Source of the DNA: a virus
DNA: 42,354 nucleotides
Reading direction: 5' to 3' (one strand)
Virus record (IMG/VR): IMGVR_UViG_3300029327_000044
Location: 1-42,354 of that record
Shown here: positions 1-42,354 of the stretch, one piece after another
Layout of the letters: each line of letters starts with the position of its first letter
How positions within the stretch are numbered: the first letter of the stretch is position 1
The notes under the pieces: generated by a model
What the model was told of the DNA's origin: nothing
Seen by the model: the letters and a program-made list of their open reading frames with translations, nothing else
Databases searched by the model: none
Program-made: the position numbers and the translations under genes

Positions 1-516
1 ATGACCTCCACTGATTTGCAGGCCGAAGTGGCGTTGATGCGCGTCATGAAAACGGGAGAGCTTCTCGCCAAATACCTTAAGGTGTTCGGCCAGCCTTCCC
101 CTTCTCGTCACCGGGAACGGCTGATTCGCCGGATTGCTTGGAAGATTCAGGCGCTGGCCGAGGGCGACCTTTCGGAGCGGGCACGGCGCAGGGCCGAGGA
201 AATCGCCAATGACGGCGATCTCCGCATCCGCGTCCCTGCCGCAAAGCCGATGGCCCCGATGATCGGCATCCCTGTGATGCCCTTGGCTCCCGAGCCAAAA
301 GCCGCAGCGGCTCCGCAACGCAGTCAACCGATGGCCGGAACGGTGATCACGAAAAATTACCGTGGCCGCCAGCTTCGGGTGATGGTTCGGGAAAGCGGTT
401 TTGAATTCGAGAACCAACGCTTCGGATCGCTTTCCGCCATCGCCCGGCACATCACCGGCACCCAATGGAACGGCAACCGCTTCTTCGGGATTGCCGCGAA
501 AGGAGGTGCCAAGTGA
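1..516 (+). CDS. DUF2924 family protein
   Basis: This 171-residue protein matches the DUF2924 pattern: a helical, Arg-rich N-terminal half (RRIAWKIQALAEG near residues 43-55) and a C-terminal part with YRGRQLRVMV, the FGSLSAIARHITG segment and the WNGNRFFGI ending. DUF2924 genes are commonly found directly before a large serine recombinase, as here. The molecular function is unknown, and an accessory role in recombination is an inference from context. The stop overlaps the recombinase GTG start (GTGA), so the two are probably translationally coupled. The ATG is the first base of the window, so nothing upstream can be judged and a longer N-terminus cannot be excluded. Confidence 0.8.
   Translation: MTSTDLQAEVALMRVMKTGELLAKYLKVFGQPSPSRHRERLIRRIAWKIQALAEGDLSERARRRAEEIANDGDLRIRVPAAKPMAPMIGIPVMPLAPEPKAAAAPQRSQPMAGTVITKNYRGRQLRVMVRESGFEFENQRFGSLSAIARHITGTQWNGNRFFGIAAKGGAK
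501..506 (+). promoter_or_regulatory. Ribosome binding site deciding the recombinase start
   Basis: AGGAGG ends 6 nt before GTG at 513. An in-frame ATG at 465 would give 16 extra residues but has no comparable site and lies well inside the upstream gene, so GTG 513 is preferred. Confidence 0.7.
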
Positions 517-1874
517 AATCCAAGAAAACCGAAAAGAAAAAGACTATCCGCTGCGCCATCTATACCCGGAAGAGCACGGAGGAAGGGTTGGATCAGGATT
601 TCAACTCCCTCGATGCCCAGCGCGAATCCGCCGAGGCTTATATTAAGAGCCAAGCGTCGGAAGGCTGGACCGCCCTCCCCCAGCATTACGATGATGGCGG
701 TTTTTCCGGCGGCAACATTGAGCGCCCGGCGCTTAAACGCCTCTTGGCTGATATCGAAGAAAAGAAGATCGATGCGGTCGTGGTCTATAAAGTTGACCGG
801 TTGAGCCGGTCGCTGCTGGACTTCACGAAGCTCATGGAGGTGCTCGACCGCAACGAATGCTCGTTTGTGTCGGTCACCCAGCAATTCAACACCACCCACT
901 CGATGGGGCGGCTGACCCTCAACATCCTCCTTTCCTTCGCCCAGTTCGAGCGCGAGATCATCGCGGAGCGGACTCGGGACAAGATGAGTGCCGCACGGAA
1001 AAAAGGGAAACACGTCGGCGGAGTTCCCGTTCTTGGCTATGACCTTGATCCAAAAGGCGGGCGGCTTCTCGTCAACGAAGAGGAAGCCGCGATGGTGCGC
1101 GAGATTTTCGGCCTCTATTTGGAACGGCCCGCGATGCTCGCCACCGTCAATGAACTGACCGCCCGGGGCTGGCGGCGCAAACGCTGGACCACCCGGAAAG
1201 GAATCGAGAGCGGAGGCGGCGCGTGGGACAAGGGCAATCTCCACCGGCTGCTCACCAACATCATCTACACGGGCCAAGTCAAATATCAGGACGTTGTGTA
1301 TCCCGGTGAACAGCCCGCCATTATCGAAACGGCAGTCTGGGAAAAAACGCAGGAATTGCTCCACCGGAATGCCAAGGAAGGAGGCAAGCGGGTGCGTGAA
1401 AGCCATGGGGCGTTGCTCCGCAGGTTGCTGCATTGCCCTCATTGCAACCACGCAATGACGCATTCCTGGACCAAAAAAACGGATGGCCGTTGCTATCGGT
1501 ATTACGTTTGCGTGCAAGCGATCAAGCGCGGTTACGGCTCCTGCCCCACCGGTTCTCTTCCAGCAGCCGAGGTCGAAAAGTTCGTGATCGAGCGAATCCG
1601 AGCCATCGGGCGCGATCCGGCTCTAATTAAGGAGGTCTTGAGACAAAGCCGCACCAAGGAACCCCGGATCGCCCCGGAGGAACTTCGAGCAGCACTGGAA
1701 CAGTTTGATCCGGCCTGGGATAATCTCGTATCCAGTGAACAGGAGCGGCTGCTGCATCTGCTCGTCGAACGGATCGCTTACGACGCCACGGCTGGTACCA
1801 TGGCCATCGCCTTCCGCCCCTCCGGGATCAAGTCCCTCGGAACTGAAACCACTCCTACCCCAGCCGCCGCATGA
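513..1874 (+). CDS. Large serine recombinase (resolvase/invertase family)
   Basis: At 453 residues this has the order of a large serine recombinase. The N-terminal resolvase domain contains AIYTRKSTEEG with Ser21 as the expected catalytic serine, VYKVDRLSRSLLDF with the conserved Arg residues, and SFAQFEREIIAERT. A recombinase domain follows, and then a zinc ribbon (LHCPHCNHAM plus two later Cys) around residues 310-350. Such enzymes integrate, excise or invert DNA through a covalent phosphoserine intermediate at short att sites. It is the best candidate for the integrase of this element, but no att sites could be identified. It sits between DUF2924 and HTH genes with overlapping stops and starts on both sides. 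Confidence 0.92.
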   Translation: MKSKKTEKKKTIRCAIYTRKSTEEGLDQDFNSLDAQRESAEAYIKSQASEGWTALPQHYDDGGFSGGNIERPALKRLLADIEEKKIDAVVVYKVDRLSRSLLDFTKLMEVLDRNECSFVSVTQQFNTTHSMGRLTLNILLSFAQFEREIIAERTRDKMSAARKKGKHVGGVPVLGYDLDPKGGRLLVNEEEAAMVREIFGLYLERPAMLATVNELTARGWRRKRWTTRKGIESGGGAWDKGNLHRLLTNIIYTGQVKYQDVVYPGEQPAIIETAVWEKTQELLHRNAKEGGKRVRESHGALLRRLLHCPHCNHAMTHSWTKKTDGRCYRYYVCVQAIKRGYGSCPTGSLPAAEVEKFVIERIRAIGRDPALIKEVLRQSRTKEPRIAPEELRAALEQFDPAWDNLVSSEQERLLHLLVERIAYDATAGTMAIAFRPSGIKSLGTETTPTPAAA

Positions 1875-2308
1875 ATACCTCCACTGAAAATGACCTGCTG
1901 GTAGTGTGTCCGGTTTCCTTTCGCCGGGAAGAATCTGGCCGGAAGCGGCTCAAGACGGGACCCGAGGAAACGTTATCGGAATCGGCATTAATCCCCCGCG
2001 TATCGAAGCTGATGGCTTTGGCGCTCCGGTTCGAAAAGCTGGTGACTGAAGGAATCGTCAAAAGTTACGCTGATCTCGCCCGCTTGGGAGGGGTCAGTTT
2101 CGCCCGGGTCAGCCAGATCATGAACATGCTCAACCTTGCCCCGGAAATTCAGGAAACGCTGCTTTTCTTGAAGAAAACGCCCGACGGGCACGATCCAATC
2201 AGCGAGTGGGATCTGCGTGGCCTTGTTGCGGAGGTGGACTGGAGCAAGCAGCGGCAGGCAAAAGTGCAGTTGAAACTCGATGAGATTAAGCGAAAGCAAC
2301 CTCGATGA
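1871..2308 (+). CDS. Small HTH protein of the recombinase operon
   Basis: This 145-residue protein overlaps the recombinase stop by ATGA. Residues 65-95 (YADLARLGGVSFARVSQIMNM) form a clear helix-turn-helix of the KorB/ParB-like type, flanked by charged helices. The third position in a DUF2924/recombinase/HTH trio suggests a DNA-binding partner or regulator of the recombinase. It could help control excision or autoregulate the operon. The role is inferred from context, while the HTH call is from sequence. Confidence 0.72.
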   Translation: MNTSTENDLLVVCPVSFRREESGRKRLKTGPEETLSESALIPRVSKLMALALRFEKLVTEGIVKSYADLARLGGVSFARVSQIMNMLNLAPEIQETLLFLKKTPDGHDPISEWDLRGLVAEVDWSKQRQAKVQLKLDEIKRKQPR

Positions 2309-2350
2309 GTCGTTGACGGCTTCGATCAATTTTGCACCAGAATGCGCAGC

Positions 2351-2938
2351 TCAGTGGTTCAAAGGATGTATTGCTTTCAGAACTCCGCCTTGTTGGGCAT
2401 TCTTTATGGGCTTCAGGGTCTGCTTCAAAATCTTTTCCAGCAGAGGCCAATGATCTGAATCCTTTGCTTCTAAACAGGCACAATAGATGGAGTCATTATA
2501 CAAAAAGTAGAATTTCTTTTCTTTGATCTTATCAGAAGGGATTTTACCGTTACCGAAATACGCCATGGTGCCCTTAATGCCTGAATCGGTTGTAAAAGGT
2601 GAGGTCGACCACAGAAACGGCATGGGACTCTTTTTTTGAGATTCTAGCTTTCTATAAAATGATTCGGTCATCTTAATCGCACAGTCTTCGTTCTTTGCGA
2701 ATCGCTTATAAATATGAATGTGCCCGAAGGGAGAATTAATACCTTTGGCCGGGTCGTATTCTTTATTATTGGTAAAATTACCATCGGCAACAGACCAATC
2801 TGGAGGGCAGTCAATCTCAAATGGCGAATTTGGAATCAAGACTGTTTTAGCGAATGCGCAGGTGACAGGAAAGAGAAGAACAAGGAGTGCTATTTTTATT
2901 TGGTATTGCCGACCAGTATTATTGAGGTTCGTATCCAT
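2351..2938 (-). CDS. Predicted secreted protein of unknown function
   Basis: The 195-residue product starts with a typical signal peptide (basic NNTGRQYQIK, then the hydrophobic IALLVLLFPVTCAFA, likely cleaved near residue 30). The mature part opens with FEIDCPPDWSV, reminiscent of PsbP/DcrB-like periplasmic proteins, but I cannot assign a family. The gene runs against all its neighbours and is visibly AT-richer (A/T-rich third positions, many Lys codons), which suggests independent acquisition. A role as lysogenic-conversion cargo is possible but unproven. No clear Shine-Dalgarno precedes the ATG. Confidence 0.62.
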   Translation of the reverse strand: MDTNLNNTGRQYQIKIALLVLLFPVTCAFAKTVLIPNSPFEIDCPPDWSVADGNFTNNKEYDPAKGINSPFGHIHIYKRFAKNEDCAIKMTESFYRKLESQKKSPMPFLWSTSPFTTDSGIKGTMAYFGNGKIPSDKIKEKKFYFLYNDSIYCACLEAKDSDHWPLLEKILKQTLKPIKNAQQGGVLKAIHPLNH

Positions 2939-3282
2939 GCCAGAGGCATTTTATTCTGAAGGTAGCGGAATTAAAGCCTTTTCCCGTTTCTGTCGGCTCC
3001 CGCTCTTTCCCTCCTCCTTCTATTCCTGGGGCATTTTGCAATGATTGTGGGTTGTATAGGCAGGATAGAAAAGAGAGCAAGGGGGGCGAAATAAGCCTGC
3101 AAGGCGTTCTTTGGAATCAACATTACGGCTATATGGACAAAGAGTTGTTGTTTCCTGAACGGCGTATCTCCTGTATTGAAGGGGAAATGCAGCCTAAAAA
3201 TGCGATTCCACGCCTATCTCCCGGCAGGCCGAGACAATCGCCCAGTTTGGGACGGAAAACTTCAAGCCTTGCATATCACCCC
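2939..3282. other. Gene-poor AT-rich stretch
   Basis: I see no convincing gene, RNA or terminator here. A plus-strand frame open from 3052 runs into the small gene starting at 3283, but its first 77 residues look non-coding. The stretch is AT-rich like the adjacent minus-strand gene and may be part of the same acquired segment. Confidence 0.4.
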
Positions 3283-3474
3283 ATGAATCCCGTCGATCTT
3301 GATTTCGAGTTGCCCGACTGGAAGGTGCCGCCTCCGCGTTCTGGCCAAAGCAGCACGCAAGCATGGCTCGAATGGCTGGAGGAAAATCGCCGCGAGCTGG
3401 TCAGAACCGGGCAGATTCAGAAAATCCGCAACGACCCGCTCCGTCGCCCCGTGGATGTGCGCTTCGAGTTATAG
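3283..3474 (+). CDS. Small conserved-looking hypothetical protein
   Basis: From the ATG at 3283 a 63-residue acidic protein is read: MNPVDLDFELPDWKVPPPR, then a helical WLEWLEENRRELV segment and the ending RRPVDVRFEL. The composition is protein-like (Trp-rich, charged helix). An upstream ATG at 3052 in the same frame adds low-complexity sequence and is not favoured. No domain is recognised. It converges with the minus-strand gene ending at 3491. Confidence 0.45.
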   Translation: MNPVDLDFELPDWKVPPPRSGQSSTQAWLEWLEENRRELVRTGQIQKIRNDPLRRPVDVRFEL

Positions 3475-3490
3475 CCGCTTTTAGGGCCGC

Positions 3491-3859
3491 TTACTTGACC
3501 GATAGAACAAAATTGGCCTTTTCGCCTTTGCTTCTGATTCCCGCTTTTTTGCCTCCCGCCTTGATCTTTTGCGCCACGCTGGAAGAGGAGCAGCCCAGCT
3601 TATCGGCAACCGTTCGGTAGTTGGTAGCGCCGCCCTGAATGGCTTCGACGATCTGCTTGACCGTGATGCTAACGCGAGGCTTTCTTTGAGCCATGGGTTT
3701 TACGGGATCAGCGCTGCCGCTCAGTTCGGCGATCTTACTTTCCAGGTCCACAACGTTGTTTCGGGCCTCAACGAGCTTCACCTTCAATTCCATTACGGCG
3801 CGATCACGCAGGTTTGCGATTTGACGTTCAAGTTCCTCAATTTCTTCTTGGGCGCTCAT
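3491..3859 (-). CDS. Coiled-coil plus HTH small DNA-binding protein
   Basis: The 122-residue protein has an N-terminal coiled coil (residues 2-45, EEIEELERQIANLRDRAV onward), a short linker (PVKPMAQRKPR) and a C-terminal winged-helix-like unit (ITVKQIVEAIQGGATNYRTV, then CSSSSVAQKIKAGGKKAG). The architecture suggests a dimeric DNA-binding regulator. The family is unknown to me. It is transcribed toward the small gene at 3283-3474, away from the membrane-protein genes to the right. Confidence 0.6.
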   Translation of the reverse strand: MSAQEEIEELERQIANLRDRAVMELKVKLVEARNNVVDLESKIAELSGSADPVKPMAQRKPRVSITVKQIVEAIQGGATNYRTVADKLGCSSSSVAQKIKAGGKKAGIRSKGEKANFVLSVK

Positions 3860-4037
3860 GCTCGTAAATTACAGCATAGAGAATCGTACACCGAAAGAGA
3901 AAATCCGAGGGCAAGTTTACAATACATATAGGGTTGCTTGTTGATGCTAAAAAACAGCGAGCCTCAAGCAGAAACCGCTTCCTGCGAAATCATCGGATGT
4001 TCTATGATAAGGGTTCAGACTGAACCGCTGATCCATT

Positions 4038-4583
4038 ATGGAACAACCCGAAATCCCGCTTGAACACCTGCAAGAACATGTCGAGAAACATGCCCATGCC
4101 TCTGGGGAACGCTGGGTTTCGTGGGTGGCTTTGAGCACCGCGATTCTGGCGGCATTTGCGGCGGTATCTGGCCTATTGGCCGGTTTTCATGCCAACGAAG
4201 CAATGGTGAATGAAATTGAATCGGCCAATCAGTGGGCATTTTACCAGTCCAAAGGAATCAAGTCAGCAGTTCTCGGCACCCGTGTTGAAATCCTAAAGGC
4301 TCTCGACAAACCGACCCATGCGGGAGATGAAGCCAAGTTGGAGGAATATGCCAAGGAGCAACAAAGTATTCGGGTAGAAGCGGAACACCGGCGAGCCAAG
4401 GCAGAGGCACACCTTCATCAACATGTCATTTTGGCCCGTGGCGTCACCATGTTCCAAATCGCCATTGCTGTCGCAGCCATATCAGCCCTGACTAGAAAAC
4501 GCCATTTCTGGATTGTTGGCCTCACCTTTGGCGGGCTTGGCTGTGTTTTCCTGCTGCAAGGCCTCTTGCCGTATCACGGCTAG
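4038..4583 (+). CDS. DUF4337 family membrane protein
   Basis: The 181-residue protein fits DUF4337: a His-rich N-terminus (EHLQEHVEKHAHA), a first membrane segment (WVALSTAILAAFAAVSGLLAGF, about residues 32-54), the HANEAMVNEIESANQWAFYQ motif, an amphipathic charged stretch, and two C-terminal membrane segments (about 132-150 and 155-175). The function is unknown. The gene directly precedes a metal-ion exporter and may share its transcript, but no functional link is established. It is typical of chromosomal genes rather than phage structural genes. Confidence 0.8.
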   Translation: MEQPEIPLEHLQEHVEKHAHASGERWVSWVALSTAILAAFAAVSGLLAGFHANEAMVNEIESANQWAFYQSKGIKSAVLGTRVEILKALDKPTHAGDEAKLEEYAKEQQSIRVEAEHRRAKAEAHLHQHVILARGVTMFQIAIAVAAISALTRKRHFWIVGLTFGGLGCVFLLQGLLPYHG

Positions 4584-4644
4584 TGGAGACTAGAGCCTTT
4601 TGCTGCGTTACGGCCAGACCGTATTTGCCCAAACCACAACGAGA

Positions 4645-4648
4645 GGAG
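4645..4648 (+). promoter_or_regulatory. Ribosome binding site deciding the CDF start
   Basis: GGAG within GAGAGGAGAT lies 8 nt before the ATG at 4657. The in-frame ATG at 4600 lacks a comparable site and adds 19 residues not expected in the family. Confidence 0.65.
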
Positions 4649-4656
4649 ATGATCGC

Positions 4657-5562
4657 ATGAATAAAGAAGCCGGAGAAAAGGAGAAAAAATCGGCAGCGCT
4701 AAATTCCGTGCTGGCCGCCTGCTTTTTGACTACCCTGAAAGTAGTTGTAGGCATTACAACCGGCAGCTTGGGCATCCTGGCGGAAGCTGCCCACTCTGGC
4801 CTCGATTTTGTAGCAGCCATCGTCACTTACATTGCCGTGAGGGCGTCGGGAAAACCGGCAGACAAGGATCACCTTTACGGTCACGGAAAAATCGAGAATT
4901 TTTCGGCATTAGTTGAAACTGCGCTGCTTTTCATAACCTGCGCATGGATCGTTTGGGAAGCTATCCATCGTTTGGCCGCCAAGTCGGTCAACGTAGACGC
5001 ATCCATCTGGGGATTTGCCATCCTTATAATCTCCATCGCTGTAGATGTGACCCGTTCCCGCATGCTTTACCGGGTGGCCGCCAAGCACCAGAGCCAAGCT
5101 CTCGAAGCAGATGCATTGCATTTTAGTACAGATATCTGGAGTTCGGCGGTGGTTGTCGTGGGATTGGTTGGAGTCAAAGTTGCAAGCAGGTACCCGGAAC
5201 TTGCCTTCTTACAAAAGGCGGATGCAGTGGCGGCATTGATTGTAGCCGCGATTGTAATCGGCATCAGTTTCAAATTGGGAATGGCTTCTGTTCACGCGCT
5301 GATGGACGGGAATCCAGAGGGAGCGACAGAGAAAATCAAAGCTGCGGTGGAGGCCATTGAGGGGGTCTGCGACTGCCATGCCGTTCGGGTGCGCCGCGCA
5401 GGCCCCCACTATTTTGTGGACATGCATGTCTCGATGGAAGGCGGTCAAACTCTAGAGTCGGCTCATGAAATTGCGGACAAAGTGGAATCTGCCGTACAAG
5501 AAACCTTCCCTGGAGCCGATGTGACTGTTCATGCAGAGCCAAGGCACCACTTGGGCGCATAA
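4657..5562 (+). CDS. Cation diffusion facilitator (CDF) transporter, zinc-type
   Basis: This is a 301-residue CDF exporter of normal family length. TM2 carries the metal-binding pair H46-x3-D50 (AEAAHSGLD) and TM5 carries H155-x3-D159 (ADALHFSTD). A His/Asp-rich loop follows TM2 (DKDHLYGHGKIENFSA), and the cytoplasmic C-terminal domain (about 215-301) ends with the ferredoxin-like metal-sensing fold (HYFVDMHVSMEGG). His in both sites is typical of Zn/Co/Cd exporters rather than the Mn/Fe group. Proton-driven efflux of divalent metal across the inner membrane is the expected activity. It follows the DUF4337 gene after 73 nt and looks like cargo or host DNA. Confidence 0.9.
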   Translation: MNKEAGEKEKKSAALNSVLAACFLTTLKVVVGITTGSLGILAEAAHSGLDFVAAIVTYIAVRASGKPADKDHLYGHGKIENFSALVETALLFITCAWIVWEAIHRLAAKSVNVDASIWGFAILIISIAVDVTRSRMLYRVAAKHQSQALEADALHFSTDIWSSAVVVVGLVGVKVASRYPELAFLQKADAVAALIVAAIVIGISFKLGMASVHALMDGNPEGATEKIKAAVEAIEGVCDCHAVRVRRAGPHYFVDMHVSMEGGQTLESAHEIADKVESAVQETFPGADVTVHAEPRHHLGA

Positions 5563-5628
5563 ATATTCAAAGCTACAAAGGGAGGTGCCGGAAGCTCTTC
5601 TCGGTGCCGCAGGGGGATACGCTCTAGA

Positions 5629-5658
5629 TTGCGACTCCTTTGCAATTATTTCTAAAAT
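5629..5658 (+). promoter_or_regulatory. Possible sigma70-type promoter
   Basis: TTGCGA (5629-5634) and TAAAAT (5653-5658) are separated by 18 nt, about 90 nt before the ATG at 5748. Both boxes are imperfect and no transcript evidence exists, so this is only a candidate. Confidence 0.3.
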
Positions 5659-5747
5659 TCAGGCTTTACCCCACATTCACCCAAGGGGCGGGAAGCGATA
5701 CGTGTAGGGGTTTGTTGTATCTCATTCGGGGCACCTCGGGTGAGTTT

Positions 5748-6020
5748 ATGAAAAAAATAAAATCAACAGAAAATGGTGACGGGGAAGAACCAGAAGGCTT
5801 CCTCAACATACGCGAGGTGGCGGTCAAATTGAAAGTACCCACACGGTTGATATCGCGAATGAAAAAGAGCGGTGCGCCCTTTTGCGAAGGTAAAACGCGC
5901 CCCGAATGGATTCTGGAATGGGCCAAGAAAAACGCAAATGATGAGGCGAGGCGGAAGTGTTGCTGCCGCGAATGCATGTATTATCGGCCACGCGATCTGG
6001 ACAGCGTCAAAGAGGGCTGA
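5748..6020 (+). CDS. Small HTH protein, excisionase/AlpA-like
   Basis: From the ATG at 5748 this encodes 90 residues. The LNIREVAVKLKVPTRLISRM segment (residues 19-38) is a MerR/AlpA-type helix-turn-helix, followed by GAPFCEGKTRPEWILEWAKK, as in excisionase-like proteins. The C-terminus has a Cys cluster (KCCCRECMYY) that could bind metal. It is the first gene of the apparent phage part and is closed by a strong terminator at 6060, so it is likely its own unit. An excisionase partner of the serine recombinase or an early repressor/activator is plausible. An earlier in-frame ATG at 5640 gives an unconvincing N-terminal extension. Confidence 0.6.
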   Translation: MKKIKSTENGDGEEPEGFLNIREVAVKLKVPTRLISRMKKSGAPFCEGKTRPEWILEWAKKNANDEARRKCCCRECMYYRPRDLDSVKEG

Positions 6021-6059
6021 TATCGGCAGCCCCTAGAATCCATTCATAAATCCCCTACG

Positions 6060-6091
6060 AAAGCGACGGAAAATACCGTCGCTTTTTCGTT
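6060..6091 (+). terminator. Rho-independent terminator
   Basis: Perfect stem AAAGCGACGG (6060-6069) with CCGTCGCTTT (6076-6085), loop AAATA plus one base, followed by a T-run. It ends the 5748-6020 transcript. Confidence 0.85.
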
Positions 6092-6216
6092 TTTGGAGAT
6101 TTTTCACAATTTTTTTAAGACGGGTTTTCGCACTTTTTTGCGCGTTTTTGCATTTTTAAAGACACTTTTTGCGCGTCTTAGCAAATCACGAAAATCGCCC
6201 CTTTTTGCGTTTTTTT
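6083..6216. other. Phased T-tracts (candidate intrinsically curved DNA)
   Basis: At least nine T4-T7 runs on the plus strand have centres near 6085, 6092, 6102, 6113, 6126, 6136, 6147, 6155 and 6168, with two more near 6204 and 6213. Many intervals fall at 10-11 nt, close to one helical turn, although some are 7-8 or 13. A/T-tracts in phase produce static bending. The block lies between the terminator at 6060 and the replication genes beginning at 6541, where a replication origin or an early promoter with UP-like elements would be placed. The tracts are seen directly; curvature and function are inferred. Confidence 0.55.
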
Positions 6217-6540
6217 GAAGCGGGTCTTTCTTCTCTCAAAACCGCACCACGAAAGGCTCTCCGGGGAATTCCCGAGTCGCCGAGGTGTGGAAAAATAGCG
6301 CGGTGCGCCCAATGCACGCCGTCAACCCAAGACGCAATGGAAGCACGCATGAAAACCGCTCAATCAGCATTTGGCCGACGCCGCATTCGGCCCGCTATTT
6401 CTTCCATTCCGCCTGCTGCGCAAGTTGACATCCGCCCGTGGGACGTATCCGCAAAAATTTTTCGCTAGTCATTTTCGCCTGTGGGCCATTCCGGTTCCCG
6501 GGCGCTTCAACACAACGCAAAAGCAATAACACAAAGCATC
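6217..6540. other. Gene-free stretch before the replication module
   Basis: The open frame at 6169-6468 reads low-quality sequence beginning in the T-tracts and is not believed. One copy of TTGACAT occurs at 6425-6431 without an adjacent gene start. The only nearby -10-like hexamer is a weak TATCCG at 15-nt spacing. This could still hold the early promoter. Confidence 0.35.
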
Positions 6541-7047
6541 ATGGCCTCATTGCCACCACCTAAATCCAACAGCGGTTTCGGCATCAAAGAATCCGCCCCC
6601 AAGGGAACCTATATCTGCACTTGCCTGCTCGTCCGGGATGAGTTCGGCGTCATGCGCAAGAAATACCAGAGCGAGGAACTCGCGAAGACCGACGTCACCC
6701 GATTCCTCTTTGGCTTCGTCCACAAAACCGGGAAGCAATACTTTGTCGAGACGAAGGAGATGAAGATTTCCTCCGATCCGAAATCCGCTCTGTTCGCCTT
6801 TCTTAAAAGCTGGTTGGGAGAGCCGCCGAAGGTTGGATGGGACTATTGCACGCTGATTGGAAGCGGAGCGCTCATCACCGTTGAGCTTACTCCGTCTCCC
6901 AAAAATCCAGGCCAGTTCTACAGCAATATCGGCAGCATCGCGCCAGTGATGGATGACCTCAAAAGCAAGATTGTGCCGGTGACGGCATACGCCCTGCCCG
7001 GTACCGCCGCAGCAGCGGATGGCGATGACGGGGACGTTCCTTTCTAG
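6541..7047 (+). CDS. SSB-like single-stranded DNA-binding protein
   Basis: From the ATG at 6541 this is a 168-residue protein with beta-rich character (KGTYICTCLLVRDEFG, FLFGFVHKTGKQYFVETKEM, GSGALITVELTPSPKNPGQF) and a flexible Ala/Gly/Asp-rich tail ending in DGDDGDVPF. An acidic tail ending in Pro-Phe is the hallmark of the SSB C-terminal tip that recruits replication and repair proteins. The body does not look like canonical SSB, so this is probably a divergent phage ssDNA-binding protein. It opens the replication module, immediately before the exonuclease and polymerase genes. The ATG at 6541 is preferred to any start at or after 6481 because the extension is not protein-like. Confidence 0.65.
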   Translation: MASLPPPKSNSGFGIKESAPKGTYICTCLLVRDEFGVMRKKYQSEELAKTDVTRFLFGFVHKTGKQYFVETKEMKISSDPKSALFAFLKSWLGEPPKVGWDYCTLIGSGALITVELTPSPKNPGQFYSNIGSIAPVMDDLKSKIVPVTAYALPGTAAAADGDDGDVPF

Positions 7048-7127
7048 CCATCCCCCCCTTCCAACAACCGCCGGGAGGCGTTACCAGCCACGCCTTCCGG
7101 CTTTTTTACCTCATTCATTTTTCTCAC

Positions 7128-7946
7128 ATGGCAGTATTACTGAAACCCCGCGAAATTTCCTCGCACTGGTATTCGCGCAATGGCGCTCCGGCTCACCGGG
7201 TGCCAAAGAAAGACGGCTCGGGCGACCGCGCCACCAATATTACCGATGCCCGGAGGCTGGGCCTTCTCCCGTCGGTCACCAACGTGCTCGGTATTTTAAG
7301 CAAGCCGCAACTGGAGCGCTGGAAGATGCGGCAAGTGGCGCTGGCCACTCTGCGCGTCCCGTCGAAGTCCACAGAGGAACCGCCCGAATATTACGCTGAG
7401 CGTGTTATTGACGAGGCATTCCAGCAGGTGGAAGACGCCGCTGATCTCGGAACCCGCATTCATGCCGCTCTTGAATACGGCCTGGCAGGCGAGCCGTTTG
7501 CCGACGAGCTTGCGGTTTACGTCGACCCGGTGTTCCGCTGGAAAGCCGAGAAACGGATCGAGTTCACCGAACGCGAACTGGTTATCGTTAATGCCGGGGT
7601 CGGCTTCGCGGGACGATGTGACGTGTTCTTCACCTTTGGCAAAGGCGGCATGGGGATTCTGGATTTCAAGACGAAGAAAACCGAGTCGGGAAAAATGCCG
7701 GATGCCTATCCCGAGCATGGGATGCAACTCGCCGCGTATGCCGCCACGCATTATGGCGTGGACGCGCTGCCGGATGTCCTCGCCGCCAATGTCGTGATCT
7801 CAACGACAGAGCCGGGCCGGATGGAAATCGTCAAGCACGAGAACCTGGTTCCCCTCTACGACTGCTTCCTGCATGCGTGCGAGGTGTGGCGGCTTCTGAA
7901 GGGATACGATCCCCGCCATTGGCAGAGCCAAACGAACGCAAACTAA
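7128..7946 (+). CDS. PD-(D/E)XK phage exonuclease (Cas4/RecB-like)
   Basis: The 272-residue protein has the PD-(D/E)XK core: Asp165 in GFAGRCDVFF, the D-x-K motif Asp179/Lys181 in GILDFKTKK, and Gln200 with the following Tyr in GMQLAAYA (the RecB/Cas4 Q-x3-Y feature). LGTRIHAALEYGL at about 108-120 supplies the conserved His of this group. Such phage nucleases work with ssDNA-binding or annealing proteins in recombination and end processing. It lies between the SSB-like gene and the polymerase. No Cys ligands for an iron-sulphur cluster are apparent. Confidence 0.8.
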   Translation: MAVLLKPREISSHWYSRNGAPAHRVPKKDGSGDRATNITDARRLGLLPSVTNVLGILSKPQLERWKMRQVALATLRVPSKSTEEPPEYYAERVIDEAFQQVEDAADLGTRIHAALEYGLAGEPFADELAVYVDPVFRWKAEKRIEFTERELVIVNAGVGFAGRCDVFFTFGKGGMGILDFKTKKTESGKMPDAYPEHGMQLAAYAATHYGVDALPDVLAANVVISTTEPGRMEIVKHENLVPLYDCFLHACEVWRLLKGYDPRHWQSQTNAN

Positions 7947-7958
7947 GGCACACATTCG

Positions 7959-10001
7959 ATGGCTCTTTTGCGGCTTGAACTCAGCCCGGACCAGACGGCT
8001 GCGGTGGCACCACTTATCCGTGAGGCGCGGCAGCTTATCGGCCCGACCGGCGAAAGCAGGACGTTCGCTCCGTCCGTCATTTTTGGCGAGGTGGACTTAC
8101 CGTGCTTCGACCCGGCTCTCCCCCACAAGGACATGACGCGGGCTGAATTTTGCTGCGGGATCGTCTCGGCGAAGGCAGCGCGGAAAATCCGCAAGATTCT
8201 GGACGAGGAAGCCTTGCGGCAAACTCCGGCTGCGCCTTCGCCGCGAACGCAAACCGTGCATCGGGTTGTCGCCGTTGATTTCGAGTGTTTTTACGACACG
8301 GAATACAGCGTCAAGAAACTCGGCTATTATGCCTACGTTCACGATTCCCGTTTCAACGCCTATCTGGTCTCGTTTTGGGCGGACGACGGATGGCATTGGG
8401 TAGGTCATCCAAAGGACGCCCCTTGGGATGAGATATCCGGCGCGATGTGGCTTTCACATAACGCGCAGTTTGACCGCGCTGTGTTCTTTCGGCTTCAGGA
8501 GTTGGGCATCGTTCCGCCGTGCATCAAGCCGGATGAGTGGTATTGCACTTCCGCACTTTCGGTCTACCTCGCAGCCCCGCGCAATCTCGCGGGAGCCACC
8601 AAGCAACTGGTCGGCATGCATCTCGACAAGTCCGTCCGCAACAGGGCGTGTGGTTGGAGCGGCGGCAGCCTCTTCAAAGAGGACTCGGAAGAGATGCACG
8701 CTTACGCGCTCAAAGACGCCGGGGCGTGTTGCCGGATTTGGATGGAGCATAGCGATAAATGGCCTGCCCATGAGCGCCGCCTTTCCGCGCAGACCATTGC
8801 GTCCGGCGAACGCGGCGTTCAGGTCGATCTCAGCTATATCCAGACGTCGGCCGCCGTTTTGGAGAAAGTGATCGTCCAGGCAATGGATCGTATCCCGTGG
8901 GCCAAATATGCCGCGCCGACCAGCACCAAGGAACTGACGAAGGCGTGCCGGATCGCCGGAATCGAGCCGCCGTCCAGCACGGCGGAAGATTCCGAGGAAT
9001 TCGAGACGTGGCAGGAACAGCATGGCGCTCGCATTCCCTGGGTCGCGGCAATGCAGACCTGTCGCCGCGCAAACCGGAAATTGAAGATTCTCCAGGCTGC
9101 CCTCACCCGCTGCAAGCCGGGCGGCGAGATGACTTTCTCGCTGAAATATTTTGGCGGATTCACGGGACGCTGGTCGGGCGACACCGGTCTCAATCTTCAG
9201 AATCTTAACAAGGACAAGGACTTTGATGTGGACATGCGGCGGATGCTGATTCCCCGTCCGGGCCATGTTTTTGTCATTTGCGATCTTTCACAGATTGAGC
9301 CGCGGTGCCTTGCCTACCTCTCCGGCAACTGGCCTCTCTTGGAACGGATCGCGGCGGGTGAAAGTATCTATGAAGCGCATGCTCGCGCCACGATGGGCTG
9401 GAACGGTGGCCCACTCAAAAGGGAGAACCCACGGCTTTATGGTTTGGCAAAAGCGCGCGTGCTTGGCCTCGGTTATCAATGCGCCGCCGAGCGGTTCGTC
9501 GCGGTTGCCCGCATCATGGGCGGCATCGAGATCACCCTTGCGGAAGCGGAAAAGACCGTGGCCGACTTTCGTCGCTCCAATCCGCTGATCACCGGCCTCT
9601 GGGCGAAGCTGGAGCGCGAGTTTGTCTCGAAGCACGGCAAAACCTATTTCCTGAAGCTCCCCTCCGGTCGTTACCTGCGCTACTTCGACGTGGATGCCAA
9701 TTCGATGACCGCCGGGAACGAACGCGGCGGAACTCGCTACCCATTTTACGGCGGCAAGCTGGTGGAAAACTATATCCAGGCGTCCGCCCGCGACGTCTTC
9801 GCGGAAAACATCCTCCGCATCGAGGACGCCGGATATCCGGTCCTCTTCCATGTCCACGACGAGGTGATCACGGAAGTCCCCATCGCTCAGGCCGAAGCCG
9901 CCAAAATTGAAATCGAGCGCCTCATGAGTGCCTGCCCTGCATGGCTGGAAGGCTGCCCGCTCGCCGCCGAAGCCATCGTTGCCAGTCACTATCTCAAATG
10001 A
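7959..10001 (+). CDS. Family A DNA polymerase with 3'-5' exonuclease
   Basis: This 680-residue phage replicase has an exonuclease domain beginning at VVAVDFEC (Asp107/Glu109, the Exo I D-x-E) and a polymerase domain. Motif A is DLSQIEPR at Asp442. Motif B surrounds LAKARVLGLGYQCAAERF, and motif C is HVHDEV at His633-Asp634-Glu635. Motif A has Pro where bacterial Pol I has Leu (DYSQIELR), as in several phage enzymes. The first roughly 100 residues form an extension of unknown function without a recognisable 5'-nuclease. Its stop overlaps the next start as ATGA. It very probably copies the phage genome. Confidence 0.95.
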   Translation: MALLRLELSPDQTAAVAPLIREARQLIGPTGESRTFAPSVIFGEVDLPCFDPALPHKDMTRAEFCCGIVSAKAARKIRKILDEEALRQTPAAPSPRTQTVHRVVAVDFECFYDTEYSVKKLGYYAYVHDSRFNAYLVSFWADDGWHWVGHPKDAPWDEISGAMWLSHNAQFDRAVFFRLQELGIVPPCIKPDEWYCTSALSVYLAAPRNLAGATKQLVGMHLDKSVRNRACGWSGGSLFKEDSEEMHAYALKDAGACCRIWMEHSDKWPAHERRLSAQTIASGERGVQVDLSYIQTSAAVLEKVIVQAMDRIPWAKYAAPTSTKELTKACRIAGIEPPSSTAEDSEEFETWQEQHGARIPWVAAMQTCRRANRKLKILQAALTRCKPGGEMTFSLKYFGGFTGRWSGDTGLNLQNLNKDKDFDVDMRRMLIPRPGHVFVICDLSQIEPRCLAYLSGNWPLLERIAAGESIYEAHARATMGWNGGPLKRENPRLYGLAKARVLGLGYQCAAERFVAVARIMGGIEITLAEAEKTVADFRRSNPLITGLWAKLEREFVSKHGKTYFLKLPSGRYLRYFDVDANSMTAGNERGGTRYPFYGGKLVENYIQASARDVFAENILRIEDAGYPVLFHVHDEVITEVPIAQAEAAKIEIERLMSACPAWLEGCPLAAEAIVASHYLK

Positions 10002-10396
10002 GCGAGATCAACCAGACACTCGTCACCAAGCTGCTCTCCCTTGCGCTGAACCACGCCGCCGCCCCCGGCGAGATCGACAACGCCGGGCGGATGCTGATCG
10101 GCCATCTGCGGAAAGCCGGGGCCAAGCCGGATGATCTTCTTCGCGGCGGGACTCGGGTGGTGGTGCAGGAGCGCATCGTCTACCGGGATCGTCCCGTCGA
10201 GAAAATCGTCTATCGGGACCGCCCTGGCAGCGCCCCGCCGCCTCCCGAGATCGTGATGCCGTTCGGCAAACACAAGGGCGTCCCCGTCGCCGAGATTGAT
10301 CCCGGCTACCTCCAGTGGGTTCTCGATAACTGCGACCGGCTCGACACCTACCTCTCAACTGAAATCCGGCGCGTTCTCAAACTCGACCAAGACTAA
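9998..10396 (+). CDS. DUF3820-like protein
   Basis: Starting at the ATG that overlaps the polymerase stop, this is a 132-residue protein. The C-terminal third (VMPFGKHKGVPVAEI then GYLQWVLDN, about residues 85-112) is the FGKHKG/W signature of the DUF3820 and exonuclease-X C-terminal-like family. The middle carries a direct repeat of IVYRDRP (ERIVYRDRPVEK and KIVYRDRPG) that looks like a linker. The N-terminus is helical. Its position between polymerase and primase suggests a replication accessory role. The activity is unknown. Confidence 0.68.
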   Translation: MSEINQTLVTKLLSLALNHAAAPGEIDNAGRMLIGHLRKAGAKPDDLLRGGTRVVVQERIVYRDRPVEKIVYRDRPGSAPPPPEIVMPFGKHKGVPVAEIDPGYLQWVLDNCDRLDTYLSTEIRRVLKLDQD

Positions 10397-10402
10397 CACT
10401 TC

Positions 10403-11290
10403 ATGGCTATACTTGATAAATTAACACCCGCTCTTCGTGATCTCCTCGATCACCATCCCGAACCCGGCCAGCGCAACGTGTGGCTGTTCCGCGTTGCCGC
10501 GTGCTGCCGAGGCAGATGCTCGGAGGCTGCATTCCGCCGTTTCCTTTATGATCTTCGTGACCGATGGGACGTGGGAAGACGACTCACGGACGCTGAAATC
10601 GAGCGGGCTATCTCCCGCGGGTTCAAGGGCACGAAGGTTCCACTTTCGGCAGTCCAGCGTCTTCACCGTCTCACCACGCCCAAGTGGCCCGAACCGAATC
10701 TGTCCAAGCGCCGGTTCTATGCCGAGACCACGGAGCCGATCTTTGATGTTGCTGCTCCCATCAACATTGATCCCGGCGCGGTGATCGACGTCCTCTTCCC
10801 TGGCGGTGGGCTCTTCTGCCTTGGGTGGGACAAGGTCAACGGTGCGACGTGGGAGCGGGAGCACTGGCGTGGGCATGAGGCTGATTGCCAGTTCATCGTC
10901 CCCAGCCGGATGATCGCATCGAGCGGTTGCAACGGCAGTGGTCAGGAAAGCTACCGCTGTTTGGAAAATACCGGTTCCCGCGAATATCTGGTCATCGAGA
11001 GCGACATCGGCAGCGATAAAGTCGAACAAGCAAGAGTCCTTTCCTATCTCGGCAAGTTCGCCCCGTTGGTGCTCGTCGTTGATTCAGGGGGCAAGAGCTT
11101 GCATGGGTGGATAGATTGTCAGAAAGCGCGGCGGCACCAGATTGCCCGCTTCATGCAATATGCCGTTTGGCTCGGCGCGGACGCCCATCTCTGGACGCCG
11201 TGCCAGTGGGTGCGAATGCCCGGCGGAACGCGCACGGGCGGCGCTCGTCAGCACATCCTCTACTTCCGTCCCCTGGGAGGTAAGCAATAA
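10403..11290 (+). CDS. Primase-like (AEP-type) replication protein
   Basis: The 295-residue protein has an N-terminal helical region rich in Arg and Cys and a C-terminal half with features of archaeo-eukaryotic-type primases: EYLVIESDIG near 195-203, LVVDSGGKSLHGWID at about 224-238 (the S/H-x-H-like active-site strand), and VRMPGGTRTGG at about 268-278. It is followed, with a one-base stop/start overlap, by a RecA-fold ATPase, a primase-helicase arrangement seen in phages and plasmids. The first metal-binding motif is unclear, so catalytic competence is not certain. Confidence 0.6.
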   Translation: MAILDKLTPALRDLLDHHPEPGQRNVWLFRVAACCRGRCSEAAFRRFLYDLRDRWDVGRRLTDAEIERAISRGFKGTKVPLSAVQRLHRLTTPKWPEPNLSKRRFYAETTEPIFDVAAPINIDPGAVIDVLFPGGGLFCLGWDKVNGATWEREHWRGHEADCQFIVPSRMIASSGCNGSGQESYRCLENTGSREYLVIESDIGSDKVEQARVLSYLGKFAPLVLVVDSGGKSLHGWIDCQKARRHQIARFMQYAVWLGADAHLWTPCQWVRMPGGTRTGGARQHILYFRPLGGKQ

Positions 11291-12480
11291 TGGAAACCGC
11301 AGAAAAGACGGACGCCCGTTCAGCGTTTGAGGGGTACGTGGACCCTGAATTTAACGCTGCCGCGCCATCGGAGGCAAAGCCGTTCACCATCTGGACCATC
11401 AGCAAGTTCCGGTCGTGGGTGGAGCCCGCCGACATGAACATCTTGGGTGATGGTCTCCTTCAAAAAGGCGGGCTCGCGGTAGTCGGGGGCCAGGGCGGCG
11501 TCGGCAAATCACGCTTCGCCCTGCAACTCGCCATCTGCCAATCGCTAGGCATTCCATTCGTCGGCCTGGACACGCACGGCAAACCGCAGCGGTGGCTCTT
11601 CATCGGCAACGAAAATTCCATCGTCCGCATGAAATCGGATCTGGATGCGATGCTTTCGCAGTACACCGACGAGCAGATCGCCGTTCTTGAAAAACACCTT
11701 TTCATGCAGGCGCTGGTCGACACGGAGGACTATTTCATTAGCCTTGGCGACGAGGAAATCAAGGCGCGATGGGTCCAGACGCTCTTGGAATTCCGTCCCA
11801 CGGTACTCGTGGCCGATCCGTTCGGAAACATCCTGGACGGCGATATGCTCAAGGATAATGACGTCCGCAACACGATTGCTGCGTTGACCAAGATCGCACG
11901 GGATGCCGATCCCATGATGGCCATCGTGATCCTTCACCACGCACGCACGGGTCGCCAGAACATCCTGCAAGCGGTCGGCTGGGACAAAGGCAATTTTCTG
12001 ATCGGCAGCAAGGCGCTCTATTCCGCCGCGCGGACGGTGATCAACATGGCACCGGGCGATAAGGAGGATTCCTCAAAGATCGTGATGTCCTGCGGCAAAA
12101 GCAACAACGCCAAGTCGTTCTCCACGGTCGGGCTCTGCCTTAACGAGAGCACCCACTTTTATGAAGTCGATCTCGACTTCGATTTGGAAGCGTGGGAGGC
12201 AGACGTTTCCGGCGAGCGTTCCGGTAAGGAAAAGAAGCTCACGGTTCAGGACATCATCGATTTCATCGCCGCCGCTGGCGGCAAATATGACAAACGGGAA
12301 CTCAAGGATGCCCTTGTCGATCAATTTGAGTGCAGCCGTTTCACGGTGGAACGGCGGCTCAAGGAAGGATTCCAGCATCAATATTTCCGCGCTCCAACGG
12401 ACGGAAAAACCATTCATCTCACCGCCAAATCCAAGGCCAGAAAATCAACAACCGTAGACGAAAATGAAACGCCATTTTAG
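11290..12480 (+). CDS. RepA-like RecA-fold ATPase / replicative helicase
   Basis: The 396-residue protein has Walker A VGGQGGVGKS (Lys73), a following helix, a sensor-like WLFIGNEN segment, Walker B TVLVADPFGN (Asp176) and VILHHARTG with conserved His residues. This is the AAA_25/RepA hexameric helicase pattern. The C-terminus (about 310-375, LTVQDIIDFIAAAGGKYD then FECSRFTVERRLK) forms a winged-helix-like DNA-binding unit. It overlaps the primase-like gene by one base (TAATG) and closes the replication operon before the terminator at 12524. DNA unwinding or loading at the origin is the likely role. Confidence 0.78.
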   Translation: METAEKTDARSAFEGYVDPEFNAAAPSEAKPFTIWTISKFRSWVEPADMNILGDGLLQKGGLAVVGGQGGVGKSRFALQLAICQSLGIPFVGLDTHGKPQRWLFIGNENSIVRMKSDLDAMLSQYTDEQIAVLEKHLFMQALVDTEDYFISLGDEEIKARWVQTLLEFRPTVLVADPFGNILDGDMLKDNDVRNTIAALTKIARDADPMMAIVILHHARTGRQNILQAVGWDKGNFLIGSKALYSAARTVINMAPGDKEDSSKIVMSCGKSNNAKSFSTVGLCLNESTHFYEVDLDFDLEAWEADVSGERSGKEKKLTVQDIIDFIAAAGGKYDKRELKDALVDQFECSRFTVERRLKEGFQHQYFRAPTDGKTIHLTAKSKARKSTTVDENETPF

Positions 12481-12523
12481 CCATTCAAGCCTCTGCTCAG
12501 GCAAGGGGTGCTTGATTCGATCA

Positions 12524-12556
12524 AAACAAGCCCCCCTTGTATCGAGGGGCTTGTTT
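12524..12556 (+). terminator. Terminator after the replication operon
   Basis: AAACAAGCCCC (12524-12534) pairs with GGGGCTTGTTT (12546-12556) around an 11-nt loop. The A-run and T-run flanks could make it act on both strands. Confidence 0.82.
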
Positions 12557-12634
12557 GCCATTCAACTCACTAGGTATCATTATGTTACGAAAGTCTTTGA
12601 GCATTGCACAAGTGCTGCTCGAACCCACTGCTTC

Positions 12635-12677
12635 TTGAGCAACTGCAGCAGCTTATATATAGCTGCTGCTTGCTCAA
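12635..12677. repeat. Long inverted repeat with AT centre
   Basis: TTGAGCA-ACT-GCAGCAGCT (12635-12653) is mirrored by AGCTGCTGC-T-TGCTCAA (12661-12677) around TATATAT. Sixteen base pairs form, with a small asymmetric bulge. There is no T-run, so it is not a simple terminator. It may be an operator, a cruciform or an RNA hairpin ahead of the regulatory genes starting at 12781. Confidence 0.75.
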
Positions 12678-12766
12678 AGCTCGCCGAAGCCATGGGTTTT
12701 TTTGGCTTGGCCATCGGTCTTGGGCATCCAGTGTCCACCATGACGTCAATGACGCGGGTAAGCGTG

Positions 12767-12773
12767 AAAGGAG
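12767..12773 (+). promoter_or_regulatory. Ribosome binding site of the first regulator gene
   Basis: AAAGGAG ends 7 nt before the ATG at 12781. It decides this start over the in-frame ATG at 12604, which would translate the inverted repeat. Confidence 0.7.
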
Positions 12774-12780
12774 ATCGCCA

Positions 12781-13161
12781 ATGAGAAACCTTGACGAAAT
12801 CCGGACGGCTTACGAACGTGGCGAAGGCGAATTGAAGGAACTGGCCGAGCGTTACGATATTCCCTACAGCACGCTCACGCGGCGCTGCTTTGGAGAGGAA
12901 TGGCACAAGCCCCGCTATCGTCGCGGTATTGCGCAAATGAGCGTCAGTGCCTATGCCTATGCTCACGGCTTGTGGCTTACCCGCCAGCAATTGGAAGCCA
13001 TCGAAGGACGCGCACAAGTCGTGTGTATCACACGAAATGTTCAGCGTGGGATCAAGGACGATCATCGGTTTGGAACGGTCTTCACCTACCCCGTAGACAT
13101 TCTCGCCAGTGTTTTCACAGACCACGGTCTGTTGGCACGGTCTGATGGCCTCAGCAAGTAA
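12781..13161 (+). CDS. Small HTH regulator
   Basis: The 126-residue protein begins with a helix-turn-helix resembling those of phage regulators and terminase small subunits: IRTAYERGEGELKELAERYD then IPYSTLTRRCFGEEW (residues 7-41). The rest (AQMSVSAYAYAHGLWLTRQQ and VCITRNVQRGIKDDHRF) is unrecognised. It heads a cluster of four small regulatory genes between the replication operon and the terminase genes, the usual place for a middle or late gene regulator. A strong Shine-Dalgarno, unusual in this window, suggests high expression. Confidence 0.62.
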   Translation: MRNLDEIRTAYERGEGELKELAERYDIPYSTLTRRCFGEEWHKPRYRRGIAQMSVSAYAYAHGLWLTRQQLEAIEGRAQVVCITRNVQRGIKDDHRFGTVFTYPVDILASVFTDHGLLARSDGLSK

Positions 13162-13165
13162 AGCC

Positions 13166-13765
13166 ATGATCAACGACTATGCCAACCGGCAGGAGGCTCG
13201 TGACCGTGAGTACCTTGAGTATTACCAAAGCCCGGAATACCTCCGCTGGGTGGAGGGGCTGTCCCCCGAGGACCGTTGCAGACTGGGAGCGGACGGCCTC
13301 TTGCAACCATTGATTGATCGCAGCGGAACGACTCTCCGGGATGAGGATGCGTGTCTATCGAACATGGCCTCGGAAGAAGAAGATGTGCTGACGCAGGTCG
13401 ATCTCGCCGCTGCCGTTCAAAAAACGGATGACGTCCCTGTGGCCGAGCCCGGCACGGACGAACGCCTCTGGGATATTCTGCGCAGGCTGCTCGGAGAGTT
13501 GCTGAACCAGAAGAATGCCAAGCTCACCATCGAGTGCCTTGCGGTTGTCAGCGGCATCGGTTTCCTCGGCGATTCCATGACCGAAATCGCCGAGCGCAAC
13601 GGTGTCACCCGCGCCGCGGTGAGCAAACGATGCGTGGAACTGACTCAAAAGCTCAAACTTAATCCATCGCGTGCGATGCGCTCGTTGACAGCGCGTGTCT
13701 CGTATGCACAAACCCAACACATCCTCCGGCACAACTATGAAGAACGAAATCGTAAAAATCGGTGA
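13166..13765 (+). CDS. Sigma region 4-like HTH protein
   Basis: Read from ATG 13166 this is 199 residues; ATG 13145 in the same frame would overlap the previous gene and cannot be excluded. The C-terminal part (about 137-175) contains KLTIECLAVVSGIGFLG, then SMTEIAERNGVTRAAVSKRC and VELTQKLKL, matching the helix-turn-helix spacing of sigma factor region 4. The N-terminal half is acidic and shows no region 2. It could be a phage late-transcription activator that engages -35-like DNA or the RNA polymerase beta flap. That role is inferred. It overlaps the next gene by 29 nt. Confidence 0.55.
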   Translation: MINDYANRQEARDREYLEYYQSPEYLRWVEGLSPEDRCRLGADGLLQPLIDRSGTTLRDEDACLSNMASEEEDVLTQVDLAAAVQKTDDVPVAEPGTDERLWDILRRLLGELLNQKNAKLTIECLAVVSGIGFLGDSMTEIAERNGVTRAAVSKRCVELTQKLKLNPSRAMRSLTARVSYAQTQHILRHNYEERNRKNR

Positions 13766-14348
13766 CGGCAATATCCAAATCAGCAGCCTTGGCCTCCAAT
13801 TCAACGGAGATGTTCCCGAACAAGCCATCGACGAGTTGCTGCAAAAATTCGGCACAGTCACTCGCGGGTGCATGTTCATCCTTGGCGATGCCATCAATTA
13901 TGCAGAAAATAAATGGGGCGATAAATACGAACACTGGATCGCAGTGACCGGCCTCGAATATCAGACCCTGCGCAACGCTGGATGGATTGCCCGCAAGATC
14001 GAATTGTCTCGCCGGAGAGACACTTTAACCTTCGAGCATCACAAGCTCGTCGCCCGCCTGGAACCCGATGAACAGACCCGCTGGCTCGATCTGGCCGAGC
14101 GCGAGGGATTCAGCAAACGCCGTTTGGCGAAGTCGTTGTTGCTTGGCCGCCCCGCCACCGATGAAGACATGGACGCAGGCAAAGACAAAGGGATTGAGAA
14201 CGTCCATCCCTACGTCAATCGCATCTGCGGGTTTTGGGGAATGCTAAAGGAAATGGGCTGGGTCAAAAGGGCTGGCGAGGAGAAGCTGCGTGCGTTCAAG
14301 CGCGATCTCCAGCCCGTGGTGGATATCTACAACACCCTGCCGGATTAA
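13737..14348 (+). CDS. Probable DNA-binding protein, ParB-like helical type
   Basis: Starting inside the preceding gene, this encodes 203 residues. The core (YEHWIAVTGLEYQTLRNAGW, IARKIELSRRRDTLTFEHHK, LVARLEPDEQTRWLDLAERE, GFSKRRLAKSL, about residues 59-138) resembles phage and plasmid regulators in which a helical DNA-binding unit is followed by an H-x-x-V-A-x-L/Q-R-x-x-x-L-x-x-A segment. The first 45 residues are beta-rich. Overlap with the sigma-like gene suggests coupled translation and a shared regulatory task. The exact function is unknown. Confidence 0.55.
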   Translation: MKNEIVKIGDGNIQISSLGLQFNGDVPEQAIDELLQKFGTVTRGCMFILGDAINYAENKWGDKYEHWIAVTGLEYQTLRNAGWIARKIELSRRRDTLTFEHHKLVARLEPDEQTRWLDLAEREGFSKRRLAKSLLLGRPATDEDMDAGKDKGIENVHPYVNRICGFWGMLKEMGWVKRAGEEKLRAFKRDLQPVVDIYNTLPD

Positions 14349-14352
14349 ATTT

Positions 14353-14664
14353 ATGCATGCCACCGATTCCCCACGCAGACGGTCACCAATTCCAGAGATC
14401 ACAAATCAACTCGTCGATGATCTTTTGGAGAGCGCGAAGAAAACTGCCCCCATAATTCTACCCCTATGCCAGGAAAAGAAACTATGGCCTGTGATTAAAA
14501 TCCTGAGAGAAGAAAAGCACTTCTCCTTCGATCAAATCCGGGACTGGCTTAATGAAACCGCAGGCGTTTTTCACTCGCATACATATTGGTCTACGTTTTA
14601 TCGGAACGAAAAAATACGAGAAACCCCTGTGGAAAAGTTGGGCGAACTAAAGTTTAGGCGATGA
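14353..14664 (+). CDS. Small helical hypothetical protein
   Basis: The 103-residue product from ATG 14353 has a basic N-terminus followed by two helical segments (EITNQLVDDLLESAKKTAP, WPVIKILREEKHFSFDQIRD) and WLNETAGVFHSHTYWSTFYR. The layout resembles short plasmid/phage DNA-binding proteins with an IR-x-WL motif, but I cannot name the family. It starts 4 nt after the previous stop and ends the regulatory cluster, just before the gene-free candidate packaging region. Confidence 0.5.
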   Translation: MHATDSPRRRSPIPEITNQLVDDLLESAKKTAPIILPLCQEKKLWPVIKILREEKHFSFDQIRDWLNETAGVFHSHTYWSTFYRNEKIRETPVEKLGELKFRR

Positions 14665-14903
14665 GTTCGCGCCACACGGGCCAACGTCGCGCGATTGTGG
14701 GCCAAGCGTGAGCGACGCGGCCATCAGCGGCCACAGCCAAAAAATTTCGGGGTCCCTGCGCCCGGCGGAAAGCTTGGGGTGAAAAAGTCCCTCGCTCAAT
14801 TTGTGTGAGAAGTCATTTTTTTGATGTCCCACTTTTAGCGCGTCCATCGTGCCTCGTTTCCCTCTGTAATCGCCGCCAGCTTGGAGTGGGACAAATGGCG
14901 CAT
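14665..14903. other. Gene-free repeat-bearing stretch before terminase: candidate cos/pac region
   Basis: Direct repeats GGGCCAA at 14678-14684 and 14699-14705 lie 21 nt apart, followed by GCGGCCA at 14717-14723 and 14727-14733, 10 nt apart. They share the core GGCCA on one helical face. Farther right, GTCCCACT (14826-14833) and AGTGGGAC (14885-14892) form an inverted repeat. Lambda-type phages carry cos immediately upstream of the small terminase gene, and repeated short sites there bind the small subunit. The repeats are visible; the packaging role is inferred from position. Confidence 0.45.
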
Positions 14904-14910
14904 TTGACAC
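14904..14910 (+). promoter_or_regulatory. TTGACAC heptamer, 20 nt before the terS-like start
   Basis: First of the start-linked TTGACAY set in the late region. There is no -10 box and no Shine-Dalgarno between it and ATG 14924. Confidence 0.6.
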
Positions 14911-14923
14911 ATCCCTATCTCAC

Positions 14924-15538
14924 ATGGAAACAACTCCTTCCCCGCTAAACGCCTACGCCAAGATTCTCGACGCGGACCTGCGCAACATCCTCAAAAAGGC
15001 GGCGTCAGGCAAGCCGCTTTCTCCCTCGGAACACGCTCGGGTTGTCGCCAGAGCCGCCGGATGCGATGACACCGTTACGACCGCTAAAAATGTTGTCGAA
15101 CTGGCGACGCTCCTCGGCACGAGCCGCCGCCAAATCACGCGGTGGCAAAAGCTGTCGGGCGCGCCGCAGGCCAACGCGAATGGAACTCACGACGTCGTCG
15201 CATGGCGTGAATTCGTTCGCGGACGCGGGCTCAAATCGGGGAAGGCCGTGGCCGAGGTAGATCAATCGGCGCTCAAAGCTCGCAAACTTCTCGCCGAGAT
15301 CGAGGAACGGGAACTCAAGGTCGGGATCAAAAAAGGAGAGTTCGTTCTCCTGGCTGATGTGCGCAGGGACTGGCTCACGCAGGTTGGCAAGGCCATAGCA
15401 CTCCTGCGGGCGAAGTTTGAAAACGAACTGCCGCCCATTTTGAGCGGCCAGGACGCGCAGGGCATCCGGGAGGAATGCGCCCGGGCCATCGATGAGGTTT
15501 GCAAGGTGCTCCATACCGGGGGTGGCAACACGCCGTGA
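14924..15538 (+). CDS. Phage terminase small subunit (Nu1-like)
   Basis: The 204-residue protein has an internal helix-turn-helix (NVVELATLLGTSRRQITRWQ, about residues 47-66) followed by GAPQANANGTHDVVAWREFV, the usual Nu1/terS DNA-recognition layout, and then a long charged helix (about 105-150) suited to oligomerisation and large-subunit contact. It recognises the packaging site and delivers DNA to the large subunit. It is directly followed by the large terminase gene (GTGA overlap), and its own upstream region is the candidate packaging site. Confidence 0.8.
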   Translation: METTPSPLNAYAKILDADLRNILKKAASGKPLSPSEHARVVARAAGCDDTVTTAKNVVELATLLGTSRRQITRWQKLSGAPQANANGTHDVVAWREFVRGRGLKSGKAVAEVDQSALKARKLLAEIEERELKVGIKKGEFVLLADVRRDWLTQVGKAIALLRAKFENELPPILSGQDAQGIREECARAIDEVCKVLHTGGGNTP

Positions 15539-17385
15539 GCAATTCTTCCAATGGAGAGTGCCCGGCAGCATTAAAACGGATGGAGTGTGAACGGCTCACC
15601 GCCATCTGGCGCGAAGCGTGGCGTCCCCCGGATCGCCAACCGGCATGGGCGTGGGCCGAGGAACATATCCGTTCCATCCCGTATTCGCCCATGCCTGGAC
15701 GCTTCCGTATCGAGAACTCGCCGCAGATTAAAGAGGTGCTTGATGCGATCATTGATCCCAAGGTGCGGCTCGTCTCGATCATTGCGGCGGTGCAGGCGAG
15801 TAAGACCACCGCGCCCGAGGTGGCGCTCTGCTACATCATCGCCAACTTGCCCGGCCCCGCGCTCTGGCTCGACCAGACGGACGAGGACGCCAAGGACCAA
15901 AGCGAATCCCGGCTCCAGAAGATCTTCGACGAGTGTGAGCCGGTCCGCCGCCTCTTCCCAGCCGACCGTCACAAGCGCCGCAACCAGACGATCCATTTCG
16001 CCAACGGCATGACGCTTTGGATTCTCGGGGCACACAACAAAACCAATTTGCAGCGCCGCTCCATCCGCTGGATGATCGGGGACGAAACATGGCGCTGGCC
16101 TCCGGGGCACATGGCGGAAGCCGAGGCCCGTGTGACGGCATTCGGGTGGCTCGGAAAGTGCATCTTCATGTCCCAGGGCGGCGAGGAAGACGATGACACC
16201 CATCGCAAGCATGAGACGACCGACATGCGGGAGTGGATGTTCACTTGTCCCGAATGCGGGCACCGCCAGCCATACCTTTGGGAAAACATCGAATGGAGCA
16301 AGGACTGTAAAGACGATAACGAGCAATACGACTTCGTGCGGGTACATACCACCACGGCGCTGCGATGCGCCGCGTGCAATCACTATTTTGAGGACACCGA
16401 TGAAGTCCGGCGTCGGCTCAATGCCACCGGACAGTTCGTCCCGCAGAACCCGCGAGCGGCGAAGGAGAATGTTGGGTTCCATTGGAACGCGCTCGCCACG
16501 ATGTCGTGGGGCAAATTGGCCGAGCTATATCTCCGAGCCAAACAGGCGGCACGGAAGGGCGATACCTCCTTGATCCAACAGTTCTATCAAAAACGGCTTG
16601 GGCTACCGTGGCGCGAATATTTGGAAGATTTTAAGCTGGAGATCACGGCGTCTGGTTACAGCATGGGGGATACCTGGTGTGACGAGGCAGGCATCGACCG
16701 GTTTGGCAAAATCGTGCCGCCGCCGTTCCAAGAGGGCGTGCGCACCATCCCGCTCCGGGTGCTCACGGTCGATTGCCAGATGGATCATCTTTACGCCGTG
16801 GTCCGTTCATGGAGCGCCGAGGGATCGTCCCGTCTCGTCTGGTGCGAGCGTATCCTCACTTTCGAGGATGTAGAAGCATTGCAGAAACGTTTTTCGATTC
16901 ATGCAAATCTAGTGTTCGTGGACGCGGGCGACGCGACCTATGAGGTCTACAAACAATGTGCCGAACGCGGCTGGGTGGCGCTGATGGGTGACAAACGCAC
17001 GACATTCCCCCACAAAACCAAGGACGGGAAATCGATCCAGCGGTTCTATTCACCTCGGCGCAAAGTCGTGCTCGGCGTAAGCCGTTGGTGCCATGTCCAT
17101 TATTGGAGCAACCTCAACATTAAGGACAGCCTGGCCCGGCTGCGCCGGAACCAAGACCCGGCCAACGGGGTGACATGGGAGGTTCCCGACGATGTGCCGG
17201 AGGATTACCTAAAACAAATGGAATCCGAGCACCGGGTCAAAGACAAAGGCAAATGGGCATGGATTCAGATCGGGAACCGCCCGAACCACTACTTTGATTG
17301 CGAGGCGATGCAGACCGCTGCCGCCACGATGCTAAAGCTGATCGGGCGGGAGTCCGTCGAGCTAGAAACCGAAGATACCAAGTAA
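15535..17385 (+). CDS. terL: Terminase large subunit, GpA (lambda) family
   Basis: The 616-residue packaging motor starts at GTG 15535, overlapping the small-subunit stop. The ATPase domain has a deviant Walker A, AAVQASKTT (Lys90), typical of GpA proteins, and Walker B IRWMIGDE (Asp183, Glu184). Two C-x2-C pairs (FTCPECGHRQ; LRCAACNHYF) form the GpA zinc-binding insert. The nuclease domain shows LTVDCQMDHLYAVV and LVFVDAGDATYEVY, which supply acidic metal ligands. Together these drive ATP-dependent translocation into the procapsid and cutting of concatemers. GpA-type terminases commonly work with cos sites. Confidence 0.95.
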   Translation: MSNSSNGECPAALKRMECERLTAIWREAWRPPDRQPAWAWAEEHIRSIPYSPMPGRFRIENSPQIKEVLDAIIDPKVRLVSIIAAVQASKTTAPEVALCYIIANLPGPALWLDQTDEDAKDQSESRLQKIFDECEPVRRLFPADRHKRRNQTIHFANGMTLWILGAHNKTNLQRRSIRWMIGDETWRWPPGHMAEAEARVTAFGWLGKCIFMSQGGEEDDDTHRKHETTDMREWMFTCPECGHRQPYLWENIEWSKDCKDDNEQYDFVRVHTTTALRCAACNHYFEDTDEVRRRLNATGQFVPQNPRAAKENVGFHWNALATMSWGKLAELYLRAKQAARKGDTSLIQQFYQKRLGLPWREYLEDFKLEITASGYSMGDTWCDEAGIDRFGKIVPPPFQEGVRTIPLRVLTVDCQMDHLYAVVRSWSAEGSSRLVWCERILTFEDVEALQKRFSIHANLVFVDAGDATYEVYKQCAERGWVALMGDKRTTFPHKTKDGKSIQRFYSPRRKVVLGVSRWCHVHYWSNLNIKDSLARLRRNQDPANGVTWEVPDDVPEDYLKQMESEHRVKDKGKWAWIQIGNRPNHYFDCEAMQTAAATMLKLIGRESVELETEDTK

Positions 17386-17466
17386 TCAGATACTGTGCCT
17401 GCTTGGACCAGTCGGCCACAACTAAATGTAGATAGTTAAGTGGATGTAATTCTTGGAAAGAGCGAT
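17383..17466 (+). repeat. Leader element copy A
   Basis: It begins at the terminase stop codon and aligns without gaps to 18863-18947; I count about 52 identical positions of 84. The most conserved parts are TAATCA, TGTGCC, AGATA, TGGATRTAATT and GAGCGA. It ends 10 nt before ATG 17476 and probably combines promoter and translation signals. Confidence 0.65.
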
Positions 17467-17475
17467 CACACAACC

Positions 17476-17721
17476 ATGAAAACGCAACTGACCACCACCA
17501 CCAAAGCCCCCCGCCGCTCCACGAAAGACGAAGCGCGGGACGCCTTCATCCACCACATCGGCAGCGCCCGCGAATTAGTCGCGATGCTCGCCCGCCACTT
17601 GGATGACCACCTGGGCGTCGCCCCCGACGAAATGAACTGGGCGAACGCCGGAGATGCTGCCCACTTGGTCGAACTGCTCAAGCAAGCCGCCCGCGGGTGC
17701 AACCTGATCGCGGAGGAATAA
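17476..17721 (+). CDS. Small accessory protein, unknown function
   Basis: The 81-residue protein has a basic Thr-rich start (MKTQLTTTTKAPRRSTKDE) and a helical body (DAFIHHIGSARELVAMLARH, then AAHLVELLKQAARGCNLIAE). No domain is recognised. It is preceded by leader copy A, and its stop region carries GGAGGAA, the ribosome binding site of the next gene, so the two are co-translated. Small genes behind the terminase are often non-essential accessory loci. Confidence 0.6.
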   Translation: MKTQLTTTTKAPRRSTKDEARDAFIHHIGSARELVAMLARHLDDHLGVAPDEMNWANAGDAAHLVELLKQAARGCNLIAEE

Positions 17722-17724
17722 GCC

Positions 17725-17955
17725 ATGAACCCGAAAGAAAACTACAAAATCCTGCGGAGCGGATATGCCGTGTTTGTTTTGCGAGAGGGCGAGAGCGGCA
17801 GCGAATTTATCGCACTGCCGAAGGAGACGGCGAATGCGGATGTGGCGCGGATTGTGAAATCCACGCCTCCGGTCGACTGGCGGAAAGTCGAGGCCATCAA
17901 CTTCGATGCAATTCAATCAAACGCCGTGCCTGATTCCGAAAACCGGGACGAATAA
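17725..17955 (+). CDS. Small hypothetical protein
   Basis: The 76-residue, acidic product opens MNPKENYKILRSGYAVFVLR and continues SEFIALPKETANADVARIVK; beta strands followed by a helix are likely. A good Shine-Dalgarno (GGAGGAA at 17712-17718) embedded in the end of the previous gene supports the ATG at 17725. The function is unknown, and it is part of the accessory cluster behind the terminase. Confidence 0.55.
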   Translation: MNPKENYKILRSGYAVFVLREGESGSEFIALPKETANADVARIVKSTPPVDWRKVEAINFDAIQSNAVPDSENRDE

Positions 17956-17963
17956 ATAATACT

Positions 17964-17997
17964 AGATAACTCGATGATCAATAACAGAAGAGCGAAT
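17964..17997 (+). repeat. Leader element copy B (3' half only)
   Basis: AGATA (17964-17968) and GAGCGAAT (17990-17997) recur 26 nt apart, against 30 nt in copies A and C, with a looser TGATCAATAA between. The 5' half seen in A and C is absent. It precedes ATG 18007. Confidence 0.45.
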
Positions 17998-18006
17998 GTC
18001 GCATCA

Positions 18007-18204
18007 ATGAAAACAGAGCACGATATCGAAGCAGCCCTTCTCGAACTGGAATATCAAACCGGCGAGGATGGCGAGCCCATCATTGAGCAACTCCAAAGCG
18101 CCGCCTCTTTTGAAGATCGGGGCGTCATGACCACCAACCGGGGCGTGGTATTCCGCATGAAGGACGGCAGCGAGTTTCAAATCACCATCGTCCGATCCAG
18201 ATAA
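18007..18204 (+). CDS. Small acidic hypothetical protein
   Basis: From ATG 18007 (MKTEHDIEAALLELEYQTG) this is 65 residues, ending FRMKDGSEFQITIVRSR. An alternative in-frame ATG at 17974 overlaps leader copy B and is not favoured. The helix-then-strand pattern is protein-like, but no family is recognised. Confidence 0.5.
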   Translation: MKTEHDIEAALLELEYQTGEDGEPIIEQLQSAASFEDRGVMTTNRGVVFRMKDGSEFQITIVRSR

Positions 18205-18213
18205 ACCCAGTCT

Positions 18214-18236
18214 CCTCCGGGTTCGATCCCCGGAGG
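18214..18236 (+). other. tRNA T-arm-like hairpin
   Basis: CCGGG-TTCGATC-CCCGG (18217-18233) is a perfect T-stem/loop with the GTTCGATCC signature, extended by three further pairs to CCTCCGGG/CCCGGAGG and followed by CGCTTCA. No matching acceptor 5' strand, D arm or anticodon arm is present upstream, so it is not a whole tRNA. It may be a relic of a tRNA 3' end (as left by integration) or a stable hairpin between genes. Confidence 0.45.
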
Positions 18237-18267
18237 CGCTTCACAACCATCAACCTCAAAACAACCT

Positions 18268-18843
18268 ATGAACATCACCATCCAATCCAACGCCACAACC
18301 GCCTCCATCAAAGCTGCCCACCCGGTCCCCCGTGGGGCCACACACTTCCGGTTCACCACGCCCAAGCGCAAACCGGTGATCGATGCCATCAAAAACCTCG
18401 ACACCCTTGCCGGGTGCAGCGGCAAACTTGAATACGGCAAAGCCATCTTCAAGGGGCGCGGTCGCCACGCCAAGATCACGGGGTTCGATGCCACAGCCGC
18501 GCCGGTTATCGCCGTGCAGGCAAAACAGCCCAAGCCCGCTGCAAAACAACAGACTGCGGTCTCCAAGGAAGTGGGCACTGGCAAAGGAAAGCTCAATCGC
18601 ATCTTTGGGTTTTCCGCCTGCTCGGTCGCCAAGGCGCTCGGCAAGGCCGGTGTGAAATACGCCGAGGGCGACCGCATTTTCCGCGCTCACGGGATCGAAA
18701 TGCCGAAGGCTAGTCTTTCGGTTCAATTGGGATTCGGGCGCAACCCGGCCAGTTGGAAGCGGCATGGCGAGCCTGCCAACTTGTCGGAAGCGCAGTTGGC
18801 GGAATTACGCGCAGAGGGCGTGGAACCATCGACACACGCCTGA
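18268..18843 (+). CDS. Hypothetical two-part protein
   Basis: The 191-residue basic protein has an N-terminal part (about 1-78, with RGATHFRFTTPKRKPVIDAI then GKAIFKGRGRHAKITGFDAT), an Ala/Lys/Gln-rich linker (PVIAVQAKQPKPAAKQQTAV), and a C-terminal part (about 110-180, LNRIFGFSACSVAKALGKAG then VKYAEGDRIFRAHGIEMPKA) that resembles a small HTH-containing unit. I do not recognise the family. The linker suggests two independently folding domains. A nucleic-acid-binding role is possible. Confidence 0.5.
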   Translation: MNITIQSNATTASIKAAHPVPRGATHFRFTTPKRKPVIDAIKNLDTLAGCSGKLEYGKAIFKGRGRHAKITGFDATAAPVIAVQAKQPKPAAKQQTAVSKEVGTGKGKLNRIFGFSACSVAKALGKAGVKYAEGDRIFRAHGIEMPKASLSVQLGFGRNPASWKRHGEPANLSEAQLAELRAEGVEPSTHA

Positions 18844-18862
18844 GCAGATCGTAATTTGCAGC

Positions 18863-18947
18863 TAATCAAGTCGTGTGCCAGCCTCCGCGGCTGACCCGCA
18901 AATAAAGTCAGATACTTCTATGGATATAATTTCAAGGAGGAGCGAAT
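18863..18947 (+). repeat. Leader element copy C
   Basis: Partner of copy A with the same internal spacing (47 nt from TAATCA to AGATA, 30 nt from AGATA to GAGCGA). It contains TATAAT (18925-18930) and AAGGAGG (18934-18940), a strong -10-like box and Shine-Dalgarno, ahead of ATG 18956. Confidence 0.65.
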
Positions 18948-18955
18948 AACAGGCC

Positions 18956-19144
18956 ATGCAAACGAACCGGCCCGCCAAGATTCCGCACTACGCCGCGAAG
19001 ATCGCAAAGGAGATTCTGAATATCGAAACGCTGGAGACCCGCAAATCCGACCGGCTCGATTTCCATGAGGTTTCCGTTTGGGAGATTCGGGACGCCCTCA
19101 AAGCAGCCTTCGAAGCGGGTCGCAAATCAGGCGCTGTGAAATGA
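18956..19144 (+). CDS. DUF6900-like small protein
   Basis: The 62-residue protein contains IAKEILNIETLETRKSDRLD then FHEVSVWEIRDALKAAFEAG, a pattern I associate with the DUF6900 family of small phage and plasmid proteins (IETLETRxSDxLDFHEVxVW). The function is unknown. It follows leader copy C with a good ribosome binding site, and converges on the minus-strand nuclease gene. Confidence 0.6.
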   Translation: MQTNRPAKIPHYAAKIAKEILNIETLETRKSDRLDFHEVSVWEIRDALKAAFEAGRKSGAVK

Positions 19145-19218
19145 TTCCCTGGCACGCCCAGAGGCCCTAGGACTCCGCGCTCTCCATGCCCCGAGCATGG
19201 GGGGCGCGGATGTCCGGT

Positions 19219-19584
19219 CTATCGATCCGGCACCGGATCGCTTCTCTTGCCGGATCGGATCATTGCGGCCACGCGGCCCACGGTTTCCAGGGTGAGTTGG
19301 GAGTCCACCAGCCTCACCACGCGCCAGCCCGCGAGCACGGCTTCGAGGTATTTTTCCACATCCGCCACGAAACCGGCGGCGCGGTTGTGACGGCCGCCTA
19401 CCCACACGCCGCCCTCCAGTTCGATTAAAGTGCGGCTCTCGAGGTGGGCGTAGTCGGCACGCCATTTCCGCGTGGGGTGAAAACGATACTCGGCTTGCAG
19501 CGCCGGGCCATCCACCGTGCGCCATAGAAGTGCGAACCGGCGTTCGAGCCGGGAGGGAGTGCGGGGGCTTTTCTTTGGGGCCAT
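19219..19584 (-). CDS. Vsr/DUF559-like PD-(D/E)XK endonuclease
   Basis: The 121-residue protein has the very short patch repair/DUF559-type core: YRFHPTRKWRADYAH (Asp in the W-R-x-D motif), TLIELEGGVW (the catalytic E-x-E strand) and later hydrophobic strands GWRVVRLVDSQLTL. Such nucleases nick or cut DNA and often accompany methyltransferases. It is divergent from the methyltransferase gene at 19632, and the two starts share a TTGACAC palindrome. Whether this pair is a restriction-modification or repair unit is speculative. Confidence 0.68.
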   Translation of the reverse strand: MAPKKSPRTPSRLERRFALLWRTVDGPALQAEYRFHPTRKWRADYAHLESRTLIELEGGVWVGGRHNRAAGFVADVEKYLEAVLAGWRVVRLVDSQLTLETVGRVAAMIRSGKRSDPVPDR

Positions 19585-19596
19585 GCAGGGGCCGGA

Positions 19597-19603
19597 GTGT
19601 CAA
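19597..19603 (-). promoter_or_regulatory. TTGACAC heptamer on the minus strand
   Basis: On the minus strand this copy begins 19 nt before the ATG of the nuclease gene (ATG at 19584-19582), the same spacing as on the plus strand. It is one arm of an inverted repeat with 19612-19618. Confidence 0.6.
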
Positions 19604-19611
19604 TGTTTCCG

Positions 19612-19618
19612 TTGACAC
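19612..19618 (+). promoter_or_regulatory. TTGACAC heptamer, 20 nt before the methyltransferase start
   Basis: Right arm of GTGTCAA-N8-TTGACAC (19597-19618) between divergent genes. Confidence 0.6.
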
Positions 19619-19631
19619 ATGGTCGGTGGGC

Positions 19632-20984
19632 ATGAGCGATATGATCTCCTTTCCCGAATCCCCAAAAGCCAAGGCGCTCGCCAGCGGGGTTGAAGTGTGG
19701 TGTGCCCATGAACGGCTTGTTCCGGTCGCGGAATTGAAACCCAACCCGCGCAATCCCAACACGCACCCTGCCGCGCAACTGGAACTCCTCGCCAAGAATA
19801 TCAAATACTTCGGCTGGCGACATTGCATCACTGTGTCGAAGCGCTCCGGCTGCATTGTCGCGGGACACGGGCGGCTCCTGGCGGCGCAGAAGCTGGGGGT
19901 TGCACTGGTTCCGGTCGATTTTCAGGATTTCGCCAGCGACGATGAGGAGCTTGCGGTTTTGCTCGCGGACAATCGCATCGCGGAGATCGCGGAAACGGAT
20001 GAGGAGGAACTCAAGCTGCTATTGAAGGATTTGGATGGGAAGATCGATCTCGATCTGACCGGGTTCGACAGCGATTCACTCGATGATCTGCTGGACCGGC
20101 TCGAAACCAAGGAGGAGCCGAGTAACACCGTTACCCCACCGCCTGCAAATCCGATCACAAAACCGGGCGACCTTTACGAACTGGGCAACCACCGTCTCCT
20201 CTGCGGCGACTCCACCAACCCGGAGGATGTGCGCCGCGTGATGAACGGCGAGCGAGCGATCCTTTTCGCCACGGACCCGCCGTATCTCGTGGGCTACGAT
20301 GGCACCAATCATCCCGGCCAGACTCGCACCAAGAACACCGATTGGTCGGAAACCTATGGCCCCACATGGGATGAAGCGGATGCCGCGCAAAACAACGAGC
20401 TTTATGATCGCTACATCAAGACCGCCATTGCGGAAGCGATTGATCCTCATGCCGCGTGGTATTGTTGGCATGCAAGCCGCCGACAGCGGATGGTCGAGGA
20501 TGCATGGGAAAAAAACGGCGCATTCGTTCACCAGCAGATCATCTGGGCCAAGCCCAACCGCCCGATCCTGACCCGGTCGTGGTATCTGTGGGCGCATGAG
20601 CCCTGCTTCATGGGCTGGATCAAAGGGAATAAGCCGCCCCGTGAAACCTCGGATTATGAGCGGAGCGTATGGGAAATCGAAGGGCTCAACAATGATGAAC
20701 GCCCCGATCATCCCACACCCAAGCCGCTGGAATGTTTCGCCGTGCCGATGCGCCAGCATACGAAACGGGATGGACTCTGCTACGAGCCGTTCTCCGGTTC
20801 CGGTAGTCAGTTGATCGCCGGTGAGCAGCTTGGGCGGCGTGTCTTCGGTTTGGAGATTTCGCCAGCGTATTGCGATGTCATCGTTCGGCGATGGCTGGCT
20901 CTTGGAGGTGACCGCCGCGTGATCTGCAATGGCCAGGACGTGACCGAGCGCTTCGTGAAAATTGACACCGCGGAAGAGGCATGA
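19632..20984 (+). CDS. ParB-like domain fused to N6-adenine/N4-cytosine DNA methyltransferase
   Basis: The 450-residue protein starts at ATG 19632, 20 nt after a TTGACAC heptamer; upstream in-frame ATGs lie opposite the divergent gene. Residues 28-120 form a ParB/Srx-type domain (ELKPNPRNPNTHP, IVAGHGRLLAAQKLG). The C-terminal methyltransferase has DPPY at 215-218 and the SAM-binding FSGSGS at 387-392, in the beta-class order, with HPTPKPLE between. This fusion is widespread in phages, where methylation can protect phage DNA from host restriction or affect packaging. The stop overlaps the next start (ATGA). Confidence 0.92.
   Translation: MSDMISFPESPKAKALASGVEVWCAHERLVPVAELKPNPRNPNTHPAAQLELLAKNIKYFGWRHCITVSKRSGCIVAGHGRLLAAQKLGVALVPVDFQDFASDDEELAVLLADNRIAEIAETDEEELKLLLKDLDGKIDLDLTGFDSDSLDDLLDRLETKEEPSNTVTPPPANPITKPGDLYELGNHRLLCGDSTNPEDVRRVMNGERAILFATDPPYLVGYDGTNHPGQTRTKNTDWSETYGPTWDEADAAQNNELYDRYIKTAIAEAIDPHAAWYCWHASRRQRMVEDAWEKNGAFVHQQIIWAKPNRPILTRSWYLWAHEPCFMGWIKGNKPPRETSDYERSVWEIEGLNNDERPDHPTPKPLECFAVPMRQHTKRDGLCYEPFSGSGSQLIAGEQLGRRVFGLEISPAYCDVIVRRWLALGGDRRVICNGQDVTERFVKIDTAEEA
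20962..20968 (+). promoter_or_regulatory. TTGACAC heptamer, 19 nt before the holin-like start
   Basis: Lies inside the end of the methyltransferase gene. A weak GGAAGAGG purine stretch follows before ATG 20981. Confidence 0.5.
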
Positions 20985-21667
20985 ACACCATCCTCGGCGC
21001 TAACTGGCGCACTACTCTGACCGGCTGGATCGCGGTTCTCGCTTCCGCCATCGCTATCAACCCCGACCTCGTTGCTTTCCTGCCGGAGGCGATCCGCAGT
21101 TACGTGACCGGGTTCGCGGGCATCCTTGCCATGGTCTCCGGCGGCACGTTCGCCGCGCAGGCCAAGGACAAACATGTCACCGGAGGGAGCGTTCCCAACG
21201 ACGCGGGACAATCCAATAATAACATCACGCCGCTGATCCTGTTGGCGCTCCTTCCGGTGTTCGCCGTTTCTGGCTGTGCGTGGGTTCAGGCGCATAAAAC
21301 GCAGATCGACAGCACGCTCGCGGTCGTGGGCAACCGGGCTTTGACCGTGGCCGAGCAGGTCTTGATTTCCGTGGCGGCCGACGAAGCAGACAAGAATTTC
21401 AAGGCTGACTTCCTGGACTCCGTCGCCTCTGGTCTGCGACAGAACGAGGCGACCATCGTCACCGCCGATGATGTCGCCCAGATCGTGAAAATCTGGAGCC
21501 CCAACGATGGGGCGCAATGGCAGCAGTTGGCCGCTTCGCTTGGAACCGTGGCGGGTAACGCTCTCGCCACCGCCGGAAAAACTGAGGCGTCCACCATCGT
21601 CGAGAACATCGCCACGGGGCTCAACACCGCCGCCGCCCAAGCCCGCACGGCCACTGCCGCTCAATAA
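20981..21667 (+). CDS. Holin-like membrane protein with internal lipobox
   Basis: The 228-residue protein has two N-terminal hydrophobic segments (WIAVLASAIAI at about 16-26; SYVTGFAGILAMVSGGTFA at about 40-58), like a phage holin, then a hydrophilic loop and a third segment, ITPLILLALLPVFAVSGC, ending in a lipobox with Cys99 (VSGC). The remainder is Ala/Thr-rich and probably helical. One reading is a holin joined to a lipoprotein with outer-membrane or spanin-like character. The gene is followed after 3 nt by a muralytic-like enzyme, giving a lysis cassette. Function is inferred. Confidence 0.55.
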   Translation: MNTILGANWRTTLTGWIAVLASAIAINPDLVAFLPEAIRSYVTGFAGILAMVSGGTFAAQAKDKHVTGGSVPNDAGQSNNNITPLILLALLPVFAVSGCAWVQAHKTQIDSTLAVVGNRALTVAEQVLISVAADEADKNFKADFLDSVASGLRQNEATIVTADDVAQIVKIWSPNDGAQWQQLAASLGTVAGNALATAGKTEASTIVENIATGLNTAAAQARTATAAQ

Positions 21668-21670
21668 CCC

Positions 21671-22141
21671 ATGTTCACTTGGATTAAGAGACTATTCGGC
21701 ATGAGTGACGATTTGAAAGTGCTCAAGGGCAACGGAACGTGGGGGTTCGTCGTACTCGTGGACGGCAACGATCTCGTGGTGCGCGGCGCAAAAGCGACAT
21801 GGTTCGGAGGCGCGGACGATCCGCAGGACAATGGCGAAACCGCCAGTGGCATCAGTACCAAGAAAAGGCCAGATGTCATGGGGTGTGCGCTCCCAATGAA
21901 CTTTGGCCCCTGTAAGGGATCGCCACTCCCGCGCGTTCCGTGGGGGACGAAAGTTGAGGTCAAGCATGTGACATCCGGCAAAATGATCACGGTCCCCGTA
22001 ATCGATCTCGGTCCCGCCCGTGGCACTGGCAACGCACTCGATTTGACCCCTGCCGCGTTCAAGCAGTTTGCTTCGCTCGACGCGGGAAAAATCGCTGTCG
22101 ATTACCGGATTCCCAACGGGGCCAAGTATCTTACGACTTGA
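21671..22141 (+). CDS. Double-psi beta-barrel (RlpA/3D-like) putative endolysin
   Basis: The 156-residue protein carries a DPBB/3D-type fold: KATWFGGADDPQDNGETASG, GCALPMNFGPCKGSPLPRVP, WGTKVEVKHV, and the paired Asp motif VPVIDLGPARGTGNALDLTP (Asp112, Asp124) then AAFKQF. Related domains in RlpA and MltA-type enzymes cleave peptidoglycan glycan strands. There is no clear signal peptide, so release would need the holin-like partner encoded just upstream. A virion-associated hydrolase is an alternative. Confidence 0.7.
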   Translation: MFTWIKRLFGMSDDLKVLKGNGTWGFVVLVDGNDLVVRGAKATWFGGADDPQDNGETASGISTKKRPDVMGCALPMNFGPCKGSPLPRVPWGTKVEVKHVTSGKMITVPVIDLGPARGTGNALDLTPAAFKQFASLDAGKIAVDYRIPNGAKYLTT

Positions 22142-22142
22142 T

Positions 22143-22403
22143 ATGGCACAGGGACTATTTGTTACCGGATTTTCCGTGGCCGAAGTGCTGCAAATCCAGG
22201 CCCGGGCCAAGGAACTGCTCGTGGAAGGCAAAACGGTCATGTCGTGGGGGGACAGCGGTTCCTCGGTTTCCAAGCAATTCGCCATGCCGGTCAAGGAAGT
22301 GCTGGAGGAATGCGCCTACGCGTTGCGCGTGCTCGAACCGACCACGTATGTCCGCAGGCGGAGCATCGCGCAATCCATCGTTTCCTTCTTTCTCTACAAA
22401 TGA
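22143..22403 (+). CDS. gpW-like head-tail connector protein
   Basis: The 86-residue product (MAQGLFVTGFSVAEVLQIQA start) has the pattern of small proteins that precede lambda-type portal genes: one helix rich in Ala/Gln, a beta-hairpin containing TVMSWGDSGSSVSKQF, and a second helix (PVKEVLEECAYALRVLEP). The size and position immediately before the portal match gpW, which joins DNA-filled heads to the connector. The assignment rests on pattern and synteny. The stop overlaps the portal ATG. Confidence 0.6.
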   Translation: MAQGLFVTGFSVAEVLQIQARAKELLVEGKTVMSWGDSGSSVSKQFAMPVKEVLEECAYALRVLEPTTYVRRRSIAQSIVSFFLYK

Positions 22404-23845
22404 GCCTGCGCCAGATCTTCGGTAAAGCGTTGGCGTATTCATTCGGGTGGTTCAGCCCCTATGAATCGGCCAACTGGTCGCCCCGGCGCGGCAACGTTCC
22501 GGGAGCCTCCCCCGGCGACGCCAAACGGGATCTGACACCCGGCATCCGCAACGAACTGGTCCGCCGGTCTCGTTATCTACATAAGAATTCCGGGTTTGTC
22601 CGCGAGTTGGTGGGGAACATGGCCATCTACTCGACGGGCGATGGCATCAAGCCGCAGGCCCAGTCGAGTAGCCAGGAATGGAACCGGCAGGCCGAAGCAT
22701 ATTTTGCTAACTGGGCCGCGCGTTGCGAGGTCACTCGGCGGTTCTCGTTCGAGGAATGCCAGTCGCTCGTCTGCCGAGGGATCGACGTGGACGGCGAGTA
22801 TTTCGTTCACAAGACCCGGGACCGAGACAACCGGTTGGTGCTGCAATTGATCGAGGCGCACCGGGTGGGTGATGCTTCCGGCAGCACGGATACGGTGGAC
22901 GGGATCGGCCTGGACGCGGTCGGCGCTCCCGCCTTTTACCGGACGATTCTGGATGACGGTTCGTTCAGGGATTTGCCGGCGGAAAGTATCTTGCACGTTT
23001 TTGAACCGGAATCCTCCAGCGCCGTGCGGCATGCCGCAACAATCCAGCATTCCATCAATCACATCCTGGACGAGATGGAACTGCTCGCCCTAGAAAAACA
23101 CGCGGTCAAAGACAATGCGGACGTTGCCCGGATTCTGAAGACCGACCGAGGGGAAATCGACGATGAATCGGGTGATTTCTCGGTGGGACACGCCCCGGCC
23201 CCGATGGATGGGAGCGATCCCGTTAGCTTGCAGCGGATTATCGGCGGAAAGTTGGTTGCGCTCAAACCGAACGAATCGCTCGACAGCTTCCAGTCGAATC
23301 GACCCAGCCCAACCTTCACCGGCTTTTTGGATTTTGTCCGCCGTGACAGTGCGCTTGGTGTGCTTCCCTATGAGTTCGCCGCGGATTCATCCAAGATCGG
23401 AGGGGCGGGTGTGCGGCTGGTCGTGGCCAAAGCCGACCGCCGCTTTTCGTTCCGGCAGTTAATTCTGATCCAACGGTTTATTCGTCCCGTTTGGTCGTAT
23501 GTGATCGGGGACGCCATCGCGACCGGTGCACTTCCCGCCCAAGTCGATTGGCACAAGGTGCGGTTCCAAAGGCCGAAGCGTGTAACCGTCGATGCCGGAC
23601 GCGAGGCAGAGCAGAACCGGGCCGATGTCGAAACGGGCTTAAAGACGCTTTCGGAATCCTACGCCGAACTGGGACTTGATTTCGAGGAACAGGCGGAGAC
23701 CCGGGCCCAGGACGCCCGGCTCCTGCTCGACCTCGCGGCGAAATATCAAATCCCTTTGGAGATGCTATACCGTCCCAGTTCAGGCTCGGTGACTGCTTCC
23801 GAGATCACCGCAACTGAGGAAACCGTTGATGTGAAGTCAGCATGA
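22400..23845 (+). CDS. Portal protein, lambda gpB family
   Basis: From ATG 22400 the protein is 481 residues. The N-terminus (DLTPGIRNELVRRSRYLHKN then GFVRELVGNMAIYSTGDGIK) is the usual lambda-type portal opening. The central CRGIDVDGEYFVHKTRD segment and the late FRQLILIQRFIRPVWSYVIG and YQIPLEMLYRPSSGSVTASE segments match the stem and crown regions. It forms the dodecameric DNA gate of the capsid. An upstream ATG at 22244 lies in the preceding gene and is rejected. Confidence 0.92.
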   Translation: MSLRQIFGKALAYSFGWFSPYESANWSPRRGNVPGASPGDAKRDLTPGIRNELVRRSRYLHKNSGFVRELVGNMAIYSTGDGIKPQAQSSSQEWNRQAEAYFANWAARCEVTRRFSFEECQSLVCRGIDVDGEYFVHKTRDRDNRLVLQLIEAHRVGDASGSTDTVDGIGLDAVGAPAFYRTILDDGSFRDLPAESILHVFEPESSSAVRHAATIQHSINHILDEMELLALEKHAVKDNADVARILKTDRGEIDDESGDFSVGHAPAPMDGSDPVSLQRIIGGKLVALKPNESLDSFQSNRPSPTFTGFLDFVRRDSALGVLPYEFAADSSKIGGAGVRLVVAKADRRFSFRQLILIQRFIRPVWSYVIGDAIATGALPAQVDWHKVRFQRPKRVTVDAGREAEQNRADVETGLKTLSESYAELGLDFEEQAETRAQDARLLLDLAAKYQIPLEMLYRPSSGSVTASEITATEETVDVKSA

Positions 23846-23852
23846 TTGACAT
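23846..23852 (+). promoter_or_regulatory. TTGACAT heptamer, 19 nt before the HNH start
   Basis: Directly after the portal stop codon, ahead of GTG 23865. Confidence 0.55.
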
Positions 23853-23864
23853 GAGATCATTTGT

Positions 23865-24536
23865 GTGCCCCACAAAGATCCCGAACAACGGTGTGCCTAT
23901 ATGAGAGCTTGGAAAGCGCGCAATCCCCAAAAGGTTAAAGCATATACTCAAGCTTACGTTAAAAAACATAGAGAGAGCATTCGGGAAAAAAGACACGCCA
24001 AGTACTGCCGCACCAAGGAACGCGTTCGTCAACAAACCAAAGAATGGCGGCAGAAGAACCTGGAACATTATAGCGCATGGAATGCTCGGTATCGAAAGCG
24101 CCCCGACGTTTTGGCTCGAAATCGCTCTCGGTTCCGTAAACGGAAAGCTAGCGATCCCAATTTTGCGTTAGCCGTCGCATTAAGTGCAAGCGTTGCCCGT
24201 GCAATAAAAACGCAGGTTGGAAGAAAGGCTGCCAAGTCAATTAAGTTACTCGGCTGTTCCATTAGAAAAGCGCGAAAACACATCGAGTCTCAGTTCCAAA
24301 AAGGCATGAGTTGGGAAAATTTCGGGACTCATGGCTGGCACATCGACCACATCGTTCCGTGCTATGCCTTTGATCTTCGCATCAAGAAGAATCAGTATAA
24401 GTGCTTTCATTATACGAATCTAAGACCTCTCTGGGCGAGTGATAACATTCGAAAAGGGGCGACAGTTCCCGGAGAGCTTCCCCTTCACTATCGTTATCCC
24501 AATCCATCCCCCGTTGACACGTCATCATTAGCGTGA
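23865..24536 (+). CDS. HNH endonuclease, free-standing (homing-type candidate)
   Basis: The 223-residue protein starts at GTG 23865. The first 95 residues are very basic (repeated Lys/Arg, Tyr, Gln), as in DNA-binding arms. Residues 150-200 form the HNH core: WHIDHIVPCYAFDL (His159, Asp161, His162) and FHYTNLRPLWASDNIRKGA (Asn185 and a later Asn). Codon use is AT-richer than the flanking portal and protease genes, which suggests a later insertion. It cuts or nicks DNA. Its place inside the head operon is typical of homing endonucleases, but some phages use HNH proteins in packaging. It overlaps the protease start. Confidence 0.85.
   Translation: MPHKDPEQRCAYMRAWKARNPQKVKAYTQAYVKKHRESIREKRHAKYCRTKERVRQQTKEWRQKNLEHYSAWNARYRKRPDVLARNRSRFRKRKASDPNFALAVALSASVARAIKTQVGRKAAKSIKLLGCSIRKARKHIESQFQKGMSWENFGTHGWHIDHIVPCYAFDLRIKKNQYKCFHYTNLRPLWASDNIRKGATVPGELPLHYRYPNPSPVDTSSLA
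24514..24520 (+). promoter_or_regulatory. TTGACAC heptamer, 19 nt before the protease start
   Basis: Lies in the last codons of the HNH gene, ahead of GTG 24533. Confidence 0.5.
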
Positions 24537-25363
24537 CGCTCACTGATATTCTTTTCCGCCGCCAACCCTGGCTCATTACTCCGGACGCACATGCAGCCAT
24601 GCTGGTGGCAGCGCAATCTCCGCCCGAAGGGTTCTCGGCCCTTTTCCAATCGTCGTTGACCTCCGATAACCGTGACGAAGATTGCGACCTTCTTACCGTG
24701 GAAGGCGGCATCGGGAACATCCCAATCCAGGGACCGATGGTGCGCAATCCCGATATGATCAGCCGGTTTCTCTTCGGAGCCACCGACATTGAAGAAATCA
24801 TAAACGCCGTCAACGTCGCTGCGCAACGCCCGGACGTACAGGCCGTGTTTCTGGATATCGACTCGCCCGGCGGCAGTGTCAACGGCACCCCGGAGTTGGC
24901 GCAGGCCGTCTCCGACCTCTGCAAAACCAAATACACCTATGCGTTTTCGGGCGGGCAGATGTGCAGCGCGGCATATTGGGTCGCCTCGCAATGCGATGCC
25001 ATTTACATCACGCCCTCGGCCCGGGTTGGTTCCATCGGCGTGATCTTGCCCGTAGTGGATAGCACCGAGGCATACCAACAGGCCGGGCTGCATGTGGAAG
25101 TCTTTGCCGCTGGAAAATACAAGAGCACGGGGATGCCCGGCGTAGCCCTCACGGATGATCAGCGTCAATGGCTCCAGTCCGACGTTGAGGAAATCGCGTC
25201 GGATTTTCGCACCGCCGTGCTTGCCCGTGGCCGGAGCATTCCTGCGGAAGCCATGGAAGGCCAGTCGTTTTCCGCCCGGCAAGCGATGCGTTTCAACCTG
25301 GCTGGAACCGTGAAAAGCCGCGACGCGGCGCTGGCCATGCTGCGCAGCCGACATGTCTCCTAG
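24533..25363 (+). CDS. S49 (SppA/protease C-like) prohead protease
   Basis: The 276-residue serine protease starts at GTG overlapping the HNH stop. It contains VFLDIDSPGGSVNGTPELAQ (oxyanion region), catalytic Ser145 in GQMCSAAYWVAS, ARVGSIGVILPVVD, and the general-base Lys in AGKYKSTGMPG (probably Lys197). Lambda-group phages use such a protease (gpC) to process scaffold and head proteins. It is followed by a coiled-coil scaffold gene and the major capsid gene, as expected. Confidence 0.92.
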   Translation: MTLTDILFRRQPWLITPDAHAAMLVAAQSPPEGFSALFQSSLTSDNRDEDCDLLTVEGGIGNIPIQGPMVRNPDMISRFLFGATDIEEIINAVNVAAQRPDVQAVFLDIDSPGGSVNGTPELAQAVSDLCKTKYTYAFSGGQMCSAAYWVASQCDAIYITPSARVGSIGVILPVVDSTEAYQQAGLHVEVFAAGKYKSTGMPGVALTDDQRQWLQSDVEEIASDFRTAVLARGRSIPAEAMEGQSFSARQAMRFNLAGTVKSRDAALAMLRSRHVS

Positions 25364-25370
25364 TTGACAT
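25364..25370 (+). promoter_or_regulatory. TTGACAT heptamer, 22 nt before the scaffold start
   Basis: Begins on the base after the protease stop codon, ahead of ATG 25386. Confidence 0.6.
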
Positions 25371-25385
25371 CAATCCAGTGGTAAC

Positions 25386-25880
25386 ATGCTCACCACTGAC
25401 GAACAACTCGATCAGGCGCTGGCGCGGGTCCGGCAACTCGAAACCGACGCCCAAGCCAGCGCCTCCCTCCTCACGGAAGCCACGGCCAATAACGAACGGC
25501 TCATCACCCAAGTCACCGAACTGACCGCCGACCGCGAACGGCTCGTCGCCGATCTTGCCACGGCCCGCGCGTCCATCGATTCCCTGACGCAATCGCAAAC
25601 CGAGGCGAATACGCGGATCACGGAACTCACCGCCCGCAACCAGACCCTCGAAGCCGCCGAACAGGATCTTGAGCAACGCGCCTCCAAACGCGCTGCCGAA
25701 ATCGTCGCCTCCACTGGAACCACCGCTCCCGTCCCGGTTACCGCGAAAGGCGACAAGCAGACCGAGGATCTGGTCGCCCGGTTCAAAGCCATTTCCGATC
25801 CCAAGGCCCAGACCACCTTCTGGCGCTCCCTCACCGCCGAACAACAGGCGCTCATTCTCTCCAGCGCCATCGCCAAGTAA
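25386..25880 (+). CDS. Coiled-coil scaffold-like protein
   Basis: The 164-residue protein is almost wholly coiled coil from residue 5 to about 105 (heptads in LARVRQLETDAQ, TELTADRERLVADLATAR, ITELTARNQTLEAAEQDLEQ), followed by an Ala/Thr/Pro linker and a C-terminal helical cap (RFKAISDPKAQTTFWRSLTA). Its position between protease and major capsid genes is that of an internal scaffold needed for procapsid assembly. Sequence alone supports the coiled coil. The scaffold role comes from context. Confidence 0.7.
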   Translation: MLTTDEQLDQALARVRQLETDAQASASLLTEATANNERLITQVTELTADRERLVADLATARASIDSLTQSQTEANTRITELTARNQTLEAAEQDLEQRASKRAAEIVASTGTTAPVPVTAKGDKQTEDLVARFKAISDPKAQTTFWRSLTAEQQALILSSAIAK

Positions 25881-25902
25881 CCGCAGCCCTCCCAAAAATC
25901 CC

Positions 25903-26796
25903 ATGGCCAATACCCTTACCAACGTCAACGACATCAAGGTCGCGCAGAACGCGCTCCAGCCGTTCATGGCGGCGCTTACCCCGCTGCGCGCCTTTTCCAC
26001 CAATTTCTCGCCCGAGCCTGCGGATAAGCTCGATACCGTGCGCGTGCCGGTCGTCGGCGCTCCCTCGCAATCGAGCGACTTCGCGGGAAATTATACCTCC
26101 GCCGCGGATTCCACGGTGACCGTGATTCCGGTGCAGTTGAATCGGCATAAGTTCAAGACCGTTCACGTCACTGCGCGGGAAGCCGCCGAAACCGCTCTCA
26201 ACGTCCTGGAGACGCTGGTGGCCAGCGCGGTCAAGCAGCTCGCGCAAGATGTGTTACAGGATATTTTCAGCGAAATCACGGCTGCCAATTATGGTGTTCC
26301 GGCCATTCCTGCCGTGGCGGCGTCCGCATTCGATTATAAGAAAATCCTCGCGGTTCGTGAGGCGTGCAGCAATGTCAAGATGCCCGTAACCGACCGATCT
26401 TTGGTATTGGATGGTGCCTATTACACGAACCTGCTCGGTGACGAGATCGTGGCGAAGAGTTTTATGGCACCCATTGCCCAGCCGGGTGTGGTCGAGGCGC
26501 AAATTCGCCGCCTGGCCGGGTTCGACATCTATGAAACGGTCATTCTCCCCGAGAACGGCGAAAAACTGGCAGGGTTCGCCGCCCACCCGAGCGGTCTTGC
26601 AGTAGCCATGCGCTACCTCGCTCCCGTCGCCAATTACGATGAGGCGGGCGCGGTAACCGATCCCGAGACGGGTCTGACCTTCGGCTACCTCCGCTACACG
26701 GAAATCCAAAGCAACCGGATCTTCGTGACTGTGGAATGCCTCTACGGCTTTGAAGCCGCCATCGGCGACGGCATCCAGCGAATCGTCAAACCCTAA
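25903..26796 (+). CDS. Major capsid protein
   Basis: From ATG 25903 (MANTLTNVNDIKVAQNALQP) the protein is 297 residues. Typical capsid features include the Ala-rich central region, NRHKFKTVHVTAREAAETAL, the SRV-like LVLDGAYYTNLLGDEIVAKS segment and the late YLRYTEIQSNRIFVTVECLY, which resembles the P domain of HK97-fold coats. It follows protease and scaffold genes and is closed by a GC-rich hairpin. An upstream frame from 25669 is a shadow of the scaffold gene. I cannot place it in a specific capsid family. Confidence 0.85.
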   Translation: MANTLTNVNDIKVAQNALQPFMAALTPLRAFSTNFSPEPADKLDTVRVPVVGAPSQSSDFAGNYTSAADSTVTVIPVQLNRHKFKTVHVTAREAAETALNVLETLVASAVKQLAQDVLQDIFSEITAANYGVPAIPAVAASAFDYKKILAVREACSNVKMPVTDRSLVLDGAYYTNLLGDEIVAKSFMAPIAQPGVVEAQIRRLAGFDIYETVILPENGEKLAGFAAHPSGLAVAMRYLAPVANYDEAGAVTDPETGLTFGYLRYTEIQSNRIFVTVECLYGFEAAIGDGIQRIVKP

Positions 26797-26821
26797 GCGC
26801 CTTGGTTGAGTTGCGTGCATA

Positions 26822-26853
26822 AGGCCCCCGCGTTGGAAACGGCGCGGGGGCTT
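26822..26853 (+). terminator. Hairpin terminator after the capsid gene
   Basis: GCCCCCGCG (26824-26832) and CGCGGGGGC (26843-26851) form a perfect stem that extends with AAG and TT. The following T-run is short, so termination may be partial. It separates the capsid gene from the minus-strand toxin gene. Confidence 0.7.
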
Positions 26854-26888
26854 CGCATTAAATAGTTTCCACGCAACCAGTTTACCTC

Positions 26889-27305
26889 TTACCAAGGCGC
26901 TATAACCGGTATGATTTGCCTGGCGTTTCGACGATAGGTCGTAAAATCGCTGTCTGTCGTAAAAACAACGGAGTCGTTATGGATTTCACTCATGCGCACC
27001 AGACACGCATCGGCGAAACTCATGGGCGTATCCCGGTAGCGACGAATCAGGTGCAGCGTTTCCTCCAGGTGGGGAGTCAGCGAAAACTCCACCTTGATGA
27101 TCCCGCGTTCCAGAAGTGTGCAGAGCGTCTCTTTCCCTTGTTTGGCGCGTTCAAGGAGAAAAAAGCTTTCCGATACGACGGCTTCGCAGGTCGCGCACGG
27201 AGTCGTAAACGCTTCAAAGTTTGATCTCGCCCAGACGTGATGCTGATCCCGTTTGCGCAAGGCGGCAACAATCGCCCCGCTATCGATGAGAACGGTTTTT
27301 GCCAT
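26889..27305 (-). CDS. PIN-domain ribonuclease toxin (VapC-like)
   Basis: The 138-residue protein has the PIN active-site pattern: Asp8 in TVLIDSGAIVAAL, an acidic residue in the CEAVVSESFFLL helix (Glu41/Glu46), Asp99 in PMSFADACLVRM, and Asp118/Asp120 in VVFTTDSDF. VapC-type toxins cut RNA when not bound by antitoxin. It is read from the strand opposite to the structural genes, downstream of and overlapping (26 nt) an antitoxin gene. The pair can act as an addiction or anti-phage (superinfection exclusion) module. Confidence 0.85.
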   Translation of the reverse strand: MAKTVLIDSGAIVAALRKRDQHHVWARSNFEAFTTPCATCEAVVSESFFLLERAKQGKETLCTLLERGIIKVEFSLTPHLEETLHLIRRYRDTPMSFADACLVRMSEIHNDSVVFTTDSDFTTYRRNARQIIPVIAPW

Positions 27306-27522
27306 ACTTTTGAAGGTGCTTCTTATTAGAGGAAAGGTCGGTCGGCAGGGCGTCTTCTTCGATCACCAGATCGGCCATGCGACTCCAAAGGGAGGGTTGT
27401 TCTTTGGAGACCCGTTCAAGACGTTCGCGGACAATAACAGATTTGGCGATTTTTCGCTCCTTGGCAGCGTGGGTAATCTCCGCAAACAGCAATTCCGGCA
27501 ACTTGACGGTGAGCGTTTTCAC
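27280..27522 (-). CDS. Antitoxin of the PIN toxin (ribbon-helix-helix-like)
   Basis: From GTG 27522 this gives 80 residues starting VKTLTVKLPELLFAEITHAA then KERKIAKSVIVRERLERVSK, a beta strand plus two helices as in RHH/CopG-type antitoxins, with a C-terminal tail (SRMADLVIEEDALPTDLSSN) to bind the toxin. A start at ATG 27585 would add 21 residues and overlap the TTGACAT copy there, so the start is uncertain. It precedes and overlaps the toxin gene, the usual type II order. Confidence 0.7.
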   Translation of the reverse strand: MKTLTVKLPELLFAEITHAAKERKIAKSVIVRERLERVSKEQPSLWSRMADLVIEEDALPTDLSSNKKHLQKYGKNRSHR

Positions 27523-27578
27523 AGGAGAGAATGTAATACGTTTGTGGCAGACTCGCAACACAAATATTTTCCGCGCCG

Positions 27579-27585
27579 TTGACAT
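27579..27585 (+). promoter_or_regulatory. TTGACAT heptamer, 19 nt before the connector start
   Basis: Lies between the divergent antitoxin gene and ATG 27598. Confidence 0.6.
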
Positions 27586-27597
27586 CCTGCTTCGAGC

Positions 27598-27900
27598 ATG
27601 AAGCACGAAAAAGCCGCCGATCTGGCAAAAATATTGGATGAAGTTGGGGAACCGGTTACTTGGAATGGGCAGACTCATAAGGCGCTCGTTTCCGATCCCA
27701 CCATCGGGGAACATCTGGACCTTGGCGGGTTCACTGGCACCGGCGATTTTACCATCAAGATTCCCCGGACTGCATTTGGAACCCGGTTTCCCAAGCTTGG
27801 GGAAATCGTTGAATTTGAGGGGGACCGCTTCCGCATTGAGCGGATTACGAACCATCCTCAATATCCCCTTCTGGTCATCGTAGTTGGGCCGCTGGACTAA
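27598..27900 (+). CDS. Head-tail connector / stopper-like protein
   Basis: The 100-residue protein is beta-rich after one N-terminal helix (KHEKAADLAKILDEVGEPVT; GDFTIKIPRTAFGTRFPKLG; EIVEFEGDRFRIERITNHP). The ending with R-F-R-I-x-x-I and a short hydrophobic strand is the common form of head-tail joining or stopper proteins (FII or HK97 gp7-like). Position after the capsid gene and before the tail-terminator-like gene fits. The function is by analogy. Confidence 0.62.
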   Translation: MKHEKAADLAKILDEVGEPVTWNGQTHKALVSDPTIGEHLDLGGFTGTGDFTIKIPRTAFGTRFPKLGEIVEFEGDRFRIERITNHPQYPLLVIVVGPLD

Positions 27901-27906
27901 CGCGCC

Positions 27907-28314
27907 ATGCTCGACCACGCCCTTGAATCGGCATTCCTTGCCGTGCTGCAAGGCAACGTCTTACTCTCTGGAACGGTCTCGTTCTTCACCGGCCATGATA
28001 GCGACGAGCACGGCCTCCCCGCCGTGACGCTTTCCAGCAAATCAGAACCGCTCGCCGGTTCGAGCGAGGTGTTCCGATCCGAGCTTTCGGTGATCGTCGA
28101 AAGCGAAGCCCACGATAATTCCCCTAACGAACACGTCGCCCTTGTGGAGAAAGTTCGCGTATGCCTTGCGGGCCGGATGGACGTGGCTGCCAAGATTAAT
28201 ACCGGTAACTCGGTCCACATCTACGGTTACGCATTTGCGGGGTCCGCATTGGAAACCGACAGCGCCCGGTTCCGCACGACGCTGACGCTCAAGGTCGGCT
28301 ACGGCGTTCCGTGA
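27907..28314 (+). CDS. Tail terminator / tail completion-like protein
   Basis: The 135-residue protein has a helical start (LDHALESAFLAVLQGNVLLS) and a central alternating-strand region (FRSELSVIVESEAHDN, HVALVEKVRVCLAG, then TDSARFRTTLTLKVGYGVP), the alpha-beta layout of gpU-like or gp10-like proteins that cap tail tubes. It sits between the connector and the tube-like gene. The assignment rests on order and fold impression, not on a signature motif. Confidence 0.55.
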   Translation: MLDHALESAFLAVLQGNVLLSGTVSFFTGHDSDEHGLPAVTLSSKSEPLAGSSEVFRSELSVIVESEAHDNSPNEHVALVEKVRVCLAGRMDVAAKINTGNSVHIYGYAFAGSALETDSARFRTTLTLKVGYGVP

Positions 28315-28317
28315 TTT

Positions 28318-28324
28318 TTGACAT
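28318..28324 (+). promoter_or_regulatory. TTGACAT heptamer, 25 nt before the tube-like start
   Basis: The widest spacing in the set, ahead of ATG 28343. It also carries GTGGCAC downstream, which I consider coincidental. Confidence 0.5.
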
Positions 28325-28342
28325 CGTGGCACCGGTAATACC

Positions 28343-28669
28343 ATGCCTGCCACCGACGTAAAATTTGGAATTACCAAGCACCAGGGCGCGTTGATCGATT
28401 CTGTCGAGGTCGAAAAGAAGATCGAACAGAAGGCGCTCAAAGGATCGAACGGCAACGTGGCCCGCGTCCACGTCTACAACCCAACCACCTCCGGCACCGT
28501 CAAGGGACACGGGGAATTGACCATCGTCCCCGGGGTCGGCGATCCCTGCGTGTCCGGCGTAACGGGCGGCGTTACCGTGATCCCCAGCGTGAAGGAATCG
28601 GAAAGCAACGAGGACTTCGGCGGCTGGGAATATGGGTTTGATAACTACCCGAACGCCGAGGAGGTCTAG
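28343..28669 (+). CDS. Tail tube-like small beta protein
   Basis: The 108-residue protein (MPATDVKFGITKHQGALIDS then VEVEKKIEQKALKGSNGNVA) has a strongly beta-alternating body with TSGTVKGHGELTIVPGVGD, a pattern seen in small tube-type or minor tail proteins (Hcp/gpV fold). Position ahead of the chaperone and tape-measure genes supports a tail tube or tube-initiator role. At 108 residues it is shorter than usual tube proteins, so this is tentative. Confidence 0.5.
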   Translation: MPATDVKFGITKHQGALIDSVEVEKKIEQKALKGSNGNVARVHVYNPTTSGTVKGHGELTIVPGVGDPCVSGVTGGVTVIPSVKESESNEDFGGWEYGFDNYPNAEEV

Positions 28670-28671
28670 CC

Positions 28672-29112
28672 ATGAAGGAAGGCGATAAAATTTGCATTGT
28701 GCGGGAGATGGATGTTGATCCGGTCACTTCCGAGAATACCTCCATGGTGGCCGCGCTCGTGACGCTTGGGGTTCCCTTTTACGAAACCCAGCCGTTTCTT
28801 GAAACCCGTGAAATAACTAACGGCGAGGAAAAGCGCACAATGACGTGGTGCCTCGGGACCAAGACGGAGGATGGTCGGTTTAAAACCTGTGAACTGATCC
28901 AGTGGTGGAAAGATGATGCGTGGTGCCATTCAAATCCCGATCATCCACTTTCTTACGCCAAGGCTGCCGTGACCAATTTCCAGCGGCTCACGGCGGGCAT
29001 TTCAACCTCCGTGCCCGTCGCTCTGGTTCGCAAGGGCAAGAAATTCGCCCTCATTCCCTTTGACGCGCCGTCCGACCGCCGTCAGCAACTTCTCGATGCC
29101 TTGAACAAATGA
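28672..29112 (+). CDS. Unrecognised tail-region protein
   Basis: The 146-residue protein has an excellent ribosome binding site (GAGGAGGT, 28658-28665) and overlaps the following gene by ATGA. Visible features are an alpha-beta N-terminus (NTSMVAALVTLGVPFYE), the TMTWCLGTKTEDG strand, Trp-rich LIQWWKDDAWC, and a C-terminal helix-strand unit. No family is recognised. Tight coupling to the tail chaperone suggests a structural or assembly role. Confidence 0.5.
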   Translation: MKEGDKICIVREMDVDPVTSENTSMVAALVTLGVPFYETQPFLETREITNGEEKRTMTWCLGTKTEDGRFKTCELIQWWKDDAWCHSNPDHPLSYAKAAVTNFQRLTAGISTSVPVALVRKGKKFALIPFDAPSDRRQQLLDALNK

Positions 29113-29537
29113 AAGATTCCCGTCAAAACACCCTCGCTGAAATATTCGTCACCGGCTCGGCCAAGATCGCCGGGTTGGAATGTCGCCCGTTCTCCCTTGG
29201 CACGCTGACGGCGGCGCGCCTCCTCGGCCTCGCCCGCGTGGTCGGCGAATGCGACGGCCCCTGCAAGGAATGGCGGATGGAGCGCCAGATGGCTGCTCTT
29301 CTGTTTATCCAGAGCCAGCCGATTGTGGACGTTCAGGAACTGGTCCGGTTCGCCAAGGATGAGGATACGGATGCGTTGGATGAGAGGCTGCTTGCCTTTG
29401 AATTGGAAATCCCGCTCAACGCGCTCTCCGATCTCTCGGCGCAGATTGAAGGCGACTCCGACGCAGTTGCCGCCGCGCAGTTCGACTTGGAATCGAAGCC
29501 CGGTGAACGGACGGAAGCCGAGCCCCCAAACTCCTAG
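29109..29537 (+). CDS. Tail assembly chaperone, zero-frame product (gpG-like)
   Basis: The 142-residue protein, read without frameshift, begins KDSRQNTLAEIFVTGSAKIA and contains CRPFSLGTLTAARLLGLARV, a helical tail-chaperone pattern. Its last codons cross the slippery site CCCAAAC (29525-29531) just before the TAG stop (29535-29537). In lambda and many siphophages the equivalent gene lies directly before the tape measure and makes a short and a frameshifted long form, both needed for tail assembly. Here the long form is the next entry. Confidence 0.75.
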   Translation: MKDSRQNTLAEIFVTGSAKIAGLECRPFSLGTLTAARLLGLARVVGECDGPCKEWRMERQMAALLFIQSQPIVDVQELVRFAKDEDTDALDERLLAFELEIPLNALSDLSAQIEGDSDAVAAAQFDLESKPGERTEAEPPNS

Positions 29538-29746
29538 AGCCAGGGTGGCTGGCAGCAACTGTATTCACCCTGGCGCGAGAAACCCGCTGGCCTCGGGATT
29601 TTATCCTCTGGCATCTGCACCTCTCCGAGATGCTTCAATACCGTCACTGCGCCTTGCGTGCGGCAGGTAAGTGGACGGTCTCCCCTGCTCCACCTCCGCA
29701 AGACCAGTTTGCACAACTCTTCGGCAACTGGAAGCCGTTGTCATGA
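29109..29746 (+). CDS. Tail assembly chaperone, -1 frameshift long form (gpGT-like)
   Basis: A -1 slip at CCCAAAC (29525-29531) joins 141 zero-frame codons to a 71-codon extension read from 29531 to 29743, stop TGA 29744-29746, for 212 residues. The extension has no ATG of its own and looks coding: EPGWLAATVFTLARETRWP, then RDFILWHLHLSEMLQYRHCA and DQFAQLFGNWKPLS. That W-L-x-x-x-x-x-L-A-R segment resembles T-type chaperone domains that bind the tape measure. The stop overlaps the next gene's ATG. Evidence is the canonical heptamer, a downstream hairpin and a protein-like extension. Confidence 0.8.
29525..29550 (+). other. Programmed -1 frameshift site with stimulatory hairpin
   Basis: CCCAAAC fits X-XXY-YYZ in the zero frame (C CCA AAC). 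After a 6-nt spacer holding the zero-frame TAG, AGCCA (29538-29542) pairs with TGGCT (29546-29550) around GGG. The spacing is that of known stimulatory hairpins, although the stem is short. Confidence 0.8.
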
Positions 29747-30402
29747 ACGTCCGCTGCAAAGTCGACACATCGAAGGTCCAGGCGGCGATCAAGAACCTCG
29801 CCCCCTACGTCAAGAAGTCCCGCAAGGAACTGGTCGAGCAGGCGGCGCGAGGATTTGTGCGAACCGTTGCACAGGTCACGCCGCCCGCTTCCAAAGGTGT
29901 GACGGGAAGCGCCGCAAAGAAACAAGGCGAAGCCACGATCACCAAAGATCTGGCGCGTGTGATGATGCCTGTGCGCCCATCCCGCACGTCCCAGCTTCAA
30001 AACGCCGCTGATATTTATCGGCGGTTTCGTGACAAAAACACGGGCCGGATCAATCCGCGGAACCTCAAGAATCCGTATCCTGTTTCCAGCGCGGAATACA
30101 ATGCCCTTCGCAAAATGCTCTTCGCGCGGGTAGGCTGGCTCGCTTCCGGTTGGAACGTTGCAGCGCAAAAGCTTGGCGTCCGGCTCCCTGCGTGGATCGC
30201 CCGGCATCCCGCTCCTGGCGGGTATGTACCGAGCAGCGATGCGCGGCGGTTCCGGCTTGAAGTAAGCAACGCGGTCAAGTTTGTCGGAAGCGTCAAAAAT
30301 TACGAGGGCCGCATCGCGAAAGCCGTTCAATATCAAGCCAATGCTATGCAACGTCAGGCGGACTATCTCTTAAAAAAATCAGTCAAGAAGGCGGGATTTT
30401 GA
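29743..30402 (+). CDS. HK97 gp10-like tail component
   Basis: From ATG 29743, overlapping the frameshift-product stop, this is a 219-residue basic protein. The N-terminus (VDTSKVQAAIKNLAPYVKKS then RKELVEQAARGFVRTVAQVT) resembles HK97 gp10/minor tail proteins (helix followed by A-x-x-x-x-P). A central Arg/Lys-rich region and RLEVSNAVKFVGSVKNYEGR follow. Such proteins complete the head-tail joint or the tail. The gene order, after the chaperone rather than before, is unusual for gp10, so the family call is tentative. Confidence 0.5.
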   Translation: MNVRCKVDTSKVQAAIKNLAPYVKKSRKELVEQAARGFVRTVAQVTPPASKGVTGSAAKKQGEATITKDLARVMMPVRPSRTSQLQNAADIYRRFRDKNTGRINPRNLKNPYPVSSAEYNALRKMLFARVGWLASGWNVAAQKLGVRLPAWIARHPAPGGYVPSSDARRFRLEVSNAVKFVGSVKNYEGRIAKAVQYQANAMQRQADYLLKKSVKKAGF

Positions 30403-30429
30403 TAACCGAGCCACAAGAGTGGAACCTCC

Positions 30430-31087
30430 TCATCGTTCGTCTTTACGGTAAATTCTTTTCGAATGTTGCTTAGCTCCGTTCTTAAACGTGGAATATTCGG
30501 TATACCAGCCGCCGATTTCATCACGGTCTCTCTTGACTTCCGAGATGACAACCAGTTTCCCGTTTACCCAACGATATTCGCGAGCAGTAGAATACATCCC
30601 GCCTCCCCGAGAATATGATCGAATCACTTTTTTCTGATAATCAGGATATGGAGACCAAAGCTCATCCAACTCCCCGGCACGACACATAACGCCGTATCTT
30701 CGGATCAAAAACAAAATGTCTATAGAAATGTCCGCCCGATCCGCTCTCCTGCCAGAGAAATGATCTGAAATCACGATACCCATCAAAATTGAAGTCGTCT
30801 TGCTCTGCCGTGCATCCGTCAAACGTAATGTCAGTAATGCGCTGAAGAACGGTCTTTTTATCAGCAGCAAGAAGCAGAACCTTGGCTAACCGTTGCTTGT
30901 CTGGTCGAAAATCTGACGGACTCGATTCCATCGTAACTTGAAGATATTCGCATGGTAGTTTCCCTTCCATTCGAACTCGGTAAAGCATACCTGATTCCAG
31001 CATATCAGATTCAAACATTCCTCCATACAGTGATTGCAACGCAGTAAGCGAAAGAGTGATCGCCGCGATGGATGCTCTGGATTTCAT
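30430..31087 (-). pseudogene. Broken secreted-protein gene (XAC2610-like pattern)
   Basis: Read leftwards from ATG 31087, a signal peptide (SRASIAAITLSLTALQSL) is followed by a mature part with FDGCTAEQDDFNFDGYRDFR and FYRHFVFDPKIRRY. The frame then stops, and the natural continuation (GELDELWSPYPDYQKKVIRS, YSRGGGMYSTAREYRWVNGK, ending YSTFKNGAKQHSKRIYRK) lies in another frame to 30430. The break maps to a run of four C on the plus strand (30672-30675). It could be a real one-base mutation or a sequencing error. Like 2351-2938 it is antisense, AT-richer and predicted secreted, so probable cargo. Confidence 0.65.
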
Positions 31088-31223
31088 ATGAAATGTTGGT
31101 TTTTAATGAGCCTCTGCGCTGGAACCCTCAGATTTGAGTTCCTCCTTGGCAAGGATATCTAATGTAGAAGGGTATGTCCAGATAGGCGCTTCTGATCTTT
31201 CGAATTGCAAACGGACCTGGCAT

Positions 31224-31230
31224 TTGACAC
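31224..31230 (+). promoter_or_regulatory. TTGACAC heptamer, 20 nt before the tape-measure start
   Basis: It re-initiates the tail genes after the antisense cargo gene, ahead of ATG 31244. Confidence 0.6.
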
Positions 31231-31243
31231 GCGGCCTTGAGCG

Positions 31244-32815
31244 ATGTCCGCCAAGGCTACCGCCATTTTTGAAGCCGATGACAAGCAGTTCAGTAATGCG
31301 CTCTTAAATATCAACCGCAAGCTGCTGCAATTCCAGCATACCATCGCAAAGCTGGCGATTGGGTTTGAAGTGCTCAAAAAGGGAGCAGAGTTGGTTTCCG
31401 CAGGCGTGGAACATTTCACGGCAGCCTTGGACAAAGGCGGGGAATTATTGGATCTCTCCAATAATACTGGCATTGCCGTGCGTGACCTCGCCATCCTCCA
31501 GCAGCAATTCAAACTTTCGGGAAAAGCAGCGGAGGATGTTGGGCCGGTGATGGCGAAGATGATGAAGGGAATCGAGTCCGGTTCCGCAGCCGGGATCATC
31601 AAACGCTTGGGGTTGGACATGGACGAGCTTCGGAAAAAGACGCCGTCCGACCAGTTCCGCATTATCGGCGAGGCGATCAATAAATTGCCCGATCCCGCGG
31701 AACGGGCCACGGCAGCCATGGAAGTTTTCGGCAAGAGCGGCGCGTCCCTGCTGGCTGTGTTCGCGGATGGCGGCTTTGGACAAGCGGGGGAACAGGTTGG
31801 CAATCAAGCCGAACTCCTCAATAAAGACGCGGCCCTCTTTGATGACATCAGCGACAAGCTGGCAACGGCAGGGTTGAAGGTCCAGGGATTCTTTGTCGGA
31901 GTCGCGGATCGGGTTGCTCCCGTGATCAAGCCTCTCTTGGATCAATTTTCAAAGCTCGATCTTTCTTCGCTTGGACAGGAAGTCGGCGAGTCGATTGCCT
32001 TATTTATCCAGGCGTTCCAGGACGGAAAACTCGGCGAAGTGCTCCTCACATCGATGGAACTTTCCTTCGCGGAAGCGGCGAATTTCCTCCTCGGGTTACT
32101 CACCGCCATTGGCAACGTGCTTGCCCAGATGATGCTGGAGGGGCCCAAAAACGCACTGGCCATTCTGCAAATCGCCACCACGGCGGATTTCTGGAAGGCG
32201 CTCGGTGCGGCGCTCTTGAGCATTGCCGCCCGGTTCACGGCTGCGTTGCTCGGTGCAGTAGCGGAATTGATCGACCAGCTCAAAGACGTTCCCCTTATCG
32301 GCGATAAAATCCACGGCGGCGCACAGGCCGTCCGTTCCAAGGCGAACGAAATGTGGCGAGGAGCCAATGCCATTGACGCTTATGGATCGGAAAAACTCGC
32401 TCCGGCTATCGAGATCATCAAGACCCGCATGGGCGAGGAGTTAAAAAATATCGCTGACGCCGCGGGCAAGGGGTTCAACGAAGGCAATTCCATCATTGAT
32501 ACGAGCGGCATTTCCAAGCGGCTGGATAAAGTCGTTACGGAAGTGCTGGACCACGTTCAGGAAAGCCAGGACGAAGCCTTGAAGGAGCTTCCCACAAAGA
32601 CGCCCAACGCCCCCATTGGCGAACAACTGGATAACAAGCCCGCGTTCTCTCATCTGCAAAAGATCGGCGGCGGCGGTTACACAAGCGCGGGCGACCCGCT
32701 CCTTACCGAAACCCGCCAGCAGACCAAGGAACTTCGGGAACTGAACAAAGGAGTGAAAACGCTCATCGAAAAGCAGCCTCGGCAATCCGCAGGGCTCACC
32801 CCGGTCTTCACGTAA
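31244..32815 (+). CDS. Tail tape measure protein
   Basis: The 523-residue protein is helix-rich with a start (MSAKATAIFEADDKQFSNAL) typical of tape measures, Ala/Leu/Gln-rich coiled segments, FGKSGASLLAVFADGGFG (the F-G-x-x-A-x-x-L-x-x-x-x-x-D pattern found in TMPs), a hydrophobic central part (about 275-355) and a mixed C-terminus. It sets tail length and helps DNA ejection. At roughly 0.15 nm per residue the tail would be near 80 nm, a short siphovirus tail. It follows the antisense cargo gene. Confidence 0.85.
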   Translation: MSAKATAIFEADDKQFSNALLNINRKLLQFQHTIAKLAIGFEVLKKGAELVSAGVEHFTAALDKGGELLDLSNNTGIAVRDLAILQQQFKLSGKAAEDVGPVMAKMMKGIESGSAAGIIKRLGLDMDELRKKTPSDQFRIIGEAINKLPDPAERATAAMEVFGKSGASLLAVFADGGFGQAGEQVGNQAELLNKDAALFDDISDKLATAGLKVQGFFVGVADRVAPVIKPLLDQFSKLDLSSLGQEVGESIALFIQAFQDGKLGEVLLTSMELSFAEAANFLLGLLTAIGNVLAQMMLEGPKNALAILQIATTADFWKALGAALLSIAARFTAALLGAVAELIDQLKDVPLIGDKIHGGAQAVRSKANEMWRGANAIDAYGSEKLAPAIEIIKTRMGEELKNIADAAGKGFNEGNSIIDTSGISKRLDKVVTEVLDHVQESQDEALKELPTKTPNAPIGEQLDNKPAFSHLQKIGGGGYTSAGDPLLTETRQQTKELRELNKGVKTLIEKQPRQSAGLTPVFT

Positions 32816-32820
32816 TCGCA

Positions 32821-33558
32821 ATGGACGAAACACCGCTTCAGCTTTTAGGAATCAACGGTGGCGTCGATAAGCACGGCATCACCAGTGTTACCGTGCCGTT
32901 TTATGTTGCCACGCTTTCCGAGGCGATCTCCTACACGCCCAAGCTGGACATTGATCTTCCCATCGTCTCCCGCAGTTTCCGGCAGAGCGAAGATGGTGGG
33001 TACGAAGTAACACTCACATGCGAAGGGGCCGAGGATAACCCAACTGACGATCAGAAGACCTTTGAAATTGATGCGTCCATGTCCGAGGAAGCTATTAAGA
33101 CGCATCCGAAGTTCGAGAATTTGAAAAGCTCGTTCGGATGGGATGAGTCGCTCAATACCTTTTCCGAATATCTTCCTTCAAGCACATCTTCTGGCGGACT
33201 GGCAAGCGGTTCGCAGAACGGATCAGCTCGGCAAAAGAGCAAGATGTATGGCGTGGAATCATGGCTCGTGGCCGGAGCGATTTATCGCGTCACCTACGGA
33301 TCGAAAACCGTGCCGCAGTCCATCTTTTTTGGAATCGGCACGGTACAAACACCGCCCTCCATCGGAAAATTCAACCTACCCAATCTCGGAAAGCGCAACT
33401 GGCTCAAATTGGCGCCGAAGGTTCGGATGCGCGGAAACAGCATCGAAATCTCGCTTGAATACATGCTCTCCGGCCCGTTGGGGTGGTTTACGGAGGTCTA
33501 TGCTTCGGCCCAACTTGGCGAATCCAGCAGCGGGAGCTTTGGTGCCAGCTTGAGTTGA
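32821..33558 (+). CDS. Distal tail-like protein, unrecognised
   Basis: The 245-residue protein is beta-rich (ITSVTVPFYVATLSEAISYT, YEVTLTCEGAEDNPTD, KTFEIDASMSEEAIKTHP) with a Ser/Gly-rich loop (SSTSSGGLASGSQNGSARQK, about 121-140) and a second beta half ending SGSFGASLS. It lies 6 nt after the tape measure, where the distal tail protein is usually encoded. No motif allows a firm family call. Confidence 0.5.
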   Translation: MDETPLQLLGINGGVDKHGITSVTVPFYVATLSEAISYTPKLDIDLPIVSRSFRQSEDGGYEVTLTCEGAEDNPTDDQKTFEIDASMSEEAIKTHPKFENLKSSFGWDESLNTFSEYLPSSTSSGGLASGSQNGSARQKSKMYGVESWLVAGAIYRVTYGSKTVPQSIFFGIGTVQTPPSIGKFNLPNLGKRNWLKLAPKVRMRGNSIEISLEYMLSGPLGWFTEVYASAQLGESSSGSFGASLS

Positions 33559-33560
33559 TT

Positions 33561-34196
33561 ATGTTTGAAGACGTACATCCCGGCGATCCGATCCCGCTCC
33601 TTGCGTCATTCTGGAACAATCTCAAGGCGATGGTGCGGGCGCGGCGATTGTTGCCGGGCGTGGGCGTGCGGCTTCGTGAGATGCCGTTTGGCACCATCGT
33701 CAATTTCGATGCAAACGCCGCTGTGTGGGATCATCCGTGGCGAGTATCGTTGGAATCCAAGCAGGCGACCTTGAGCAAAGGGCTCGTAGATGGGATCGAG
33801 CCGAAAATTGGCGACCGGTTCATGTCCGGCGACAAAAAGAACCCCGACCCGCCAAGGCTGTCCATTGCTTCGAGTCGGTTCACCTCCAGCGAAGTGAGCC
33901 TCATTTGCGTTGAGATCGTGTGCGATGAGGCGTGGAAAACCAAGACGGCTTCCATCGTTCAGGTCGCCCGGCTGAGTGACACCGATCCCGGTACCCCAGG
34001 TGACGGCAATACGCCGCTGCTACCTCCCGCGCTTTCGGGCCGCAAAACCCGGTATCCGCTCGTTCTGCTTCGAAAGGATGACAACGACAATGTCACCGCG
34101 TTCCAGATCGCCTACTTCAACTTGCGCCATGTGGCGCTTTTTCCTTCCGGCACTACAAATGAAGCACGGGTGCGGCATTTCTTTTTCCCCACCTGA
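33561..34196 (+). CDS. Tail protein with N-terminal module shared with the next gene
   Basis: From ATG 33561 this is 211 residues. The first 55 (FWNNLKAMVRARRLLPGVGV, RLREMPFGTIVNFDANAAVW, DHPWRV) align with the start of the protein at 34196 (N-D/N-x-x-AM-V/I-R-x-x-R-x-LPGV-x-x-R and WDHPW). The rest is beta-rich and acidic. The TGATG overlap with the next gene supports coupling. It is probably a baseplate or tip component, and the function is unknown. Confidence 0.55.
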   Translation: MFEDVHPGDPIPLLASFWNNLKAMVRARRLLPGVGVRLREMPFGTIVNFDANAAVWDHPWRVSLESKQATLSKGLVDGIEPKIGDRFMSGDKKNPDPPRLSIASSRFTSSEVSLICVEIVCDEAWKTKTASIVQVARLSDTDPGTPGDGNTPLLPPALSGRKTRYPLVLLRKDDNDNVTAFQIAYFNLRHVALFPSGTTNEARVRHFFFPT

Positions 34197-35179
34197 TGTT
34201 CAACTTCCCCGCACGCGCTTACAACGATGTCATGGCGATGATCCGGCGCTCCCGTCCGCTGCCGGGCGTGAACTCGCGCATCAAGGAAACGCAGGCGGGG
34301 GTCTTAATCTCACCCACGTTGCGCCCCACGAATTGGGATCATCCCTGGACGATTCATCCCCGGTGGGTGGAAGACGGCAGCGGCACTGGAAATTGGTCGG
34401 TAACATTCACTCCGGGTTTCGTGAACGGTGCGGACGCCGTACTTGGCAGTGATGATGTGCCGCTAACCGCCGCGACACCCCCGGTGCTTAAAGTTACCAA
34501 CTTCCGGGATGCGACCGGCGTCGGCTGCACGTATCCTGCCCTTTTCAAGAAGCTCGGAGCACGGGAACCGGAAGCCGCCGCCCAGACGCCCGACTCGCTG
34601 GACGGGACGCTTCAGGCCAACGTGGAGCTTTTTCCGCAGCAATACGGAACGCGGCGGCTCGCGGCGGCGGACTTCCTGCTCCACGTCGATCATACCGGAA
34701 CTTACACCGACACGACCTACGCCGCCCCGGATACGGGCAATCTCGTCATCCATTCCACCTCATTTACATCCGCGATGGATCGCTACCCCTACCGGCTTTC
34801 CACCGTATCCGAGTTCACGGCTCCGCAATATCCGACCATGCTGGAGCGGTTGCTCGGGACGGCGGATGAGCCCAATTACGACGAGTTGAAACTGGCCACG
34901 CTGTGGCTCCTCTCGCCTCCCGATGAACCGGACGATTCTTCTCCCGGCCCAACATGGATTCCATATACGCAGCATTGCGTATTCTGGAACTTGGGCTATG
35001 CCAACGTAAACGAGTTGAATACCACTAATCTCAACTCGATCACAATCCACACGGGGCTTGCCTTCGGATTGCTGGATTCCATTGGGAACAGCATCCTTTC
35101 CACGATCAATGATGCCAATCTCGACGTGGTGAACGCCCTCAACGAAACCAGTATGCAGGGGCATTTCTGGACCGTATGA
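34196..35179 (+). CDS. Larger tail protein sharing the N-terminal module
   Basis: The 327-residue protein begins MFNFPARAYNDVMAMIRRSR, PLPGVNSRIKETQAGVLISP, then TNWDHPWTIHPRWVEDGSG, matching the previous protein's N-terminus. The remainder (about 60-327) is beta-rich with YTQHCVFWNLGYANVNELNT near 260-280. This may be a tip, hub or baseplate protein. It overlaps the following small gene by ATGA. No known family is recognised. Confidence 0.55.
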   Translation: MFNFPARAYNDVMAMIRRSRPLPGVNSRIKETQAGVLISPTLRPTNWDHPWTIHPRWVEDGSGTGNWSVTFTPGFVNGADAVLGSDDVPLTAATPPVLKVTNFRDATGVGCTYPALFKKLGAREPEAAAQTPDSLDGTLQANVELFPQQYGTRRLAAADFLLHVDHTGTYTDTTYAAPDTGNLVIHSTSFTSAMDRYPYRLSTVSEFTAPQYPTMLERLLGTADEPNYDELKLATLWLLSPPDEPDDSSPGPTWIPYTQHCVFWNLGYANVNELNTTNLNSITIHTGLAFGLLDSIGNSILSTINDANLDVVNALNETSMQGHFWTV

Positions 35180-35343
35180 GCCTTATCCCTAGCGATAACG
35201 CCGCGAAGCAGGCACAGGAGCGTAGCGATGCGGCGGGCACCGCCGCCGAGGACCAGTCACTCGATCCAGCGTTTCCCTACGTGGTCATCAAATTTGATCC
35301 CTCGGTGTTTGGAACCGTGGCGGATCAAACATCCGCACATTGA
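35176..35343 (+). CDS. Small 55-residue protein
   Basis: The ATG overlaps the previous stop (ATGA), and the product reads MSLIPSDNAAKQAQERSDAA then AFPYVVIKFDPSVFGTVAD. An acidic Ala-rich helix is followed by a strand. Its stop codon TGA (35341-35343) lies inside the TTGACAT heptamer of the next gene. Coupling on both sides argues that it is real, though its function is unknown. Confidence 0.55.
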   Translation: MSLIPSDNAAKQAQERSDAAGTAAEDQSLDPAFPYVVIKFDPSVFGTVADQTSAH

Positions 35344-35346
35344 CAT
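35340..35346 (+). promoter_or_regulatory. TTGACAT heptamer, 22 nt before the fibre start
   Basis: It contains the stop codon of the 35176-35343 gene and precedes ATG 35362. Confidence 0.6.
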
Positions 35347-35361
35347 CCCGCCCCACGCGGA

Positions 35362-37755
35362 ATGCAAACCTTCCTCATTTATGGCGACCTCGCTACGCGG
35401 CGGCTGACGGATTCATCCGGCACACCGGCCACGCTACCGTCGCTGGTGCAGGGTGACTATGTCACGTTCGCCTTGCGGCTTCTGGACACCGTTGAAACCG
35501 GCTCGCCCATCGAAGTCCAGCGCAACGTCCGCTCGCTCCGCGCATCCCTTGGCAACATCAGCACGCCTCCTGCGTCCGGTCAGTTTTCGTTGAGGATCGG
35601 CACCAACGGCACGGCTACTCCGCTGATCGACTTCAGTTCCGACCGCATTCTTCTCAAACCACTGCTTTCCGCTTTGCCCGAAGCGGCGGATTACGGAGGG
35701 GTGGAACAAGTCATTGAGGCGACTTCCGGCTGCTGGATGGTCCGCTTCGGGCAGAATATTGAGGTTCCCCTCCAGCCCGCCGATAATCTGCTTTCGCCGG
35801 TATCGTTCATCCGGGTTCGGCCATTCGAGCAGAACGGGCGCTGGTGGCACGAGGTGCGGCTTATGCAAGCGCCCATTGCGTTTACGGGATTGAGCGAGCG
35901 CGTGTTGGCCGAACCGCCAAGCGTGCGCCGGATTCGCGCCGGGACCACCTACACCGAGGGTTTCACGGAATACATCGTCAACGAAATCCAGGCCGTCAAA
36001 GTTCCGGCCTCTTTTCGCGGGACGTACTGCCTCAAATTCGAGGGCCGTTCCACGATCTATTTTTCAAAGGACGATGATCCCACGGCGCTTGAAACCGCGC
36101 TCAATAATCTCTACACGGATGGGCAAACCCGGTTCGCTGTTACGAACCCGGAACCTTATAACGCCTACGTCGAGTTCAAGGGACCGCTCGCGGGACTACC
36201 GCAGGATTTGCTTGTGGCTGAGGTAGGAAGCGTGGAACCAGGCGATTTGACGTTCTCGCTGGATCTCAACACGGCAGAAGTGTTCGCGGCGCTACGGAAT
36301 ACCGCCTCGGTGTCCGTACAGCTTGAGGTAGAACTGGAAATTGCCAACGATGATGACACGGCGGACACCCCCGGCAAGATCGTTACGCTTTTCAGCGAAC
36401 CCGTCACCATTGTCCGCGAACTGCAATGGGCAGAGATGGCGGCCGCTGCCGGAATCGATTGGCTTCGGCCTCCGCAGCCGGTCGATTACATCCCGTTCAC
36501 GCGGGATCAGATTATTACCGGATCGCAGCATTATGAGGCCGTAATCGGAGACGGCGTCCTGCGCGAGTTCACGCTTGATCATAACCTCGGCACGGATGCG
36601 CTCCACATCACCCTCCGGCAAAACGCGAACAATGGCCGGCGGATCGCAGACACGGAATACACGGTGACGTTCGTGGACGCGAACTCGCTTACGATCAAGT
36701 TTCCGGATCAAAACGATCCGCCCGCCGTGGATTCGCTGGCCGTCACCATCACCAGTGCCGGGCCGAAAAGTGCCTTTCAGTCCCACACTCACACGGTCGG
36801 GCAAATCGTCGGACTCCAGTCCATCATCGACAGCTTTAGTAACCGGCTCAGCGCATTGGAATCCATCGTACCCAACCTCGGGGCGGTTTCCTCCTCCTCA
36901 ACGTCGGGAACCTACACGATTCCCATCCCGACGATTTCCGAAGTCCTCTTCCTTCCGTCCTCGGCGGGGAGTCCCTTTGCCGAATCGGGCCTGGACGCTA
37001 CGAAGTTGTCCTCCCGCGCGCCCTACGTGCTACCCGCCGTCCACACGGCCAACGTGGGGGCATTTACCGCGCTTCCGCTGCCTTCCGTTGCCGTGGGACA
37101 GGTCTGGAAAAACCAGACCGGAGGAGCTTTGCAGGTGCCGGGAGGTGGCATGGTGCGAGGAAGTAACACTGTCCCCGCCAACGGTTTTTTTGCCAGCGAC
37201 GGACGCATTCTTTACCGAGCGAACCAAGCCGGAAGCACGATCAGCTATTTTCCCGCAGCATTTGAACGTACCCTGTGGAGCCTCTACATCAACGAAAAGA
37301 TGCTCGGAGTGGGGAAGACGCTTTCCGTGGCATTCGGCGTTTCGACGCAACTGGTCAAAGCGACCTCGCAGGCCCAATGGATGCTGGTGATCGAAAAAGG
37401 CGAAGCGCCATCGGAAACGGATGATCCGAGCCCGGTGGAAACGAACTTGCTCAATGTGGTCTGGGACACGGCTAGCCCAATTCTTAAACAGCGCCTTATC
37501 CTGACGCCCGTCGCCACGATCTGCTACGCGGGCATCAACGTCTACCGAAGCACGCTCGGCGCGATCACCTGCGACCGACTCCTTTACGGCGGGCTGGAAA
37601 ACGCTAATGCCGTTGCACCCGGTTCCGCCAACTTCGCGTTACGAGCCCGGCTCATCGAATTCGACACGGAAAACAGCATTCCCACGGCTCGGGGCTGGGT
37701 TGCTTATCAACTCATCAAGCCCGCCTCGGGCGACCTCCAAGCCTCCATCGCATAG
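35362..37755 (+). CDS. Tail fibre / baseplate fibre protein
   Basis: The 797-residue protein is beta-rich throughout. The N-terminal 370 residues hold repeated strand-helix units (including YCLKFEGRSTIYFSKDDDPT and ALETALNNLYTDGQTRFAVT) that look like related modules. About 475-520 carries SHTHTVGQIVGLQSIIDSFS then NRLSALESI, the His-Thr-rich and coiled-coil hinge common in fibres. The C-terminus is a beta-strand-rich tip. A trimeric fibre or a central spike is plausible. Host-recognition function is inferred from position and composition. Confidence 0.65.
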   Translation: MQTFLIYGDLATRRLTDSSGTPATLPSLVQGDYVTFALRLLDTVETGSPIEVQRNVRSLRASLGNISTPPASGQFSLRIGTNGTATPLIDFSSDRILLKPLLSALPEAADYGGVEQVIEATSGCWMVRFGQNIEVPLQPADNLLSPVSFIRVRPFEQNGRWWHEVRLMQAPIAFTGLSERVLAEPPSVRRIRAGTTYTEGFTEYIVNEIQAVKVPASFRGTYCLKFEGRSTIYFSKDDDPTALETALNNLYTDGQTRFAVTNPEPYNAYVEFKGPLAGLPQDLLVAEVGSVEPGDLTFSLDLNTAEVFAALRNTASVSVQLEVELEIANDDDTADTPGKIVTLFSEPVTIVRELQWAEMAAAAGIDWLRPPQPVDYIPFTRDQIITGSQHYEAVIGDGVLREFTLDHNLGTDALHITLRQNANNGRRIADTEYTVTFVDANSLTIKFPDQNDPPAVDSLAVTITSAGPKSAFQSHTHTVGQIVGLQSIIDSFSNRLSALESIVPNLGAVSSSSTSGTYTIPIPTISEVLFLPSSAGSPFAESGLDATKLSSRAPYVLPAVHTANVGAFTALPLPSVAVGQVWKNQTGGALQVPGGGMVRGSNTVPANGFFASDGRILYRANQAGSTISYFPAAFERTLWSLYINEKMLGVGKTLSVAFGVSTQLVKATSQAQWMLVIEKGEAPSETDDPSPVETNLLNVVWDTASPILKQRLILTPVATICYAGINVYRSTLGAITCDRLLYGGLENANAVAPGSANFALRARLIEFDTENSIPTARGWVAYQLIKPASGDLQASIA

Positions 37756-37758
37756 CTT

Positions 37759-38529
37759 ATGGCCGCACCCGTCATCAATCCCAATACTAGCGTACTCGGT
37801 TTCACCACCGGCCAATACGTCGCCTACCAATGCGCCACAACGGATGGCCAAACCGGCACTTGGTCCTGCGCCAACCTCCCGGACGGCCTCTCGATCAATA
37901 CTTCAAGCGGACTCATTACCGGGATGCCGACCACCCCCGGCGTTTATAACACGACGATCAAAATCACGAACGCCAACGGCACGGCGACCTTGGCGGTCAC
38001 ATTTGGCATCGACGATGCGGGTTACGTGACCGATCTTGGGATCGAGGTCAATATCGACCTCATTTCGGGCGCGGTGACGTTCCCCACCTCTCCCGACGGC
38101 AAGCTCCACGGAAAGAACGGCGACTACCTTCCGCTCCTCATCGGGCTCCAGAAGAGTGGTGAATTACTTGACTTGCCGGTAACCGGCATTGCCTTCGGAT
38201 TGAAGGAATTTGAGTCCGATGCTCGGCTCATTTTGAGCAACGGTTCCTTTACCAAGCTCGGTTCCTATGAGCGGACCCGCTGGCGGACCCTGGTCTATCT
38301 CGACCCGGACAAACTCGAAGGTGCCCTCAGTGATTATGAAGCCTCGGCTGTGGTGGGGGATGCCACCACAACCACATCCACGGATGACTCGCAATTAATC
38401 ACGCTGCTTTCTGCTCCGTGCGAAATCCAGATTGATCTCCAGCAAACCGATCCGAACCTTTCGCCATCCACCATCCAGCGTAGTTCGCAAATCTTCACGA
38501 TGCTCCTGGAGCGGGCCATCAATTCATGA
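37759..38529 (+). CDS. Tail protein with putative Ig-like (He_PIG) domain
   Basis: The 256-residue protein begins with a He_PIG-type immunoglobulin-like domain (GTWSCANLPDGLSINTSSGL, ITGMPTTPGVYNTTIKITNA, NGTATLAVTFGI, about 33-86; the LPxGLxxxxxTGxxxGxPT pattern). The C-terminal half (about 95-250) shares a strand-helix rhythm (LDPDKLEGALSDYEASAVVG then APCEIQIDLQQTD) with neighbouring fibres. Ig-like domains on virions bind carbohydrates weakly. It overlaps the next gene by ATGA. Confidence 0.62.
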   Translation: MAAPVINPNTSVLGFTTGQYVAYQCATTDGQTGTWSCANLPDGLSINTSSGLITGMPTTPGVYNTTIKITNANGTATLAVTFGIDDAGYVTDLGIEVNIDLISGAVTFPTSPDGKLHGKNGDYLPLLIGLQKSGELLDLPVTGIAFGLKEFESDARLILSNGSFTKLGSYERTRWRTLVYLDPDKLEGALSDYEASAVVGDATTTTSTDDSQLITLLSAPCEIQIDLQQTDPNLSPSTIQRSSQIFTMLLERAINS

Positions 38530-39686
38530 GCACTTCGCAGCTTTTTGATTGGCCCACGGCAAAGGCGGCGTTGAACGCTGGCTGGCGGGTGCGCCGCAAC
38601 GGATGGACCAACCGCTGGCTTGAACGCTGGACTGGCGGGCTGATCTGGTTGATTCTCGCCGATGGCACCAAGCGCGTGGTGCAGAACACGGACTTCGGCG
38701 CGGACGAGTTTCTCGCGCTCGACTGGACCAATCTTCCCGCCGAATGCGTGACCACCGGCACCACGGCGGGAACTGGCACCAACGGCTGTCCGTTGCCTTA
38801 TTCACCGGACACACCCGGTTCTTCTGATTCATCCACATCCGACTCCTCTTCTCCTGTCTCCCCCGATCAAACGCCCTCCGGGGATTCCGGCGCGGGACAG
38901 GTTGGTTCCAGCAGCGGCGGTGGCGGGGGCGGCAGTGGCGGAACCAGCACGACCATCCAGCGCACTAAACAGACCGTCGTCTGGCCCACCATCAGCCTCA
39001 CGATTGAGGATACCCAGGTCAACTGCTACGAGCGGTCCAACTATCCGGATGGGTTCGTAAAACCGATTTTTATCGGAACCGTCTCGCTTTCCAATCCCTC
39101 GGGAACGCCCGGGGCGTCGGTCCTGTTTGTTTCCGTTACGAACGGCCCCAGTACGGTCGTGAGTTGTACCCTCGGGCCAGGAGGTTCCTACGGATTCCAG
39201 TGGAGCGATCCTTATTCCGCCTATCCCGGCAGCACACTGACGTTTACCGCACGGGCTTGGGCCAGCGGTTCCTCGGACATCCAGACCACGGCCACCGCCA
39301 AGCTGCTTGACTGGTGCCAATACTCGCTCGCGTTCGACTGCGAAGTGGACGGCGGATGCCACGAGGGTGTGGGCTGGGTCACTGTCCGTGATGCCAATGC
39401 AACCATCATCTACGACGGTTGCCCGAATCAAGGATCACTCGGAATGGGAGCGGGTGTAACAATCACCGCAGGGTGTTCCGTTTCGGTTCAATACAGCAAC
39501 ACGGATGGCCCGTGCCCCGGTGGGCATTGCTGCGATGCCGCCAAATTTCGAGTCACCCTTTGGCACAGCGGCGCGAGCGTCCTCATCGGCGAAGCCAACC
39601 TCAACAACGGCGACGATTGCGGCAACCGCGGGCCGTTCACCTTCACCATCAGCCAGGAGCAAATCGACTCCCTGGAAACCCCATGA
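38526..39686 (+). CDS. Tail-region protein with DUF2829/Tad2-like N-terminus
   Basis: The 386-residue protein has three parts. Residues 5-70 (FDWPTAKAALNAGWRVRRNG, WTNRWLERWTGGLIWLILAD, FGADEFLALDWTNLP) resemble the DUF2829/Tad2 fold: A-L-x-x-G-x-x-V-R-R-x-x-W and a closing A-x-DW. A Ser/Pro/Gly linker follows (about 92-142, with a run of six Gly). The C-terminus (about 145-386) is beta-rich and Cys-rich (CQYSLAFDCEVDGGCHEG, CPGGHCCDAAKF), as in secreted or virion-surface domains. Free-standing Tad2 sequesters Thoeris signal nucleotides. Here the domain may instead be structural. The family match is by eye. Confidence 0.5.
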   Translation: MSTSQLFDWPTAKAALNAGWRVRRNGWTNRWLERWTGGLIWLILADGTKRVVQNTDFGADEFLALDWTNLPAECVTTGTTAGTGTNGCPLPYSPDTPGSSDSSTSDSSSPVSPDQTPSGDSGAGQVGSSSGGGGGGSGGTSTTIQRTKQTVVWPTISLTIEDTQVNCYERSNYPDGFVKPIFIGTVSLSNPSGTPGASVLFVSVTNGPSTVVSCTLGPGGSYGFQWSDPYSAYPGSTLTFTARAWASGSSDIQTTATAKLLDWCQYSLAFDCEVDGGCHEGVGWVTVRDANATIIYDGCPNQGSLGMGAGVTITAGCSVSVQYSNTDGPCPGGHCCDAAKFRVTLWHSGASVLIGEANLNNGDDCGNRGPFTFTISQEQIDSLETP

Positions 39687-40072
39687 TCATGATCACGATC
39701 CCTCTTTCCAAATTGCAATCCGCAGCCAAGGTCAAGGCGCAGGGGTATTACGACGCATGCATTGCGGCGGGCACCGTTTTCGGAGAGAACCTCCAGCTTA
39801 CAGAGGAAGCCTTCGCCGCCCTCCGTGCCCAGTTTGCCACGCCTTCGCTCGCCGCGCAGGCGCAGTCGGCCGTTGCAGCCGTGGCTGCTGAGTGCGACGC
39901 GGTGCTTTCGGGCGAAACAGCGATTGACGATGCGACGCGGGCCGCACGAATCGCCGCATGCGAAACATGCACGTTCTTTATAGTCAGCGACCGGCGCTGT
40001 CAGAAATGCGGCTGCTGGATGGAAATCAAGACGCACTTCCGAACAGCGATCTGCCCGGAAGGAAAGTGGTGA
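39683..40072 (+). CDS. Helical protein with C-terminal zinc-ribbon-like motif
   Basis: From ATG 39683, which overlaps the previous stop, this is 129 residues. A helical Ala/Gln-rich N-terminal two-thirds is followed by ACETCTFFIVSDRRCQKCGC then MEIKTHFRTAICPEGKW, a Cys pattern C-x2-C, C-x2-C-x-C and C-P-x-G-K-W. The same ending occurs in small proteins of many tailed phages. It likely binds zinc and may aid fibre assembly, but the function is unknown. Confidence 0.6.
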   Translation: MIMITIPLSKLQSAAKVKAQGYYDACIAAGTVFGENLQLTEEAFAALRAQFATPSLAAQAQSAVAAVAAECDAVLSGETAIDDATRAARIAACETCTFFIVSDRRCQKCGCWMEIKTHFRTAICPEGKW

Positions 40073-40073
40073 T

Positions 40074-40080
40074 TTGACAT
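40074..40080 (+). promoter_or_regulatory. TTGACAT heptamer, 19 nt before the propeller fibre start
   Basis: It follows the zinc-ribbon gene stop by one base, ahead of GTG 40093. Confidence 0.6.
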
Positions 40081-40092
40081 CGGGCATCCAGC

Positions 40093-42354
40093 GTGAAGAT
40101 CACAGTCAGCCTCGATACTCAAAGCGTCATCACCCAGCCCTCGCCCTTGCGATTCAAGGGAGGATGTTTCAACCCGGTTGAGATCGGGTTCACGCGCGGC
40201 TCCCAATCCGTGCCGCTACCGGACGGCGCGGTGATCGAGTTTTCCATCAAACCGAAGAACCAGTGGACCGGCGGGCTCTTGGCTTACCTGAACACCTTCA
40301 CGCCCGCTGCCGGAAACCTCTATTCCGGATCACTCAACTGCGCGTCCTCTGCACTCTTGTCTGCCCTTGGCCTCTCCGATCAGGTGCCCGCAAACGACGT
40401 GGCGCAGGTCGATGCCAGCGCGGAAGTGACCTGGAGTTTTGACGGGCAGAAGTTTCGTTCGGTCACATTTTCGGTCACGATAGAATCTCCTCTCACTGAC
40501 GATCTGCCGGTTGCAACACCCAACCCCGAACTCTATCCGCTCCCTTCGGAGGTCGCGAGGAAGAGCGACATCGCCGCGCTCGGTTCCGCATCCCGGCTCA
40601 ATGCAGGCATCCCCAATGGCGTGGCCACACTGGACGGGAGCGGTAAACTCACGGGGACGCAGGTTCCCGGTACGCTGGCGCTGAAATCCGATATTGTGCC
40701 TAACGGCTCCAATCGAATTGTGATTGTGGACCGCTTTTCCCTCGCCGCACTTCCCAGCGTTGATGCCAACGGCAATCCGATCATCAAGGTCAATATCAGT
40801 GACGTGGTTCATCAGACCGGGGGCGAAGCAACCCGCCGCACGGCCGTTTTGAATTTTAGGGACTACACCATCACGGATGACGACGTAAATAATGCGCCCT
40901 ATATCCATTTCTGCGATGAAAACTGGAACTGCGCCGGATTCAGCATCTTGGATTTTAGCGGATCGGGCACATCCATTTCAGCCACTGATTTCGCCTATGC
41001 GTTTGCCAACGCGATCAATTCCAGCGGCATAAATGTTTCCGCCAATGTGACCGGAGATAGTCAACTCACCATTGCAAGCTATACTACGGGGCCGTTGCCT
41101 TCAGGATGGAATTTCGGCCAGGATATCAATATTGCGACTTATTCCGAAACCGAGGGCGTGTCTGCTTTGCCTCCCGGCGATTTCATCGTGGCCGATCTGA
41201 ATAATCTCGGAAACGCCACCGGTTATCAAGGCATTGGCGATACGGTCGATTTCCTGAACGGCTATGGTGCACCCACGGCGGGCATCGGCGAAGAAGGTAA
41301 CGGCTACGTGGACCAGAACAACGGCGATTTCTACCACCGGGACGCCAATGGCTGGAATTTCGTACTCAATATTAAAGGGCCGCAAGGCGATCAAGGCCCG
41401 CAGGGCAACACCGGTCTCCAAGGATTGCCGGGAAATGTCGGGCCTTCCGGGCCAAGCGGCTACGGCGCCAACGATTATGCCAAAATCGGAATGCTGCTCT
41501 ATTGGCAAAACGCAACCCCGTCCCTTACCAACTTCACCCTGCCAAACGGTCCAAACCAGATTTGCTATGATGGAGCCAACGTCTGGATCAACTACAGCAC
41601 GTATCTTCTCAAGGTCAATACCTTCAGCGGTTCCTATACCTCCTACTCCGTTGGGGTGTCTCCGACCGCGTTATGTTTTGACGGGACGGACCTCTGGATA
41701 ACCAATAGCACCAATTTACTCCGTGTTACCCGATCTACAGGGGTTATCGCCAACACTTACGCGATTGGAAAATCGAGCAATGGCATCTGCTTCGATGGCA
41801 CCTATCTATGGGTAACGACGGGTGATAACTACTTGATGAAAATCACTCCGTCTACCGGTGCCGTGGCGGCCTCTTACAACATCGGTTACTATGTGAGCTA
41901 CCCGATGTTTGACGGAACGAGTGTTTGGGTGACCTCCTATGTCGGAAATCGTATCTTCAAGGTGCGGCCCAGTGATGGGAGCATCTTGCTTTCCATCGAT
42001 GGAATGTCGAAGCAGCCTATTTGGGGCGCTCCCACTCAACTATGCTTTGATGGAACCTACCTCTGGTTCGGCGATACGATGAACCATCGGGTTGTCAAAA
42101 TGGATAAGGAAGGAAACGTTATCGCAACCGCCCCGACCGGTGGTTACACGACGGGCATCTGCTTCGACGGAACCAACATCTGGGTGGCCGACTATGATGC
42201 GGGTTATTACGAAAAGTTCACTCAAGGGCTTGTGTCGCTCGGAACCTTTACCAGCTATGCCTCTCCAAAGAAAGTGGTATTCGATGGAGTGAGTGTATGG
42301 GGCATTTACGGCACCGCCTCCAACAATTCCGGTATGGTCAAGTTCCCACTGTAG
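40093..42354 (+). CDS. Collagen-like tail fibre with seven-repeat beta-propeller
   Basis: The 753-residue protein starts at GTG 40093. Order: an N-terminal beta domain (about 1-140), a fibre shaft with ATLDGSGKLTGTQVPG and strand-rich modules, a collagen-like run of ten Gly-x-y triplets (encoded 41377-41466), and seven repeats with a Y/F-DG-x-x-[LVI]-W motif whose aromatic codons lie at 41566, 41677, 41791, 41908, 42046, 42163 and 42280. Spacings of 37-46 residues fit a seven-bladed propeller similar to NHL/PQQ folds. It is a strong candidate for the receptor-binding fibre. The stop is the last codon of the window. Confidence 0.85.
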   Translation: MKITVSLDTQSVITQPSPLRFKGGCFNPVEIGFTRGSQSVPLPDGAVIEFSIKPKNQWTGGLLAYLNTFTPAAGNLYSGSLNCASSALLSALGLSDQVPANDVAQVDASAEVTWSFDGQKFRSVTFSVTIESPLTDDLPVATPNPELYPLPSEVARKSDIAALGSASRLNAGIPNGVATLDGSGKLTGTQVPGTLALKSDIVPNGSNRIVIVDRFSLAALPSVDANGNPIIKVNISDVVHQTGGEATRRTAVLNFRDYTITDDDVNNAPYIHFCDENWNCAGFSILDFSGSGTSISATDFAYAFANAINSSGINVSANVTGDSQLTIASYTTGPLPSGWNFGQDINIATYSETEGVSALPPGDFIVADLNNLGNATGYQGIGDTVDFLNGYGAPTAGIGEEGNGYVDQNNGDFYHRDANGWNFVLNIKGPQGDQGPQGNTGLQGLPGNVGPSGPSGYGANDYAKIGMLLYWQNATPSLTNFTLPNGPNQICYDGANVWINYSTYLLKVNTFSGSYTSYSVGVSPTALCFDGTDLWITNSTNLLRVTRSTGVIANTYAIGKSSNGICFDGTYLWVTTGDNYLMKITPSTGAVAASYNIGYYVSYPMFDGTSVWVTSYVGNRIFKVRPSDGSILLSIDGMSKQPIWGAPTQLCFDGTYLWFGDTMNHRVVKMDKEGNVIATAPTGGYTTGICFDGTNIWVADYDAGYYEKFTQGLVSLGTFTSYASPKKVVFDGVSVWGIYGTASNNSGMVKFPL

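Follow-up and report, generated by a model that had tools for sequence, protein, structure and literature searches.

The slippery heptamer of phage lambda is GGGAAAG. In lambda, the minority product gpGT connects the major tail protein with the tape measure (PMC5009743). Frameshifting of 6–7% has been measured in an HK97-type tail assembly chaperone cluster, in which a phage-derived chaperone gene has its parts split by a frame transition, as in the putative chaperone gene described here (PMC3711429). In an archaeal-host system, AAC- and AAG-type second codons are found at a G–T junction in the same mixture as in the present family (PMC5009743). The present locus is like lambda gpG/gpGT in that a short gene with a slip site near its zero-frame stop lies ahead of the tape measure and has a −1 extension, from which a minority fusion is expected (PMC5009743). 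A programmed −1 frameshift at CCCAAAC is very likely from the comparison with relatives, and we assign the locus with high confidence to the tail assembly chaperone pairs of the lambda G/GT type. What is directly seen is how the sequence is arranged and conserved, the constraint on its coding, the covariation in the RNA, and the order of the genes; that ribosomes shift, the rate at which they do so, and the chaperone activity are inferred.

The stretch of DNA analysed, 42,354 nucleotides in its full length (the window), is from a virus that is integrated in the genome of a member of the Verrucomicrobia. It lies within contig C27 of a 4.1-Mb draft genome (G000) and carries a phage structural cluster with terminase GpA, S49 peptidase, and tape measure. 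Draft genomes from the Verrucomicrobia hold relatives of the zero-frame gene (in L003, labelled 'Spartobacteria', and in L004, labelled 'Verrucomicrobia'). A tRNA-Glu gene (G000:C27:59774-59846) is located about 490 bp outside position 1 of the window, near a serine recombinase gene (465-1874), and may mark a prophage end. A PIN-domain toxin-like gene (26889-27305, minus strand; PF01850, E 2.5e-11) is antisense inside the head gene cluster, and an ORF just upstream of it (27280-27951, minus strand) is a possible antitoxin gene.

The zero-frame gene (29109-29537, plus strand, as are the other features of the cassette, the 146-aa and 219-aa genes, and the tape-measure gene below) has 142 codons for a G-like product of 142 aa and ends at TAG 29535-29537. 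Its ATG is overlapped by an upstream gene of 146 aa (28672-29112), for which a search of the family libraries gave no match; genes of similar size occupy the same place in L002, L009, and L091. The ORF at 28343-28669 (108 aa), also upstream, is at the place expected for the major tail protein and matched no family.

The heptamer CCCAAAC (29525-29531) ends 3 nt before the TAG, and the gene end reads GAG CCC CCA AAC TCC TAG. A direct check of the phase places CCA at 29526-29528 and AAC at 29529-29531 (C_CCA_AAC), which is the arrangement required for tandem slippage and agrees with the phase given in the earlier note. By themselves, in-phase heptamers close to the end of an ORF are not rare, 14 being found in the final 20 codons among the 248 window ORFs of at least 60 aa; CCCAAAC stands above chance because it is conserved in relatives. 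Elsewhere in the window, the gene at 33483-34196 (plus strand) has an in-phase TTTCCCC 10 nt before its stop and is followed by a gene in the −1 frame; this looks like a chance overlap.

Relatives were collected by a search with an alignment of the extensions. It yielded 79 viral contigs and, among 388 genomes of the phylum, 10 with matches, one of these being the genome that holds the window; tblastn of the extension against named phages gave no match. The zero-frame proteins of the relatives are 16–89% identical to that of the window. An in-phase X_XXY_YYZ heptamer is kept at the junction in 72 of 74 distinct relatives, namely, in all 70 loci of distinct sequence and additionally in L093 and L098. 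The two exceptions are L091, which has no heptamer because its two parts are fused in frame, and L096, which has GGGAAAC at the right place and was entered as unclear because only 20 zero-frame codons precede it. In the 70 loci, the junction heptamers are CCCAAAC (50), GGGAAAC (13), GGGAAAG (2), AAAAAAG (2), AAAAAAC (2), and GGGAAAA (1), so that the sequence of the slip site varies while its slipperiness is retained. The share of AAC-ending sites (65/70) is partly inflated by the collection, since the viral loci were gathered in part by a peptide pattern that starts with K-L and thereby favours sites with C after AAA. The pattern selects neither the XXX triplet nor the phase, and the genome matches from the profile search likewise carry heptamers. 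In four close relatives, whose zero-frame proteins are 80–89% identical, CCCAAACTCCTAGAGCC is unchanged and the extension is present. In L006, the −1 frame has a stop 6 nt before the heptamer and the zero frame has its TAG 10 nt after it, which confines the shift to a short stretch. A second copy of the cassette with the same heptamer is found in the same genome (L002; G000 contig C15, about 180443-181244), its zero-frame part being 32% and its extension 39% identical to those of the window. The junction sequence and the extension score of an IMG/VR locus, L076, are equal to those of L002.

Downstream of the heptamer, a candidate stimulatory stem-loop occupies 29539-29574, with a stem of 9 bp (10 with a G-U pair) between 29539-29547 and 29566-29574 and a loop at 29548-29565. 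The 66-nt stretch with the stem has a minimum free energy of −25.2 kcal/mol (z −2.05). A search of 29300-29900 against Rfam gave no match. In the gap-free alignment, the spacer is 7 nt long (29532-29538, with the zero-frame stop within it), whereas the earlier note had given 6 nt; the stem lies in the canonical range of about 5–9 nt downstream of the heptamer for a stem-loop or pseudoknot. The small hairpin proposed in that note also gives way to the 9-bp stem, since the 5-bp candidate that was probably meant (29539-29543/29549-29553) is 62.8% paired versus 62.4% in shuffled sequences and shows no covariation.

The pairing of the 9-bp stem is conserved beyond what slid registers give. In the gap-free alignment of 56 sequences, 92.2% of the stem cells are paired, compared with 33–41% when one arm is slid, and the covariation score is 0.400 versus at most 0.092 in the slid registers. 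Both sides have changed in 57 cells and at five of the nine pairs, and one position shows GC, CG, AU, UA, and UG among relatives. On a tree from the zero-frame protein, 14 compensatory branch changes are counted versus 0–4 in slid registers. Full pairing is present in 62.5% of the sequences and in 18% after shuffling of synonymous codons among the sequences, a shuffle that ignores relatedness, whereas the tree count and the slid controls respect it. The stem could be explained alternatively as a by-product of conserved codons, with shifting dependent on the heptamer alone, since its arms encode the conserved residues E-P and L-A, its three outer pairs are nearly invariant, and the relatives most distant from the window (L077 and L083-L088) lack this exact 9-bp stem. 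This explanation is improbable, because the inner pairs change on both sides, the pairing is lost on the codon shuffle, and the tree events exceed those of the slid registers. The 9-bp stem is thus preferred as a stimulatory element.

The following mechanism is suggested by this arrangement. The majority of ribosomes would terminate at TAG 29535 to give the 142-aa G-like protein. A minority would be slowed by the 9-bp stem starting 7 nt past the heptamer and slip back one base, the tRNAs on CCA and AAC re-pairing with CCC and AAA. The slipped ribosomes would resume at CTC 29531 to produce a G–T fusion of 212 aa (141 + 71), with the predicted junction peptide TEAEPPNLLEPGWLAATVFTLAR. If the products act as in lambda, the tape-measure protein would be coated by the G part, and the T part would bring in the major tail protein.

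The extension (29531-29746), which corresponds to a T-like domain, runs in the −1 frame from CTC 29531 through 71 sense codons and ends at TGA 29744-29746; this stop overlaps ATG 29743-29745 of the next gene, as had been noted earlier. Its sequence behaves as a coding sequence in this frame. Among close relatives, dN is 0.07–0.13 and dS is 0.93–2.3 in the −1 frame, with the opposite relation in the other two frames. The dN/dS ratio of about 0.05–0.11 indicates strong purifying selection, and the differences concentrate at the third position of the −1-frame codons (e.g., 9, 4, and 37 at the three positions). The earlier note had named heptamer loss and stops within the extension as signs against its claim, and the claim withstood this test: among the homologues, the heptamer is missing in the fused L091, with L096 unclear, and −1-frame stops occur in none of 69 loci, partly by definition since the span was chosen as the open −1 frame, compared with zero-frame stops in 58 and +1-frame stops in 68. 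Invariant residues are seen across relatives, the conserved ones beginning at the slip site itself (KL.EP) and running through W...FI.WELP....QY.HCALR....WTV.

The position of the start codons should be noted here. The extension was previously described as having no start codon; there is an in-frame ATG at 29630-29632, but it is residue 35, inside the conserved domain, and no start codon precedes it. Because of this ATG, and because several relatives have ATG, GTG, or TTG about 6–15 codons into the extension, the −1 frame might constitute a distinct small gene that has its own start and whose translation, after the zero-frame stop, is independent. However, K1, L2, and P5 are conserved at the slip site, ahead of any start codon, and the start positions are not conserved, the first 40 codons of L022, L074, and L077 having no start at all. 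These observations make an independent start unlikely. Moreover, in L091 (genome G235, contig C21, about 30434-30613), the upstream protein carries this domain in frame at its C terminus, and a single ORF spans the G-like and T-like parts without a break. This natural fusion indicates that the two parts belong together, and we regard a separate gene as very improbable. L091 is an in-frame G–T fusion without a slip site.

The single ORF of L091 could also be taken to mean that the window has a pseudogene or a sequencing error, i.e., one gene broken by an indel. The split arrangement with its in-phase heptamer recurs in about 70 relatives, and purifying selection acts on the extension, making a broken gene a negligible prospect compared with the programmed shift. 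The comparison gives strong support to the central claim of the earlier note, that a tail assembly chaperone is extended by a −1 frameshift: the heptamers are kept though varied, selection acts on the extension, the stem covaries, the parts are fused in L091, and a tape-measure gene lies downstream.

The assignment to tail chaperones comes from gene order and the two-part architecture rather than from sequence or fold similarity. The tape-measure gene of the window (31244-32815, 523 aa) matches phrog_9483, tail length tape measure (E 1.6e-13), and tape-measure genes are also found downstream in L003, L026, L053, L066, and L068. The lambda-like place claimed for the cassette holds in that the tape measure is downstream, but it is not directly next to the extension, since a gene of 219 aa (29743-30402) and a stretch with minus-strand ORFs lie between. 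The 219-aa gene stays beside the cassette in relatives and has a weak match to phrog_17843 (E 0.011). The stretch between this gene and the tape measure (30403-31243) contains two overlapping minus-strand ORFs in different frames (30430-30870 and 30662-31087) without a Pfam match. It is absent from L003, minus-strand ORFs occur at the same place in L006, and it may be one inserted gene split by a frameshift.

Searches of the zero-frame part and the extension against Pfam, PHROGs, and NCBIfam gave no match, as did a sequence-profile search of the PDB. AlphaFold2 models of both parts are mostly helical (pLDDT 74.2 for the zero-frame part and 85.6 for the extension). Foldseek searches of the PDB and BFVD gave nothing at E ≤ 0.001; the chaperone-labelled matches were not significant, among them N15 GT at E 0.49, and the VIA-align rows were weak. 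Given this lack of significant matches to known chaperones by sequence or fold, and given that a gene of about 150–270 aa usually separates the extension from the tape measure in the relatives examined, the frameshift might be real and the protein something other than a chaperone, such as a two-form tail or neck protein. We consider this unlikely, since the classic G/GT place, a little upstream of the tape measure, is here taken by a frameshifted gene that has two parts and the size of a chaperone gene, and the tape measure of L066 directly adjoins the extension. The analogy that the cassette would work like G/GT is well supported.

According to the tRNA genes read from the loci, tRNA-Lys(UUU) and tRNA-Lys(CUU) are both present in the host and in most of the relatives checked, and as a hypothesis only, carrying both may disfavour AAG sites. 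The AAG-site relatives G328, G216, and G125 also have tRNA-Lys(CUU), so that the choice of site by a phage is not explained by host tRNA. The host genome also has two TGT-family (PF01702) genes (C27 72340-73419 and C5 59712-60758). We propose only tentatively, and with considerable doubt, the wider view of an undescribed tail chaperone family, common among phages of Verrucomicrobia and related viruses from the environment, that shifts by −1 via AAC-ending ('eukaryote-like') sites and a conserved covarying stem, its AAC preference being tied to hosts in which tRNA-Lys(CUU) in addition to tRNA-Lys(UUU) would be expected to render AAG less slippery.

The sequence family, its slip-site variants, and its covarying stem appear to be without description in the libraries and freely available papers searched. 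The locus fills in an unannotated tail-assembly gene for phages of a poorly studied phylum, and the family profile and RNA signature can be used for finding further members. The natural slip-site variants and the compensatory stem changes provide a test series for frameshifting by bacterial ribosomes other than those of E. coli. Unlike the HK97-type cluster, which is similar to an HK97 protein, the window family matched no family library (PMC3711429), and it differs from the archaeal system in its hosts (PMC5009743). Unlike lambda gpG/gpGT, the window family shows no sequence relationship that could be detected to any family in the libraries, and the window has CCCAAAC with a covarying 9-bp stem 7 nt downstream as well as an additional gene of 219 aa ahead of the tape measure. 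The kind of frameshifted chaperone is already known from phage lambda; the window family is very probably a sequence-divergent member of this G/GT kind from phages of Verrucomicrobia.
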